From positions 1 to 64,000 of the forward strand of contig JALHMO010000002.1 in assembly GCA_022844015.1 (NCBI GenBank): a stretch of DNA of 64,000 nt. The letters are read 5' to 3'. Below the pieces are notes generated by a model that worked only from the letters and a program-made list of their open reading frames with translations, had not been told where the DNA came from and made no database searches. Origin of the DNA: Reyranella sp. (GTDB lineage: Bacteria > Pseudomonadota > Alphaproteobacteria > Reyranellales > Reyranellaceae). Below, piece by piece: positions 1-64,000 of the stretch; position 1 is the first letter of the stretch; each line of letters starts with the position of its first letter. The position numbers were made by a program, and so were the translations under genes.

Positions 1-1826
1 AGCTGGATCGCCACCAGCTCGACCGGCTCCTCGGGGCCGGCGCGGTGGCCGTAGGTGCGCTCGTGCTCCTCGCCGAACGCCTCCTCGAGATGCCTGAGCA
101 TGGCGGCGTCGATTGGCCCATCGGGCACCGTCACCGTGAGCTCGTAGCTCTGGCCCTTGTAGTGCAGCGCGGCGGAGCGGCGGAGCCGCGCCGTCGCGCC
201 GGCGAAGCCTTCGGCGGCAAGCTGCCCGCTCGCCTGGCGCGCCATCTCCTGCCACGCCGCATCGATCTCCGCTGCATCCGACTGGCGCAGCAGGCGGCGG
301 AAGGTCCTGGCGTAGTGGTGCTCGACGTCGGCGTAGAGCAGGCCGAACGACGAGAACAACCCGGCCGCCGGCGGCACCACGACGCGGTCGATGCCGAGCT
401 CGGCCGCCATGCCGGCGGCGAACAAGGGTCCGTTGCCGCCGAAGGCGAACAGCGAGAACGCGCGCGGATCGCGGCCGCGCTCGGTCGACACCGCCTTGAT
501 GGCGCGGATCATGTTGGAGGCGACGATCAGGTGCGCGCCGTAGGCCGCGCGCTCGACCGGCATGCCGAGCGGCGCGGCGATCTTCTCGGCGAAGGCCGCC
601 CGCGCCTTCTCCGCATCGAGCTTCAGCGCGCCGCCCACCAGGTGCGTGGGGTTGATGTAGCCCAGCAGCACGTTGGCGTCGGTGATGGTGGGCACCGTGC
701 CGCCGAGGCCATAGCACACCGGACCGGGCGCGGCGCCGGCACTCTCCGGCCCGGCCTGCAGCGCGCCGCCGGCATCGATCCAGACATGCGAGCCGCCGCC
801 TGCCCCCACCTCGGCGAGATCGATCGCCGGCACCTTCAGCGTGTAGCCCGCGCCGGTCAGCAGCCGCGAGCCGATCATGATGCCGGCGCCGACAGCATAT
901 TCCTGGGCGCGCGCCACCTCGCCGTCCTCGACCATCGAGGCCTTGGCCGTCGTGCCGCCCATGTCGAAGGTGATGATCTTGCCGAGCGCCTTGGCGCGCG
1001 CCAGCGCCTGGGCGCCGACCACGCCGCCGGCGGGGCCCGATTCGATGATGTTCATCGGCCGCTCGGCCGCCGCCGTGTCGGTGGTCAGCCCGCCATTCGA
1101 CTGCATCAGCAGCAGGCGGGCCGGGATACCGGCGGCGTCGAGCCCCTTGCGCAGCGCCCGCAGGTAGGTGGCGACGATCGGCATCACGTAGGCGTTGATC
1201 ACCGTCGTCGAGGTGCGCTCGTACTCCTTGATCTCGGGCAGCACCTCGAACGACAGGCTTGTCGGCAGATGCGGCGCCTTGCGCTCGAGGATGCGCTTCA
1301 GCATCGCCTCGTGCGCCGGGTTGGCAAACGAGTTGAGCAGGCAGACGGCGATCGCCTCGACGCCCTCGCCCAGCAGCGCGTCGACGGCGCGCTCGGCATC
1401 GGCCGGATCGAGCGCGCGGTCGACCTGCCCGAGGTGATCGATGCGCTCGTCGACCACCTTGCGCAGGTAGCGTTCGACCAGCGGCGGCGGCTTGGTCCAG
1501 CCGAGATCGTAGAGCTTCGGCATGCGCAAGGTGCGGATCTCCAGCACGTCGCGGAAGCCCTTGGTGGTGATCAGCCCGACCCGCGCGCCCTTGTGCTCGA
1601 GGATGGCGTTGGAGGCGACGGTGGTGCCGTGGCGGATCTCCTCGATCGCCGTGCCGCCGAGGCCCGCCTCGGCGAACATCTCGGCCAGCCCGTCGACGAT
1701 CGCCTGGGCGTAGTTGCCGACGCTCGACGAGATCTTCTTGGTGTGCACGGCGCCGTCGGAGCCGAGCAGCACGATATCCGTGAAGGTGCCGCCGATGTCG
1801 ACACCGGCGCGATACGTGACGGGCAT
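1..1826 (-). CDS. hyuA: Hydantoinase/oxoprolinase HyuA subunit (partial, 3' end outside window)
   Basis: ATP-dependent hydantoinase or 5-oxoprolinase A subunit, which phosphorylates or activates a cyclic amide so the B subunit can open it. The reverse-strand reading starts MPVTYRAGVDIGGTFTDIV, the N-terminal ASKHA phosphate-binding motif. It continues with GTTVASNAILE, GPAGGV and FDMGGTTAKAS, all typical of the family. About 608 residues are present; family members are near 680-700, so roughly 80 residues lie beyond the left edge. The start lies 5 bp past the stop of the hyuB-like gene, so the two are one operon with B first. The substrate cannot be told from sequence: N-methylhydantoin, 5-oxoproline and acetophenone-carboxylase-type enzymes share this fold. 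Confidence 0.9.
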   Translation of the reverse strand, partial: MPVTYRAGVDIGGTFTDIVLLGSDGAVHTKKISSSVGNYAQAIVDGLAEMFAEAGLGGTAIEEIRHGTTVASNAILEHKGARVGLITTKGFRDVLEIRTLRMPKLYDLGWTKPPPLVERYLRKVVDERIDHLGQVDRALDPADAERAVDALLGEGVEAIAVCLLNSFANPAHEAMLKRILERKAPHLPTSLSFEVLPEIKEYERTSTTVINAYVMPIVATYLRALRKGLDAAGIPARLLLMQSNGGLTTDTAAAERPMNIIESGPAGGVVGAQALARAKALGKIITFDMGGTTAKASMVEDGEVARAQEYAVGAGIMIGSRLLTGAGYTLKVPAIDLAEVGAGGGSHVWIDAGGALQAGPESAGAAPGPVCYGLGGTVPTITDANVLLGYINPTHLVGGALKLDAEKARAAFAEKIAAPLGMPVERAAYGAHLIVASNMIRAIKAVSTERGRDPRAFSLFAFGGNGPLFAAGMAAELGIDRVVVPPAAGLFSSFGLLYADVEHHYARTFRRLLRQSDAAEIDAAWQEMARQASGQLAAEGFAGATARLRRSAALHYKGQSYELTVTVPDGPIDAAMLRHLEEAFGEEHERTYGHRAGPEEPVELVAIQ

Positions 1827-1831
1827 GCCGG

Positions 1832-3652
1832 CTACTCCGCGGCGCGCCGCAGAGCGGTCTCGGGATCGTCGCGCTGGACCTTGGGTATCTCGCGCCAGCC
1901 GCGGACGCGCCTCATCTCCTCGCGCCGGCGGGCCGTCGCGTTGGCGTCGATCGTCCATGTGGCGAGATCGATCACCACGCCGTAATCGGCCAGCGCCTTG
2001 CCCGGCGACAGCAGCTCGTTGCGCACGTCGCGCAGCACGGCCGCCGGATCGCGCTCCAGCGGGTCGCCCCAGCCGCCCGCGCCGGCCAGGATGTGACGGA
2101 ACACATCGCCCTTCTTGATGGTCATGGTGAGCTTGGACGGCAGCATGCGGTTCTCGCCGTCGGGATCGAGGCGGTTCTCCGACGGCGCGCCAGGGCTGCC
2201 GCCGTAGAGTCCGAACGGCCGGTGATCGCGCCGGTCGGAGCGGACCTGCAGCATGCCCTCGCCCTCGAGGAAGCGGTAATCGCGCAGGAACGGCACGCCG
2301 CCCCGGTACTTGCCGGCGCCGGCACGGTCGGCGACGAACTCGTAGGCGGTGAGCTGGATCGGCTGCTCGGCCTCGGTGACCTCGATCGAGTGCGAGGCCA
2401 TGTTGGCGAACATGTGCGAGTTGCCGTCGAGCCCGTCGGCCCACGGCCGCGCGCCCCAGGCGCCGCAGGTGAAGTCGACATAGACGAACGGCTTGCGCGC
2501 CTCGTCGTAGCCGCCGATCGAGATGCCGGTGTTGCCGCCGTCGCCCGCCGCCTTGACCTTGTCGGGCAGCATCATGGCGAGCGCGCCGAACATGCAATCG
2601 ACCATGCGAAAGCCGGTCAGGCCGCGCGCCGCGCAGGCCGCCGGGAGCACGCCGTTGCCGACCGTGCCGGGCGGGCAGATCACCTCGATGGCGCGGAACA
2701 CGCCCTCGTTGTTGGGGATACCGGGCGGCAGCACCGAGCGCACGCCGCAATAGGAGGCCGCCTTGGTGAAGGAGAGCGTGTTGTTGATGGCGCCCTTGAC
2801 CTGCGGGTTGGTGCCCGTCCAGTCGATCACCATGTGGCCGCCCGTCTTGCGGATGGTGACGAACAGCCGGATCGGCTTGCCGTAGTCGACGCCGTCGTCG
2901 TCGATCCAGTCCTCGAAGCTCCATTCGCCGTCGGGCAGCCGGGCGATCGCCGCGCGGGTCAGCCGCTCGGCGTAGTCGATGACCTCTTTCAGATAGAACC
3001 TGGTCTGCTCCGGCCCGTAGCGGCCGACCAGCTCGGCGAACTGCTTCTCGCCGATGTGGCAGGCCGCGAGCTGGGCGCGCAGGTCGCCCATCAGCTGGAC
3101 CGGCAGGCGGACGTTCTTCTCGAGGAACGTCACGATGGTCTTGTTGAGCTTGCCCGCCTCGTAGAGCTTCATCGGCGCGATGCGCAGGCCCTCGGCGTAG
3201 ATCTCGGTCGAGTCGGAGGCGTTGGAGCCAGCGACGCGGCCGCCGACATCGATGTGATGGCAGACCGTGCAGGCGAAGGCGAGCCGCTCGCCCTCGTGAT
3301 AGAGCGGCTTCATCACGAAGATGTCGGGCAGGTGCATGCCGCCGTCGAACGGGTCGTTCATGATGAAGACGTCGCCCGGCGCCATGTCGTCCTTGAAGTG
3401 GCGCATGATGGCGTCCATGGCCGTCGGCACCGAGCCGAGATGGCCCGGCAGGGTCAGCCCCTGCGCCGCGAGCTTGCCGTCGGCATCGGCGAAGCCCGTC
3501 GAGTAATCCATGTTGTCCTTGAGCACGCCCGAGTAGGTGGTGCGGAACACCGTCAGCGCCATCTCGTCGGCAATCGAGAAGATGGCGTTCTTGAAAAGCT
3601 CGAGCGCGATGGGATCGTGGATGGGCGGATCTTGGATGGGGGCCACCGGCAT
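1832..3652 (-). CDS. hyuB: Hydantoinase/oxoprolinase HyuB subunit
   Basis: B subunit partner of the adjacent HyuA, about 606 residues, cytoplasmic. The N-terminal part (LFKNAIFSIADEMA, then NDPFDGGMHLPD) and the C-terminal glycine-rich end (LAGAGGWGDPLERDP) are family hallmarks. A longer open frame exists upstream, but I chose the ATG giving MPVAPIQDPP because it has an AGAGGAA-like ribosome site just upstream and the extension covers a dispersed repeat. First gene of a leftward operon with hyuA. A metabolite:H+ symporter gene diverges about 300 bp away and may import the substrate (inference). Confidence 0.9.
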   Translation of the reverse strand: MPVAPIQDPPIHDPIALELFKNAIFSIADEMALTVFRTTYSGVLKDNMDYSTGFADADGKLAAQGLTLPGHLGSVPTAMDAIMRHFKDDMAPGDVFIMNDPFDGGMHLPDIFVMKPLYHEGERLAFACTVCHHIDVGGRVAGSNASDSTEIYAEGLRIAPMKLYEAGKLNKTIVTFLEKNVRLPVQLMGDLRAQLAACHIGEKQFAELVGRYGPEQTRFYLKEVIDYAERLTRAAIARLPDGEWSFEDWIDDDGVDYGKPIRLFVTIRKTGGHMVIDWTGTNPQVKGAINNTLSFTKAASYCGVRSVLPPGIPNNEGVFRAIEVICPPGTVGNGVLPAACAARGLTGFRMVDCMFGALAMMLPDKVKAAGDGGNTGISIGGYDEARKPFVYVDFTCGAWGARPWADGLDGNSHMFANMASHSIEVTEAEQPIQLTAYEFVADRAGAGKYRGGVPFLRDYRFLEGEGMLQVRSDRRDHRPFGLYGGSPGAPSENRLDPDGENRMLPSKLTMTIKKGDVFRHILAGAGGWGDPLERDPAAVLRDVRNELLSPGKALADYGVVIDLATWTIDANATARRREEMRRVRGWREIPKVQRDDPETALRRAAE

Positions 3653-3740
3653 TTCCTCTTCAATCTGGCATTTCACTGCAAGTCGCGCGCCACTGGCAAG
3701 GCTGGCGGCAGCCGCGTGGCGAACGGGCTGCTGCTCATCC

Positions 3741-3877
3741 TCCTCCCCAGCTTCGCTGGGGAGGTGCCCCGTCATACGGGGCGGAGGGGTCATGAGCCTC
3801 AGTCCCGCTGCTCATGACCCCTCCGTCCGCGAAGACGCGGACACCTCCCCAGCTTCGCGAAGCGAAGCTGGGGAGGA
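3741..3877. repeat. Dispersed inverted repeat, family A, copy 1
   Basis: Two arms face each other. Each begins CCTCCCCAGCTTCGC, carries a GGGGAGGTG segment, and ends GGAGGGGTCATGAG. Smaller hairpins are nested in each arm. A second, right-truncated copy lies at 23947-24048. It fills most of the divergent gap between hyuB and the MHS transporter. There is no coding capacity I believe; translations across it look protein-like only by chance. Confidence 0.85.
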
Positions 3878-3950
3878 AAATTGAGTTCGCAGTCGCGTAT
3901 CGGCCGCCAGCCGTGGAATACTGCTGCAACGCCATGACCCCGATCGATCG

Positions 3951-5255
3951 ATGAAGCGCGCGGTGCTCGCCAGCCTGATCGGGGCCACCCTCGAATGGTA
4001 CGACTTCATCCTCTACGGCGTCGTCGCGGGCATCGTCCTCAACCGGCTGTTCTTCCCGGCGGAGGACGCGTTCGTCTCCACCCTGCTGGCCTACGCGACC
4101 TTTGCCGTCGGCTTCGTCGCGCGCCCGGTCGGCGGGATCGTCTGCGGGCATTTCGGCGACCGGATCGGCCGCAAGAGCATGCTGGTGCTCACCATGATGG
4201 TCATGGGCGCCGCCACCGTGGCGATGGGCCTGCTGCCGACCTACGAGCAGGTCGGCATGGCCGCGCCGCTGCTGCTGCTCGCGCTGCGCGTGCTGCAGGG
4301 GCTCGCGCTGGGCGGCGAATGGGGCGGCGGCGTGCTGATGGCCTACGAATACGCGCCGCCGGGCCGGCGCGGCCTCTATGCCAGCATTCCCCAGGTCGGT
4401 CTCGCCATCGGCCTGTGCCTGGCCTCGGGCGTGGTCGGGCTGATGTCGAGCCTGCTGACGGAAGCCCAGTTCCTCGCCTGGGGCTGGCGCGTCGGCTTCA
4501 TCGCCAGCATCGCCCTCGTGGCGGTCGGTCTCTACGTGCGGCTTGCCGTCGCCGAGACGCCGGCGTTCACGCAGGCCCGCACGAGCGGCCCGACGATCGC
4601 GGTCCCCCTCCTCGAGCTCCTCAAGCGACATCCCGGGAGCGTCCTGCTCGGCATGGGCGCGCGCTATGTCGAGGGCGTGTTCTTCAACGTCTTCGCGGTC
4701 TTTTCCATCGCCTACCTCGCGAACGTGATCGGCTTCTCGCGCACCCAGGCGCTGTGGGCCGTGTCGAGCGCGGCGCTCACCATGGTGTTCACCATCCCGC
4801 TGTTCGGCGCCCTGTCGGACCGTCTCGGCCGGCCGGCGACCTATGCCGCCGGCTCGATCCTTCTCGCGCTCTGCGTCTTCCCGGCCTTCATGGCCTTCCA
4901 TACCGGCAACGCCGCCGTGGTCTATGCCGCCATGATCGTGGCGTTCGGCATCCTCTATGCCGTGTGCTACGGCCCCGAGGCGGCGCTGTTCTCCGACCTG
5001 TTCCCGACCGGGGTGCGCTACACCGGCGTGTCCTTCGTCTACCAGGTCTCCGGCGTGTTCGCGTCCGGCATCACGCCGCTGGTCGCCACCTGGCTGTTCG
5101 AGGCCGGTGTCCGCACGCCGTGGCTCATCTGCGCCTACGTCGCCTTCGCCGGCCTGGTCAGCACGGCATCGGCGCTGCTGATCGGCCGGCGCCGGCTGCT
5201 CGCCGGATCGGCGGCCGATCACGCCCCGGCGACCTCGACGGCGGTGTCGTTGTAA
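3951..5255 (+). CDS. MFS metabolite:H+ symporter (MHS family)
   Basis: Inner-membrane secondary transporter of 434 residues with about 12 hydrophobic segments. The N-terminus has the MHS signature GATLEWYDFILYG, followed by the loop motif GHFGDRIGRKSML between TM2 and TM3 and by ALGGEWGGGVLMAYEYAP. Relatives (ProP, KgtP, ShiA, citrate carriers) import organic acids or osmolytes with protons. The ATG overlaps the stop of a six-codon mini-ORF that starts 18 bp upstream, and there is no strong ribosome site, so translational coupling from that leader is possible. Divergent from hyuBA. Its last 37 bp overlap the end of the convergent molybdopterin oxidoreductase. Substrate unknown. Confidence 0.88.
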   Translation: MKRAVLASLIGATLEWYDFILYGVVAGIVLNRLFFPAEDAFVSTLLAYATFAVGFVARPVGGIVCGHFGDRIGRKSMLVLTMMVMGAATVAMGLLPTYEQVGMAAPLLLLALRVLQGLALGGEWGGGVLMAYEYAPPGRRGLYASIPQVGLAIGLCLASGVVGLMSSLLTEAQFLAWGWRVGFIASIALVAVGLYVRLAVAETPAFTQARTSGPTIAVPLLELLKRHPGSVLLGMGARYVEGVFFNVFAVFSIAYLANVIGFSRTQALWAVSSAALTMVFTIPLFGALSDRLGRPATYAAGSILLALCVFPAFMAFHTGNAAVVYAAMIVAFGILYAVCYGPEAALFSDLFPTGVRYTGVSFVYQVSGVFASGITPLVATWLFEAGVRTPWLICAYVAFAGLVSTASALLIGRRRLLAGSAADHAPATSTAVSL

Positions 5256-7288
5256 CAGGCGCCTTCGGCCAGATCGGCCCGCTGGTCGGACGAGACCAGG
5301 GCCGAGATCGTCTGGCCGGTCCGGCTGGTCGACAGCCAGGCGCCCTTCTCGCTGGCGACGACGCCCGGCGGCACGTCGTCGGTCACCTCGAGCGGGAGGA
5401 TCACCTCGCCGAGATCGTTCCACACCCGCACCTCGGCGCCCGAGGCGAGATTGCGCGCCGCCGCATCCGCGGGGTTCATGTGCAGACGGGGCGTCGCGCG
5501 CGACGGCGCGAGATCGCCCAGGGTCGAGGAGATGCGCCTGTCCGACGCCGGCGAGATCAGCATCAGCGGATGCGACGACTGGCGCGGACGCCACTCGGGC
5601 AGCAGGGCCGCCGCGCCCCAGCGCCCGGCCAGCGTCTCCGACCGAAGCTCGATCCTGCCCGACGGCGTCGCCGGGAAGACGTTGTCGAACAGCACCATCG
5701 GCTTGCCGTCCGCCGCGGTCATCTGCAGCGCCTTGCCGGTCGGGATCTCGCTCGGCCGCAGGCCCTTCAGCCGCGGATCGGCGGCATCGACGGCATCGTC
5801 CATCAGCTCGGCGTCGGTCGCCTTGAAGCACGGCTCGTCGAAGGCGAAGCGCGCCGCCAGCCGGCGGAAGATCTCGGTGTTGGGCAGCGCCTCGCCGAGC
5901 GGTGCGATCACCGGCTCGGCACGCTGCAGCCAGTGATGGCCGTACGCGGCATAGAGGTCGGCGTGCTCGAAGTTGGTCGCCGCCGGCAGCACGATGTCGC
6001 AATGGGTCATGCTCTCGGTCATCGTGAGCTCGATGCCGACCGCGAAGACGTCGGGGCGCGCGAGGCCGCGGCGCATGCGGTTCTGGTCCGGATGCACCAC
6101 GATCGGGTTGTGGTTGTAGATGAACAGGGCGCGCAGCGGCGGATCGATGTCGTCCTCGGCAAGATGACGGCCGACATCGTTGATCACCAGGGTGCGGGTG
6201 CCCGGCGGCGCCAGGTCGGGCCGCTGTAGCTTCGCCGGAGTCTTGGGGAAGGCATTGCCGGCGCCCAGCACGATGCCGCTGCCCTTGCCCAGCCGGCCGA
6301 GCAGCGCCGGCAGGGCGATCGCGGCGCGAATGCCGCTGCCGCCGTTGCGTCCGCGCTCGAGCCCGTTGCCCATCGACAGCACCAGCGGGTCGGACTCGGC
6401 GAGCCAGCGCGCGAAGGTGACGATATCTGCCTCGCTCACGCCGCAGGCGGCGGCGGCCCGCGCCGCCGGCCACTGCCGGGCCCGCGCCATGAAGTCGTCG
6501 AAGCCCAGGACATGCCGGGCGATGAACGCGTCATCGAGGGCGCCCATGCGCTCGAGCTCCGCGGCGACCGACCAGGCGAGCAGCACGTCGGTGCCGGGCA
6601 GCACGGCCAGGTGAAGGTCGGCCTGCTCGGCGATCTTGCAGCGCATCGGGTCGATGACCACCAGCTTGCCGCCGGCGCGCTTGGCGCGGCGGGCGCCGCG
6701 CACGACATGCAGGTTGCTGACCGTGGCGTTGTTGCCCCAGACGACGTTCAGCCTGGCATGCTCGACGAGCTCGGGCGGGCAGCCGACGACGGGGCCGTAG
6801 GTTCCCGCCCAGGCCTGGCTGCGCACGCCGCCGCACAGCGCCACGCGGTTGAGCTGCGTGGCGCCCAGCCGGTGGAAGAAGCGCGACGACATGCTGTCGT
6901 AGGCGAGGAAGCCGTGCGGGCCGGCATAGTTCAGCGGCAGCACCGCCTGCGGTCCCCAGCGCTCGACGACGGCGCTGACGCCCGCGTGGATCGCGTCGAG
7001 CGCCGCCTGCCAGGAGATGCGCTCGAACCGGCCGGAGCCTTTGGAACCGACGCGGCGCAGCGGATGCTGCAGGCGCTGCGGGCCGTGCACGAAGGTGGCC
7101 ATGTCCTGCGCGACCTTGTTGCAGATCACGCCGGCCGTGTAGGGCAGCGCCTCCGACCCGCGCACCTTGACGACCCGCCCGCCCTCGACGCTTACCGTGA
7201 GGCTGCAGGTATCCGGGCAATCGAAGGTGCAGACGCTGGCGCGTTCGGTGACGGGCTGCTCGGTGACGGGCTGTTCCGTGACGGACAT
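5219..7288 (-). CDS. Molybdopterin oxidoreductase with [4Fe-4S] cluster (DMSO-reductase family)
   Basis: About 689 residues. The N-terminal cysteines CTFDCPDTC plus the Cys in AGVICNKV form the CxxxCxxxC-Cys set that binds a [4Fe-4S] cluster. The body has Mo-bis-MGD features (LPLNYAGPHG, VVWGNNATVSN, ILGAGNAFPK-like GAGNAFPKT, YNHNPIVVHPDQN), and the C-terminal molydopterin-binding domain begins near HPLMLISPAS. No Tat or Sec signal is visible, so it is probably cytoplasmic. The start is MSVTEQPVTEQ, placed by GGAGGAACCCCCG before the ATG; the N-terminus repeats the PVTEQ/PVTER unit. No partner electron-transfer subunit is adjacent. Substrate unknown; BisC-like or formate-dehydrogenase-like roles are both possible. 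Confidence 0.88.
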   Translation of the reverse strand: MSVTEQPVTEQPVTERASVCTFDCPDTCSLTVSVEGGRVVKVRGSEALPYTAGVICNKVAQDMATFVHGPQRLQHPLRRVGSKGSGRFERISWQAALDAIHAGVSAVVERWGPQAVLPLNYAGPHGFLAYDSMSSRFFHRLGATQLNRVALCGGVRSQAWAGTYGPVVGCPPELVEHARLNVVWGNNATVSNLHVVRGARRAKRAGGKLVVIDPMRCKIAEQADLHLAVLPGTDVLLAWSVAAELERMGALDDAFIARHVLGFDDFMARARQWPAARAAAACGVSEADIVTFARWLAESDPLVLSMGNGLERGRNGGSGIRAAIALPALLGRLGKGSGIVLGAGNAFPKTPAKLQRPDLAPPGTRTLVINDVGRHLAEDDIDPPLRALFIYNHNPIVVHPDQNRMRRGLARPDVFAVGIELTMTESMTHCDIVLPAATNFEHADLYAAYGHHWLQRAEPVIAPLGEALPNTEIFRRLAARFAFDEPCFKATDAELMDDAVDAADPRLKGLRPSEIPTGKALQMTAADGKPMVLFDNVFPATPSGRIELRSETLAGRWGAAALLPEWRPRQSSHPLMLISPASDRRISSTLGDLAPSRATPRLHMNPADAAARNLASGAEVRVWNDLGEVILPLEVTDDVPPGVVASEKGAWLSTSRTGQTISALVSSDQRADLAEGACYNDTAVEVAGA

Positions 7289-7447
7289 CGGGGGTTCCTC
7301 CTGGCGCTTGGCTGGGCGTCGCCATTTTCCTCTTGGCAGTCTAGACCGGCGCAAGCGTAGGGGCACCGCTCTCATAGGCGTCGACTACGGAGTGGTCACA
7401 TCCAAGCGCGTATTCCCCTCACAGATCGGGAGAGGTCCTTCATCGGG

Positions 7448-7663
7448 TCCTCTCCGCCCGCGCAAGCGGGGGGAGAGGAAGGGGCCCCGCGCATGGCGCG
7501 GGGGAGGAGAGGTGGGTGGGTGCCCCAGCACCGAACCGAGCGGGCGCGCGACCTTCGCCGCGACAGCACGCCTTCCGAAATGGACCGAGATGGATCAGCT
7601 CCTGGGCGGCGCCCCATGACCCACCTCTCCTGGCCTCTCCCCCCGCTCCGCGGGCGGAGAGGA
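7448..7663. repeat. Long inverted repeat, family D
   Basis: CCTCTCCGCCCGC...GCGGGGGGAGAGG at the left is mirrored by CCTCTCCCCCCGC...GCGGGCGGAGAGG at the right. Inner arms GGAGAGGTGGGT and ACCCACCTCTCC also pair. A further shorter relative (TTCTCCGCCCGCGTCAGCGG) follows at 7681-7710. The structure could fold into a long stem or be a miniature mobile element; no terminal duplication is evident. Confidence 0.7.
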
Positions 7664-7763
7664 ACATGAGGCTTCGACTCTTCTCCGCCCGCGTCAGCGG
7701 GAAGAACATGAGCTGTGTCCACGGGCAACGCTCCCTCCGAAAATATAGAACGACCCCCGATTC

Positions 7764-7871
7764 TTGCGGTCGGTGCGGTCGGTGCGGTCGATGTTCTTTG
7801 CAATCAAGGGGTTGGCCGTCCGGGCCTCTTGCGGTCGCTTGCGGTCGCATCGCCGTCTTGCGGTCGCAGCC
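7764..7871. repeat. GCGGTCG short repeat cluster
   Basis: Six copies of GCGGTCG occur in two groups of three: a 9-bp tandem unit (GCGGTCGGT) at the left, and a looser CTTGCGGTCG series at the right. Function unknown; low-complexity expansion or a binding-site array are both possible. Confidence 0.6.
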
Positions 7872-8070
7872 GTCAGGGCATCCGGGCATTCGAGAATCGG
7901 CCTGAAAACTTGCGTCATTTGCGTCACAGCGTCATTTGCGTTCGATTTCAATCGCTTGCGTGTGACGCAAACGGTCGACCTCGCGTCACCGGTAAGAGTT
8001 GCGTCGGGCATCGCATGAGCAACGAGTCCTCCCGGCACTCGGCAGGGCAATCGCATATGGCAAGAAAATT

Positions 8071-8190
8071 CCGTCATCCCGACCGGAGCCGCGCAGAGCG
8101 CGGCGCAGCGGAGGGACCTTTCTTGTTGCACCTCCAGCAAGACAAGGTCCCTCGACTGCGCCCTGCGGGCGGCTCCGCTCGGGATGACGG
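8071..8190. repeat. Inverted repeat, family C
   Basis: Arms CCGTCATCCCGACCGGAGC and GGCTCCGCTCGGGATGACGG flank a GGAGGGACC/GGTCCCT inner pair. This CGTCATCCCGA type of palindromic dispersed element is common between genes of alphaproteobacteria. Only one copy is in the window. Confidence 0.75.
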
Positions 8191-8457
8191 CACTTTTCCT
8201 TATGCGAATGCAGAGGTGCTTCTCCGGGAAGCATGGATCAGGAGCGCGCCACTCGAGGCGGAGTAATCTCCGCCGACGTAGCGCGCTCCCGGCAATGGTT
8301 TCGTTGTGGACGCTCATGATCGCCACGCTAGCGAGGCCGCGCCGGAAGTCACCATGCGCCAGCCGCAAGGGACGTCTGCAGCCATGACATCGGGTGCACG
8401 CGGCAGCGCGGGAAGGCACTATCGTGACGAAAGCCAGCCCCAGGGGAGGAGCGTTCC

Positions 8458-9348
8458 GTGAAAGTAGGATTCATCGGCGTCGGCAACATGGGCGGTCCCA
8501 TGTGCCGCAACATCGTCAAGCGCAGCAATCACCAGGTGACCGTGTTCGACCTGAACGCCGGCGCCGTGAAGGCGTGCACGGACCTCGGCGCAACGGCAGC
8601 CGGCTCGATCGCCGAGGCGACCGCCGGCGCGGATATCGTCATGACCTCGCTGCCGATGCCCAAGGATGTCGAGGCGGTCGCCCTCGGCGACAAGGGCATC
8701 CTCGCCAGCATCGCGCCGGGCCAGACCTATATCGACCTCAGCACCAACGCGCCGTCGATGGTGAAGAAGATCGGCGAGGCGATGGCCGCCAAGGGCATTG
8801 CCATGCTCGACGCGCCGGTGAGCGGCGGCACGACCGGCGCCGAGGCGGCGACCATCGCCATCATGGTGGGCGGCGACAGGAAGGTGTTCGACGACGCCCT
8901 GCCGGTGCTGCAGTCGTTCAGCGCCAACGTGATCCACATGGGCGGGCTGGGCACCGGCACGGTGGCCAAGCTGGTCAACAACATGCTGTCGTTCTGCAAC
9001 ATGGCCGCGCTCAGCGAAGGCATGATGATGGGCACCAAATACGGGCTCGACCCGGACAAGCTGCTCCAGGTCATCGCCAGCTCGAGCGGCAACTCGAACG
9101 CGATCAGGAACTTCACCCTGCGGGCGCTCCCGGGCAAATACTCGCCGCCCTCCTTTGCCCTCGATCTCGCCTACAAGGACCTGCACCTCGCCCTCGAGCT
9201 CGGCGACGAGCTCGGCATTCCGCTGCCGCAAGGCTCCTCGACGCACACCCTGCAACGCCTGGCGCGCGGCATGGGCTTCGGCGGCGACGACAGCTCATCC
9301 GTCCTGCGCGTCTACGAAAAGATGCTGAACCACAAGGTCAAGCCGTGA
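8458..9348 (+). CDS. NAD(P)-dependent beta-hydroxyacid dehydrogenase (3-hydroxyisobutyrate dehydrogenase family)
   Basis: Cytoplasmic oxidoreductase of 296 residues. It has the Rossmann motif GFIGVGNMGGPM at the N-terminus, the substrate-binding signature DAPVSGGTTGAE near 120, and KLVNN with the catalytic lysine near 170. Length is normal for 3-hydroxyisobutyrate, tartronate-semialdehyde or related dehydrogenases; the exact substrate cannot be assigned. GTG start after GGGGAGGA with suitable spacing. The gene stands alone, followed at once by a family B inverted repeat that may act as its terminator. Confidence 0.9.
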   Translation: MKVGFIGVGNMGGPMCRNIVKRSNHQVTVFDLNAGAVKACTDLGATAAGSIAEATAGADIVMTSLPMPKDVEAVALGDKGILASIAPGQTYIDLSTNAPSMVKKIGEAMAAKGIAMLDAPVSGGTTGAEAATIAIMVGGDRKVFDDALPVLQSFSANVIHMGGLGTGTVAKLVNNMLSFCNMAALSEGMMMGTKYGLDPDKLLQVIASSSGNSNAIRNFTLRALPGKYSPPSFALDLAYKDLHLALELGDELGIPLPQGSSTHTLQRLARGMGFGGDDSSSVLRVYEKMLNHKVKP

Positions 9349-9356
9349 CCGACCCT

Positions 9357-9540
9357 GGAGCATGATACTCTTTGGTTGAAGCACCAAAGCAAAACCTCAC
9401 CCTGAGGAACGCCCGTAGGGCGTGTCTCGAAGGGTGGGCAGCAGCAATGTTGTCGCCCACCCTTCGAGACGCCACGCGCCGCGTGGCTCCTCAGGGTGAG
9501 GCGCTCTTTGGTGCTTCGACCAAACAGAATCATGCTCTAG
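9357..9540. repeat. MITE-like inverted repeat, family B, copy 1
   Basis: About 185 bp with near-perfect ends: GGAGCATGATACTCTTTGG at the left and its imperfect complement, reading CCAAACAGAATCATGCTCT, at the right. Inner arms are CCTCACCCTGAGGA and TCCTCAGGGTGAGG, with GTCTCGAAGGGTGGG facing CCCACCCTTCGAGAC. Relatives lie at 32708-32867 and 39591-39702. Its right end supplies the stop codon of the neighbouring cupin gene. Confidence 0.85.
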
Positions 9541-9956
9541 ACGGCCTTCTCGAGGTCCGTCACCGCTCGCGGATCATCGACATCGACTGTGAGGTGCTCG
9601 GTCGGCTGCGGCGTCGCCGTCATCAGGGAGACGCCGTTCGGCGCCACGAACTGATGCCACGCGTGCTGCGGCACGATCACCATCATGCCGCGCTTCAGCG
9701 TGAGCGACTGGCGGCCCGCGTCGGTCAGCAGGCGCAGCTCGGTCTCGCCGTCGAGCACCTGCACGATCTCGTCACCCCTGGGATGGCGCTCCCATGCCGA
9801 AATACCGGAGAACTTGGCGACGAAGATCGCCCCGTCGCGGTACGGCGCCAGGCGCCCGAAGGCGCCGGCGCGATCGGCCTCGGTCGAGGTCGGCGTGCGC
9901 CCCTCGAGCATGGTCAGCTTGGAGAGCTCGCTGGCGAGATCAACGACGACGGTCAT
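9537..9956 (-). CDS. Cupin-domain protein
   Basis: Small single-domain cupin of 139 residues. The central part ERHPRGDEIVQVLDGETEL followed by GMMVIVPQHAWHQF matches the two cupin motifs, with His and Glu positions that can hold a metal. Start chosen at the ATG preceded by GGAGGAACC; a longer in-frame start upstream lacks support. The stop codon falls inside the end of a family B repeat, so the C-terminus may have been reshaped by that element. Function unknown; such proteins are often isomerases, dioxygenases or sensory barrels. Confidence 0.8.
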   Translation of the reverse strand: MTVVVDLASELSKLTMLEGRTPTSTEADRAGAFGRLAPYRDGAIFVAKFSGISAWERHPRGDEIVQVLDGETELRLLTDAGRQSLTLKRGMMVIVPQHAWHQFVAPNGVSLMTATPQPTEHLTVDVDDPRAVTDLEKAV

Positions 9957-10047
9957 GGGTTCCTCCGACTTCAGGCTCACAAAACCCGATGCCCGTCGGT
10001 GGCATTGAGTCGTGTCGATTGCCGCGGCGGTGCGAGAGCGAGAATTT

Positions 10048-11643
10048 TCATTCTGGCAGACCGGCGGCCCGCAGGGCGTCGAAGAACTGCTGCTGTCCGG
10101 GTGTACGTCGATACGGGCTGGTCTCTAGCCATTGGTGTATGGAGAACCCGGGAAACTTCTCGACGTATCTCCTGGCAGCTTCTCTTGCCTCTGCGTGTCG
10201 CCCCGACAGCCATAGCGCGGCGATCAGAGGACGTTGATGCCCACTCGAATCTGGATTGCCTCGAACGCTTTTCCGCGCCCAAGGCAGGGCTTCTTCCGGA
10301 CGTCCGCTGGTACACAGGGCAAAGGCTATCCCGTGCTGAAAAGTGCTACCCCATTGTGGATCGAACGGGCTCAATCGCATGGCCTTCTCGAACTCACCCA
10401 CCGCCATTTCGGTCTCGCCTGCCCAGGCGCTGATCCAACCGCGCGTGTTCCATGTCCTCGCGCTGTTCGGATCAACTGCCAATGCCTGATCGACCAGGTC
10501 CCAACCCGCCTGATAGTCGCGTTGCGCCAGCACGATGGTGTTGCCCATGGCCCGCAGAGCATCTGGATTCGCAGGATCACTAAGAAGCGCTCGCCGGCAT
10601 AACTCCGTTGCCTCACGGAAATCCTTGTCGGTATCGGGGCTGCAGCCAAGAACCGGTCTCAATGCTCGGCACATCGCTGCGTACGCGAGCGCCTGGGCGT
10701 AGTCCGGCGACAGGTCGATGGCGCGATCCAGCAGCTCGATCGCCTCGGCGAGCCCTGGTGCCGCATGGGTGGTGAGCTTTGGCAATGCCTGCAGGAACAG
10801 ATCGTAGGCGTCGAGGCTGCCAGGCTGCTTGCGCCGCGAATGGGCAATCTCCGCCCCACGTAGCTTGGGCTCCAAGGTGCCCACCAGGCTGATGATGATC
10901 CGGTCCTGGAAATCGAACACTTCTTCCAGCGATCCGTCGTACCGTTCGGCCCAAAGATGATTGCCCGTCGCCGCTTCGATCAGCTGCGCCGTCAACCGCA
11001 GGCGTTGGCCGGCGCGGCGCACACTGCCTTCCACGAGATAGCGTACGCCCAACCGCTCGCCGATCGTCCGCGCGTCGAGTTGCTTGCCGCGAAACGAGAA
11101 GGACGAGTTGCGAGCAACTACGAACAGCCATGACACTCGCGACAGGCCCGTGATCAGGTCCTCAGCCAGTCCGTCGGCAAAGTAGGCCTGATCCGGATGA
11201 CCCGAGATGTTATCGAAGGGCAGCACCGCCACCGACGCCTGATTCGGTAGCGAGAAGGGTAGTGCCTCTTCCGTCGCCGAGCTCTCCATCGCGCCAGGGA
11301 CCACGGGCAGGAGCAGTCGATAGCCGAGACGATGACGCGTTTCGACGAACCTTGGGTTGCGCGCATCGTCGCCGAGAGCGCGCCGCAGCTCCAGCACGCA
11401 CGAGGTGAGCGCGTCGTCTCCGACCGCCCTTCCGTCCCACAAGCGGTCGATCAGCTCCTTCTTGGTCACGACCTGCATCGACCGCTCGGCCAGGGCGACC
11501 AGCAGGGCCGACGCGCGCGGGGGGAGCGTGATCTCCTCGGTACCTCGCCACAGCTGCCCAGCCACACAATCGAATTGATAGTCGCCGAAGGCGATACGGC
11601 GCGACCCCACAGATTCCGCGGAAGTTCGGCGGTACTCCGCCAT
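10048..11643 (-). CDS. Winged-helix / TolB-like / TPR regulatory protein
   Basis: About 531 residues in three parts. Residues about 15-110 are an OmpR-type winged helix (FGDYQFDCVAGQLWRG, then VETRHRLGYRLLLPV). A TolB-like N-terminal domain follows (SVAVLPFDNISGHPDQAYFADGLAEDL cut short here), the type often seen in proteins annotated as adenylate-cyclase-like. The C-terminal half holds TPR-type helices (PDYAQALAYAAM, WNTRGWISAWAGETEMAVGEFEKAM). The N-terminal ATG was taken at MAEYRR because upstream extension would cross the divergent gene's leader. No transmembrane segment is seen. Probably a cytoplasmic transcription factor or scaffold; targets unknown. Confidence 0.82.
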   Translation of the reverse strand: MAEYRRTSAESVGSRRIAFGDYQFDCVAGQLWRGTEEITLPPRASALLVALAERSMQVVTKKELIDRLWDGRAVGDDALTSCVLELRRALGDDARNPRFVETRHRLGYRLLLPVVPGAMESSATEEALPFSLPNQASVAVLPFDNISGHPDQAYFADGLAEDLITGLSRVSWLFVVARNSSFSFRGKQLDARTIGERLGVRYLVEGSVRRAGQRLRLTAQLIEAATGNHLWAERYDGSLEEVFDFQDRIIISLVGTLEPKLRGAEIAHSRRKQPGSLDAYDLFLQALPKLTTHAAPGLAEAIELLDRAIDLSPDYAQALAYAAMCRALRPVLGCSPDTDKDFREATELCRRALLSDPANPDALRAMGNTIVLAQRDYQAGWDLVDQALAVDPNSARTWNTRGWISAWAGETEMAVGEFEKAMRLSPFDPQWGSTFQHGIAFALCTSGRPEEALPWARKSVRGNPDSSGHQRPLIAALWLSGRHAEAREAARRYVEKFPGFSIHQWLETSPYRRTPGQQQFFDALRAAGLPE

Positions 11644-11764
11644 GACTTGCCACTCCCCGATGGCGGAGACTCTCGCACCGCTCCTGCCCGGCTTCAACCG
11701 CGAATCGATTGATGGCGAGTGGTGGTGGCAGTTTCCACCTATTGGACATGCAAGGGACGAAACC

Positions 11765-12217
11765 ATGCGAAGAACCATCTTCCTGGCGATTCTGGCCAGT
11801 GTTTTCCTTGTCCCATCGGCATTTGCCGATGACGACGCCGACTTCCGCAAGGCCGCGCCGCAAATTCGGCTGGCGTTCCTGGAGGCCTTCGCCAAGCAGG
11901 ACGTAGCGTGGCTTGCCGCGGGTTACACGTCCGATGCCGTGAGCGTCGGTCCGATGGGGGTGCATCCGATCAATGCGAAAGCCATCGAGGGATGGTTCGC
12001 CAACGGCCCGCGCACCATTGAGACGACTTTCGATCAGGCTTTGCCGCTGAGCGCGGATGTCGCGCTCGGGATCGGGACGTTCCGGATTGCCGGCAAGACC
12101 CTGAAAGGCGAGCCCGTCGCGGTGACCGCCCGCTGGGCCAACACGTACGTCCGGCAGGATGGACGGTGGAAGATCCGGATGGCGACGATGATTTCGCTGC
12201 CGCCGCCGGCAAAGTAA
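11765..12217 (+). CDS. Secreted SnoaL/DUF4440-like protein
   Basis: 150 residues with a clear Sec signal peptide (MRRTIFLAILASVFLVPSAFA, cleaved about residue 21). The mature part is a SnoaL-like alpha+beta cone domain: an N-terminal helix ending YTSDAVSVGPMG, then the strand-rich WANTYVRQDGRWKIRMATM ending typical of the DUF4440/SgcJ group. Probably periplasmic; catalytic or binding role unknown. Divergent from the winged-helix/TPR gene with starts 122 bp apart, so they may share control. The start was chosen to keep the signal peptide at the N-terminus. Confidence 0.8.
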   Translation: MRRTIFLAILASVFLVPSAFADDDADFRKAAPQIRLAFLEAFAKQDVAWLAAGYTSDAVSVGPMGVHPINAKAIEGWFANGPRTIETTFDQALPLSADVALGIGTFRIAGKTLKGEPVAVTARWANTYVRQDGRWKIRMATMISLPPPAK

Positions 12218-12271
12218 GCCATCCTGTCCGTCCTCAGAGGCGGTCGCAACCAATCGACTCAGCACTTTGTC

Positions 12272-13825
12272 TCAAACGCCTTCGCTGGCATTGAACGCGG
12301 TGCGATAGACTTCTTCGATACGCGACGCTTCGTGGTCCGTCAGCGCCTCGAATTCCTTCTCGCGTGCGCGCCGGGAGAGCGTGCCGCCGTTCTGATGCAG
12401 GAAGCGGAAGAGCAGGTCGATCGTGCGCTCGGGCATGTCGAGGAAGGCCTCCACCTGGCCGCGGAAGGAATCGTAGCGCCGCAGGAAGTCGGTTTCCTGC
12501 GGCAGGTCCTCCTCGATGGTCTTTTGCACGCAGGCATGCAGGAATTCCGCGTGCGGGGTCGCATCGAAGAAGCGGTAGAAATCCCCGGTGTCATTGAGGA
12601 CGCGCACGTTGAAGCTCTCCGTCGCCTCCCACTCGATCAGCGGCAGCAGGCGTCCCGAGTAGCTCTCCAGCACGGCGCGGTAATCATCGATGCGCTCATG
12701 GATCGCCGCCGAGACGGGAAACACCACGCCCGGCGGATTGAACCCGCGCTCGGCCAGGACGTGATGGATGAGGTAGCGGTGGAGCCGGCCGTTCCCATCC
12801 TCGAGCGGGTGTATATAGACAAAGCCGAAGGCGAGGATCGCGGCGGCGATCACGGCATCCATCCGCTGCGCCGCGCCGCGATCGAACGCAATCATGCCCC
12901 GGATCAGGACCGGAAGGTCATCGTGACGCGCGCCGATGTGCTCGGGCAGCGGCATGCGGGTTTCGCGGTCATGCTCGCCCACAAAGCCACCTTCCCGACG
13001 GAATCCCAGGCTGACGAACCGCGCGTCGCCGATCACGATCCGTTGCAGGCGCAAGAGCCCCTCTGCATCGAGGGGCCGGCGGCCGGCTTCGCCGATAGCG
13101 CGCCCCCAGCGCTGAATGCGGTCCTGCGGCGGGCGCTCGCCCTCGATCGCGTAGCTCGAGCGCGAGTCCTTCAGCCGCAGGAAGGCAGCCGTCCGGGCGA
13201 GGATGTCGCGCGGGACGGCGGCGATTACATCCTGCGCCCTCCTGGACAGGTCGATGCTTGCAAAGCGATCGAGCTCCCTGGTCCGGAACACCAGCGGGCA
13301 GAACTCCGGCGTGCCGGGCAGGTTGTTTCTCACCCGGTAGCGCGGCGCGCTCTCGCCGTGCTGTGCGTATTGCAGCTCGGGATCGACGACCGGCACATAG
13401 CGGCCCGCCGCTGCATCCGGCAGGCTCAGGCGCTTTCCGGTCAGCCACTCGTAAAGGAACCATATGCGCCGGGCGTAGCTGCCGGTCGGCGTCCCACGCA
13501 CGAGCGCCTCGATGGCGGCGGGGCCGACCGCCACGAAGAGCCGCTTGAGGATCGCAAGATCGAGCCCCTCGTACTTGAGGGCAAAGGTCAGGTGACCCTC
13601 CAGCGTCGGGTGCGGTGCGTGCCGCGGCGTCGCGATTCGCCAGCCTTCGCGTTCGACGATACGGTGCCGCTCGCCGATGGCCGAGAGCGTCCGAGGCAGG
13701 GGAACAGCGAGCCCGTAGGCTTCGATCAGGGCGGCATAGCCGGCAGGAGTCGCCGTCTCCGGAAGGCACCGCTCCTGAAAAACCGTTACCGGCCCGGAAA
13801 ACCGAATCTCACCCCTGGCGTCCAT
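12272..13825 (-). CDS. Fic-domain protein (AMPylase family) with internal inhibitory helix
   Basis: About 517 residues. The Fic motif HPLEDGNGRLHR near residue 339 carries the catalytic His and the NGR anion-binding part. An S-x-x-x-E-G inhibitory motif (SSYAIEGE, near 222) precedes it, the arrangement in which a glutamate blocks ATP until relieved. Fic proteins normally move AMP from ATP to a hydroxyl side chain of a target. The N-terminal 200 residues and the C-terminal 130, including a region of charged helices, match nothing I can name. The ATG at MDARGEI has GGGAG upstream; a 15-codon longer ATG start is possible. It stands alone, with no separate antitoxin gene, as expected for self-inhibited Fic. 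Confidence 0.88.
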   Translation of the reverse strand: MDARGEIRFSGPVTVFQERCLPETATPAGYAALIEAYGLAVPLPRTLSAIGERHRIVEREGWRIATPRHAPHPTLEGHLTFALKYEGLDLAILKRLFVAVGPAAIEALVRGTPTGSYARRIWFLYEWLTGKRLSLPDAAAGRYVPVVDPELQYAQHGESAPRYRVRNNLPGTPEFCPLVFRTRELDRFASIDLSRRAQDVIAAVPRDILARTAAFLRLKDSRSSYAIEGERPPQDRIQRWGRAIGEAGRRPLDAEGLLRLQRIVIGDARFVSLGFRREGGFVGEHDRETRMPLPEHIGARHDDLPVLIRGMIAFDRGAAQRMDAVIAAAILAFGFVYIHPLEDGNGRLHRYLIHHVLAERGFNPPGVVFPVSAAIHERIDDYRAVLESYSGRLLPLIEWEATESFNVRVLNDTGDFYRFFDATPHAEFLHACVQKTIEEDLPQETDFLRRYDSFRGQVEAFLDMPERTIDLLFRFLHQNGGTLSRRAREKEFEALTDHEASRIEEVYRTAFNASEGV

Positions 13826-14078
13826 AAAAATGCGCTCTCTCCCTCTCAGGACTTGGCCCCTGGAAGGCATTCTCCCTGAAAACTGATCCTATCATGTGAA
13901 AAATGTCGTAACGAAGATGGTCTTCGCGAAAACTGATATCACGAACACGATGAACTCTCGTGGACGGGCGGGGCTAGCCCGTCCGGTCCGGTCGCCTCAG
14001 AGCGCCGTTGCCAGAGCGCTTGCGCCAGCCGGCGCTTTGCGCCCGGCACGCCGGGGAAGCGGTAGCTGTGACCCTAGG

Positions 14079-14978
14079 CTAGACCAGCGCGATCGGGCGC
14101 ACGGGGCAGCCGGTCGCGCCCTTGAACTTCGCGGCCAGCAGGATGAAGCAGAAGCTCGCGATTCGGTCGCGGGCGAGGTCGTCGAGCGCGAGGTTCTCGA
14201 TCAGGTGAACCCCTGATTCGACGAGGACGTGCTGATGCACCGCCATCGCGACGCCGCGGTCCGGGTTGGGCAGCACCTCGACCGCCATGTTGTCGCAGCC
14301 GATCGCGACGACGTCGCGGCTGGTCAGCCAGCGCGCGGCGGGCACGTCGATCCCGGGTTCGCCCGACAGATACCGGTCGTTGTTGACGCCGAAGAGGCGG
14401 CCCCAGCCGGTGTGGATCAGCACGATGTCGCCGGCTTCGATCGCCACGCCGGCCGCATCGGCGGCCCGCGCCAGGTCGTCCGGCCCGACGACGCGGCCCG
14501 GCTCGAGGAAGGCGCCGCCGTCCAATCCGGAAACGTCGAGCAGCACGCCGCGACTGATCATCGGCGGCATGTGCTCGATGCCGAGACGGTCGAGCCCCCA
14601 GTCGGTCACCACGTCGTTGGCGTCCAGCCCGTTGTACAGCTTGTCGCCGATGCTGAAATGGCCGAGCGCGTCGATATGCGTGCCGACATGCATCGTCATC
14701 TCGACACGCTCGACGTTCGAGCCGGCGTCGTTGGTGGCACCGGCGGCGCGGCGGCGCCTGATCGAATCGTGCCAGGATGCCCAGATCGACTGAAGAAACG
14801 GTGTCTGGTTCGGCATCAGGAACGGCGCCTTGGGGCTGATCTCGTGGCTGAGATCGTAGAGCGCGCCGGTCTGGATCGAGCGCAGCGCCGAGAGGCGCCG
14901 TTCGGGCGTCAATAAGTTCCCCGCGCCCAGCTGGTCGTCGCGTCCCCAGCGGGAATGGTCTTTCAGGACCTCGTTCAT
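14079..14978 (-). CDS. Cyclase-family metal hydrolase (kynurenine formamidase-like)
   Basis: 299 residues of the PF04199 cyclase family. The diagnostic metal-binding motif HVGTHIDALGHF sits near residue 95, and a later GDIVLIHTGW segment is also typical. Members hydrolyse formylkynurenine, isatin or similar amides with Mn or Zn. Start at ATG with GGAGC upstream; the frame is open further upstream but that part would overlap the leader of the divergent rhodanese gene. Precise substrate unknown. Confidence 0.87.
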   Translation of the reverse strand: MNEVLKDHSRWGRDDQLGAGNLLTPERRLSALRSIQTGALYDLSHEISPKAPFLMPNQTPFLQSIWASWHDSIRRRRAAGATNDAGSNVERVEMTMHVGTHIDALGHFSIGDKLYNGLDANDVVTDWGLDRLGIEHMPPMISRGVLLDVSGLDGGAFLEPGRVVGPDDLARAADAAGVAIEAGDIVLIHTGWGRLFGVNNDRYLSGEPGIDVPAARWLTSRDVVAIGCDNMAVEVLPNPDRGVAMAVHQHVLVESGVHLIENLALDDLARDRIASFCFILLAAKFKGATGCPVRPIALV

Positions 14979-15076
14979 GTCGTCGCTCCGTTGATCGACC
15001 GCCGCGTCGCAATCGAGCAAGATGTTCCACGAAACGACGCGAAGAGCCAAGCGGCGCAACGGGCGGGAGACGAGGC

Positions 15077-16723
15077 ATGACGGGCGACGTAAAGCGGCTG
15101 GGCGCCGCGGAGCTGAAGCGGCAACTGCATGACGGCGGCGAGATCGCGCTGCTCGACGCCCGCGAGGAAGGGGTCTTCCACGCGCGCCATCTGCTGCTGG
15201 CCTCCTGCGTGCCGCTCAGCCGCCTCGAGCTGCTGGTCGACGACCTGGTGCCGCGGCGCGGCACCCGGGTCGTGTGGTGCGACGACGCCGACGGGGGCGG
15301 CGACGGAGCGGCGCTCAGCGCCGCCCGACGCATGAGCGCGCTCGGCTACAGCGATGTCGCGGTGCTGGAGGACGGCATCGCCGCCTGGGAGGCGGCCGGC
15401 TACCGCCTCTACAGCGGCGTTCACGTGCCGAGCAAGGCGTTCGCCGAGGTCGTCGAGCACGAGGCCGGCACGCCGTGGATTTCCGCGCCGGACCTCAAGG
15501 CGCTGATCGACCGCGCCGCCGACATCGCGATCTTCGACAGCCGCTCCTACGAGGAGTACCACAACAACAGCATCCCGACCGCGACCAGCGTACCGGGGGC
15601 GGAGCTGGTCTACCGCTTCACCGACATGGTCCCGTCGCCCGACACGACGGTGATCGTCAATTGCGGCGGCCGCACCCGCAGCATCATCGGCGCGCAGGCG
15701 CTGCGCAACGCGGGCTTTCGCAACGAGATCATGTCGCTGAAGGACGGCACGATGGCCTGGCACCTCGCCGGGTTCGAGGTCGTGAAGGGCGCGACGCGGC
15801 GGCCGGCGGACGTGTCGGAGGCCGGACGGCGAGCGGCCGCCGAGGCGGCGTCGCGGGTCGCCGCACGCTGCGACGTCAGGCGGATCGACAAGGCGACGCT
15901 CGCCGTCTGGCAGGGCGGAACCGGCCAGCGCACCCTCTACCTGCTCGACGTCCGCACGCCCGAGGAATACCGGGCCGGGCATCTCGCCGGGGCGCGCTCG
16001 GCACCGGGCGGGCAGTTGGTGCAGGAAACCGATGCCCACATCGCCACCTGGAACGCCCGAATCGTGCTGGTCGACGACAACGGCGTGCGCGCGACGATGA
16101 CCGCCTCGTGGCTGAAGCAGATGGGTTTTGACGACGTGGCGGTGCTGGTCGACGCCGGATCGGGCGGCGGCTGGACGAGCGGCCCGCATGTGCCGCGCGT
16201 CCTCGGGCTCGATCGCGCCGCCGCGGCGGGCGCGAGTATCACGCAGGCCGCCTTGCGCGACGGGCTGGCCGCCGGGCGCATGGCCGTCGTCGATCTCGCT
16301 ACCAGCCGGACCTATGCCCAGGGACACATTCCGGGTGCCTGGTTCGCGATCCGCAGTCGGCTGGCCCAGGACCTGGCAAAGCTGCCGAAGGCCGAGGCGA
16401 TCGTGCTGACCTCGCCGGATGGCGCCTTGGCCCGGCTGGCGGCCGCCGATCTCGCCACGGCCTCGACCTCGGCTATGGGCGCGACGGCGGCCACGCCGAT
16501 CCTGGTTCTCGAGGGCGGCACCGAGGCATGGAAGAAAGCCGGCCTGCCGATCGAAGCCGGGGCGAGCCATATGGCCAGCGAGCCGGTCGATGTCGTGCTC
16601 TCGGCGCGCGAACGCGGCGTGGGCCGTGAGGAAGCGATGCGCGAGTACCTCGCCTGGGAGATAGACCTCGTCAATCAGATGGCGAAGGACGACGACCAGC
16701 GGTTTCGCGTGGACGCCGGGTGA
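15077..16723 (+). CDS. Multi-domain sulfurtransferase with four rhodanese modules
   Basis: 548 residues, cytoplasmic (no signal). Four rhodanese-like units follow each other: about 1-115 (ALLDAREEGVFHARH), 125-240 (AIFDSRSYEEYHNNS), 275-385 (LLDVRTPEEYRAGHL) and 390-495 (VVDLATSRTYAQGHIPGAW). Only the second has the persulfide loop VNCGGRTRS with the active-site Cys. The first has a lone Cys (VWCDDADGGGDG). The third and fourth carry Asp or Ser-Pro at that place and are probably inactive or binding modules. GGAGACGAGG lies upstream of the ATG. Divergent from the cyclase gene, starts 98 bp apart. Confidence 0.9.
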   Translation: MTGDVKRLGAAELKRQLHDGGEIALLDAREEGVFHARHLLLASCVPLSRLELLVDDLVPRRGTRVVWCDDADGGGDGAALSAARRMSALGYSDVAVLEDGIAAWEAAGYRLYSGVHVPSKAFAEVVEHEAGTPWISAPDLKALIDRAADIAIFDSRSYEEYHNNSIPTATSVPGAELVYRFTDMVPSPDTTVIVNCGGRTRSIIGAQALRNAGFRNEIMSLKDGTMAWHLAGFEVVKGATRRPADVSEAGRRAAAEAASRVAARCDVRRIDKATLAVWQGGTGQRTLYLLDVRTPEEYRAGHLAGARSAPGGQLVQETDAHIATWNARIVLVDDNGVRATMTASWLKQMGFDDVAVLVDAGSGGGWTSGPHVPRVLGLDRAAAAGASITQAALRDGLAAGRMAVVDLATSRTYAQGHIPGAWFAIRSRLAQDLAKLPKAEAIVLTSPDGALARLAAADLATASTSAMGATAATPILVLEGGTEAWKKAGLPIEAGASHMASEPVDVVLSARERGVGREEAMREYLAWEIDLVNQMAKDDDQRFRVDAG

Positions 16724-16802
16724 CTGGCTCCACTGCGTTGGAAATGCCGACGCTCCACGTCAGCCGTTCGACAAGCCGACTGAGGTTGGTCGATCTCCGG
16801 TT

Positions 16803-16820
16803 GCTCGGCGTGCGCCGAGC
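16803..16820. terminator. Possible bidirectional terminator hairpin
   Basis: A perfect 8-bp stem GCTCGGCG/CGCCGAGC with a 2-nt loop lies between the convergent ends of the rhodanese gene and higA. It has no T-tract, so factor-independent termination is uncertain. Confidence 0.35.
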
Positions 16821-16830
16821 GACAGTCTCC

Positions 16831-17211
16831 TCAGGCGGCTTCCTTATGGCCAGTCGGCCGGATCAAGACTTCGGCCGAGATGCCGAGCTTCTCATGTAGT
16901 TGCCGGATCATCTCGATCGACAGGCCGCGCTTGCGGTTCAGGACTTCGGCGACACGGTTGCGGGCGCCGATCATCGGCTCGAGATCCTTCCGCGACAGAC
17001 CTTGCTGCTCCATGCGAAACAGAATCGCCTCGATCGGATCGGGCGGGTCCATCGGATAGTGCTTCGCCTCGTACGCCTCGATCAGCGTCGCCAGTATGTC
17101 GAGCCGGTCGCCTCTTGGCGTGCCGCTCCTGGCGCCCCAAAGACGCTCGACCTCTGCCAGAGCCGCCTCGTAATCCTTCTTGGTGCGGATCGGCTTCAGC
17201 TCATTCGCCAT
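16831..17211 (-). CDS. higA: HigA-type antitoxin (XRE helix-turn-helix)
   Basis: 126 residues. The C-terminal half is an XRE-type helix-turn-helix (GLSRKDLEPMIGARNRVAEV, then GLSIEMIRQLHEKLGIS), as in HigA antitoxins that neutralise HigB and repress the operon. The ATG giving MANELKP is preceded by GGAAG; a TTG two codons earlier is the alternative. It overlaps the end of the toxin gene by about 11 bp, so the order is toxin first, antitoxin second, as usual for higBA. Confidence 0.87.
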   Translation of the reverse strand: MANELKPIRTKKDYEAALAEVERLWGARSGTPRGDRLDILATLIEAYEAKHYPMDPPDPIEAILFRMEQQGLSRKDLEPMIGARNRVAEVLNRKRGLSIEMIRQLHEKLGISAEVLIRPTGHKEAA

Positions 17212-17524
17212 GCTCAACTTCCTTTACGTCGATCCTGTCGTATGCCTTGTGCGTCCCGACCCACTTTATCCAGACGATGCTCTTCTCGAAATCCACCGAG
17301 ACGACAAGCCGATAATCATTGCCCTTGATGTTGAAGACGATCCGCTCGGCGCTGACGATACTTGCCGTCGCATAGAGCCTCTTCACATCAGCGGAACTTG
17401 TCCAGACCGCCTTGCTGACCTCATCGAACCAGGCATCGAAGGCGGCTTTTACGGCCCGTTGATCCTTCCGGCCGGAAAGGCCTTCGACAAACTCCCGCAA
17501 GGTACGGCGAGCAATGATCCTCAT
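17201..17524 (-). CDS. higB: HigB-type toxin (RelE-fold mRNA interferase)
   Basis: 107 residues of the HigB family: MRIIARRTLREFVEG at the N-terminus, then IVFNIKGNDYRLVVSVDF and IVWIKWVGTHKAYDRID, the strand pattern and GTHxxYDxID end of RelE-like ribosome-dependent endonucleases. Full length, no defect seen. First gene of the pair, directly behind a promoter with a palindromic operator. Confidence 0.88.
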   Translation of the reverse strand: MRIIARRTLREFVEGLSGRKDQRAVKAAFDAWFDEVSKAVWTSSADVKRLYATASIVSAERIVFNIKGNDYRLVVSVDFEKSIVWIKWVGTHKAYDRIDVKEVEHGE

Positions 17525-17527
17525 TGT

Positions 17528-17565
17528 CCCTCTTTGTAGGGTGATCCCATTATGGGATCAAGACA
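17528..17565 (-). promoter_or_regulatory. higBA promoter with palindromic operator
   Basis: On the minus strand TTGATC and TACAAA are separated by 17 bp, a plausible -35/-10 pair. A perfect 17-bp palindrome, GATCCCAT-T-ATGGGATC (17543-17559), overlaps the -35 and spacer. This is where an XRE antitoxin would bind to repress its own operon. The position is seen; the binding is inference. Confidence 0.6.
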
Positions 17566-17810
17566 TTTGCGCCGACACGGCCGACTGGATCGGTCCCTCT
17601 CGAGCCGTGCGTGGATCGAGCTGGGCTCTGGGCTCCGATCGCAGGGAAGCCTTCGCCCGCCTGCGTTCAGAGGCTTCTCGGGCCATTTGCCGACCGACCA
17701 GCCGACCGCGGTGCCGGACTGCTTCATCGACGCGCGAGTGCGCCGCGGCGAGTTTGTCCGCCGCCCTGAACTCTGTGGGAAGGGCATACAGGTGGTTGCC
17801 ATGCATCTGC

Positions 17811-17982
17811 ATTGATTCAGATTCGGAGGTGGTGTCATGGACTGGAACGCGCAGGTTGCGGCTCGCGTGGCATCGGGGCGGCGACTTGCCGTCGGCTGGC
17901 GGCGCGCGGCGCCGCAGTTGGCATCAACTCCGTGGCGCGCCCGGCGGAAGCCGAGGCATTGCGCGCGGAGATCGTCGCGGGC
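17811..17982 (+). pseudogene. Truncated copy of the SDR dehydrogenase 5' end
   Basis: Closely matches the leader and first 50 or so codons of the intact SDR gene at 23128: same TTGATTCAG-TTCGGAGG leader, same ATGGACTGGAACG start, same CGGAAGCCGAGGC stretch. A 13-bp deletion after codon 7 breaks the frame and removes part of the TGGSRGIG cofactor motif. Similarity stops at about 17982. It is a dead fragment, not a gene. Confidence 0.85.
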
Positions 17983-18007
17983 GCTGCCCTGAGCGGCGGC
18001 GAGCGGC

Positions 18008-18400
18008 TTACACCAATCGCTGCATCATCCCGGTGCAGGTGTTGTTGGGCCCGTAGAAGCGCCAGCTCAGGATGCGGTTCGTCGGGTCGACCCTGACAGC
18101 GACGCGGCAGGCCGGCGGGGTATCGGCAATGTCCGGGATCGTCATCGCGACCGGCGCGCTGCCGACCGAACCGGCGGCGAGCCCGGTGTCACCCGTGCCG
18201 TAGGGCTGCGCATCGCGCCAGATGTAGGTGGCGCCGCCGTCGTCGCCCGGCGCGGACCCCTCGGGCGGCCCCCAGCGATCGATCAGGCTGCCGATCGGCT
18301 TGCCTTGGTACAGCGGATAGGCGCGATCGGCCGTCTGCTGTGAGCTCGCCGCGCATCCAGCAAGGACCAGAAGGGCCGCGCTCACGAGCCAGCGTCGCAT
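18008..18400 (-). CDS. Small lipoprotein, unknown function
   Basis: 130 residues with a lipoprotein signal peptide (MRRWLVSAALLVLAGCAAS; lipobox LAGC). The mature part contains YQGKPIGSLIDRWGPPEG, then ILSWRFYGPNNTC near the end, resembling small outer-membrane-assembly-like (SmpA/BamE-type) lipoproteins in pattern only. Two cysteines besides the lipidated one may form a disulfide. GGAGGG precedes the ATG. Probably anchored in the outer membrane facing the periplasm. No operon partner. Confidence 0.75.
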   Translation of the reverse strand: MRRWLVSAALLVLAGCAASSQQTADRAYPLYQGKPIGSLIDRWGPPEGSAPGDDGGATYIWRDAQPYGTGDTGLAAGSVGSAPVAMTIPDIADTPPACRVAVRVDPTNRILSWRFYGPNNTCTGMMQRLV

Positions 18401-18600
18401 TGGAAGCCCTCCCCCGCTCCCCTTGAAAGGAGGCGACCCTATCAGGCCACCCCACTCCCTGAAAGCGCCACACTCCGATTCAACCGCGATCCCGACAATG
18501 GTCTCCAAATCGAACAGGAACACAGCACGACAACGTCGAGCGGCACCGTTCCTCGAGGAGGGGAAACGGAAGCTCGCCAGCTATGGCATCGCCTGGGAGC

Positions 18601-19032
18601 TCACTTGATCGCCAGCAGCTCGACGTCGAAAATCAGGGTGGCGTTGGGCGGGATGACACCGCCGGCGCCGCGCTCTCCGTAGCCGAGCTGCGGCGGAATG
18701 ATCAGTGTCCGCTTGCCACCGACCTTCATGGTCGCGATTCCCTCGTCCCAGCCGGCGATGACGCGCTTCATGCCGAGGGGAAACTCGAAGGGCGACCCGC
18801 GGTCGACGGAGGAGTCGAATTTTCGGCCTTTCGCGCCCCCTTCCGAGAGCCAGCCGGTGTAGTGCATGACACAGGTCTGGCCGCTTTTGGGGCTCGCACC
18901 CGTGCCGACAGTCGTGTCGGTGAATTTCAAGCCGGTGTCGGTCGTCATGGTCTTTCCTTGCGTTTGCGCGGCAGCTTGACGGGCGGCGGCGAGAGTTGCG
19001 ATTGCAATCATGACGCGGCGGGTCACAGGCAT
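18601..19032 (-). CDS. FKBP-type peptidyl-prolyl isomerase, exported
   Basis: 143 residues: a short signal-like N-terminus (MPVTRRVMIAIATLAAARQAAA) followed by one FKBP domain. Seen are VMHYTGWL, KFDSSVDRGSPFEFPLG, VIAGWDEGI, IIPPQLGYGERG and VIPPNATLIFDVELL, which cover the proline-binding pocket. Full family length, no defect. Probably a periplasmic folding catalyst. The longer in-frame upstream region is rejected because the signal peptide would be internal. Confidence 0.9.
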   Translation of the reverse strand: MPVTRRVMIAIATLAAARQAAAQTQGKTMTTDTGLKFTDTTVGTGASPKSGQTCVMHYTGWLSEGGAKGRKFDSSVDRGSPFEFPLGMKRVIAGWDEGIATMKVGGKRTLIIPPQLGYGERGAGGVIPPNATLIFDVELLAIK

Positions 19033-19198
19033 ATGGCTTTTCCTTCGGGGAAGTCGCGTGCAGGTCCAGCGATACGAAATCGAGGCGAGGAAGCCAACCT
19101 TGATTATGGCGGCGCGGCTTTCCCGCGCTGCACTGGACAGAGCCCGTCGAATTGCCCCGGATGTCGCTGAACAACCCTCCAATCGCCGCAAGCGGGGC

Positions 19199-21253
19199 TC
19201 AGTCGCCTGGCAGCTCCATGGCGAGCCAGCCGTGCCCGTCCATCCGTGCCGTGTCGCCCGGCAGAAGGAGCACGGTGGTCGTGTCGCTCTCGACAATCGC
19301 GGGTCCGGCGATTTCCTGTCCCGCGGCGAGCGCCGTGAAGTCGAAGACCGGAAGCTCCTGCTCTACCCCCTCGATCTGCACCCGGCGCGTCGCGAACGCC
19401 GCGGCCGGGCTGCCTCCCGCGACAGCTTCGGGCGGCTGCATCGGCGGCAGGCGCCCGATCACCGCGAGTCGGGCATTGACCAGCACGACCTCCTCCTCGA
19501 GCAGCGCGTAGGTGAACAGGGCTTCATGGCGTGCGTGGAAAGCATCGGTGACGCGAGCCCTGAGACCGGTCGCGTCCCACTCGACCGCCTCGAGCGGCAC
19601 GGTGATCTCGAAGACCTGCTCGCCATAGCGCATATCGGCGGCGCGCCTCGTCTCGACCTCGCCACCGAACCAGGATGCGACGCGGGCGCGGCCTTCCGCT
19701 TCCAGCCCGGCCCAGATGGTGCGCAGCACGGCATCCTCCGGGACCCCGCCGGTGGCGAGCTCGCTGCGGGCCATCTCGTAGCGCAGGTCGGTGTGCAGCA
19801 TGCCCCAGGCCGAAAGCCCCGCGGCGAAGATCGGCACGGCAACGCGCTGCATCCCGAGCTCGCGCGCGACGGCCGAGGCATGCAGTCCCGCCGCACCGCC
19901 GAAGGCCAGCAGGGTGAAGTGGCGCGGATCCACGCCGCGTCGCACGGTGGCAAGGCGGATGCCGTCGGCCATGCGCACATTGGCCAGGCGATGCACGCCC
20001 TCCGCGGCGGTCAGGGCGTGAAGACCGACCGACTCCCCCAGCCTGCCGAAAGCGGCCAGGGCGCCATCGCGGTCGAGCTTGTGCGCGCCACCGAGGAAGT
20101 TGTCCTCGTCGAGATAGCCCAGGACAAGATTGGCATCCGTCACCGTGGGCTCCGTGCCGCCCTGGCCATAGGCGACGGGCCCCGGAACGGCGCCGGCGCT
20201 GCGCGGGCCGACCTGCAGCGTCCCACCGGCCCCGACATGGCCGATCGAGCCGCCGCCGGCGCCGAGCGTGACGATATCGAGGCTTTCCAACGCGATGCGC
20301 TCGCCTCCCACGGTGCGGCCACGGCCAAGTGCGGCCTCGCCCTCCAGGACCAGCGCGATATCCGTGGAGGTGCCGCCGACATCGAAGGTGATGAGGTTCT
20401 GCCCCACGCCGCGCTGCGCCAGAGCGACGCCGGCCGCGACGCCGCCTGCCGGGCCGGATAGCGCGGTGCCCGCAGCGAGCCGCGCGGCTTCCTCGACGGG
20501 CGCGACACCGCCATGGGAAAGGATCACGAAGATGGCGCCTTGGTATCCCGCATCGGCCAGCCGCGCGCGCAGCCGCGCGAGATAGCGCGACACGATCGGC
20601 CCGACATAGGCGTTGACGCAGGCCGTGGAAAATCTCTCGAACTCCTTGATCTGCGGGAGCACTTCCGCAGACGTCGTCACGAAGACATGCGGCAGCGCGC
20701 TGCGCACGGCCTCGGCGGCAGCGCGTTCATGCGCGTCGTCACGCCAGGAATGGAGGAAGCAGATGGCCACCGCCTCGACCTTCTCCGCCTTCAGCACGGC
20801 AATGGCCGAGTCCAGCGAGGTGCGATCGAGCGGGACCTCCACCGTTCCATCGGGACGGAGGCGCTCGGCAACCGGCAGGCGGAGGCGACGCGGCACCAGC
20901 GCCGGTGCGGCCGGCATGCGCAAGTTATAGCGTTCAGGCTTCAGGCCCTCGCGCATCTCGATGACATCGCGATGGCCTTCGGTGGTGAGCATCGCGACCT
21001 TGGCGCCCTTGCGTTCCAGCAGCGCGTTGGTGGCAACCGTCGTGCCATGGACGATGCGATCCGTGCGCGCCAGCAGCTCGGGCAGTCCCACGCCCAGCCG
21101 TTCAGCCAGCACGGCGAGGCCATTCACCACGCCCTCGCTCTGATCCGACGGCGTGGAGGCTGCCTTGGCCAGGGTCGTCATGCCGTTCGCTGCGACGCAG
21201 ACGATGTCGGTGAAGGTGCCGCCGACATCGATGCCAATCCGGAAGGTGCTCAC
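19199..21253 (-). CDS. hyuA: Hydantoinase/oxoprolinase HyuA subunit, second copy
   Basis: 684 residues, complete. N-terminal FRIGIDVGGTFTDIV, then GTTVATNALLE, LSGPAGGVAAG and FDVGGTSTDIAL mark the ASKHA-type ATP site. It is related to, but clearly different from, the protein at the left edge of the window, so the two are paralogues and probably act on different cyclic amides or carboxylation substrates. GTG start overlapping the stop of hyuB (GTGA), so translation is coupled. No transporter is adjacent. Confidence 0.92.
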   Translation of the reverse strand: MSTFRIGIDVGGTFTDIVCVAANGMTTLAKAASTPSDQSEGVVNGLAVLAERLGVGLPELLARTDRIVHGTTVATNALLERKGAKVAMLTTEGHRDVIEMREGLKPERYNLRMPAAPALVPRRLRLPVAERLRPDGTVEVPLDRTSLDSAIAVLKAEKVEAVAICFLHSWRDDAHERAAAEAVRSALPHVFVTTSAEVLPQIKEFERFSTACVNAYVGPIVSRYLARLRARLADAGYQGAIFVILSHGGVAPVEEAARLAAGTALSGPAGGVAAGVALAQRGVGQNLITFDVGGTSTDIALVLEGEAALGRGRTVGGERIALESLDIVTLGAGGGSIGHVGAGGTLQVGPRSAGAVPGPVAYGQGGTEPTVTDANLVLGYLDEDNFLGGAHKLDRDGALAAFGRLGESVGLHALTAAEGVHRLANVRMADGIRLATVRRGVDPRHFTLLAFGGAAGLHASAVARELGMQRVAVPIFAAGLSAWGMLHTDLRYEMARSELATGGVPEDAVLRTIWAGLEAEGRARVASWFGGEVETRRAADMRYGEQVFEITVPLEAVEWDATGLRARVTDAFHARHEALFTYALLEEEVVLVNARLAVIGRLPPMQPPEAVAGGSPAAAFATRRVQIEGVEQELPVFDFTALAAGQEIAGPAIVESDTTTVLLLPGDTARMDGHGWLAMELPGD

Positions 21254-22893
21254 AGCAGCCCCTCATCGGCGTCGCGCCTGCGTGCCTCGGCGTTGCGTTT
21301 CTCAGGCAGCCCCCATCCGCCGCCGCCGCCGGCGCGGACGTGCAACGTATCACCCGGCGCGAGCGGGATGCCGACTTCCTTTGTCCTCAAGTCGCGCGAC
21401 GTGCCATCTGCGCGCTCGAGCGTGTAATGATGCGGCGCCCCGTCCTTGCCGCCCAGCATCCCCGCCGCGCCATGGCGCACGCCGTCGCCGGCGGTATTCC
21501 CCACGGCCGGCCCGTCGGTCTCGAGCTTCAACACCAGCTCCGCGCCCAGGCCGCCGCGATAGCGGCCATCGCCCGCGCTGCCGGGACGGAACTCGTGCCT
21601 GGCGAAGAACAGCGGGAAGCGGGCCTCGGCCATCTCGATGCTGCCGAACTTCAACCCACCGGCCGAATGCCACTCGCCCGCGTTGGACCAGCCATCGCCC
21701 TGCGACGACCCGCCACCGCCGGGACGCGCATGGAACAGGTGCCACACGAAGGGCCGGCCCGGCCGCCGCGCATCGCTGCCCTTGATCGCGATACGGAAGC
21801 GCCGGCCCCAGCCGCCCATGGCGCGATCCGGGCACGCATTGGCCAGCGCCTTGACCACCGCCTCGACGATCTCGTTCGCGCAGTGGGACGTGCACATGGT
21901 CACCGGTGCACCCTCGTGCGGCAGGACGATCGTGCCTTCCCTGGCGACGATCTCGATCGGGCGGAAGCAACCGTCGTTCTTGGCGATTTCCGGATCGAGC
22001 AGGAAGACAATGGCCATCCGCACGGCGCTCACCGTATTGGGCCAGGAGGAGTTGAGGAAGGACGGCACCTGGGGATCGGACTCCGACAGGTCCACGACGA
22101 TCGCATCGCCCGTCTTCGTCACCGTTGCGCGGATGGCAATGTCCTGTCGCCCGAAGCCGTCATCGTCGAGGAAAGCCTCGCCTGTCCAGGAGCCATCCCT
22201 CCACGACGCGATGATGCGGCGTGCATGGGCCTCGGACAGCTCGAGGATCGCGGTGACCGCGGCTTCCGTCCTCGCCACGCCATTCTTGTCGAGGACGGCG
22301 ATCAGCCGCTTCTCGCCCAGATGCGCCGCACCGATCATCGCCATCAGGTCCCCGCGCACCTCGCGCGGCATCCGGCTGTTGGTGACGATCATGCGCACCA
22401 GGTCGGGCCTCGCCAGCCGCCCCTCGCCCAGCAGGATCGGCGGCAGGCGCAGGCCTTCGTGGAAGATCTCGGTGGCGGCGGGATTGTAGGCGCCATGGGT
22501 GCCGCCGCCGATGTCGGTTTGATGGGCGCGAACCACCGAATAGAAGATCACCCGACCTTCGGCAAAGATCGGCACGACAACCGTGAAGTCCGGCAGATGC
22601 GACCCGCCGTGGTAGGGGTCGTTCAGCAGATAGATGTCGCCGTCGGCAATCGACTCCCCGAAGGCCTCGACGACCGCCTTCACCGCGAAGGGCATGGCAC
22701 CGACGTGGATCGGGATGTGATCCGCCTGGGCCAGCAGCCTCGCCTCGGCATCGCAGATCGCAATGGAGAAGTCGCGAGAGGAGTTCAGGATCTGGGAATA
22801 GGCGGTGCGCAGCATCGCCTCTCCCATCTCATCGACGATGGCACGGAAGCGGTTGTCGAGGACGGACAGTGTCACTGGATCGGGCGAGCTCAT
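21250..22893 (-). CDS. hyuB: Hydantoinase/oxoprolinase HyuB subunit, second copy
   Basis: 547 residues. FRAIVDEMGEAMLRTAYS, LLNDPYHGGSHLPDF and the Gly-rich C-terminus (VRAGGGGGWGLPEKR) are B-subunit hallmarks. First gene of the pair, 4-bp overlap with hyuA. The ATG at MSSPDPV has only a weak ribosome site, but the upstream open frame has no family similarity. The gap to the divergent SDR gene is 234 bp. Confidence 0.9.
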   Translation of the reverse strand: MSSPDPVTLSVLDNRFRAIVDEMGEAMLRTAYSQILNSSRDFSIAICDAEARLLAQADHIPIHVGAMPFAVKAVVEAFGESIADGDIYLLNDPYHGGSHLPDFTVVVPIFAEGRVIFYSVVRAHQTDIGGGTHGAYNPAATEIFHEGLRLPPILLGEGRLARPDLVRMIVTNSRMPREVRGDLMAMIGAAHLGEKRLIAVLDKNGVARTEAAVTAILELSEAHARRIIASWRDGSWTGEAFLDDDGFGRQDIAIRATVTKTGDAIVVDLSESDPQVPSFLNSSWPNTVSAVRMAIVFLLDPEIAKNDGCFRPIEIVAREGTIVLPHEGAPVTMCTSHCANEIVEAVVKALANACPDRAMGGWGRRFRIAIKGSDARRPGRPFVWHLFHARPGGGGSSQGDGWSNAGEWHSAGGLKFGSIEMAEARFPLFFARHEFRPGSAGDGRYRGGLGAELVLKLETDGPAVGNTAGDGVRHGAAGMLGGKDGAPHHYTLERADGTSRDLRTKEVGIPLAPGDTLHVRAGGGGGWGLPEKRNAEARRRDADEGLL

Positions 22894-23127
22894 GCAACGG
22901 ACATTCCGGCAGGGGGCTATCGCCGTCAACACATGCGGCATCATTGGGCTCAGGCAGCGTATGCGATGATGCGCTCGAGCGCATCGCGGACGGCCGGGAC
23001 GTCGATTGCGCCTTCGCCGGCAGTTGTGCCCCGCGGTTCGCCCGCCGTCCGGTAGTCGCATCACGTGACCAGCGCGGGCGTCACACTGGCGGTTGCGATA
23101 GATTGATTCAGGTTCGGAGGGAACGTC

Positions 23128-23904
23128 ATGGACTGGAACGGGCAGGTGGCGATCGTGACGGGCGGCTCGCGTGGCATCGGGGCAGCGATTTGCCGTCGGC
23201 TGGTGGCGCGCGGTGCCGCCGTGGGCATCAACTACGTGGCGCGCTCGACGGAAGCCGAGGCGTTGCGCGCGGAAATCGTCGCGGCCGGTGGCCGGGCCGC
23301 CTTGCTGCAGGCCGACGTCGCCGATCCGGCTGCCGTGGCGGCCATGGTCGGCGAGGCGGAGGGAAAGCTGGGAGCGGTGTCGATCCTGGTCAACAACGCC
23401 GGCGTGTCCGCTCCCGCCACGCTGGAGACCTACGATGCGTCGGCGCTCGAGCGCATGCGTGCCGTGAACGTGAACGGCGTGATCCACACCGTGCGAGCTG
23501 CCATGACCGGAATGAAGGCGCGCACCTACGGCCGGATCGTCAACATTGCGTCCAACGCCGCCATCGGCACGGCGCTCCCGGGCACGACGTTCTACGCCGC
23601 GACGAAGGCGGAGGTATTGATCCTGACGCGACGGTTCGCGCTGGAGCTCGGACGGTCCGGGATCACGGTGAATGCGGTTTGTCCCGGCTGGATCGTCACC
23701 GACATGGCGCGGCGCGGTGCCAGCGAAGAGGCGTTCGCGCAACGCGTGGGGTCGATGCGCGAGCGCACCATGGTCGGTCGGGTGGGCGCGCCGGAGGACA
23801 TTGCCGCCGCCGTGGCTTTCCTGGTCGCGCCGGATGCCGGCTTCGTCACGGCCCAGGTGCTGACGGTCGATGGCGGGCGCATGGATTACATTGGCCACGG
23901 GTGA
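23128..23904 (+). CDS. Short-chain dehydrogenase/reductase (FabG-like)
   Basis: Classical SDR of 258 residues. Cofactor motif TGGSRGIG near residue 12, NNAG near 90, and the catalytic YAATK preceded by an Asn/Ser-containing strand (IVNIASNAA). C-terminal VLTVDGGRMDYIG is typical. An oxidoreductase for a hydroxy or keto group; substrate unknown. GGAGG lies 8 bp before the ATG. A truncated copy of the leader and 5' end lies at 17811-17982. Confidence 0.9.
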   Translation: MDWNGQVAIVTGGSRGIGAAICRRLVARGAAVGINYVARSTEAEALRAEIVAAGGRAALLQADVADPAAVAAMVGEAEGKLGAVSILVNNAGVSAPATLETYDASALERMRAVNVNGVIHTVRAAMTGMKARTYGRIVNIASNAAIGTALPGTTFYAATKAEVLILTRRFALELGRSGITVNAVCPGWIVTDMARRGASEEAFAQRVGSMRERTMVGRVGAPEDIAAAVAFLVAPDAGFVTAQVLTVDGGRMDYIGHG

Positions 23905-23946
23905 CAGCCGGCTCGGCTGACGCCCATGGGCGCTGACTTTTCGGCT

Positions 23947-24048
23947 CTCCTCCCCAGCTTCGCTGGGGAGGTGTCCGCGTAATCGCGGACGGAGGGGTCA
24001 TAAGCCACAGTCGCGATGCTCATGACCCCTCCGTCCGCGATTACGCGA
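23947..24048. repeat. Dispersed inverted repeat, family A, copy 2
   Basis: Starts CTCCTCCCCAGCTTCGCTGG like copy 1 at 3741, with GTCCGCG..CGCGGAC hairpins and GGAGGGGTCAT near its middle. The right arm stops after CGCGATTACGCG and lacks the outer CCTCCCCAGC part, so this copy is truncated. Confidence 0.8.
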
Positions 24049-24106
24049 TCTGCGGCACGAGGATGCAGACAGCTGGTTGCGCAGGGGATCGGCAATGGCT
24101 ACCGCG

Positions 24107-24516
24107 TCAGGGAAGGGCCAGGAAGTTCGCCGCAGACACGATCGCAATCCCGCGCCATGGGTGCATCGAAAGCAGGTGACGAACGTCGCTGCTCACGATG
24201 ACGTCTGCGCCGCCAGCGGCAGCCAATGCCAAGTACTTGTCGTCCTTCGGGTCGCGGCACTCTCCCGTACAGTCTCGGTCGGTTCGACCCGGTCGGCCGC
24301 GAATACCACCACGTCGAGGATACGCTGACAGCGTTCGACCGCGACGAAACGATCGAACTTTGGCCGGAAGATTACCTCTCGATACTCGTCCTCGATCGCT
24401 TGTGAAAGAAGCAGGCGGTTGGGTGCGGTCACAGCGCGCAGGAGTGCGCGTTCGGGAAGGCTGTTCGCTTTGAGGACCGCGGAGACGAATGTCGACGCGT
24501 CGAAAACGACGATCAA
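24107..24516 (-). pseudogene. PIN-domain toxin, broken by a frameshift
   Basis: The first part reads VVFDASTFVSAVLKANSLPE, the second (other frame) CRDPKDDKYLALAAAGGADV and ends in WRGIAIVSAANFLALP. Together they form one PIN-family nuclease toxin of about 135 residues with the acidic residues Asp (FDAS), Glu (EDEYREV), Asp (RDPKDDK) and Asp (SSD). The shift lies near 24262-24275. Start is TTG overlapping the antitoxin stop (TTGA). Either a real inactivation or a 1-bp sequencing error. Confidence 0.8.
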
Positions 24517-24752
24517 GCTTTGCGCTCTGCCCGCCAAGCTTCCAGTTCGGCGTCGATGTCATCGTCCGTCAATCCGCTCGCGCGCGCCTCGCGCTTGGCG
24601 TCGGCGATCGCTTCCGAGAGAACCTTGGCCAGGCGTCCATCCTTGAGCAGGGCGCTCAGATAGCGACCAACTGCTTCACGGCGCGCAGGCGTTTCGAGCG
24701 CCCTGGCGGCCTCGGATTCAACCGGAATGGTCACTTCGATCGTGTTACCCAT
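24513..24752 (-). CDS. Antitoxin partner of the PIN toxin
   Basis: 79 residues: MGNTIEVTIPVESEAARAL at the N-terminus, then helices with LLKDGRLAKVLSEAIADAK and a charged, acidic C-terminus (GLTDDDIDAELEAWRAERK) suited to wrap a PIN toxin. Perfect AGGAGG ribosome site. Intact although the toxin is not, as expected when a toxin is lost first. It lacks an obvious helix-turn-helix, so DNA binding, if any, would be by a beta-sheet N-terminus (inference). Confidence 0.75.
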   Translation of the reverse strand: MGNTIEVTIPVESEAARALETPARREAVGRYLSALLKDGRLAKVLSEAIADAKREARASGLTDDDIDAELEAWRAERKA

Positions 24753-24771
24753 CGGAGCCTCCTCAGGGGCA

Positions 24772-24800
24772 ATTATATGGCGTGTTCGGCGAAGACACGC
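24772..24800 (-). promoter_or_regulatory. Promoter/operator of the PIN toxin-antitoxin pair
   Basis: TATAAT on the minus strand (24772-24777) lies 20 bp before the antitoxin start. Immediately upstream is an inverted repeat GGCGTGT-N9-ACACGCC (24779-24800), placed like an autorepression operator. It is followed on the plus strand by CCCCTTTTTT and could instead serve as a plus-strand terminator, but no plus-strand gene precedes it closely. No good -35 is seen. Confidence 0.45.
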
Positions 24801-25004
24801 CCCCTTTTTTGATTCCAGCTGCTTCCTGCCCCACTATCGGCAGCACAGCCCATGTCGACCAGCAATCGGTTGCGCCTCTCGATCACCGCCTTCAGAGGTC
24901 CAACTCCCTTTCCCCGTGATGCGCACACCGGCGCATCTCTTATGTCGGTCGCATGCCCCGGCGAGGGATGCAATTGATGCTCGGCGAGTCGATAATGACG
25001 AAGC

Positions 25005-25241
25005 ATGACCTCCATCTTGCTGTCACCCGGCTCGGTCCCGCTCGCCGACTGGCGCGCCATCTATCGCGGCGCCTCGGCGACGCTGCCGGCCGAGGCTTAC
25101 GAGGCTATCGAGACCTCGGCGCAGGCGGTCGCGGCGATCGTCACCCGGCGGCAGCCCGTCTACGCCATCAACACAGGGTGCGGGAAGCTCGCCAACGTTC
25201 GCATCGAGGCGGCGGACCTCACCACCCTGCAGCGCGACATC
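25005..25241 (+). pseudogene. hutH 5' fragment (truncated duplicate)
   Basis: The first 79 codons of histidine ammonia-lyase, closely matching the intact gene at 28054, with some 15 bp of upstream sequence (CGATAATG...AGCATGACCTCC) also shared. It reads [20 protein letters not shown] and reaches QRDI, where similarity stops abruptly. The conserved NTGFGKL has become NTGCGKL. It lacks the whole MIO-forming core, so it is inactive. What follows is a different broken gene on the other strand. Confidence 0.9.
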
Positions 25242-25618
25242 TCGTCGACCACGCCGTCGGCGAAGTATTCCTGCTCCGGGTCACCGCTCATGTTGGTGAA
25301 CGGCAGCACGGCGATCGAAGGCGCCGGGGCAAGGCGAGCCCCGGCTCACTCTCCGATGCGCTGTCATCACGGCCGAGACGCGCGGCAAAGGCCAAGAAAG
25401 CAAAGGTCCCAGTCGGCCCAGGCAAAGCCCGGCCCGTGGCGGCCAACCGCTTCGGTAAGCACGTAAGGTTATGGTCGGTCGGCGCCTGCACTCCAGAAGC
25501 CCAGCGGCTGACCACGGATTTGTCGATGCCGACGGCTTGGGCGAGCTGCCCGCGACTGACATTTGAAGACCTTCAGGACGAGGCCGAGCGTGTGTGCGAA
25601 GGCCGCGATGGCGGCCAT
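25242..25618 (-). pseudogene. Remnant of an HTH / TolB-like regulator gene
   Basis: Reverse-strand fragments, in two or more frames. MAAIAAFAHTLGLVLKVFK is followed, after a shift near 25562, by SRGQLAQAVGIDKSVVSRWA, a helix-turn-helix. Further along, [20 protein letters not shown] is the start of a TolB-like domain like that in the intact regulator at 10048-11643. The gene is cut at the same point where the hutH fragment ends. An N-terminal remnant, not functional. Confidence 0.7.
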
Positions 25619-25771
25619 GCCGCCCACCTCATCCCAATGTCAGGGCAGGACCCTGGCCGGTTGCCTCGCAACGCCTCGCACGCCGACGCAACGGGTTGCG
25701 CCCAAGGACTCTTGCGAAGGTCTGTGCCGGCGGATGGCATGCTGCCCGGCCCGTCGAGGAGACCTTGCACC

Positions 25772-26077
25772 ATGACTGTCACCGTAGTCACGCGTTGGAC
25801 GACCCCAGACATCGCAGCAGGAACAGTGACCACCAAGCGTGCAAGAGAGTTCTGGAAAAAGCACGGCGTGCAGGACGTCCGCTTCAGTCAGATTCTGACA
25901 GGTCAGTATACTGGACAGTTCCTCGTGACGATGGTGTACGCTGACATGGCGACTTATGCGAAGGTGCAGTCGGCTGGCAATGCAGATCCTGAATTCCAGC
26001 AAGTCATCGCCCAGATCCGAAAAGACGGCTCACTGATACAGGAGCGCGAGATTCTCATCGGCATAGACCTTTCATAG
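25772..26077 (+). CDS. Small hypothetical protein, possibly dimeric alpha+beta barrel
   Basis: 101 residues (MTVTVVTRWTTPDIAAG ... EREILIGIDLS). Alternating strand/helix pattern with QFLVTMVYADMATYAKVQSA resembles the ferredoxin-like fold of ABM-type stress-responsive proteins, like its neighbour at 26196, but I recognise no signature. GAGGAGA 10 bp before the ATG supports translation. No catalytic residue can be named. Confidence 0.6.
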   Translation: MTVTVVTRWTTPDIAAGTVTTKRAREFWKKHGVQDVRFSQILTGQYTGQFLVTMVYADMATYAKVQSAGNADPEFQQVIAQIRKDGSLIQEREILIGIDLS

Positions 26078-26195
26078 TTGTCTGGGGACACTCGACGATG
26101 ATCGTGACACTTGCGACGCGTTTCTCCGTTACCGTGAAACTAGATGACGTCTACGATACTCAGCTGTTGGAGAAAACCCGGGAGGGGTCAGTGCC

Positions 26196-26495
26196 GTGAC
26201 TCATAATTACTATGTGATGGTGGAGCTGACAGCCAAGAAGGGCAGCGAGTCCGCGCTGCTCGAGGCGCTCCATCGTGATCTGCCGACAACGCGAGCCAGG
26301 GACGGGTGCTTAAGCCTCGAGCTTACGGTGAACACGGACGACCCCGACAACATGTTGATCGTGATGCGCTGGCAATCGCGCAAGCACTACGACACCTATC
26401 TGGCATGGCGCGAGAGCATCGGCGACGTGAAGCGATTCACCGACATGACAGAGAGCGGATTGTCGATTCGCTTCTTCAGTGCCGCTGACGTGTAG
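26196..26495 (+). CDS. ABM-domain protein (YgiN-like monooxygenase family)
   Basis: 99 residues. YYVMVELTAKKGSESALLEAL, then ARDGCLSLELTVNTDDPDN and the ESIGDVKRFTDM helix match the antibiotic-biosynthesis monooxygenase fold, a dimeric ferredoxin-like barrel found in quinol monooxygenases and small detoxifying enzymes. GTG start directly after GGGAGGGG. Cytoplasmic. Substrate unknown. Confidence 0.75.
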   Translation: MTHNYYVMVELTAKKGSESALLEALHRDLPTTRARDGCLSLELTVNTDDPDNMLIVMRWQSRKHYDTYLAWRESIGDVKRFTDMTESGLSIRFFSAADV

Positions 26496-26831
26496 TAGCA
26501 GCCTCGGCCCCCTATCCACCCTCCTTGTGAGACAACGAGAATCTCAAACCGCACTTCAGGGTTCATGCGCCGGGCTTCTTTCTTCTTCTGCACGCTGACC
26601 CGGACCGGGCGCACCACTCGCGCTTCCTCATGCTAACCATACGGTTCGGCGGGGTGCGGACGTTCAATCGGACGTCCTGAATCGGCATGTACGCGAACGT
26701 CACAAAACGGCTCGACCGACCCGACTCGGACATCGGTCGGCATTTCATGTTGCTGCGGCGAAGCCTGTTTCAGTCCTATCAAAGTCCTCGTTTGAGGCTA
26801 CGATGCCGTCTCCTGAGCCTTGGAGGCAGAC

Positions 26832-27815
26832 ATGCAGCGACGTGAGTTCATGGCACTCGTTGGGGGCGCGACAGCAAACTGGCCACTCACAGCACTCGCC
26901 CAAAAGGCTCCGGTCCGCATCGGATTTATGGCCAGTGGCGCGGCCAGATCAGCATTCAGCACGGCTCAGATCGACAATATCAAGCAAGGCCTGCGCGAGA
27001 ACGGTCTAGTGGACGGACGAGACTACGTCCTCGAGACGCAGTTTGCCGCTGGCGACTATGAGCTGTTTCCGGAGATGGCGCGCAAACTAACGCTAGCCGG
27101 CGCGCGCATGATCCTGGTGAACACAATCGCCTCGGCGCGCGCGGCACAAAATCTCAATCCGCCGGTACCCCTCGTCATGCTCAATATGAATGACCCGGTG
27201 GGAACCGGCCTTGTCGAAAGTCTCGCGCGGCCGGGCGAGCTTACGACGGGCGTGGCGTCGTTGAATGAAGATGTAACATCCAAGACCATTGAATTCCAGC
27301 TCGAACTCGTTCCGAAGGCTATGCTTATCGCCACCTTGTTTAATCCGGCCAATCCGACAAATCCGCCTTTCATGGCCAAATTCAGCGCCGCTGCGGGCGC
27401 GAAGGGGATGACTGTGCGGCCCTTCGCATTGAAGTCACACGGCGAGCTTGACGCAGTCTTTTCAGGGCTTGTGGCGCAGCATCCAGACACACTGCAACTC
27501 ATAACCGATACAGGCAATATGGATCTTGCTGATCGCATTGCAACGCTAGCCATCGCGCATCGGATCCCCACTTTCTCCAACTATTCGCCCTTTGCTATTT
27601 TGGGAGGTCTTTTGTCATATGGGCTATCAGAACGATGGTCGTTTACCCGGGCGGCATATTTCGTGAAACGAATTCTGGATGGTGCTACGCCAGGTGAGCT
27701 TCCGGTGGAGCAACCGACAAAGATTGAGCTGGTCATCAACCTAAAGACCGCCAAGGCGCTTGGCATCATTGCGCCACCGACGCTGCTCATCCGCGCCGAT
27801 GAGGTGATCGAGTAA
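26832..27815 (+). CDS. ABC-type substrate-binding protein (PF04392 family)
   Basis: 327 residues. The Tat-like N-terminus QRREFMALVGGATANW is followed by two periplasmic-binding-type lobes (VRIGFMASGAARSAF, LVMLNMNDPVGTGLVESLARPG, TLFNPANPTNPP). The end KALGIIAPPTLLIRADEVIE is highly typical of this family, which is very abundant in Bradyrhizobium-like genomes, mostly without known ligands. GGAGG 6 bp before the ATG. Its coding sequence is less GC-rich than its neighbours, hinting at separate origin. No permease or ATPase gene is adjacent. Confidence 0.85.
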   Translation: MQRREFMALVGGATANWPLTALAQKAPVRIGFMASGAARSAFSTAQIDNIKQGLRENGLVDGRDYVLETQFAAGDYELFPEMARKLTLAGARMILVNTIASARAAQNLNPPVPLVMLNMNDPVGTGLVESLARPGELTTGVASLNEDVTSKTIEFQLELVPKAMLIATLFNPANPTNPPFMAKFSAAAGAKGMTVRPFALKSHGELDAVFSGLVAQHPDTLQLITDTGNMDLADRIATLAIAHRIPTFSNYSPFAILGGLLSYGLSERWSFTRAAYFVKRILDGATPGELPVEQPTKIELVINLKTAKALGIIAPPTLLIRADEVIE

Positions 27816-28053
27816 GCTGTTAAATTGCTGCGGCGCATGAGTCTCTTGTTGGCCCATCTCTGACGAACCGCTCGACGTGTCCAATGTCCGGAACCGGTCC
27901 AGAAGTCCCCCTGTCCACCAATCCAGACTGTGGGAGTTTCCCCGGCATAGAGAAGGCCACGGGCCAGCGCATCGTTACGCCATTCGGGCAGGGTCATGGC
28001 CTCTTCCAAGAAGCCAATGCGTTCGACGCGCCTTACGTCGATAATGGGCAGCC

Positions 28054-29597
28054 ATGACCTCCATCTTGCTGTCTCCCGGCTCGGTCCCGCTCGCCCACTG
28101 GCGCGAGATTTATCGCGGCGCCTCGGCGACGCTGCCGGCCGAGGCTTACGACGCCATCGAGATCTCGGCGCTGGCCGTCGCCGACATCGTCGCCAGGGGA
28201 CAGCCCGTCTACGGCATCAACACCGGGTTCGGGAAGCTCGCCAACGTCCGCATCGAGGCGGCGGATCTCGCCACCCTGCAGCGCAACATCGTGCTCTCGC
28301 ATGCCGCCGGCGCCGGCGTGCCGATGCCGGTTGCCGTGGCGCGCCTGATGATGGCGCTCAAGATGGCGAGCCTGGCGCAGGGCGCGTCGGGCGTGCACGA
28401 CGCCACAGTGCGCCTGCTCGAGGCGCTGCTCGCCAAAGGCCTCACGCCCGTCGTGCCATGCCAGGGCTCGGTCGGCGCCTCGGGCGACCTGGCGCCGCTT
28501 GCCCACATGAGCGCGGCGATGATCGGCGTCGGCCACATGATCGCGGGCGATCGAACCGTGCCGGCGGCGCAGGCACTGGCGGACGCCGGGTTGGAGCCGC
28601 TGCAACTCGGCGCCAAGGAAGGGCTGGCGCTGCTCAACGGCACGCAGTTCTCGACCGCCTATGCGCTTGCCGGCCTGTTCGAGGCCGAGACCCTGTTCGG
28701 CGCGGCGCTGGTGACCGGCGCGCTGTCGACCGACGCGGCGCGCGGCTCCGATGCGCCGTTCGATCCGCGCATCCACCACCTGCGCCGGCACAAGGGCCAG
28801 ATCGCTGCCGCCGAGTCGCTGCGCCGCCTGATGGCCGGCTCGGCGATCCGCGCCTCGCACCTGATCGGCGACGAGCGCATCCAGGATCCCTATTGCCTGC
28901 GCTGCCAGCCCCAGGTGATGGGCGCGGTGCTCGATATCCTGTGGCAGGCCGCCGACACGCTGGCGACCGAGGCCAACGCCGTCACCGACAATCCGCTGAT
29001 CTTCCCCGACAGCGGCGAAGCGCTGTCGGGCGGCAACTTCCACGCCGAGCCGGTGGCCTTCGCCGCCGATATCATCGCGCTCGCGATCTGCGAGATCGGC
29101 TCGCTGGCCGAGCGCCGCATCGCCATGCTGGTCGATCCGACCCTGTCGGGGCTGCCGGCCTTCCTGACCGCGCATCCCGGCCTCAACTCGGGCTTCATGA
29201 TCCCGCAGGTCACGGCGGCCGCCCTGGTCGCGGAGAACAAGCAGCGCGCCCATCCCGCCAGCGTCGATTCGATCCCGACCTCGGCCAACCAGGAGGACCA
29301 TGTCTCGATGGCCGCGCATGGTGCGCGCCGCCTGCTCGACATGGCGGCGAACGCCCGCACCATCGTCGGCATCGAGCTGCTGGCAGCGGCGCAGGGCTGC
29401 GATTTCCTGCCCCACATGGCCTCGAGCCCGCCGCTCGAGGCGGTGCGCGCGCTGCTGCGCGCCGACGTGCCGCACCTCGAGGAAGATCGCCACCTGCATC
29501 CCGACATCGAGGCCGCGACAGCACTGGTCGCGAGCGGCGCTGTCGTCCGCGCCGCCGGCAGCGACCTGCTGCCCACGCTCGACCGGAGAGGACCTGC

Positions 29598-29601
<4 letters not shown>
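28054..29601 (+). CDS. hutH: Histidine ammonia-lyase
   Basis: 515 residues, full family length. Removes ammonia from histidine to give urocanate, first step of histidine use. [14 protein letters not shown] near residue 140 contains the Ala-Ser-Gly that cyclises to the MIO electrophile. NTGFGKL, TVNDNPL-type TDNPLIF and NQEDHVSM are all present. It overlaps hutU by 4 bp (ATGA). No hutI, hutG, hutF or hutC is in the window, so later steps must be encoded elsewhere. A truncated copy of its 5' end lies 3 kb upstream. Confidence 0.96.
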
Positions 29602-31262
<1,661 letters not shown>

Positions 31263-31330
31263 CGTCGACTCCCATCCGGCCGGTCGCCCGGGCCGCCTTT
31301 CGTCCGCACCAAACCCTTGTTCCGATGACG

Positions 31331-31350
31331 GCGCAGGCAGGGGCCTGCGC
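31331..31350. terminator. Possible terminator between hutU and GNAT gene
   Basis: Perfect 8-bp stem GCGCAGGC/GCCTGCGC with a 4-nt loop in the convergent gap. No T-tract on either side. Confidence 0.35.
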
Positions 31351-31391
31351 GCTTCGTGACGGCCTTCACCAGCCGCTTGTCGGCGCTTCGC

Positions 31392-31892
31392 TCAGGACGA
31401 CGCGACCTGAAACGACTTCACCATGTAGACCCTGGTATGAGGGTCGAGCCCGTGGTCGGGCGGGCCGCGGCGCACGATCTCGAAGCCGTGCCGCTGGTAG
31501 AGGCGAATGTTGGCCACGGCCATCTCGGCGGTCTGGAGCGACAGGCTGCCAAGGCCGCGCGCTCGACCTACCTCGTCGATCCGCTGCAACAGCCAGCTCC
31601 CGACGCCGGTGCCCTGTCGCGCCGGATCGACAGCGATCTGGTGGATGTAGAGGTCTTTCTCCTGCGGTTTCGTCCTGACGGCACCGACGATGCGCTCACC
31701 CTCCAAAGCGACGTAGACGTCGCCGCGCTCGAGTTCGGCGACAAATCGCTCCCGCTGCTCGGCAAACCCGGCAGATCCGTCGGCGGGAATCTCCTGCCCC
31801 AAAGCGCGGACATAAGGGGTGAAGGCTGCGCGTATGACGCGCCCGACCTCTTCGCCCTCCGAAAGCATCGCCGTTCTGAACGTCAGGACCAT
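31392..31892 (-). CDS. GNAT-family N-acetyltransferase
   Basis: 166 residues. The acetyl-CoA motif [17 protein letters not shown] lies near residue 95, followed by [20 protein letters not shown], the usual motif B region. One GNAT domain, cytoplasmic. Acceptor unknown. Convergent with hutU, and just upstream of the hutU fragment on the opposite strand. Confidence 0.85.
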
Positions 31893-31941
31893 GGAGGCAG
31901 AGTATCAAGCAAAGCGCCCGCCAGTCAGCCGGCGGGCGGGT

Positions 31942-32122
31942 CATCTCGATACTGGTTCGGTCGCCGGCCCCAACCGCGATACCGACGCCATGCGCGACGG
32001 CTCCGACGACGCCATCTCCGACTGGCCGATGCGCAACGCGCTGCCGAACTGCGCATCGGGCGCCACCTGGATGCCGCTGCACCATGGCGGCGGCGACGGC
32101 ATGGGCTTCTCCCGGCACTATG
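31942..32122 (+). pseudogene. hutU internal fragment (duplicate)
   Basis: About 180 bp closely matching hutU 30921-31099: [20 protein letters not shown] and [19 protein letters not shown] in the same order, with one extra codon and scattered substitutions. No start, no remainder of the gene. The reading frame is still open. It mirrors the hutH fragment on the other side of hutHU. Confidence 0.9.
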
Positions 32123-32269
32123 GCTCGCCTGCTCGGCCTCGTATGATGGGGCACGTTCCCCGATGACGGGGGAGACACCCGGCACTCCCGGCGCGCACCA
32201 CGATGCCGGGGAAAGGGGTGGGCCCCCTCTTCATGGGAGAGACATGAAAAACGAGAGGGGTGCCGGACG

Positions 32270-32665
32270 ATGCGCGGATCGATGCACCACCTCGACTTGA
32301 CGGTCAGCGACCTTGCCGTCTCGGCGCCCTTCTACGAGGCGATCCTGCATTTCATGGGCTATCGGCGCGTGCGCGCGGAGGTGGATGGCATCGACTGGGA
32401 TCTGACTGCAGAAGGCACCTGCTCGATCGGCATCAAGCCCGCGCGCTCGGCGCGCGCTCACGATCGCTACACTATTGGCCTGCATCACTTCGCTTGGCGG
32501 GCCGATAGTCGCGCCGACGTCGAGCGATTGCACGAGCTGCTGCGCGCGATTGGCGCCACCATCCTCGATGCGCCGGCCGACTACCCGCACTACGGCGCCG
32601 GGTATTATGCCGTGTTCTTCGCCGATCCCGACGGTCTCAAGCTCGAGTTCGCGTACCAGGACTGA
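32270..32665 (+). CDS. VOC-superfamily (glyoxalase-like) protein
   Basis: 131 residues, one vicinal-oxygen-chelate unit pair. MHHLDLTVSDLAVSAPFYEA opens, LHHFAWRADS supplies a His in the middle, and ADPDGLKLEFAYQD ends with the conserved Glu; these are the metal-binding positions of the fold. Enzymatic type (dioxygenase, lyase or resistance protein) cannot be told. GAGAGGGG 9 bp before the start. Confidence 0.85.
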   Translation: MRGSMHHLDLTVSDLAVSAPFYEAILHFMGYRRVRAEVDGIDWDLTAEGTCSIGIKPARSARAHDRYTIGLHHFAWRADSRADVERLHELLRAIGATILDAPADYPHYGAGYYAVFFADPDGLKLEFAYQD

Positions 32666-32707
32666 ACATCGAGACATGGCGTGCGTCAGGCGCGGCGCCA
32701 TCGGGGC

Positions 32708-32867
32708 CAGAGCGCGGTTGCTCGAGTGGAAACCTCACCCTGAGGAGCCACGCCTGGCGTGGCGTCTCGAAGGGTGGGCCAGAGCATTCTTGTTACTCAC
32801 CCTTCGAGAGGCGGCTTGCCGCCGCTCCTCAGGGTGAGGACTTCAACCCTGGAAGATCATGCTCTAG
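32708..32867. repeat. MITE-like inverted repeat, family B, copy 2
   Basis: Arms CCTCACCCTGAGGAGCC and GCTCCTCAGGGTGAGG with GTCTCGAAGGGTGGG and CACCCTTCGAGAG inside. The right end keeps the GATCATGCTCTAG terminus of copy 1; the left terminus is decayed. It lies between the VOC and SWIM genes, both reading toward it, so it could serve as a terminator. Confidence 0.85.
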
Positions 32868-32903
32868 CAGAGTTCCCGATCCTGGCAACGCGCCTGGACC
32901 GGA

Positions 32904-33734
32904 TCACACGCTTGCCGAAGTCTTCCGCTTCGTTCGATTGCGCCCGGCGAGTTTCGCGGGGCCCGCTGATGGCATCTTCCGCTCACGCCCGCCTCGGGCC
33001 GCAACCGGTGTGGCCGCGCTCTCGGCCATCTCCAGGCCGAACAGCGCACCGACGTCACTTCCGGAAAGCACCTTGTCGGCGGCGAGCGCCGGTGCAGGTG
33101 CCGATGGAGCCTGCTCGGCGCCGCTGATCAGCTCGCTTTCGTCGACGTGGCGTAGGGTGAACAGCAGCTCGGGCTTCTCGTCGAGGCGGGCGCCAGCTCC
33201 ATAAAGCACGGCGGCGACGTGCTTGCACATCCTCGCGCCGTCCTCGCAGCTGCACGACAGCTTGATCTCCTTCGGCGCCGGAAACAGGCCGTCGCCCTGG
33301 CGGCACACCCGGTCCATGACGCTCTTCGCGAGCCGGCCCTGCAGCAGCTCGACCAGCGAATCGATCGAGCCGGTGCAGTCCCGGCAGATGGCCTTCCATC
33401 GCGCTGCCGGCACCGGCGCGATGGTGATCGTGGTCGTGTAGAGCTCGGTTCCGCTCACCAGCGCGGAGATCTTGCCGTCGGCGATCTGCAGATCGACGAC
33501 CATGCCATTGCGTACATAGGACCGGCCGCGCGGCAGACGGCTGGCGTAGTCGCTATAGCGCTCGAGATTGGCGCACCACGCCTTGCCCCAGAAGCTCCTG
33601 GCGATGGCATTGCCGTCGATGGTCACCGGGGCGACCGGCCGCTTGCCCTTGCGCAGCCTGGCCAGCTCCTTCATCGCTCTCTCGCGCTGCTCGGCCACGC
33701 TGACGTACTGGGGCCAGTCGTTGAAATATCTCAT
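32904..33734 (-). CDS. SWIM zinc-finger protein
   Basis: 276 residues. The SWIM signature CSCEDGARMCKHVAAVLY near residues 160-176 (CxC then CxH) would bind one zinc and contact DNA or protein. The N-terminal half (AIARSFWGKAWCANLERYSD, RGRSYVRNGMV) is typical of bacterial SWIM proteins encoded with SNF2 helicases. The C-terminus ends in a Lys/Arg-rich low-complexity tail. Starts 4 bp after the SNF2 stop with GGAGGGG, so it is the second gene of a two-gene operon and probably a partner of that ATPase. Confidence 0.9.
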   Translation of the reverse strand: MRYFNDWPQYVSVAEQRERAMKELARLRKGKRPVAPVTIDGNAIARSFWGKAWCANLERYSDYASRLPRGRSYVRNGMVVDLQIADGKISALVSGTELYTTTITIAPVPAARWKAICRDCTGSIDSLVELLQGRLAKSVMDRVCRQGDGLFPAPKEIKLSCSCEDGARMCKHVAAVLYGAGARLDEKPELLFTLRHVDESELISGAEQAPSAPAPALAADKVLSGSDVGALFGLEMAESAATPVAARGGRERKMPSAGPAKLAGRNRTKRKTSASV

Positions 33735-33737
33735 CCG

Positions 33738-36491
<2,754 letters not shown>

Positions 36492-36583
36492 GCCGGCAAA
36501 CGTCGCCCGGATCCCAGGCGCTCGCTATCCATGTCGCGCCATTGACCGTCGCCGAGAGGCCAGAGCGCAGGCACGCCGGCCCG

Positions 36584-37759
36584 TCACGACGCGATGGGAC
36601 CAAGCCTGAACATCGAGATGTCGCGGTGCGTCTCGCCCAGCGCCATCTGGGCGAGCAGCTCGCCGATGCCGGCGGAGTGCTTGAAGCCGTGCCCCGAGCA
36701 CGGCGAGGCGATGATGATGCGGTCGTGCTCCGGATGGCGGTCGATGATGAAGCGCGCGCCGTCGACCCACGTGTAGAGGCAGATCTTGCTCTTGACGCAC
36801 ACCGGCGATAGGCCGAGCAAGTACGGTCCGACATAGGTCTCGTACATGTCGCGGATTTCCTGCGGGCTCGCCGTTCGGTCGACGGTCTCGGGCGTGACCT
36901 CCAACTCGTATTGCTCGCTGGCGATCTTCACGCCCTCGTCGATGCCGCCGGTCGCGGGAAAGCCGTAGATCACCTGCGGTGCCGGCACCTGCCAGATGTA
37001 GACCGGGAAGCGGTCGGGGCTGAACTGGGCATGGGCCGCCGCGTCGCGCGCGCGGAACCAGTAGAGGACCTGGCGCGTGATCTTGAACGTCCTGGCGAGC
37101 TCGGGCTCGAGCAGCTGCGGCAGCCACGGGCCGGCCGACACGATCAGCTGCCTCGCCTCGTACGTTCCCTTGTCGGTCGTCACGCTGACCACTCCGTCCT
37201 TCTGCCGGAAGGACGTCACCGTCTCGTTCACGTGCAGCTCGGCGCCGAGCTCCCGCGCCCGCCGCAACTGGACCTCGATGCACAGCTCGGGGCGGACGAA
37301 GCCGCTGACGCGATCGAGGTAGCCCTCGTCGCCGTCGGAGAAATTGAAGGCGGGAAAGCGGGCGCGCATTGCGGCAGTGTCGAGCAGGCTGTAGTCGACG
37401 CCGGCCCGATCGGCTGCATTGACCGTCGCGGCGAGGAACGCATCGATGCCGTGGCTCAGCGCCCGCTCGCCCTTGCCCGAGATCACCAGCATGCCGTTCT
37501 GGGTCAGGAGCTCGACGCCGAGCTCGGCCTCGAGCGCGCGCCAGATCTCGTGCGAGCGCAGGACGAAGGCCGAGTACTCGGGACCCTCGCCGCAGGCGAT
37601 GCGGGTGACGCGCGTGTCGCCGTGGGTCGAGCCGTGCTCATGCGGCGGCGCATGGCGGTCGATGCCGAGCACCCGCGCGCCGCGCCGGGCAAGCTGCCAG
37701 GCCGCCGCCGAGCCCATGGCACCGAGGCCGAGCACGGCGACGTCGTAGGTCGGGGTCAT
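36584..37759 (-). CDS. Monomeric sarcosine oxidase / N-methyl amino acid oxidase-like flavoprotein
   Basis: 391 residues. The FAD-binding motif VLGLGAMGSAAAWQLARRG is at the N-terminus. SKICLYTWVDGARFIIDRHP holds the Cys that carries covalent FAD in monomeric sarcosine oxidases, and CSGHGFKHSAGIGELLA closes the flavin site. Oxidatively demethylates an N-methyl amino acid (sarcosine, N-methyltryptophan, pipecolate or similar), releasing H2O2. Substrate not assignable. Its stop is about 90 bp past the SNF2 start; the rhodanese gene lies 17 bp upstream and likely shares its transcript. Confidence 0.9.
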   Translation of the reverse strand: MTPTYDVAVLGLGAMGSAAAWQLARRGARVLGIDRHAPPHEHGSTHGDTRVTRIACGEGPEYSAFVLRSHEIWRALEAELGVELLTQNGMLVISGKGERALSHGIDAFLAATVNAADRAGVDYSLLDTAAMRARFPAFNFSDGDEGYLDRVSGFVRPELCIEVQLRRARELGAELHVNETVTSFRQKDGVVSVTTDKGTYEARQLIVSAGPWLPQLLEPELARTFKITRQVLYWFRARDAAAHAQFSPDRFPVYIWQVPAPQVIYGFPATGGIDEGVKIASEQYELEVTPETVDRTASPQEIRDMYETYVGPYLLGLSPVCVKSKICLYTWVDGARFIIDRHPEHDRIIIASPCSGHGFKHSAGIGELLAQMALGETHRDISMFRLGPIAS

Positions 37760-37776
37760 GCAGGCTCCGCGCCGGC

Positions 37777-38154
37777 TCAGGTCTTCTCGACGGTGCCGCC
37801 GGCGTCCACCCAGCCTTTGAAGCCGCCGAGGTTGCGCACGTTGTCGTAGCCCATGTCCTTGAGCGTCTTGCCGACCAGGGCGGAGCGCCCGCCGGAGGCG
37901 CAGTAGGCGACCACGGTCTTGCTGCGGTCGAACGCCTTGTCGTGCATCGCCGAAGCGGGATCGGCACGGAACTCGACAAGGCCGCGCGGGATGGCGAGCG
38001 CGCCCGGCACCTTGCCGGAAGCGGCGACCTCGGGCGGCTCGCGCACGTCGAGGAACAACACGTCGGCGCGGCCGACCAGCGCCTTGGCATCCTCCGGGCT
38101 GATGCGCGGCACCGCCGCCTCGGCCTCGGCCAGCATCGATTGAACGGTCTTCAT
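37777..38154 (-). CDS. Single-domain rhodanese
   Basis: 125 residues, one rhodanese domain with the complete active-site loop CASGGRSA near residue 84, preceded by VLFLDVREPPEVAASG. Moves sulfane sulfur to a thiophilic acceptor. Cytoplasmic. It lies between the MFS gene and the sarcosine-oxidase-like gene on the same strand with short gaps (43 and 17 bp), so the three are probably one operon. Confidence 0.9.
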   Translation of the reverse strand: MKTVQSMLAEAEAAVPRISPEDAKALVGRADVLFLDVREPPEVAASGKVPGALAIPRGLVEFRADPASAMHDKAFDRSKTVVAYCASGGRSALVGKTLKDMGYDNVRNLGGFKGWVDAGGTVEKT

Positions 38155-38197
38155 TGCAATCCTCCTCCTCTGCGTGGTTCGGCGAAGCCGAACGCGT

Positions 38198-39376
38198 CTA
38201 AATCGTCCGCCACATCGGTCGCGTCGCCGCCAGGGCCGCGAGCCCGATCAGCCCGGTCGCCGCCGTCGCCGTCGGCGCGCCGACCTGGTCGGCGAGCCAG
38301 CCCAGCCAGACGAAGCCGATCGGCCCGGTGCCAATGCATACCGAGAGGACGCCCAGGATGCGAGAGCGCATTTCGGTCGGCGCGGCGAGGTAGACGATGG
38401 TCGCCTGCAGGGTGGCGAAGCCCGCGCCGGCAACGCCCGTCAGCAGAAGGGCCAGCCCGGCCGTCGTCGGCTCGGGCGCCAGGGCGAAGGCGATCACGCC
38501 GAGCTGATAGGCCGCCACGCTGCCGACATAGACCGGCGCATGCCAGCGCTGGGTCAGCCAGAACGCCAGCGCGAGGGCGCCGAAGAAGGCGCCGACGCCA
38601 TCGACGCTGGTCAGGATGCCGATGCCTTCCGGGCCGAGCCCGAGCTGGTCGCCGCCGATCACCGGAATCATGCTGATGAAGGGCCAGCCGAACACGTTGT
38701 AGATCACGGTCACCACCATGGTGGCGGTGAGCCGCCGGTCGGCGAGCACGATGGCGAACCCTTCGAGCGTGCGCGCGAGCACTGCGCCGGCGCCCGGCGT
38801 CGCCGGCATGCGCGTGCGCACGGCCAGCGTGAGCGCGATGGCGGCGAGGTACATCGCGGCGTTCATCACGAACGTGCCGTCGATGCCGACGCCGACCAGC
38901 AGCAGGCCGCCCACCGTCGGGCCGACCATGCGGCTGGCGTTCAGGCCGCCGACGTCGAACGCCACGGCCGAGGCCATGCGCTCGCGGCCGACGCTTTCCC
39001 CCATCAGGACGCGGCGCACCGGATTGTCGGTCACCCAGCCGAAGCCGTTGACCAGGCTGGCGAGGGCGAGCTGCCAGACCTCGAGATCGCCCAGCCGGGC
39101 TGCGATCGCCAGCGCGATAGAGGTGATCGCCAGCAGGCCGATCACGCCGGCGAGCGTCAGGCGACGGTCGAACCGCTCGGCGAATGCGCCCAGGAAGGCG
39201 CCGAGCAGAGCCATCGGCAGCAGGCGCAGCATGGTGATCGAGGCGACGGCGAGCGCCGAGCCCGTCTGCTTGTAGACGACGACGCCCATCACGACCGTTT
39301 CCATCCAGCGCACGGTCGTGACGATCAGCCCCACCGACCAGAGGCGCCAGAAATCCGCCGGAAGAGAACGAAGCAT
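38198..39376 (-). CDS. MFS transporter (EntS/MFS_3-like)
   Basis: 392 residues with about 12 hydrophobic segments, inner membrane. LGAFLGAFAERFDRRLTLAG between the second and third segments is the MFS loop motif. GWVTDNPVRRVLM, NASRMVGPTVGGLLL and APTEMRSRILGVLSV resemble exporters of the enterobactin-exporter/macrolide-efflux branch. First gene of a likely operon with rhodanese and an N-methyl amino acid oxidase; an exporter in that setting may remove a product (inference). Confidence 0.85.
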   Translation of the reverse strand: MLRSLPADFWRLWSVGLIVTTVRWMETVVMGVVVYKQTGSALAVASITMLRLLPMALLGAFLGAFAERFDRRLTLAGVIGLLAITSIALAIAARLGDLEVWQLALASLVNGFGWVTDNPVRRVLMGESVGRERMASAVAFDVGGLNASRMVGPTVGGLLLVGVGIDGTFVMNAAMYLAAIALTLAVRTRMPATPGAGAVLARTLEGFAIVLADRRLTATMVVTVIYNVFGWPFISMIPVIGGDQLGLGPEGIGILTSVDGVGAFFGALALAFWLTQRWHAPVYVGSVAAYQLGVIAFALAPEPTTAGLALLLTGVAGAGFATLQATIVYLAAPTEMRSRILGVLSVCIGTGPIGFVWLGWLADQVGAPTATAATGLIGLAALAATRPMWRTI

Positions 39377-39794
39377 GTGTCGGATCAGAAGATCGGTACC
39401 GGGTCACGCACGCGATCCATTGTCATCCGCGGCACGGCTTCAGACGGACCAGTCCGGCGATCCTAGAGCAGGATCGGGCGGCGAGCACCTCTTGTCATCG
39501 TGAGCGCCCCTCGCATCCTCGGTCATCCTGAGTGCGGCGCATGCAGAGCACGCCGTAAGCGAAGGATCGATGTCGCATCGACCAGTACCACCTCATCCTG
39601 AGGAGCCACGCGAAGCATGGCGTCTCGAAGGATGCGGATCGGACAAGGTGCGTGCAGCCCATGCTTCGAGACGCGCCCTCAGGGCGCTCCTCAGCATGAG
39701 GTTGGGGTTTGCCCGGCCCTTGGATGAGACCGAGAAAAATGCGGCGCCCGTGAAGAGGGCGCCGCCGGTCGTTACTCCCCAGCCACGCTACGCG
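39377..39794. other. Intergenic region with repeat, no gene
   Basis: About 418 bp between the MFS start and the OmpA-like stop. Holds the family B copy listed separately and a TAGAGCAGGATC element at 39464, similar to the termini of family B. No gene is supported. Confidence 0.6.
39591..39702. repeat. Inverted repeat, family B, copy 3
   Basis: Arms CCTCATCCTGAGGAGCC and GCGCTCCTCAGCATGAGG with GTCTCGAAGGATG and CATGCTTCGAGAC inside. Outer termini are not preserved, unlike copy 1. Confidence 0.8.
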
Positions 39795-40754
39795 TCATTG
39801 CACGACGATCTCGACGCGGCGGTTCTGCGGCTCGCGCACGCCGTCGCCGGTCTGCACCAGCAGGCCCTGCTCGCCGCGACCGATCACCGCGATCGCCGTC
39901 ACCGGCACGCCTTCGCGCACCAGCGCGTCCTTGACGGCGTTCGCCCGCCGCAACGACAGCGCCATGTTGTAGGCCTCGGTGCCCGAGGTGTCGGTATGGC
40001 CGGTCGCGGTGATGCGGGCATTGCCCTTCGTCTTGAAAGCCTGCGCCGCCTGGCGGATCGTGGTCAGCGCCTGGTCGCTCAGGTTGGCGCGATCCCAGTC
40101 GAAGAACACCATGAACGACGGCGGCGCCACGGGTGCCGCGACCGGCGGCGGCGGCGGAGGGGCGGACGGCTGGCCGAACTTGTAGCTGAGGCCCAGCATG
40201 ACCGTGATGTTGTTGTTCTGATAGCCCGGCGGGTTGGTGGTGCCGTAGTAGCGGCCGTCGAGGTTGATCCGGAAATTCTGGTCGACGTTCCAGCCGACGC
40301 CGACAATGCCCTGGTAGGCGAACTGCGTGCTGCACAGCGAGCAGCCGTTGATGTAGGCATCGGCGAAGGCGATGCCGGCGCCGGCGCCGATGTAGGGCGT
40401 GATCGTGGCGCCCGGTGCGAAATCGTACAGCAGGTTGGCCATCACGGAGAGCTGCTCGATGCGGCCGCGCACGTTGCTGAAGATGTTGCCGAAGTTCGCG
40501 GTGCCCGTGCCGTTGTTGCTGCGGAACATGCCTTCCAGCTCGACGCGCGGGCCGACGAAGTCGTAGCCGATCACGCCGCCCACGGCGTAACCGAGATCCA
40601 TGTTGTAGTTGTTGCTGTTCAGCAGCCAGTTGAGGCCGCCCTGGGCGCCGATATAGACGCCTGGATTGGATGGTCCGCCGTCGAAGAGCGATTGCGATTG
40701 CGCCGTCGCCGGTACGACGAGCAGCGATGCAGCAACCAGGAGGCCTTTGTTCAT
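39795..40754 (-). CDS. OmpA-family outer-membrane protein
   Basis: 319 residues. Signal peptide MNKGLLVAASLLVVPATAQS, then an eight-strand type barrel (GVYIGAQGGLNWLL, ITPYIGAGAGIAFAD, ITVMLGLSYKFG), a proline hinge (SAPPPPPPVAAPVAPP) and an OmpA C-terminal peptidoglycan-binding domain (FFDWDRANLS, ITATGHTDTSGTEAYN, NRRVEIVVQ). Links the outer membrane to peptidoglycan. A pair of Cys in the barrel loops (NGCSLCS) is unusual. The start is the Met that begins the signal peptide. Confidence 0.92.
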   Translation of the reverse strand: MNKGLLVAASLLVVPATAQSQSLFDGGPSNPGVYIGAQGGLNWLLNSNNYNMDLGYAVGGVIGYDFVGPRVELEGMFRSNNGTGTANFGNIFSNVRGRIEQLSVMANLLYDFAPGATITPYIGAGAGIAFADAYINGCSLCSTQFAYQGIVGVGWNVDQNFRINLDGRYYGTTNPPGYQNNNITVMLGLSYKFGQPSAPPPPPPVAAPVAPPSFMVFFDWDRANLSDQALTTIRQAAQAFKTKGNARITATGHTDTSGTEAYNMALSLRRANAVKDALVREGVPVTAIAVIGRGEQGLLVQTGDGVREPQNRRVEIVVQ

Positions 40755-41007
40755 GAGAATGCTCCGGAATTGAGGGACGCACCTCCGAACGGGCCTCGAG
40801 TGGTGTCGTTGCCCGGTGCCTCGTCGATCGAGGGCGAGTGTGGCAGGATTACAACATCCCGGGCGGCCTGAAGCCGCTGAAAGCAGATCAGCACCAGCTA
40901 TTCCGAGCGTGGCAACCGGCATGGGCGTCCGTCGCCTTACCCTCCTGAGATGGACGGACGGATGGCTAATCAGTAGTGTTGCCCGTTGTATCGATAGGGA
41001 ACGCAAA

Positions 41008-41256
41008 ATGGCCGAGCTCGATCAAGAAATCGCGGCCTTTGAGGCAATGCGGCAGGATCTCGAAGCCCACAAGAGTGGAAAGTGGGCTCTGGTTCACGGC
41101 CATGACCTTGTCGGCGCATTCGACACATTTGATGCGGCAGCAAACGCTGCAGTGACGCAATTCGGACGTGGTCCCTACCTGATCCGCCAGATTGGCGCCC
41201 CTCCCGTCATCTTGCCGGCGTCGGCCATGTACACTTTCCCTCATGCTCGAGATTAA
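41008..41256 (+). CDS. Small conserved hypothetical protein next to a retropepsin-like gene
   Basis: 82 residues (MAELDQEIAAFEAMRQDLEA at the start; GRGPYLIRQIGAPPVILPAS near the end). No domain name known to me, but small proteins with this HxxGKWxLVHG/FGxGPYLIRQIG pattern often precede retropepsin-like genes in alphaproteobacteria, from memory. Its last 14 bp overlap the start of that gene here. Weak ribosome site (AGGGA). Cytoplasmic. Confidence 0.65.
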   Translation: MAELDQEIAAFEAMRQDLEAHKSGKWALVHGHDLVGAFDTFDAAANAAVTQFGRGPYLIRQIGAPPVILPASAMYTFPHARD

Positions 41257-41700
41257 GTGCGGCTTCATCAGTGGAGCTGCGGGAGATGGCCGCGACCTAC
41301 TGGAGATGCATGGACCTACCCTGTTCGTCGACATTGGCTTTGACCCAGCCTACGACCCAGCGTCTCCTACCAAACCCGTTTTGGCCGAAACCAAGCTTGG
41401 GCGCTCGTCGATACTGGTGCCACCGAAAGCTGCATAGACAATGATCTGGCAATCAAGCTCGGGCTCCCTGTTGTAGATCGACGCCGGGTAGGAGGAATCA
41501 GCGGCCTCAAAGAGGTCAACATGTATTTGGCACACATCCACATCCCAAATCTGAATTTCACCATCTATGGCGCTTTCGCGGGCGTCGACCTGATCGCAGG
41601 TGGACAGAGACACTACGCTCTCATCGGTCGCACATTCCTTCGGTATTTCAAGATGACGTACGACGGCCTCACTGGCGACGTGACGCTATCCGCCCCGTAG
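41243..41700 (+). pseudogene. Retropepsin-like aspartic protease, frameshifted
   Basis: First frame: MLEIKCGFISGAAGDGRDLL to DPAYDPASPTKPV. After a shift between about 41370 and 41385 a second frame gives NQAWALVDTGATESCIDNDL, with the catalytic D-T-G-A, then HIHIPNLNFTIYGAFAGVDL and ALIGRTFLRYF. Together this is one protein of about 152 residues. The break is in an AAACCC/TTTT-rich stretch, where 1-bp errors occur, so check the raw data before calling it dead. Confidence 0.75.
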
Positions 41701-41792
41701 GGGCCATGTTTCCAGCTGGCTCGCTACCGGGCGGCCTGACTACGCCTTTGCACTCAGGCATAGTCGGCGTGATCCAGAGGAGTCGAGAACGC

Positions 41793-42212
41793 ATGGCCGG
41801 GGACGATCTGATCGACGCCGCGAAACAAGTGGGCGTGGCGAGCTTCGAGGCGACCTTCGGGCGCGTGCCCGAGAACTTCAAGCTGCTGGCCGAGCATGCA
41901 CCGGGGGCGTTCGCGGGCTACGGCCTGATCCGCAGCACGATCATGCGCGACAGGGCGGCCGGAGGTGCCCTCGACCTCAAGACCAAGGAGCTGATCTTCG
42001 CGCTTCTCGATACGCTGATCGGGCAGAAGACCGGCGCCAAGAACCACGCAGCCGCCGCGCTGCGGCTCGGGCTCACCTTGCCCGAGCTCGCCGAGGGCCT
42101 GGTGCAGGTCGTGATGGCGGGCGGCATCACGACCTGGAACGAGACCGGCGCCGACGTCATGCGACACTGCGTCGAGCTTTCCGCCGCGACCCCAGCGGCC
42201 GCCGGAAGCTGA
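41793..42212 (+). CDS. Carboxymuconolactone decarboxylase-like (AhpD-fold) protein
   Basis: 139 residues, all helical. LDLKTKELIFALLDTLIGQ followed by GAKNHAAAALRLGLTLPEL fits the CMD fold. The AhpD redox pair CxxC is missing: the position reads KTGAKNH, leaving only the His. So it may be a decarboxylase-like or binding protein, not a peroxidase partner. GAGGAG upstream of the ATG. The next gene remnant begins 12 bp later on the same strand. Confidence 0.8.
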   Translation: MAGDDLIDAAKQVGVASFEATFGRVPENFKLLAEHAPGAFAGYGLIRSTIMRDRAAGGALDLKTKELIFALLDTLIGQKTGAKNHAAAALRLGLTLPELAEGLVQVVMAGGITTWNETGADVMRHCVELSAATPAAAGS

Positions 42213-42223
42213 GAGGGGTCGTC

Positions 42224-42405
42224 GTGCGAGGGGCCAGGTGCTGGCGGCGCAGGCAAGTCTCGATCGCGGCGGCCGCAGCGCTCGGCTTCCTGCTCTCGCC
42301 TCCGCGCGCCTCCGCGCAGTCGGCACCCTACCTGTTCGATCTCCTGAAGCGCCCGGCCTTCCGCAAGTCGTTCGACGCGTTGTTCGCCAATGAACGGGCG
42401 ATGCC
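42224..42405 (+). pseudogene. 5' remnant of an Ivy-like (lysozyme inhibitor) gene
   Basis: GTG start behind GAGAGGGG. A signal peptide ends near ASAQ, then APYLFDLLKRPAFRKSFDAL and NERAMP, which looks like the first helix of Ivy-family inhibitors just before their conserved Pro-Ala-Trp. Similarity ends there: the following codons leave this frame for an alanine-racemase frame. The rest of the protein, including the CKPHDC-type loop, is missing. The Ivy assignment is by memory of the pattern and is moderate. Confidence 0.55.
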
Positions 42406-43404
42406 TATGGCTTCGGCCTGCAGCAGGTGGCCGCGGTCCTCGCCGAAGGGGGCGTCGACGGCATCGCCGTCGCCGACCAGGCCGACGCGATCGCGCTGCG
42501 CGATCACGAGATACGGGTCCCGATCCTGCTCTATGCCGGCCACCTCGCCAGCCGTGAGACGGTGCAGGCCACCCTCGCCCACGATCTGATCCCGACCCTG
42601 GTCGATACCGCCGAAGCGGCCGCGTACGCCCGGCTGGCGACGCGCCCCCTCGATGTCTTCGTCAAGGTCGATGTCGGGCTCGAACGGATCGGCGTGCCGG
42701 CCGAGCAGGCCGCTGACTTCGTCGTCCATGTCCGCAGCTTGCCCAACCTGCGGGTCACCGGCCTCTATACCCATCTGCAGGTGCCGGCCAACGTGACCGA
42801 CGAATTCCTGCGCTGGCAGGCCGGCCGCTTCGATGCCGTCGTCGCGGCGCTGGCGCGGACAGGCGCGCCGATGCCCTTGCGGATGCTGGCGTCCAGCGCC
42901 TCGCTGGTGCTGATGCCCGGCATCGACTACGACGCCGTCGATCCGGGCAGCCTCCTGTACGGATCGCGTGGCGCCGCCGCAGGACGCATCGATTTCGGCG
43001 TGCGTCCCGTTCTCGACGCCGTCACCAGCCGCATCCTCCAGGTGAAGACGGCGATCTCGCCGCCCCATCCCGACCAGATGCCGTTTCCGTGGACTCCCGG
43101 CATGCGTTTCGCCGTGCTGCCGCTCGGCACGCGCGATGGCCTGCCCCGGTTCAATGCCGGCCGGGTGCTGATCCGCGGGCGCGCCGCGGCCATCCTCGGG
43201 CCGATCTCCATCGAGCACGTGCGGGTCGATGTCACGGACATCTCGGACGCCGCCCCCGGCGACGAGGCGGTCATCGTCGGGCGCCAGGGCGACGCCGAGA
43301 TCCCGTTCGGCGAGGTCATGACGCGATGCGGGCACCGGCGCCTCGCCGACCTGGCGATGGCGGTGGCGTCGACCATCCCTCGTGTCGGCGCGCGCTCGAG
43401 CTAG
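42394..43404 (+). pseudogene. Alanine racemase-like gene, 5' end lost
   Basis: From GDAYGFGLQQVAAVLAEGG onward about 330 residues follow the fold-III barrel and C-terminal domain of alanine racemases (DVFVKVDVGLERIGVPA, LYTHLQVP, DPGSLLYGSR, AVLPLGTRDGLPRFNAG, VDVTDISDAAPGDEAVIVG). The strand before DAYG, with the PLP lysine, is absent; a TGA sits three codons upstream. The usual VGYGRT tyrosine motif is also replaced by a PPHPDQMPFPW segment. A GTG at 42427 could start a shorter protein, but it could not be a normal racemase. Confidence 0.8.
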
Positions 43405-44468
43405 TTGTCCCTGCTCTCCTCGTCCCGGCGCGCCGCCAGCTGCCGCAACTGGCCGTCGAGCTTGTCGAGCACCGCATCGGCCTGGGCGGCACCCTCGAGC
43501 CATTGCGTGTGCTCGCTCGACAGCTGCTCGGCGACGGTCTCGGTGAAGGCGACCAGCGCCTGTGGTTCGCCGGCCTGCAGGCGAGCGACAATGTCGTCGA
43601 TGCGCCCGGCCAGCCGGTCCAGGGCGACGACGGCCTTCTCGTAGCGCTCGGCATTGGCGCGATCGCGCAGCAGGGCCTCGCGGTTGATGGCATAGGCCGC
43701 CAGCGCGGCCCCGACGGTGCCGGCCAGGACCAGCCACACGGCGCTCTTTGACTGGCTGGCGACGATGGCGCCGCTGCCGCCCACGAAGGCGAGCGCGACC
43801 GCGAATGCGCTCAGCCGGCTGGTCGACACGGACGACTCGCGGTGGCGCGACGCTCGTCCGATCATCCACAGCCTCTGGTCGTTCAGCAGGTGAGTGACGA
43901 CGAGGGCCAGCCCGTACAAGGCCGGGCGCGGACCGGCATCGGCCGCCCGCCGCGCCGCTTCCCGGAAGACGTCGAGCCGGGCGACTTCCGCTTCGCCGCG
44001 CTGGGCGAGCCATCGTCCGGCCCGCCCCTGATCCCGCGCGATGTGACTGAAGAACGCTCCGACCGCCCCGAGGGCGATGATGACAAGGCCCAGGACATAG
44101 AGCTGGGGCGCATTGTCGGGCGCCAGCGTCGTCGCCAGCAGCACCAGGGCGCTGACGACACCGGCGCCCGCCAAGCAAATGTTGGCGATGGTCGCCTCGC
44201 GCTTCAGGCTCGCCTGCTGCTCGATCGCCTCCTCGTTGTGCCGCAGATAGCTTTCGACCCGCAGCGTGACCGGCGTCATCTGCAGGATTGCCGCGAGCTC
44301 GGGACACGCCGTCGCGAGCTGCGGCACCAAGGCAGGGACCCGCTGGACGCCGGTCTCTTTGCCGGTCGCGACCGCCGCCGTGCAATCGGAGAAGGCCGGC
44401 AAGGCAGGAGTGCCCGCTGTGGGGGTGACGGGAGGCGGCGGAACGGCGTTGTTCTCCTGGTCAGGCAT
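43401..44468 (-). CDS. Tandem SLATT-like (DUF4231-type) membrane protein
   Basis: About 355 residues. Two similar halves: residues about 75-190 (ESYLRHNEEAIEQQASLKRE, two TM helices, then AQRGEAEVARLDVFREAA) and about 200-320 (LNDQRLWMIGRASRHRE, two TM helices, then LRDRANAERYEKAVVALDRL). This 2-TM plus helix layout is that of SLATT effectors, predicted pore-formers linked to nucleotide-sensing conflict systems. The N-terminus is Pro-rich; the C-terminus is a charged helix. AAGGA precedes MPDQENN. Last gene of a leftward set; its end overlaps the racemase remnant by 4 bp. SLATT assignment is pattern-based. Confidence 0.65.
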   Translation of the reverse strand: MPDQENNAVPPPPVTPTAGTPALPAFSDCTAAVATGKETGVQRVPALVPQLATACPELAAILQMTPVTLRVESYLRHNEEAIEQQASLKREATIANICLAGAGVVSALVLLATTLAPDNAPQLYVLGLVIIALGAVGAFFSHIARDQGRAGRWLAQRGEAEVARLDVFREAARRAADAGPRPALYGLALVVTHLLNDQRLWMIGRASRHRESSVSTSRLSAFAVALAFVGGSGAIVASQSKSAVWLVLAGTVGAALAAYAINREALLRDRANAERYEKAVVALDRLAGRIDDIVARLQAGEPQALVAFTETVAEQLSSEHTQWLEGAAQADAVLDKLDGQLRQLAARRDEESRDN

Positions 44469-44522
44469 GACGTTCCTTGTCATCTGAAAATGCCCTGCGA
44501 GGGGCAAGGCTTCGCCCGGTGC

Positions 44523-45425
44523 TCAGGCGGTGCCGCACTGTACACTTCCCCCGTAGGCATCCCTGTAACGCTGCTCCGCCGCCGCCGCCGCCACTCCTGC
44601 CTGCCGCCGGTCGATCCGGCTGGGAGGCTGCTGGCGATTGGCCGCCCAGACCGCCAGATCGGCCCTCTTGCGCGCCAGGCAGGCAACGCGTGCGTCGTTG
44701 ACCTGGAAGAAATCCATGACCGAGCCGCCGCGCTGCGCCGTCGCGGGGCCGCCGGCCGACGCGCCGATCGGTGCGAGCGCGATCGCCTTCTGCCGGCCGG
44801 CCTGGTATCCCGCGAGCTGGGCGTCGAAATCGGCGTCGCCGGCGCGCTCGTCGAGAATCGCGCGAACCCGGTCGGGCTGCGTGACCTTGTCCTGCGGCTT
44901 CAGCAGGCGCCAGGTCTCGGACGATGCCGCGAGGGTGGCGAGGGGACTGGCGACGGCAAGATAGGCACAGTCGCGCTGCGGCGGAGTCTTGAGCTGCGCG
45001 CAGGCCTCGCTGCCGCGGCTCTGTGCCTCGTTCAGCAGCGCCGCGGCGCCCCCGCCCGCCGCCCCGGGGCTCGAACGTGCCTCCTCGACCAGCGCGAAAT
45101 GAGCCGCCGACGCGGCCAGGCGATAGAACGCGATCCGCGTCTCGACGTCGGACGAGGATACGTTCTGCGCCGCCTTCAGCGCTTCGCGCGAGATATTGGC
45201 GAAGGCAGGACCGAGATTGGCGCCGGGCGGGACGATCATCGAATCGCCGGAAGCGCTCGCCGTCCGGCGAGTGGCCTCGCTCTGGCTCGCCTCGATCGTC
45301 AGCCTCTCGTACGTTGCCGACAGATCGTCCAAGGTGCGCGCCGCGCATCCCGATACCAGGAGAGCGAGCACCGCCCAGAACAGCGCCAGGCGGCCGAGGC
45401 GATCGCGTCGCCGCTCTGTCGTCAT
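44523..45425 (-). CDS. Lipoprotein of unknown function
   Basis: 300 residues. The N-terminus has a basic stretch (TTERRRDRLGR), a hydrophobic helix and the lipobox LVSGC, so it is lipid-anchored. The mature protein is helical and Ala-rich, with four more Cys (CAQLKTPPQRDCAYL pair, then CLARK and QCG near the end) that could form disulfides. No family known to me. Its ATG overlaps the stop of the 627-residue gene upstream (ATGA), so the two are co-translated. Lies 55 bp upstream of the SLATT-like gene. Confidence 0.75.
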   Translation of the reverse strand: MTTERRRDRLGRLALFWAVLALLVSGCAARTLDDLSATYERLTIEASQSEATRRTASASGDSMIVPPGANLGPAFANISREALKAAQNVSSSDVETRIAFYRLAASAAHFALVEEARSSPGAAGGGAAALLNEAQSRGSEACAQLKTPPQRDCAYLAVASPLATLAASSETWRLLKPQDKVTQPDRVRAILDERAGDADFDAQLAGYQAGRQKAIALAPIGASAGGPATAQRGGSVMDFFQVNDARVACLARKRADLAVWAANRQQPPSRIDRRQAGVAAAAAEQRYRDAYGGSVQCGTA

Positions 45426-47305
45426 TGGCCCACTCCCTCGAGCAGCTGCACGACCGTTGCGGCGGCCGGAACCTTCTTCGCGAGAACCTGAAGACCGATG
45501 CGGGCGAACAGCGGCGGAAGACTGCCCGGCAGGATCAGCCCGTCCGGGCTCGCCGCTTCCTTGGCGAGCGTTCGAAGAGCTCCCAGCAGCTCGGCGATCT
45601 GGGCCGGCGTGGCGGCGCGCGCGGCGACGATGTTCAGGCCCTCGACCAGCAGCTCGGCCAGCACCGCCCCGCTCAACACCGGCGGCTTGCCGGCCTCGAG
45701 AAGCTCGCTGGCCTGCAGCAGGACGCCACGAATGAGCTCTGTTCCGGCACCGCTTGCCACAGCGCCCTCGAGCTTGAAGAGCCGGCCCGGATTGCGCGCG
45801 GCAGCCTGGGCGGCGGCCGATGCGACGGCCAGCCAGCCGCCGGCCGTCAGCAGCTCGGCGCCCTGCGCTGCCATGGCGCCGGCGATCGCCGACACGACGG
45901 CGCTGACCTCCGGTCCGGCCACCCCGCCGACGACCAGCTGCGGCGACGCGGCGATCTCGCCCAGCACCACGGTGACCAGTTCGACGGCCTGGGCCGGGGA
46001 CGCCAGCCGCCGCAGCAGCAGGGGATCGCCCTCGCGCAGGACCGGCAGCAGAGCCTCGATGACCCGGCTGACCACATCGCGACCCACGCCATTCCAGCCG
46101 GTGCCGCGCAGCACGAGCGGCAGCGACTCGTTGACGACCTCGAGCGACGTCGCGGCAAGCTCGAGCAGCAGGGTGCGGTTGACGCCGGCCGGCACGGCCG
46201 TGAGCTTGCCGGCCACCTGCTTCACCAGCTCGCGCAGGATCTGCTCGTGGACGGCCGGGGTGCCGGCGGGGACGACGAGCTCGGGGCGGGCGGCAATGAC
46301 GCCGATGGCGGCGGACCAGAAGCGGATCCAGGTATCGCGCAGCAGTAGATCCTGGCCGCCCAGCTTTGCAGCCTCGTCGAGCAGGGAATTGGCCAGCGCA
46401 CCGACGAGCTGGCCCGCATTCGATCCGCCCGGGCCGCCGACGACCTTGCCGAGAAAGAAGCCGCGATCCTGCGCCACGGCGCGAATCGCGCCGACCGCCA
46501 TGGCCGGCAGCCACTGGTCGCGGATCGACTCCCAGCGGACCAGAGCGCCCAGCTGCGCGCCCGCCGGCGCATTGGCCCAGGCCTTCTCGAAGCCGTCCCT
46601 CAGCGGCGCGATCGTCGCGGCGAGCAACGGCTGCAGATGCTGCTCCCGGATCACGATCCCCGGATTGTCGGCCAGCGTCGTGAGACCGGCCCGGAACACC
46701 GTCACCAGCAGCGATTGGGCGAAGTTCGCCCTGATCCAGCGATCGCCTGTCCATTGCTCCGGATCGTTGAGGTCGGGCACCAGCGCGCGGCTGCGATCGG
46801 CGAGGGCGGCTAACGTCTCCAGCAACGGCTGGCTGGTCCCGGTCGGCCCAAGCAGGGCAGGAGACGCCTCGCCAAAATCGAGCGCCACATCGGCGAGTGC
46901 CAGGGCGAGCCGCAGCCAGGGCGGCGGCGGGCCGTCACCTTCCCATTGCCGCACCAGGAAGGCGACCGACCGCGCCGGCTCGAAGGGCGTGGCCGACGGC
47001 GCGCTCGTGCACACGGCGAACCAGGCGGCGACGATCGGCCCCTCGTGCTCGATGCCTTCCCTGAGGCCGTTGGTGTCGGCATCCCAATGGGCGGCAAACG
47101 TGCCGCCCGCGGCGACCCAGGCTTCGTTCCCGGGCTGGCGGAAGAACTCTGCAGCCTGCTCGACCGGCGTTCGCGACACCGTGCCGAGCAACGGCAGGGA
47201 CGCAGGCCGGTCCCGCACATACTGCTCGTAGGCCTCGCGCGAGGCCCGTCCCAGCTTGATCAACCCCTGGACGCCGAAGACCAGCAGCGTGGGCGTGACG
47301 ATCAT
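45422..47305 (-). CDS. Large helical protein of unknown function
   Basis: 627 residues (MIVTPTLLVFGVQGLIKLGR at the start). Almost all helix, rich in Ala, Leu and Val, with many HEAT-like amphipathic stretches (LLLELAATSLEVVNESLPLV, PVLREGDPLLLRRLASPAQA) and no convincing transmembrane helix beyond a possible N-terminal one. I recognise no family or catalytic motif. First gene of the leftward set, coupled to the lipoprotein gene by a 4-bp overlap. It diverges from the patatin gene across a 367-bp gap. Possibly a scaffold or envelope-linked sensor (inference). Confidence 0.8.
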   Translation of the reverse strand: MIVTPTLLVFGVQGLIKLGRASREAYEQYVRDRPASLPLLGTVSRTPVEQAAEFFRQPGNEAWVAAGGTFAAHWDADTNGLREGIEHEGPIVAAWFAVCTSAPSATPFEPARSVAFLVRQWEGDGPPPPWLRLALALADVALDFGEASPALLGPTGTSQPLLETLAALADRSRALVPDLNDPEQWTGDRWIRANFAQSLLVTVFRAGLTTLADNPGIVIREQHLQPLLAATIAPLRDGFEKAWANAPAGAQLGALVRWESIRDQWLPAMAVGAIRAVAQDRGFFLGKVVGGPGGSNAGQLVGALANSLLDEAAKLGGQDLLLRDTWIRFWSAAIGVIAARPELVVPAGTPAVHEQILRELVKQVAGKLTAVPAGVNRTLLLELAATSLEVVNESLPLVLRGTGWNGVGRDVVSRVIEALLPVLREGDPLLLRRLASPAQAVELVTVVLGEIAASPQLVVGGVAGPEVSAVVSAIAGAMAAQGAELLTAGGWLAVASAAAQAAARNPGRLFKLEGAVASGAGTELIRGVLLQASELLEAGKPPVLSGAVLAELLVEGLNIVAARAATPAQIAELLGALRTLAKEAASPDGLILPGSLPPLFARIGLQVLAKKVPAAATVVQLLEGVGQ

Positions 47306-47672
47306 CGCAAGCTTTCAGGTTCGCTCGCAGCGAGCGATGCGCGTGCGTACACCGCGCCCGGACCTGTCGGAGGCCGACGCTCGCCCTCGAAGTTCATCCT
47401 TCCCCCCGTCCGAGTCAGGCAACTCCGTGAGCAGGGTGGCGTGATCGCCAGGGCAATTCAAGGAAGGCGGGTGGCTGCACCCCCTCCCCATTTGCATATC
47501 TTGCGGACAGTTTCGAACACGCAACCAAGGCGCGAGATCGACTATAATCGACACCAGCTGTCATGAGAGCGGGGGAACGCAGCCAGGCGACCCGGGCCAC
47601 CAGGACGACACGGCAGCCGCCGCTCCTCGACGATCGAGGCCACGGAGAGATCGAGCCACGGGAGCACATGCC
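47306..47672. other. Divergent control region of the conflict cluster
   Basis: Separates the leftward membrane module from the rightward effector genes, and no gene is seen in it. A perfect TATAAT at 47543-47548 faces right, 125 bp before the patatin start, but no good -35 sits at the right distance. No long inverted repeat or terminator is visible. Confidence 0.5.
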
Positions 47673-48848
47673 ATGACGAGCAAGGTGCTGGAGCGCATGA
47701 CCGCGCCGGGTCCGAAGAAGATCCTCGCTTGCGACGGCGGCGGGATCTTGGGGCTGATGAGTGTCGAGATCCTGGCCAGGCTGGAGGCCAACCTGCGCGC
47801 CCGGCGCGGCAAGCCCGACCTCGTGCTCGCCGACTATTTCGATTTCGTGTGCGGCACGAGCACGGGAGCGATCATCGCGACCTGCATCGCGATCGGCATG
47901 TCGACGGCGCAGATTCGCGACTTCTACGTCAGGAGCGGACCGCTGATGTTCGAGTCGTCGTCGATCTGGAAGCGCCTGCACTTCGCCTACGACAAGGAGC
48001 CGCTGGCCGAGCTCCTGCGCCAGGAGATCAATCGCTCGCTCGGCTATACCGGGCAGTCCGATCCGCCGGCCACGCTGGGCGACGATCGGCTGCGCACGCT
48101 CCTCATGATGGTGATGCGCAACCACTCGACCGATTCGCCGTGGCCGGTCTCCAACAATCCGCATGCCCGCTACAACGCGCGTGGCCGCAAGGACTGCAAC
48201 CTTGATCTTCCCTTGTGGCAGCTCGTCCGGGCCAGCACCGCCGCGCCGACCTACTTCCCGCCCGAGGTCATCGTGTTCGCCCCTGGCACCGACAAGGAGT
48301 ACTCGTTCCTGTTCGTCGATGGCGGCGTCACGACCTACAACAACCCGGCCTTTCTCGCCTTCCAGATGGCCACTGCCCGGCCTTATGCCGTGAGCTGGAA
48401 GACCGGCATCGACGATCTGCTGATCGTCTCGATCGGCACCGGCCAGGCGCCGCGCGCCCGCCCCGGCCTGCGGGCCGGCGACCTGTCGCTGCTCGATCAC
48501 GCCAGAAGCATTCCGTCCGCCCTGATGAATGGGGCATCGGCCGGGCACGACATGTCGTGCCGGATCCTCGGCGCCTGCCGCTTCGGGGCGCCGATCGACC
48601 GCGAGTTCGGTGCATGCCTGGCGGCAGCCGGCGAGCCCTCCAACTGGACCAGCCCCAAGCTCTTCACCTACGTCCGCTACGATCCGGAGGTCACCAAGGC
48701 AGGCCTCGAAGCTCTCGGGCTGGCCCGCATCGTCCCGGAGAACGTCCAGGTGATGGACTCCGTCGAGTTCGTTGACGACATCCGGAGCGTCGGTGAAGCC
48801 TATGCCGCGAAACACGTGACCACGAACCATTTCTCCAATTTCTCCTGA
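47673..48848 (+). CDS. Patatin-like phospholipase
   Basis: 391 residues. DGGGILG at 21-27 forms the oxyanion hole, GTSTG at 61-65 holds the nucleophile Ser63, and DGG near 216 (FLFVDGGVTTYNNPA) supplies the catalytic Asp, so the Ser-Asp dyad is complete. No signal peptide: a cytoplasmic acyl hydrolase acting on membrane lipid, as in CapV-type effectors of CBASS. GGGAG lies before the ATG. First of four rightward genes; 33 bp to the next. Its C-terminal extension (LFTYVRYDPEV onward) is common in bacterial patatins. Confidence 0.93.
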   Translation: MTSKVLERMTAPGPKKILACDGGGILGLMSVEILARLEANLRARRGKPDLVLADYFDFVCGTSTGAIIATCIAIGMSTAQIRDFYVRSGPLMFESSSIWKRLHFAYDKEPLAELLRQEINRSLGYTGQSDPPATLGDDRLRTLLMMVMRNHSTDSPWPVSNNPHARYNARGRKDCNLDLPLWQLVRASTAAPTYFPPEVIVFAPGTDKEYSFLFVDGGVTTYNNPAFLAFQMATARPYAVSWKTGIDDLLIVSIGTGQAPRARPGLRAGDLSLLDHARSIPSALMNGASAGHDMSCRILGACRFGAPIDREFGACLAAAGEPSNWTSPKLFTYVRYDPEVTKAGLEALGLARIVPENVQVMDSVEFVDDIRSVGEAYAAKHVTTNHFSNFS

Positions 48849-48881
48849 GCTGCCGGTCGAGACGATCGCGGGAGGGCTGCC

Positions 48882-50885
48882 ATGAGCGCTGCACGACGGG
48901 CCTTCGTCATCATGCCGTTCGGCAAGAAGAAGCTGGCCGACGGCACGGAAGTCGATTGCGACGACGTCTACAGGCGGCTGATCCAGCCGGCGATCGGCGC
49001 CGCGGGGCTGGTGGCGCACCGCGCCGACGCCGACCGGCGCGGCGGGTCGATCCATCTCGACATGTTCCAGGACCTGCTCCTGTCGGAATTCGTGGTCGCC
49101 GACCTGACGATGGACAATCCCAATGTCTGGTACGAGATCGGCGTGCGTCATGCCCTGCGCTCCGGCGGCACCGTCATGACCTACGCGGCGCGCGATCGCC
49201 TGCCCTTCGACATCGCCGGCCAGCGCATGCAGCGCTACACGTTGAAGGAAGGCAAGCTCGATCCGGATCGGCTGGAGCAGGAACGCACGGCGCTCGGCGA
49301 GGCCATCGTGGCGACCCTCGGCGCGTGGCGCGGACGGCGCGCCAGCCCGGTCTACCAGACGATCCCGAGCCTGCAGGAACCCGACTGGAAGACCCTCAAG
49401 GTGGGCGACGTCAACGAGTTCTGGGACGCGCTCGACGCTTGGCGCCGGCGTGTCGACATTGCCCGGCGCAACCAGCGGCCCGGCGACATCCTGGTGCTGG
49501 CCGACGAGACGCCCAACAGCCTGCTCGAGTTCGAGGCGCTGCGCACGGCAGCCGACGCGCTCCTGAAGATGAACCGGCCGCGCTACGCCCTCAGGATACT
49601 CGAGGAAGCGCGCAAGCTCGATCCCGACGACGTCAAGGCGATCCAGATCGAAGGCATGGCGCTCGGCCGCGTCGAACGATATGCCGAAGCGCGCGACGTC
49701 CTCACCACGCTGGCAGCCAGGCACAAGGACGGCGAGACGCTCAGTCTCTTCGCCCGCACCTGGAAGGACGAGTGGACCCAGGTCTGGAACACCCATCCCC
49801 AGCGACAGGAGGATCCGGCTGCTGCGGCGCGCGATACGGCGTCCACGCTGCACAATGCCGCCGCCGCCTACCATGACGCGTTTCGCGCCGTCCCCGGCGA
49901 GTACTATCCCGGCATCAATGCCCTGACTTTGGGCAGGCTGTGGGAGCACGTCACGGGGACCGCGAGCAAGCTGCCGCTCGAGAGGATTGCCGCTGGCGTC
50001 GGCTGGACCGCCAGCGTCGCCGTGGAACGCGACAAGGACTACTGGTCGCTGGCCACGCGCGCCGAGATGGCGCTGGTCGAAGGACGCCAGAAGGAGGCTC
50101 TCGCCGACTATGCCGATGCCGCCGCGCTGGCCGTGGCCAACCGCGACCGCTTCGCGCTCGACTCGTCGAGCCAGCAGCTCGACTTCCTGGGTACGCTGGG
50201 CTTCCAGGCCGAGATCGTCGGCGAGGCCGCGAGGATCATCGATCGAGCCGAGAAGCAGCTCGATGCCCTGGTCGGTGGCCGCAAGCCGGCGCAGGTGGAG
50301 CCGCATCGCGTCGTGGTGTTCAGCGGCCACATGATCGACGATCCCGAGGTCCGCGGGCCGGGCAAGGAAAAGCCGGCGCGCTTCCCGCCCGAGAAGATCG
50401 ACGCCGCGGCCAAGGCGATTCGACAAAGGCTCGACAAGATCGGCGCCGCCGCGGGCGATCTCGGCATGTGCGGCGGCGCTTCGGGCGGTGACCTGCTGTT
50501 CGCCGAAGCCTGCCTGGAACGCGGCATGCGGATGGAAGTGCGCCTGGCGCGCCGCGAGGAGGAGTTCCTGGCCGAGTCGGTGACATTCGCCGATCCCGAC
50601 CGCCGCTGGGAGGAAAGCTTCGAGCAGGTCAAGGAGAACAAGGCGACGACGATGCTGGTCATGCCGCAGGAGCTGGGGCCGGCGCCGGCTGGCGTCAGCG
50701 TGCACGATCGCTGCAATCGCTGGATGCTCTACAGCGCGCTGTCGATGGGCCTGCGCAAGACCTACTTCGTCACGCTGTGGATCGGCGAGCCGGGCGATGG
50801 TCCGGGCGGCACCCAGCACATGGTCGAGCTGGTGCGCAAGCTGACGGGCCGCCGGCCGGAGATCATCGATCCGAAGACCCTGTGA
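48882..50885 (+). CDS. DRHyd-like / TRAFs-binding (DUF4071) / SLOG-like protein
   Basis: 667 residues in three parts. About 1-150: a nucleoside-deoxyribosyltransferase-like Rossmannoid (AFVIMPFGKK, LSEFVVADLTMDNPNVWYEI), where the Glu of WYEIG fits the catalytic place. About 195-400: a TPR-like TRAFs-binding domain as in MAP3K5 (GETLSLFARTWKDEW, YHDAFRAVPGEYYPGINALT). About 475-665: a Rossmannoid with VVFSGHMIDD and MCGGASGGDLLFAEACLERG, resembling SLOG nucleotide sensors. No TM segment. Reads directly behind patatin, likely the same transcript. Suggests a sensor/enzyme that makes or reads a nucleotide signal (inference). Confidence 0.8.
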   Translation: MSAARRAFVIMPFGKKKLADGTEVDCDDVYRRLIQPAIGAAGLVAHRADADRRGGSIHLDMFQDLLLSEFVVADLTMDNPNVWYEIGVRHALRSGGTVMTYAARDRLPFDIAGQRMQRYTLKEGKLDPDRLEQERTALGEAIVATLGAWRGRRASPVYQTIPSLQEPDWKTLKVGDVNEFWDALDAWRRRVDIARRNQRPGDILVLADETPNSLLEFEALRTAADALLKMNRPRYALRILEEARKLDPDDVKAIQIEGMALGRVERYAEARDVLTTLAARHKDGETLSLFARTWKDEWTQVWNTHPQRQEDPAAAARDTASTLHNAAAAYHDAFRAVPGEYYPGINALTLGRLWEHVTGTASKLPLERIAAGVGWTASVAVERDKDYWSLATRAEMALVEGRQKEALADYADAAALAVANRDRFALDSSSQQLDFLGTLGFQAEIVGEAARIIDRAEKQLDALVGGRKPAQVEPHRVVVFSGHMIDDPEVRGPGKEKPARFPPEKIDAAAKAIRQRLDKIGAAAGDLGMCGGASGGDLLFAEACLERGMRMEVRLARREEEFLAESVTFADPDRRWEESFEQVKENKATTMLVMPQELGPAPAGVSVHDRCNRWMLYSALSMGLRKTYFVTLWIGEPGDGPGGTQHMVELVRKLTGRRPEIIDPKTL

Positions 50886-50952
50886 AGCATCCAGCCCGGG
50901 AAGAGGTGCACGCGATGGCGCAACCCGACCGCAACCGCCGAGCGTACGTCGA

Positions 50953-50980
50953 TTGACACGGCGTCCACTCGACTCACAAT
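50953..50980 (+). promoter_or_regulatory. Candidate promoter for the TIR-STAND genes
   Basis: TTGACA, 16 bp, CACAAT: a perfect -35 and a four-of-six -10, 44 bp before the TIR start. It implies the last two genes of the cluster can be transcribed separately from the first two. Confidence 0.55.
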
Positions 50981-51023
50981 CGGCCGTGGCGACCCGCGCC
51001 CGTCGTCACGGCAGGAGACGCTC

Positions 51024-52466
51024 ATGCCCTATGTCGCCGGGGTCGATCACGATTTCTTCCTGAGCTACGCGCACGGCAACGACCTGCTGCGGGCGTGGTC
51101 GCTGCGCGTCGAGACCAAGCTGCGCGGCTCGCTCGAGATCCTGCTCGGCGACAGGGAGAGAAAGCTGTCGGTCTTCACCGACAGCGAGGACCTGCACGGC
51201 AATGGCTTCCTGACGCCGCAACTCAAGCGCGGTGTCGAATCCTCGGCAGCGATCATCATCATCCTTACCCATCACTACACGAAGTCCCCGTGGTGCCAGC
51301 AGGAGGCGGCATGGTTCGCCTCCGTCGCGCGCGATGCCGCCGACCGCATCTTCGTCATTCGTGCCCAGAACGTGGCGCCGGCCGACTGGCCCGCGCCGCT
51401 GAAACTCAACGGCGAGCCGATGCTGGGCTACTCCTTCTGCGACGAGGACGAGGCGGCTCTGCCCTACGGCCTGCATGGCCAGCAGGAACAGCAGCTCGAC
51501 GGCGCCGTCGTCCGGTTGAGCAAGGCGATGTTCCACTACCTGCGCGGCCGTCGCCCTCCGCAGCCCCGCCCGGCGGCCACGCCGGCCAGCAAGGATCGGC
51601 CCCGGGTGTTCCTGGGCTTCACGACGGAGGATCTCGAGCCGGAGCGGGCAGCGCTGGCCGACCGGCTGTCGGCCGAGGGCACCTTCGACGTCGACGCTCC
51701 CGCCATACCGGACGACATCGAGGAGATTCACGATCGGGTCGTACGCGCCGCCGAGGAATGCTCGGCGCTGGTGCAGGTCTGCGGTCGCGCCTCCGGTCGC
51801 TGGAAACGATCGGCCGACGGCTACATCGCGGGCCAGATACGCCTGTTCGAAGGCAGGCGACGTCCCAACTGGCTGGCGCGGGCGCCCAACCTCGATCTCG
51901 CCAGGCTGCCGTCCTCGCCCTATGCGGACTTCCTGGCGGCGCGCGCCGAGCGCCTCGGCCCGGAGCCGACGGTCGCCGACCTGCGCGGCATCCTGACGGC
52001 GGCCGAGTCGAAGGCAGCTGCCATTGCCTGCACCGTGTTCATCCAGAGCCGCCAGTCGTACGCGTCGGTCGAGCAACGCCTGCGCCAGAAGCTACACGAG
52101 GTCGGCAAGGCCGGCCGGATCAACGCCAGGCTGCTGCCGCTGCCGCCGATCTACGCGACGACCAACCCGCGGCAGATCGAGGCCCTGCTCGAGCAGCGCA
52201 GCCAACGCGCCGTCGACATCCAGGCCGAGATCCTGCTTCTGACGGAGAACAGGGAACTGCTCGGCGAGGACCTGGACGAGTATTGGCGCGATTCGAGCAG
52301 CGGCGCGGCAACCTGGCCCGCCGCCATCGTCGATGCCACGACGGGTGGTCCGGTCATGACGGAGGCCGACATGGGCCATCCAGTGTTCCGCCTGGAAGAT
52401 CCGGCATTCGCAGCGAGCTTCGCCGACTGGTTGCGCCAGTGCGCCGCGCAGCGGGTCGCGTCGTGA
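51024..52466 (+). CDS. TIR-domain protein
   Basis: 480 residues. TIR domain at about 5-165: HDFFLSYAHGND opens it, DLHGNGFLTPQLKRGVESS is the box 2 region, and SPWCQQEAAWFA holds the Glu expected to be catalytic in NAD-cleaving TIRs. A second unit near 190-300 begins RVFLGFTTEDLEPERAALAD, like DUF4062-type TIR relatives. A third near 335-475 (ACTVFIQSRQSYASVEQRL, ILLLTENRELLGEDLDEY) may be another Rossmannoid. No TM segment. GGAGA before the ATG. Its stop overlaps the GTG of the STAND gene, so the pair is coupled and probably forms a unit. Confidence 0.88.
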   Translation: MPYVAGVDHDFFLSYAHGNDLLRAWSLRVETKLRGSLEILLGDRERKLSVFTDSEDLHGNGFLTPQLKRGVESSAAIIIILTHHYTKSPWCQQEAAWFASVARDAADRIFVIRAQNVAPADWPAPLKLNGEPMLGYSFCDEDEAALPYGLHGQQEQQLDGAVVRLSKAMFHYLRGRRPPQPRPAATPASKDRPRVFLGFTTEDLEPERAALADRLSAEGTFDVDAPAIPDDIEEIHDRVVRAAEECSALVQVCGRASGRWKRSADGYIAGQIRLFEGRRRPNWLARAPNLDLARLPSSPYADFLAARAERLGPEPTVADLRGILTAAESKAAAIACTVFIQSRQSYASVEQRLRQKLHEVGKAGRINARLLPLPPIYATTNPRQIEALLEQRSQRAVDIQAEILLLTENRELLGEDLDEYWRDSSSGAATWPAAIVDATTGGPVMTEADMGHPVFRLEDPAFAASFADWLRQCAAQRVAS

Positions 52467-55012
52467 GCGACGCCGCCGCCGTCCACCTGCCGCCGCCGAC
52501 CGCACGGCGACGCAGCGGGCCGCCCTATCCTGGATTTCGGCCCTTCCGGCGCGACGAATGGCAGATATTCTTCGGCCGCGATCGGCAAGTAAAGGCGCTG
52601 CTGAAGCTCCTGGCCGACCATCACTTCATCTGCATGCACGGCCCGTCCGGCTCGGGGAAGTCGTCGCTCATCGAGGCCGGGCTGATCGCCACGCTGGAGC
52701 GCGGGCACCGTCGCCTGGGCACGGACTGGTTCACCGGCACGTTCCGGCCTGGCGCCGCTCCCTTGCTCAATCTCGCCCGCGGCCTGCTCGACGCCCTGGG
52801 TGATAAGGTCGAACGCACCGAAGCATCGGTGGTCGAGATGCACAGCCGGCTGGTGCGACCCGGCGGCTCGATCGCCCGTGCCGTGCGCGAGTCGGGATTG
52901 CCGCGCGGCGGCAACCTTCTCCTGGTGGCGGACCAATTCGAGGAGCTGTTCCGCTTCCGTGCGTTGGGCGACCCGCAGGAAGCCGTGCGCTTCGTGGATC
53001 TGCTGCTCGACGTCTTCGACGAGCAGCCGGACGGGGTGCACGTCGCCATCGCCACGCGCACCGATTTCCTCGGCGACTTCTCCGACATCGTGGGCCTCGC
53101 CGAGGCGGCGAACGCCGCCCCCTACCTCACGCCGGCCCTGACCGAGGACGAGCTGCGGGCCGCCATCCGCGGTCCCGCCGAGTTGCACGGCGGCAGCATC
53201 GACCCGCAGCTCGTCGAGGCGCTGCTCACCGATTCCGCCGACGAGCCCGATCGCCTCCCCATCCTGCAGCACGCACTGATGCGGTGCTGGGACGTCGCCG
53301 ACCGCCTCGGGACGCCGGGCAGGCTCACGTTCGACGTCTATCGCTCGGACGCGATCAGGAGCGTGCGCGACGCGCTCAACAGTCACGCCGATGAGGTGAT
53401 GCAAAGCCCCGAGCTGAAAGGCCTGGAGCGCGACGTCGAGCTGACGTTCCGGGCGCTGACCGATCTCGACGGCCAGCGACGGGCGATCCGCCGGCCCCTG
53501 CCGTGGTCGCAGCTGCTGGCGGAGACCGGCAGCCCGCCGCCCGGCGAGGCGAAGGACGGCCACGCCGAGCCGCTGCCGGTGGAGCGCGTGGTCAACCGCT
53601 TCCGGGCGGAAGGCACGGGCTTCCTCGGGCGGCCACGCCCGGAGGAGAAGGAGCTGAAGCCGGACACCGTCGTCGACATCGCGCACGAGGCGTTGATCCG
53701 GCGCTGGCGGCGCATGAACCGCCGCGCCGAGCCGGGCAGAGGCCGGCCGCGCGATGGCTGGCTGTGGGATCAGGTCGAGGACGGCCATCTCTACCGCGCC
53801 CTGCTGATCGGCGCGCGGACCACGGACGAGGTCGTCAGCGCCGACAGCCTCGAGAGCCGGCTGGCCTGGTGGCAGCGTCAACCGCGCACGCCGGCCTGGG
53901 CACGCAGGCTCTCGGACAATCGCGACGCGACGGAGCAGGATGCCAGGAACGATCTCGCCGGCATCGAGGCGTTGTTCGAGCGCAGCGCGATGGCGCGAAA
54001 GCGCAAGCGCTGGTTCAGCCTCCTCACGCTCCTCGGCATGATCGCCATCGTCGCGGTGCCGATCTACATCGTCGTGAAGGAAGCCGAACGAGAGGAGGAA
54101 CGACGGCTGGAGGCCATCCAGCGGGAAAAGGAACGGTCGGCCTTGAGGGAAGAGGACCTGATCAACCGGGGCCGGGCGGCCGCGGAGCGCGATGCCGCGC
54201 AACGACAGCTGGCCGATACCCAGGAAGCCCTTTCGCGGACGAAGGCCGAGCTCGAGGAGGCCAATCGTCGTCTTGCGTCGACATCATCGACCTCGGGCAG
54301 GGCTCCCGTGATGGTCGACACCCCGACATCGGGAGATCGGGTGGCTCAGATCGCCCTGAAGGTGCGCCCGGAACAGAAGCCCGAGACGACCGGAGCCCCG
54401 AGCTGCGAAGGCGCCTTGTGGATCGGCTCGGGCAACGCGGCGAATCTCGAGGTTGTCGACGGCACCTCCCGGCGGCCGGCCAGGCTGGACGAGGTCCGGA
54501 CGGATCGGCAGTTCATCCTCGCCAAGAATCTCTACCTGCGCAAGGACCTGCCCAGGCGCGAAGGCTACGTCCAGCAGGAATCGATCGGCATCGCGCCCAG
54601 GGGCGCGCAGATCGTCGTCCTCGGCGATCCCGAGCGATTCGACCGGCCTTCGGGTCCGCAGTACTGGGTGAAAGCCCGTGTTGCCGGCCAGGTCTGCTCG
54701 CTGGTCTATTTTCAGTTCGCCAAGGGCTCGGAACCCGAGGCGCGCAAGCTCGCCAAGGCACTCGAGGCCGATGGCTATCTCGTGCCCGGCCAGGAGGCGC
54801 TGAGTTCCGCCGTCGGGCTCGCCGAGGTCCGCTACTACTACGACGACGATCGTGCTGCTGCCGAGCAATTGGCCAAGGATGCCACATCCGATGCCCGCGA
54901 GCTCGGCCTGGCCCGCAACCGAACAATCAAGGTGCAGGACCTCACGAGGTGGAAGGGCACCAAGCCGCCACCAGGGACATTGGAGCTGTGGCTCGACCTG
55001 TCCGACCGCTGA
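52463..55012 (+). CDS. nSTAND1-type NTPase with membrane anchor and C-terminal sensor-like domain
   Basis: 849 residues, GTG start inside the TIR stop codon (GTGA). PYPGFRPFRRDEWQIFFGRD is the nSTAND1 entry motif, MHGPSGSGKSSLIEAG near 58-73 is the Walker A, LLVADQFEELFRF is the Walker B, and a winged-helix-like arm follows. A TM helix lies near 517-538 (WFSLLTLLGMIAIVAVPIYI), then a coiled coil to about 615, then a C-terminal domain (about 635-849) with a LytR_C/SPOR-like end (AEVRYYYDDDRAAAEQLAKD, GTLELWL). STAND ATPases oligomerise on sensing a trigger. Here the C-terminal part is probably outside the inner membrane. Confidence 0.87.
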   Translation: MSDAAAVHLPPPTARRRSGPPYPGFRPFRRDEWQIFFGRDRQVKALLKLLADHHFICMHGPSGSGKSSLIEAGLIATLERGHRRLGTDWFTGTFRPGAAPLLNLARGLLDALGDKVERTEASVVEMHSRLVRPGGSIARAVRESGLPRGGNLLLVADQFEELFRFRALGDPQEAVRFVDLLLDVFDEQPDGVHVAIATRTDFLGDFSDIVGLAEAANAAPYLTPALTEDELRAAIRGPAELHGGSIDPQLVEALLTDSADEPDRLPILQHALMRCWDVADRLGTPGRLTFDVYRSDAIRSVRDALNSHADEVMQSPELKGLERDVELTFRALTDLDGQRRAIRRPLPWSQLLAETGSPPPGEAKDGHAEPLPVERVVNRFRAEGTGFLGRPRPEEKELKPDTVVDIAHEALIRRWRRMNRRAEPGRGRPRDGWLWDQVEDGHLYRALLIGARTTDEVVSADSLESRLAWWQRQPRTPAWARRLSDNRDATEQDARNDLAGIEALFERSAMARKRKRWFSLLTLLGMIAIVAVPIYIVVKEAEREEERRLEAIQREKERSALREEDLINRGRAAAERDAAQRQLADTQEALSRTKAELEEANRRLASTSSTSGRAPVMVDTPTSGDRVAQIALKVRPEQKPETTGAPSCEGALWIGSGNAANLEVVDGTSRRPARLDEVRTDRQFILAKNLYLRKDLPRREGYVQQESIGIAPRGAQIVVLGDPERFDRPSGPQYWVKARVAGQVCSLVYFQFAKGSEPEARKLAKALEADGYLVPGQEALSSAVGLAEVRYYYDDDRAAAEQLAKDATSDARELGLARNRTIKVQDLTRWKGTKPPPGTLELWLDLSDR

Positions 55013-55070
55013 TCGACACGACTCCCGACGGCCTGATCGATAAGACAAACATTCGCGGCGTGCGCTGCCG

Positions 55071-56078
55071 CTACTCGATCACCTCGTCGGCGGAAGCGAC
55101 CAGCGTCGGCGCCACGGTGACGCCGATCTCCTGCGCGGCCTTGAGGTTCACGGCCAGGACGAACCTGGTCGCGTTCTGCACCGGGAGCTCCGCCGGCGTG
55201 CTGCCGTCGAGCACGCGATCGACATAGACGGCGGCACGCCGGATCAGGTCCCCCGGGTCGATGCCGTAGGACATCAGGCCACCCGCCTCGGTGATGAAGC
55301 GGTCGGCGTACACCGCCGGCAGGCGATGCCGGCCGACGGCGGCGAGAATGGTAGTGCGCCGCACGGCCGTGAAGATGTGCGGCACGGCGAGCATGCTGGC
55401 GCCCTTGTCCTGCGCAATCCGGGCGATCGCCGGCGCGATGTCGGATTCGTGCTCGATCGTCGAGGTGTGGAGGGTGATCCCGTAGGTCGGCGCGATGGCG
55501 TCGAGGGTACGCAGCATCAGATCGGCATAAGGTGCGGTCGCCGGGTTGTAGAGCGCCGTCGCCCGGGTCACAGGCGGGCTGAGCTGGGTCAGCATCGACA
55601 GCCACTTCCCGGCCAGCGGCGGATCGTAGTCGGCGAAGCCGGTGGCGTTGCCACCGGGGCTGGCCAGGCTGCGGACGAAGCCCTGCGCGACCGGATCGGT
55701 GACCCGCGCAAAGACGATCGGGATCGTGCGCGTGGCTCTCAGCAGTGCCGCGGTGGCCGGGCTGGTCTGGCAGAAGACGACATCGGGCGCCAGCGCGACC
55801 AGCTCGGAGGCGTAGCGCTCGAACAGGGCGCCTTCGCCGCTCGCCCAACGCCAGTCGATCGCGAGATTGTCGCCGGCGCGCCATCCGAGATCGCCGAGAG
55901 CGCGTACGAAGATGTCGGCGAAGCCCTTCCACAGAGGATCGCCGCCGGAGCCGGCCATCAGGACACCGAGCCGGCGCGCGCCTCCGGCGCCTCGAGGTTG
56001 GGCGCCCAGCGGACCCGGCAAGAGGGTCGCGGCGGTGCCCGCAAGCAGGGTACGCCGCCTCACAGGGCTGGAACCCAT
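55071..56078 (-). CDS. ABC-type substrate-binding protein (PF04392 family)
   Basis: 335 residues. Twin-arginine-like signal (SSPVRRRTLLAGTAATLLPG), then VLMAGSGGDPLWKGF, VFARVTDPVAQGFVRSLASP, ALYNPATAPYADL and an end of AAQEIGVTVAPTLVASADEV typical of the family. Paralogue of the protein at 26832 but only distantly similar. No permease or ATPase gene next to it. Start chosen to put the RR motif near the N-terminus. Faces the STAND gene convergently with a 58-bp gap, and probably marks the right border of the conflict cluster. Confidence 0.87.
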   Translation of the reverse strand: MGSSPVRRRTLLAGTAATLLPGPLGAQPRGAGGARRLGVLMAGSGGDPLWKGFADIFVRALGDLGWRAGDNLAIDWRWASGEGALFERYASELVALAPDVVFCQTSPATAALLRATRTIPIVFARVTDPVAQGFVRSLASPGGNATGFADYDPPLAGKWLSMLTQLSPPVTRATALYNPATAPYADLMLRTLDAIAPTYGITLHTSTIEHESDIAPAIARIAQDKGASMLAVPHIFTAVRRTTILAAVGRHRLPAVYADRFITEAGGLMSYGIDPGDLIRRAAVYVDRVLDGSTPAELPVQNATRFVLAVNLKAAQEIGVTVAPTLVASADEVIE

Positions 56079-56153
56079 GACGTCACGTCTGATTTCACGC
56101 ACGTCAGATCATACGCGTCGCCGTCACGCTGGTCTCAGCGGATTTTCCCTCCA

Positions 56154-56188
56154 GTGAAGATCGGGGCGGGGACCGCCCCGATCTTCAC
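56154..56188 (-). terminator. Strong hairpin downstream of the molybdenum hydroxylase operon
   Basis: Perfect 16-bp arms GTGAAGATCGGGGCGG and CCGCCCCGATCTTCAC with a 3-nt loop, 37 bp past the stop of the last operon gene. No T-tract follows on the minus strand. Its length suggests a terminator or an RNA 3' end stabiliser. Confidence 0.6.
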
Positions 56189-56224
56189 AGTATCGTGGTG
56201 CATGCCGGCGTACTGGGGATCTCC

Positions 56225-57157
56225 TCAGAAGAACTTCCAGAATACCCCGATGCAAGCGACGTAGATCGCAAGGATCAGGCCCGCGCCCAGCAGGTTGGCG
56301 CGCAGCACGTTGCCCTTGGGGAACATCCACCAGCCCATGCGGTTGGCGACCCAGGGGACCATGAAGCCGGTCAGGGTGACGCTGAAGATGTTGCCGATGA
56401 ACAGGTTGAGGGCCCAAGCCACGTTCAGCTTGTCCTGCAGGACCGGCGTACCGAACCAGACGCCCCACAGGAACACGATGGGGTAGAGCAGCAGCAGCAC
56501 GATCATGTCCATCTTCCAGACGGACAGGCCGCCACCGCCTTGCTTCTCGTCGCGGAACCATTGCTCGAAGCCGGTGCCGACGCGGGCGTGGAATTCCTCG
56601 GTGAGCGGCTCGGCTTCCTCGACGAGCTTCTTGCGCACGGGCGAATCGAGCCAGGCCTGCAGGTTGGCCTGGGTGTCGAAGCGCAGGATCGCGACGTAGT
56701 CGTCCTGAACGCCCGGCACGGGTGGCTCGAAACGATAGCCTTGCAGGCCGGGTGCCTTGGACTGGGCGGCGGCGATCTTGCGTTCCCAGGCGCGGTACTC
56801 GGCCTCCCTGCCCGGCTTGACCCGCGTGCTGATGACGACGGAAACCGGCGCAGGCTTCCTGCCGCCTTCGTCGTCGCGAACGATGTGCACATCATCGCGG
56901 CCAACCAGGAAGGGCGCCGCGCCCTCGATTCGCGTCTGGCGCTCGCTCGACGCCAGCCAGCGATGCGCGTCCTCCATCGCGTTGAAGCGCTGCAGGATCA
57001 CCCAGTCGACCTGCAGCGGCGGATGGGGCGGCATCAGCCGCTGCTCGACGAAGCCCGGAAAGCCGGCGACGAGATTGCTCGTCTCGCCCTGCCAGCGCGC
57101 GAAGTCCTCGGATCGCTCCGGTCGCACGCTGGTCTGGGTTACGATGCTGACCGTCAT
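56225..57157 (-). CDS. Two ABM domains plus C-terminal membrane segments
   Basis: 310 residues. Two ABM-type barrels: about 1-95 (VSIVTQTSVRPERSEDFARW) and 105-195 (VSVVISTRVKPGREAEYRAW). About three TM helices follow (MIVLLLLYPIVFLWGVWFG, LNLFIGNIFSVTLTGFMV, LLGAGLILAIYVACIGVFW). This layout is known in annotated antibiotic biosynthesis monooxygenases, function unproven. Its start overlaps the stop of the molybdenum hydroxylase by 4 bp, so it may serve that enzyme at the membrane, for example in quinone chemistry (inference). No cofactor motif is seen. Confidence 0.82.
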   Translation of the reverse strand: MTVSIVTQTSVRPERSEDFARWQGETSNLVAGFPGFVEQRLMPPHPPLQVDWVILQRFNAMEDAHRWLASSERQTRIEGAAPFLVGRDDVHIVRDDEGGRKPAPVSVVISTRVKPGREAEYRAWERKIAAAQSKAPGLQGYRFEPPVPGVQDDYVAILRFDTQANLQAWLDSPVRKKLVEEAEPLTEEFHARVGTGFEQWFRDEKQGGGGLSVWKMDMIVLLLLYPIVFLWGVWFGTPVLQDKLNVAWALNLFIGNIFSVTLTGFMVPWVANRMGWWMFPKGNVLRANLLGAGLILAIYVACIGVFWKFF

Positions 57158-59862
57158 GACGCCCTGGCCAGCGTCGCGAACAGGCGATCCGGCGTGAACG
57201 GCAGATGCGCGAAGCGTACGCCCGTGGCGTTGGCCAGCGCGTTGGAGACCGCCGGCGCCACCGGGTTGATGCCGCATTCGCCCTGGGACTTGGCGCCGAG
57301 CGGGCCGATCGCGTCGACCGTGTCGGCGAAGAAGATGTCGGTGTGCGGCGTGTCGGCGAAGGTCGGCACGCGGCAGTTGCGCAGCTGCGGGTTCACCATG
57401 TGGCCCTCGTCGTGGACCATCTTCTCGATCAGCGCCCAGCCGTAGCCCATGGCGACCGCGCCATCGAGCTGGCCACGGCACTGCATGGGGTTGATCGGCC
57501 TGCCGATGTCGGCGGCATGCACGCTGTGCAGGATGCGGATCTCGCCGGTGACGCGATGCACCGCGAGCCGCACCCCCTGCACGTTGAAGGCGATGGTGCG
57601 CGGCGACAGGTAGGCCCTGCGGCCGACCGCGAAGCGATGGTTGACCTTGGCGCCTTCGGCGTGGAGCTCGGCGAGCTTGATGCGCCGGTTGCCGCAGATC
57701 ACCGCGTCGTTGTCGAGGCGGCACTGATCGAGCGGCGTCTTGGTGAAGCGCGCGGCGAAGTCGAGGATGTCGGCCTTCATTGCCTCGGCGGTCGCCAGCA
57801 CCGCCTTGCCGGCGACCACCGTGCCGGTGCTGGCGAAGGTGCCGGTGTCGTAGGGCGTGCGGTCGGTGTCGGCGTTGATGATGTCGATGTCGGCGGCACG
57901 CACGCCGACCACGGCAGCCGCCATCTGCTTGTGCGCCGTGGTGATGCCGTTGCCCATCTCCGACGAGCCGCAGGCGAGATGGTAGGTGCCGTCGGGCAGC
58001 AGCTTCATCTCCGCCCCCGAGCGATGCTCGGTCGGCGGGCCGCATTCGAGCATGGCCAGCGCCGCGCCCGTGCCTTCGAGCCAGTCGTCACCCTCGGGCT
58101 TGGCGACGCCGTTGCCCTTCTTCAGCTCGCGCTCGACGATCTCGAGACATTCGTCGATGCCGTGGCTGCCGAAGCTCGCGTCGCTCGGCTCCATCCAGAT
58201 CGATTCGACATTGTCGCCCGGGCGCACGACGTTCCGGCGTCGGATCTCGAACGGATCGATGCCCAGCACCCCGGCGAGCTCGTCCATGGCGCATTCCATG
58301 GCGAAGGTGGTCTGCGAGGCGCCGTATCCGCGGAAGCCGCCGCCCGGGATCATGTTGGTGTAGACGACGCGTCCGATGCCCTTCTTGTTGACGCAGCGAT
58401 AGGCCGCGAACGGGCTCGCCATGGCGGCGGCCAGGGTCTCGCTGGCGTGATTGCCGTAGGCGCCGGTGTTGGAGACCACGTGGACGTCGAGCGCGGTCAG
58501 GGTGCCGTCCTTCTTGGCCCCGATCTTGACCCTGGTCGTCATCTGGTGCCGCGTCGTGGCGCCGATAAACTCGTCCTCGCGGGTCCACTCCCATTTCACC
58601 GGCCGCCCGTCGAGCTTCATGGTGGCGAACAGCGGCAGGTCCTCCGACACCATCTCCTGCTTGCCGCCGAAGCCGCCGCCGACGCGCTCGGTGAAGACAT
58701 GGATCTGGGAAGCCGGGATGCCCATCAGATAGGCGAGCTTGGTGCGCGCCGCGAACGGGCCCTGCGAGCTGGTGCGCACGTGCCAGCGGCCATCCTTGCC
58801 GCGCCAGGCGATCGAACCGTGGGTCTCGAGATGCACGTGCTGGACGCGCGAGGTCGAGTAGGTGTTCTCGTGGATCACGTCGGCTTCCTGGAAGCCCCTC
58901 GCCACGTCGCCGATCTCGCCCTGCAGGGTGCAGAAGATGTTGCCGTTGTCGGTCACGACCTCGTGCTTCTCGTGCAGCAGGGGCGCGCCGGGCTCCATCG
59001 CGGCCACCGGATCGAACACCGCCGGCAGGATCTCGTAGTCGACGACCAGGGCGCGCACGCCCGCCTCGGCCGCCGCCTCGGTCTCGCCGATCACGGCGGC
59101 GAGGCGCTGGCCGACGAAGCGCGCCACGTTGTCCAGCATGTAGGTGTCGTCGGGATCGACGAGATGGTCCTCGTGCAGAGCCGTGCTGTAGAGCCGGCGC
59201 GGCACGTCCTCCCAGGTGTACACGGCGACGACGCCGGGGATCGCCAACGCCTTCGACTTGTCGATGCTCCCGAGGCGCGCGTGGGCATGCGGGGAGCGCA
59301 GCACCTTGAGGTGCAGCATGCCCTCCATCGCGATGTCCATCGTGTAGTGCGCCTTGCCGGTCAGGATTGCATCGGTGAACGGGTTGGGCAGGCTGGCGCC
59401 CAGCGCCTTGCCGGCGACGTCCTCCTCGATGTTGCTCTTGCCGTCGAGCGCATCGACGATCGAGCGATAGCCGGTGCAGCGGCAGATGTTGCCCTTGAGC
59501 GCGTGCAGCAAGTCGGCCTTGTGCGCCTCGTCGAAGGTCGCCGTGGTCATCATCATGCCGGCGGCGCAGTAGCCGCACTGGAAGGCCTGGGCATCGTGGA
59601 AAGCCTTCTGGATGGGATGCAGCGACCCGTTCGGAGCAAGGCCCTCGATGGTGGTGATCTTGTGGCCCTCGCCGCGGAACGCCGGCACCAGGCAGGAATG
59701 GAAGGGCTTGCCGTCCAGCCATACCGTGCAGGCACCGCAGTCGCCGGCGTCGCAGCCCTTCTTGACGCCGAACACCTCGAGATCGCGCAGGAAGGTGCGG
59801 AGGCACTGGCCTGGCCTGGGTTCGGCGGAATAGAGGCGACCGTTGACCTCGAACTTGCTCAT
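57154..59862 (-). CDS. Molybdenum hydroxylase: fused 2Fe-2S and molybdopterin subunits (xanthine dehydrogenase family)
   Basis: 902 residues. N-terminal about 155: plant-type 2Fe-2S (CDAGDCGACTVWLDGKPFHS) and a second cluster domain (FQCGYCAAGMMMT and NICRCTGYRSI). The rest binds the pyranopterin: GGGFGGKQE, GGGFRGYGASQ and QGECGINPVAP, with the Glu expected to be catalytic. Hydroxylates an aromatic heterocycle or aldehyde with water. The FAD subunit is a separate gene directly upstream, 4-bp overlap. Fusion of small and large subunits with a separate FAD gene is a less common arrangement. Substrate unknown. No signal peptide. Confidence 0.93.
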   Translation of the reverse strand: MSKFEVNGRLYSAEPRPGQCLRTFLRDLEVFGVKKGCDAGDCGACTVWLDGKPFHSCLVPAFRGEGHKITTIEGLAPNGSLHPIQKAFHDAQAFQCGYCAAGMMMTTATFDEAHKADLLHALKGNICRCTGYRSIVDALDGKSNIEEDVAGKALGASLPNPFTDAILTGKAHYTMDIAMEGMLHLKVLRSPHAHARLGSIDKSKALAIPGVVAVYTWEDVPRRLYSTALHEDHLVDPDDTYMLDNVARFVGQRLAAVIGETEAAAEAGVRALVVDYEILPAVFDPVAAMEPGAPLLHEKHEVVTDNGNIFCTLQGEIGDVARGFQEADVIHENTYSTSRVQHVHLETHGSIAWRGKDGRWHVRTSSQGPFAARTKLAYLMGIPASQIHVFTERVGGGFGGKQEMVSEDLPLFATMKLDGRPVKWEWTREDEFIGATTRHQMTTRVKIGAKKDGTLTALDVHVVSNTGAYGNHASETLAAAMASPFAAYRCVNKKGIGRVVYTNMIPGGGFRGYGASQTTFAMECAMDELAGVLGIDPFEIRRRNVVRPGDNVESIWMEPSDASFGSHGIDECLEIVERELKKGNGVAKPEGDDWLEGTGAALAMLECGPPTEHRSGAEMKLLPDGTYHLACGSSEMGNGITTAHKQMAAAVVGVRAADIDIINADTDRTPYDTGTFASTGTVVAGKAVLATAEAMKADILDFAARFTKTPLDQCRLDNDAVICGNRRIKLAELHAEGAKVNHRFAVGRRAYLSPRTIAFNVQGVRLAVHRVTGEIRILHSVHAADIGRPINPMQCRGQLDGAVAMGYGWALIEKMVHDEGHMVNPQLRNCRVPTFADTPHTDIFFADTVDAIGPLGAKSQGECGINPVAPAVSNALANATGVRFAHLPFTPDRLFATLARAS

Positions 59863-60671
59863 GACAGCTCTCCGCGAATCTGTTCGGCGAGATAGAAGGT
59901 GACGTGGCGCTTGTAGGGAGCCGAGCCGTGCACGTCGGCGAACCAGGCGTCGGGCGGCAGGCGCGCATCGATCGCCTGGCGCAGCTCGGCGGCGGTCGGC
60001 GTCGTGGCGAAGCGAAGGTGGACCGGCCGCGGCGTCGCCGCGCTGACGGTCAGCAGGAAATCCTCGCCGTTGTCGCCGACGGTGGCGATGATCAGGGCGG
60101 CCGAGCGGCCAAGATGGGTGAGCGACACCTGACGCATGGCGAAGCGCTTTCGGAGCGCCGAGGCCGGCAGCAGGATCGATCGCAGCAGCTCGCCCTTCTG
60201 CAGGACGTTGGTGTGCATGCCGGTGACGAAGTCGACGACCGGCACCTGGCGCGGCGGGCCGTTCTGCGGCCACAGGGTGCAGATGCCCTCGAGCGCGGCG
60301 GTCAGCGAGACCATGGCGCCGGCCGGCAGCGACATCACCACGTTGCCGCCGACGGTCGCGGCGTTCCAGATCTTGAACGACATCAGGAAGCAGTCGATGC
60401 ACTGGTCGAGCAGCGGCACCGCCTTCCACTCCGGCGGACCCTTGAAATCGTGCAGCTCGACGATCCTGCAGGTCGCCGCGATCTCCAGCCCGTGCGGCGT
60501 CACGGCGAGCGCGGGCCAGCCGAGCTGGTCGAGATCGACCAGCGTATCGACGCTGACCTGGGGCTCCGAGAACAGCCAGGTCCCGCCGCCCAGGAAGGCA
60601 TGGCCGTCGCGCCATTCGACCTGGTCGAAAGACTTCGGCCGCTTCACCTCGACGATCGTATTGAGATTCAT
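59859..60671 (-). CDS. FAD-binding subunit of molybdenum hydroxylase (CoxM-like)
   Basis: 270 residues. AFLGGGTWLFSE and ATVGGNVVMSLPAGA are the two FAD-contact loops of the CoxM/xanthine-dehydrogenase FAD domain, and the C-terminal part matches the CO_deh_flav_C region (LTHLGRSAALIIATVGD). Passes electrons from the 2Fe-2S centres to an acceptor. Coupled to the fused 2Fe-2S/molybdopterin gene by a 4-bp overlap. GGAGGG before the ATG. Confidence 0.9.
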   Translation of the reverse strand: MNLNTIVEVKRPKSFDQVEWRDGHAFLGGGTWLFSEPQVSVDTLVDLDQLGWPALAVTPHGLEIAATCRIVELHDFKGPPEWKAVPLLDQCIDCFLMSFKIWNAATVGGNVVMSLPAGAMVSLTAALEGICTLWPQNGPPRQVPVVDFVTGMHTNVLQKGELLRSILLPASALRKRFAMRQVSLTHLGRSAALIIATVGDNGEDFLLTVSAATPRPVHLRFATTPTAAELRQAIDARLPPDAWFADVHGSAPYKRHVTFYLAEQIRGELS

Positions 60672-60702
60672 GCCATCCCTCCTGCTTCCTGTTCATGTTC
60701 TC

Positions 60703-60757
60703 CCGGACCGCGGGCGCCTGCCCTTCGGCAAGCTCAGGGCAGGCGCCCGCGGTCCGG
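60703..60757. repeat. Long perfect inverted repeat
   Basis: Two perfect 22-bp arms, starting CCGGACCGCGGGCGCCTG, with an 11-nt loop (TCGGCAAGCTC), between the secreted-protein gene and the FAD subunit gene. CCTTCGGCAAGCTCAGGG is a dispersed-repeat core common in GC-rich genomes. It could attenuate transcription or protect RNA within the operon. Confidence 0.75.
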
Positions 60758-60783
60758 AAGACCCTAGATTCGCCGCATCCCCC

Positions 60784-61881
60784 TTATTTCAGGTCGTCGA
60801 GCGAGGTCGCGCCTGGGCCCGGCGTGATCAGGGCGGGCCACTGGTGCGAGCCGAACGGCACCGCCGGCGGCAGGAAGGCCTGCTTGCCGCGACGCTGCAT
60901 CTCCGAAACGATGGTCTTGCGCGCATCGCCACCCATCAGCTCGAAGTCCATCAGACGGTCGTTGTTGAAGAACAGGCCGCCCACCGCGCGGTCGGAGATG
61001 ATGCGGGTCAGCGACGTCAACATGTCCTGCGGCGTGGTGGTGAAGGAGATGGTCTCGATCAGCAGAAGCCGGTCGTTGATCGCCTCGGGCGGAAAATACT
61101 GCGCGAGTGTGCTGAACAGCACGTTGTTCTGGCGCGCCACGTAGATCGTGTTGGCCGCGGCATAGACCTTGTTCCAGTCGTCGCCCAGGCTCGCTTTCCA
61201 GCCGTCGAGCACCTCCATCCAGTGCTTGACCTGGGTCGAGGCCGCCCAGTTGATGATCAGCTTGATGGGCGGCGCCTGCTTCTTGCCGAACGCCTCGACC
61301 GCATCCATCGCGATCACGCCCTTTGCCAGGCAATCATCCATGAAGGCGACATTGTTGGACAGGATCTCGCGCACCGCGGGCTTCCAATCCTCCTGCATGG
61401 GCACGTCCTTCAGCCCGTCGAGCGCCGTCTTCATCTGCGTGCGATAGGCGAGCAGCGGCGCCATCCAGCTCTTGTCGGCGGCGTTGTTGACATAGGGCAG
61501 GACGACCTCGGAGATCGCCATGGTGCTGTGGCCGGTCGACTTCAGCACCTGGTAGACCATCGGCACCGACGGCGCCTCTTCCGGCGGCTTGCCGGGCCGG
61601 TACAGGATCATCCGCCCGCCGGCGCCCGAGAACAGCGCCAGGATCATGGGGTTTCTCGCCATGATGTTGGCCTGGAAGATCTTGGCGGCGGCGTCGTAGA
61701 GCGCAAACATCGAGACGTTGAGCTGCAGGACGTCGCGCGTGGCCACCGCCGCCGGCGTCGGCGGTGTCGTGCCGACAAGGCCGCTCAGGTAGCCCGGAAT
61801 GGTCCCCTGTGCCGACGCCGAGCCGGTGGCAAGGCCGGCTGCGAGCAAGCCCGCAGCCAGCTTCATTGAAAGTCTGTACAT
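60784..61881 (-). CDS. Exported protein of unknown function
   Basis: About 365 residues with a signal peptide (LSMKLAAGLLAAGLATGSASA, cleaved after AQ-type site). The mature part is helical (ATRDVLQLNVSMFALYDAAA, DDCLAKGVIAMDAVEAFGKK) without cysteines in pairs or known motifs. Probably periplasmic. Start is uncertain among GTG 61884, ATG 61881 and ATG 61866; GGAGGA favours the first two. It lies between the porin and the molybdenum hydroxylase genes, likely one transcript, so it may assist uptake or handling of that substrate (inference). Confidence 0.75.
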   Translation of the reverse strand: MYRLSMKLAAGLLAAGLATGSASAQGTIPGYLSGLVGTTPPTPAAVATRDVLQLNVSMFALYDAAAKIFQANIMARNPMILALFSGAGGRMILYRPGKPPEEAPSVPMVYQVLKSTGHSTMAISEVVLPYVNNAADKSWMAPLLAYRTQMKTALDGLKDVPMQEDWKPAVREILSNNVAFMDDCLAKGVIAMDAVEAFGKKQAPPIKLIINWAASTQVKHWMEVLDGWKASLGDDWNKVYAAANTIYVARQNNVLFSTLAQYFPPEAINDRLLLIETISFTTTPQDMLTSLTRIISDRAVGGLFFNNDRLMDFELMGGDARKTIVSEMQRRGKQAFLPPAVPFGSHQWPALITPGPGATSLDDLK

Positions 61882-61940
61882 CACTCCTCCATTTCCGGCC
61901 CGACAATGGGCCGATCAAGTATTGCGATCGTTCGCACGCT

Positions 61941-63323
61941 CTAGAAAAGCACAGTGAGTCGAAGTGTCGTCATGAAAGAGCCCGGCACCGTGGGCGACTC
62001 GCCCGGTGTCGGGATGTAGGTCACGGTCGGCTGCAGGAAGGTCGAGGCGAAGAGATGCGCCTGGTAGTACGCCTGAAGCATCAGCTCGCTCGGCCGCTGG
62101 AAGATGTTCTGGTTGAGGCGCGACAGGGCGAGGCCGATACCCATGGAATCTCGCGCGCGATCTCCGATCAGGCCGAACCCGGTGGCGCCCGCACCGTAAT
62201 ACTGGCTGATCGGCATCGTGCGCGAGTCGTTCGCGCCCAGCTGATAGAAGACCGAGATCGACGAGTTCCTCACCCCCGGATTGACACCATAGGCGACGCG
62301 CTGCGAGCCGAACAGGTAGAACCCTCCGGCGCCATTCTCGGTTATGCCGTGAAATGTCACCTGGCCGGTCTGCCGCCACAGGCCGATGCCGAGCTGGCCG
62401 GGATGCTTGCCCTCGCCCAGCAGCCAATTGACGCCGATCTCGCCGATATTGAAGAAGTAGCCGTTGAACATCGGCGGATAGATGCCGGTCTGGATGCCGC
62501 GATAGCGATTGCCGTCGTAGACCCCGAGATTGACGTAGAAGGACTTGGTCGGCGTGAAGTTGACAGTCACGCCGTTGGCCGGGTTGTAGTAGCCGAGCGC
62601 GGCGCCGATCATCGAGGCGTTGACGAAAATCGGCGAGTAGAGGAGGCCGCTCACCGCGGGGATGTTCTGCTCCTCGTCGACCAGCGTGACGGGACGCAGG
62701 ACGTTGCCGAAATCGTAGGTCGGCAGGCTGCGGCCGATCCGCATCTTCAGCACGTCCTCGATCATCTCCTGAAGGTACCAGGCTTCGAGGATCTCGGTGC
62801 GGTTGAAGGGCGGCAGGCCGACGATGCCGTTGTAGCCGGCGACGCTGCCGGCCTCCTCGTTGGTCTTCGTGCCGTTGAACTGGAGAAACTGGAAGCCGAA
62901 CGACGCGCCGCGCCAGCCGACCAGCTTCTGGGCGTCGACGCCGAGGCCGATGACCAGCGCGCTGTTGTTCGTCCAGCCGCCCGGCTGCACGCCGCCCGCC
63001 ACCACGACGTTGGTGTCGGCGAGCCACAGCCCGCCGAGCGTGACGCCCCATTCGTCCTTGAGGCCGAGTTGGCGACCGAGCCACCCGGTGCCGGTGATTC
63101 CGAAGTCCGTTGCCGCAGGGTTGCCGCTGACCGCCGCGACCCTCTCTGGCCGGCTCGCCTGAGTGGTCGCGTCCGGCGCCGGTTGGGCCCGGGACGCTTC
63201 GCCCGCGAGGGCGCACAACGCCACACCGAGTATCCCCAGCCGGCCCGATCGCCGGCCGCCACCACTCCCAAGGCGATGGCGGCCCATCCGACCCAGCATC
63301 GCGAACATCGCCCCAAATGCCAT
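61941..63323 (-). CDS. OprB-like carbohydrate-type porin
   Basis: About 460 residues from the Met at MAFGAMFAMLGRMGRHRLG; the N-terminus then has a hydrophobic export signal ending near EASRAQ. The mature part is beta-rich with alternating aromatic strands (WGVTLGGLWLADTNVVVAGG, FYVNLGVYDGNRYRGIQTGI, FYLFGSQRVAYG) and ends in Phe (LRLTVLF), the outer-membrane barrel signal. Resembles OprB-type porins that admit sugars or small aromatics. First of the leftward set that includes the molybdenum hydroxylase. The frame is open further upstream, but that part has no signal character. Confidence 0.82.
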   Translation of the reverse strand: MAFGAMFAMLGRMGRHRLGSGGGRRSGRLGILGVALCALAGEASRAQPAPDATTQASRPERVAAVSGNPAATDFGITGTGWLGRQLGLKDEWGVTLGGLWLADTNVVVAGGVQPGGWTNNSALVIGLGVDAQKLVGWRGASFGFQFLQFNGTKTNEEAGSVAGYNGIVGLPPFNRTEILEAWYLQEMIEDVLKMRIGRSLPTYDFGNVLRPVTLVDEEQNIPAVSGLLYSPIFVNASMIGAALGYYNPANGVTVNFTPTKSFYVNLGVYDGNRYRGIQTGIYPPMFNGYFFNIGEIGVNWLLGEGKHPGQLGIGLWRQTGQVTFHGITENGAGGFYLFGSQRVAYGVNPGVRNSSISVFYQLGANDSRTMPISQYYGAGATGFGLIGDRARDSMGIGLALSRLNQNIFQRPSELMLQAYYQAHLFASTFLQPTVTYIPTPGESPTVPGSFMTTLRLTVLF

Positions 63324-63670
63324 GCTTTGCCCCAAGACTCTGCACGACCCAACCCGCCTAGATGTACCTGCACCCGCAGCGCCTCCACGCATCAAGAAAC
63401 GATCAAGATCGCCAAGGCTCGCTCCTGCGCCGGTCCAGATCTGTCGCCCGACCGCATTGCGCTGGCTGTCGGCTGCTCGCGCGCCACGCTCTTTCGGCCG
63501 AAGGCCGGTTGCTCGTCCGGGCAAAGCGGCGTCCCGGGGCCGCGGATGTTGGTCGAACGGTAGTCAAAAGAAGCTGCATTTACAGCGCCTTGGCGTGCAG
63601 ACGGCCAGTCGCCAACTGGCTAGGATGCGCCTCCAGGAAAAACCGCCAGCTCGAGCGAAGCCCTCCCTGC
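63324..63670. other. Divergent intergenic region
   Basis: About 347 bp between the porin and the winged-helix gene. No gene and no clear palindrome. Probably carries both promoters. Confidence 0.5.
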
Positions 63671-64000
63671 ATGCCGGCCTACGCGTTCGGTCCTTTCGTC
63701 CTCGATCCCGCAGAACGCTTGCTGTCGCGCGACGGGCTGCGCGTCGCCGTTCCCGGCAAGGCCTGGCAGATCCTTCTGCTGCTGGTCGAGGCGCGTGGCC
63801 GGCTGGTAACGCACGAGGTTTTGCGCGCCCGGCTCTGGCCGGACACCGTTGTCGAGGAGCGCACCCTCACCGTCCATGTCTCGACCCTGCGCAAATCCCT
63901 GGGCACCGGACCTGACGGCGGCTATTTCGAGACGGTGGCGCGGGAGGGCTATCGGCTCGCCGTGCCGGTGCACGTCCTGCAGAAAGCCAGCCCGCCGATG
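63671..64000 (+). CDS. Winged-helix transcription regulator (partial, 3' end outside window)
   Basis: 110 residues present. FGPFVLDPAERLLSRDG followed by GKAWQILLLLVEARGRLVTH, TVHVSTLRKSLG and ETVAREGYRLAVPV is an OmpR-type winged helix, as in CadC-like or TolB/TPR regulators such as the one at 10048. The C-terminal sensor or TPR part is beyond the window. Divergent from the porin operon and a candidate for its regulator (inference). Confidence 0.85.
   Translation, partial: MPAYAFGPFVLDPAERLLSRDGLRVAVPGKAWQILLLLVEARGRLVTHEVLRARLWPDTVVEERTLTVHVSTLRKSLGTGPDGGYFETVAREGYRLAVPVHVLQKASPPM

Follow-up and report, generated by a model that had tools for sequence, protein, structure and literature searches.

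A 667-aa protein that joins a DRHyd domain, a TPR-S region and a SLOG-like domain is best read as the controller of a putative self-destruct defence system, a reading of the sequence comparisons that we adopt because its family adjoins membrane-degrading or other cell-killing enzymes across many phyla. The protein is encoded at positions 48882-50885 (+ strand, ATG to TGA) of the window, the 64,000-nucleotide stretch of Reyranella sp. DNA analysed here. Our computations show three folds, an invariant Glu, a partnership with a patatin that has repeatedly re-formed, and the replacement of that patatin by other death effectors; catalysis, substrate, identity of the signal, direction of signalling and an anti-phage role are what we infer.

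The three-domain gene and its locus

The three-domain gene begins 33 bp after the gene of a 391-aa patatin-like phospholipase (47673-48848, +), which was recognized by PF01734 (1.7e-24), by the CBASS phospholipase model of PADLOC (2.6e-43), by its similarity to CapV (8zr9, 1.8e-15) and by its motifs. The catalytic dyad of this patatin is intact (GTS63TG and D216GG), and its score with the NCBIfam model CBASS_lipase is 110.5 against a cut-off of 200. Downstream, after 138 bp, lies the gene of a TIR protein (51024-52466, +; TIR_2, 1.8e-12), whose stop overlaps by 4 bp the start of a gene encoding an nSTAND1 NTPase (52463-55012, +; PF20703, 2.4e-75) with relatives in other loci. The second, C-terminal domain of the TIR protein is a weak match to DUF4062 (0.0053; 17.4 bits against a cut-off of 24.7).

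Divergent from the patatin gene are the genes of a 627-aa protein without a Pfam match (45422-47305, -) and of a lipoprotein-like protein (44523-45425, -), for neither of which relatives were found in the fetched loci. The same divergent flank of the island includes a possible SLATT-type membrane protein (43401-44507, -; SLATT_1, 0.0015, below the cut-off) with a relative in locus L065. The locus is bounded by an alanine racemase gene (42427-43404) and by the gene of an ABC substrate-binding protein (55071-56102, -), and known defence models gave zero matches in its wider flanks.

An antisense ORF (47415-50819, -) was ruled out as a true gene, because a model of codon usage, built from those ORFs of the locus that have homology support, retains the gene on the + strand and because the + frame is matched full-length by relatives (in the closest of them at 65% to 83%, depending on the domain). 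The 667-aa ORF is a real gene.

Three predicted folds

The AlphaFold2 (AF2) model of the whole protein, computed with 50 sequences (mean pLDDT 85.9), consists of a Rossmannoid, a helical repeat and a second Rossmannoid, in agreement with the three-domain architecture proposed in a first-pass annotation of the same DNA, and both motifs quoted there are present. Since a Foldseek search with the whole protein was flooded by ordinary TPR proteins, the DRHyd domain (residues 1-150; 48882-49331, +) was folded alone (pLDDT 83.7). Its best PDB matches were MilB, a CMP N-glycosidase, and DNPH1, a 2'-deoxynucleoside 5'-phosphate N-hydrolase (TMt 0.52-0.67), both of them N-glycosidases of the deoxyribosyltransferase superfamily, with TIR domains next. 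The domain model thus has the fold of the DRHyd / nucleoside deoxyribosyltransferase (N-glycosidase) superfamily.

The sequence comparison led to the same enzymes, as a profile of 57 DRHyd domains searched against the PDB sequences gave a best E of 0.0027, with DNPH1/RCL chains making up 12 of its 13 matches; a narrower DRHyd profile was uninformative against the same sequences. With the broader profile, the Glu of NPNVWYEIG, which the first-pass annotation had singled out for mutation, is aligned to that of YELG in DNPH1, and the V-x-Y-E-x-G motif of the superfamily is present with its catalytic Glu. This residue, Glu85 (codon 49134-49136, +), is invariant in 50/50 and in 57/57 relatives, and Arg47 and Asp49 are likewise invariant in 57/57. 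We regard the domain as a putative N-glycosidase with Glu85 as its predicted nucleophile. The substrates of the nearest solved enzymes, DNPH1 and MilB, are nucleoside monophosphates and not NAD+, and therefore the substrate of the DRHyd domain need not be NAD+. Hypothetical proteins like the DRHyd domain alone were seen in three streptococcal prophages (KT337370.1, KY065458.1 and MK448901.1).

The middle of the protein is a TPR-S scaffold/sensor region (residues 200-464; 49479-50273, +), identified by PF20308 (residues 236-350, E=7.4e-17; 62.3 bits against a gathering cut-off of 27.6), by the helices of the AF2 model and by the presence of ASK1 (8qgy) among the Foldseek matches; PF20308 is present in 50/50 relatives. 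This part had earlier been called TRAFs-binding; TPR-S is the better name. The MAP3K TRAFs-binding model PF13281 is matched at E<=0.01 by 37 of 50 relatives (best 4.1e-11), but the protein of the window falls below the cut-off (E=0.014; 14.9 against 24.1 bits). The zero matches returned by a genome-wide search with the TRAFs-binding model fit this weak score.

The C-terminal SLOG-like domain (residues 474-667; 50301-50882, +) is strongly conserved in the motifs GHMxDxP, RFP, GGAxGGD and GDGPGGT, within which G482-H-M, D486, R500-F-P, G535, D537 and G642-G-T are invariant. A SLOG/DprA-like fold is predicted, as a DprA-like (SLOG-fold) phage protein was among the best viral-structure matches of the whole three-domain model (TMt 0.71, E=0.002) and the AF2 model has an alternating strand-helix pattern. 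Support from sequence is weak: the SLOG Pfam model YAcAr reaches 13.6 bits against a cut-off of 28.2 (E 0.06), and PDB sequence searches with this domain alone were uninformative. Structure prediction, which had been proposed as the check on the deoxyribosyltransferase-like and SLOG folds, therefore returned both of them (MilB/DNPH1 and DprA-like, respectively). Taken together, these matches go far past what chance would give.

Distribution of the family

An alignment of the SLOG domain was scanned against 84,980 species genomes, giving 196 relatives, the best 80 of which were kept as loci; these 80 are best matches and not a random sample. The three domains are encoded in one ORF in 53 of them (50, and three longer), the SLOG domain stands alone in 24, and in three the DRHyd domain is encoded apart from the other two or its frame is broken. 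The hosts belong to the Pseudomonadota (including alphaproteobacteria), Nitrospirota, Myxococcota, Cyanobacteriota and Chlorobiota, besides a planctomycete bin and a Nitrososphaerota (archaeal) bin, and a search of 24 further genomes of the genus gave no full-length relative. Viral contigs yielded no relative of the SLOG family and phage records none of the three-domain protein, so that nothing points to the gene being phage cargo.

A conserved patatin partner

A patatin relative lies at most 500 bp from the SLOG gene in 33/80 loci; among the 60 loci that have 1.5 kb or more on each side (roomy loci, below), 26 have it. As a rule the two genes share a strand and almost touch, with the patatin upstream in the clade of the window and downstream in most others. 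Among 72,556 plasmid records the patatin was found at E<=1e-30 in only two, and in both the locus also contains relatives of DRHyd and SLOG. Within the class, 4/385 genomes hold a patatin of the window type at E<=1e-25, namely the genome of the window, G147, where a three-domain protein is close by, G115, where the patatin has no DRHyd/SLOG-type neighbour, and G094, where it adjoins another SLOG-like protein with a 4-bp overlap. At L144:3327-5036 (-), in another alphaproteobacterium, the same patatin subfamily overlaps a different SLOG-like protein by 4 bp.

The trees of the two partners differ. In the tree of the three-domain protein, the window protein and that of another Reyranella locus (L060) are sisters (100/99). 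In a quick patatin tree, the window patatin joins that of L063 (support 99) within a clade of 17 rows (98) that includes betaproteobacterial and Nitrospira patatins, and that of L060 joins L066 (98), close to patatins of Rhizobium and Bradyrhizobium. The slot is identical in the two loci, 24-33 bp upstream of the three-domain gene. From these tree placements, the patatin appears to have been exchanged relative to the nearest relative while its slot was kept, and a swap of this kind has no easy explanation unless the two proteins function as a pair. The coupling of the three-domain protein to the patatin is thus well supported by context. The patatin also pairs with DRHyd-TPR-S proteins that have no SLOG (L099, L101 and L126), and therefore the SLOG domain may not be the only switch of the patatin.

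Other effectors, fusions and splits

Effectors were counted by clustering the ORF calls made in this analysis within 7 kb of the family gene. An adjacent patatin is missing in 34/60 roomy loci, and in these a large lipase-CHAT protein (12/34) or a caspase (8/34) was found; the caspase cluster and an adjacent patatin occur together in 0/26 roomy loci. For 18 of the 34 roomy loci lacking the patatin, the clustering showed no effector from any of the five clusters counted. Across the other loci, the effectors near or fused to the family include CHAT/lipase, caspase C14, clostripain, TIR and SLATT. Proteins of about 1,800 aa with a lipase-LCAT-CHAT organization stand beside caspase C14 genes in L099, L100, L126, L132 and others, as alternative partners.

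The first-pass annotation had the protein signalling to the patatin or to the TIR protein. The link to the patatin is strong, given the conserved adjacency, the re-pairing and a SLOG-patatin fusion, whereas that to TIR is weaker, TIR-nSTAND genes being found in only 12/89 clustered loci. The fusion is carried by a plasmid of Rhodococcus sp. JS3073 (L048:9412-11094), where a SLOG domain fused to a patatin directly follows a separate DRHyd-TPR-S gene, with a TIR-nSTAND1-WD40 gene upstream of the pair. It is a natural one-piece receptor-effector, suited to biochemistry.

Further outputs are joined to the same domains elsewhere. In the cyanobacterial loci L095 and L136 a SLATT_1 membrane effector is fused ahead of DRHyd-TPR-S-SLOG; a third ORF, in L138, is of similar length. 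Another contig of the window's own genome (L055:6136-8409; G000 contig C111) encodes a TPR-S (1.2e-11) fused to a different patatin (4.7e-17), and in two distant relatives (L058:8797-10872 and L059:5739-7502) a single protein carries a class III nucleotidyl cyclase behind TPR-S and SLOG. Since TPR-S/SLOG fusions have such differing outputs, the two domains behave as a recurrent sensor pair whose outputs are exchangeable. The ORF adjoining the cyclase gene of L059 is TIR-like in appearance, and at L051:7447-8457 (-) a second DRHyd, fused to a PLD-like domain, separates the patatin gene from that of the three-domain protein.

A possible signalling relay and its alternatives

The Rhodococcus layout is that of Thoeris with other parts, and for this reason we take DRHyd as the signal maker, SLOG/TPR-S as the receiver and the patatin as the killer, a relay to which we give an even chance of being right. 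A trigger, probably phage infection, would cause the DRHyd domain to cleave, by means of Glu85, the N-glycosidic bond of NAD+ or of a nucleoside monophosphate, and the SLOG and TPR-S domains would read either its product or the disappearance of its substrate. A conformational change through the TPR scaffold could then release the adjacent CapV-like patatin, which would attack membrane phospholipids, and the cell would be stopped or killed. The cassette would operate in the manner of Thoeris or CBASS, with different components. One protein may thus both process and sense a nucleotide, as had been suggested from the sequence.

The order of events could also be different, with the DRHyd domain as an effector by which NAD+ or (d)NMPs are depleted, the trigger being sensed by TPR-S and SLOG, and the patatin acting as a parallel second effector of the same sensor. 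The related TIR and DUF4062 domains are NADase effectors (PMC13174449), and the class III cyclase that replaces DRHyd in TPR-S-SLOG fusions makes DRHyd look like an exchangeable output. However, the Rhodococcus SLOG-patatin protein, encoded next to its own DRHyd-TPR-S gene, and SLATT added onto all three domains fit a chain of generator, receptor and effector better, since each adds a dedicated killer to DRHyd, so that we consider an effector role of DRHyd unlikely, if worth keeping in view.

It is quite improbable, in our judgement, that the neighbouring TIR protein makes a cADPR-type signal for which the three-domain protein is receptor and scaffold only, with DRHyd degrading the signal to reset the system. 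The TIR gene does lie within 138 bp of the three-domain gene, and TIR-nSTAND genes adjoin the family in Rhodococcus, Rhizobium 31B and others, but their occurrence in only 12 of the 89 clustered loci argues that TIR is not an obligatory source of the signal, and a separate promoter-like site, albeit one no more than expected by chance, precedes the TIR gene. That the two proteins are a housekeeping pair of enzymes for nucleotide salvage or lipid signalling, with no role in conflict, is very improbable: the best fold matches, DNPH1 and MilB, are indeed sanitation or biosynthetic N-glycosidases, but the family is patchy in the genus, its patatin has been exchanged, and in other loci it keeps company with caspase, CHAT, clostripain and SLATT, all of them traits usual for conflict systems.

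If the DRHyd-to-patatin relay is true, it would explain how CapV-like patatins are switched on without a cyclic-nucleotide synthase, by way of a widespread family, and base removal of the DNPH1 type would be an added nucleotide chemistry in immune signalling. Because nature has both split and fused these domains, the order of signalling can be tested directly.

Comparison with ASK1 and with known defence systems

TPR-S has reportedly been proposed, by Burroughs and Aravind in 2020 (J Bacteriol), as a scaffold that reads NAD+-derived signals and is present in the ASK signalosome. A passage of a later article (PMC8195603) cites the 2020 proposal that components of the ASK signalosome derive from bacterial conflict systems. 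Metazoan ASK1 (MAP3K5) shares with the three-domain protein the TPR-S/TRAFs-binding region, its cryo-EM structure 8qgy being a Foldseek match over 492 columns, and an alpha/beta domain ahead of the TPRs; in contrast, the TM-scores of the whole model are low (0.25-0.28) and the kinase is absent from the three-domain protein. Homology of DRHyd to the first domain of ASK1 is supported neither by the DRHyd sequence profile nor by the DRHyd-only fold search, in which ASK1 was absent among the top 50 matches. The family would, if our reading is true, offer a simple bacterial relative in which to study the function of the ASK1 TPR region.

A more ambitious proposal, which we put forward tentatively and think more doubtful than probable, is that the family represents a third major type of nucleotide-relay immunity beside CBASS and Thoeris, with a DNPH1-like deoxyribohydrolase as maker of a nucleotide signal, a SLOG receptor and a set of killers that can replace one another (patatin, CHAT, caspase, clostripain, SLATT pore), DRHyd-TPR-S being the bacterial ancestor of the thioredoxin-binding and TPR regions of ASK1. 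Our literature search, outside which the 2020 TPR-S paper lay, found no paper testing the DRHyd-TPR-S-SLOG family.

As for CBASS with a CapV/CapE phospholipase, the window patatin is related to CapV (8zr9, E=1.8e-15; PADLOC, 2.6e-43), but the genome of the window (83% complete) gave no match to a CBASS CD-NTase (SMODS, PF18144), and the locus is not assigned to CBASS. Swarozyc, reported in 2026, is a DUF4062 protein that acts as a TIR-like NADase with anti-phage activity (PMC13174449); the likeness here is confined to the weak, below-cut-off DUF4062 match of the neighbouring TIR protein, outside the three-domain protein. In Thoeris, the SLOG domain of ThsA binds 3'cADPR made by a TIR protein and thereby opens a SIR2 NADase (PMC11204291). 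Both systems (in Thoeris, ThsB TIR and ThsA SIR2-SLOG) combine a TIR/DRHyd-class enzyme with a SLOG receptor gating a killing enzyme, but the locus of the window has DRHyd for TIR and patatin for SIR2, its receptor is fused to the enzyme and not to the effector, and its four operon proteins include neither a SIR2 nor a macro match, so that it does not have the Thoeris composition of a TIR ThsB with a SIR2-SLOG or TM-macro ThsA. With the TPR-S systems of Burroughs and Aravind the protein has the TPR-S domain (PF20308) in common; the three-domain family is a variant of this already known, mostly predicted class of TPR-S nucleotide sensors, for which the re-pairing with patatins and the SLOG-patatin split were measured in the present analysis.
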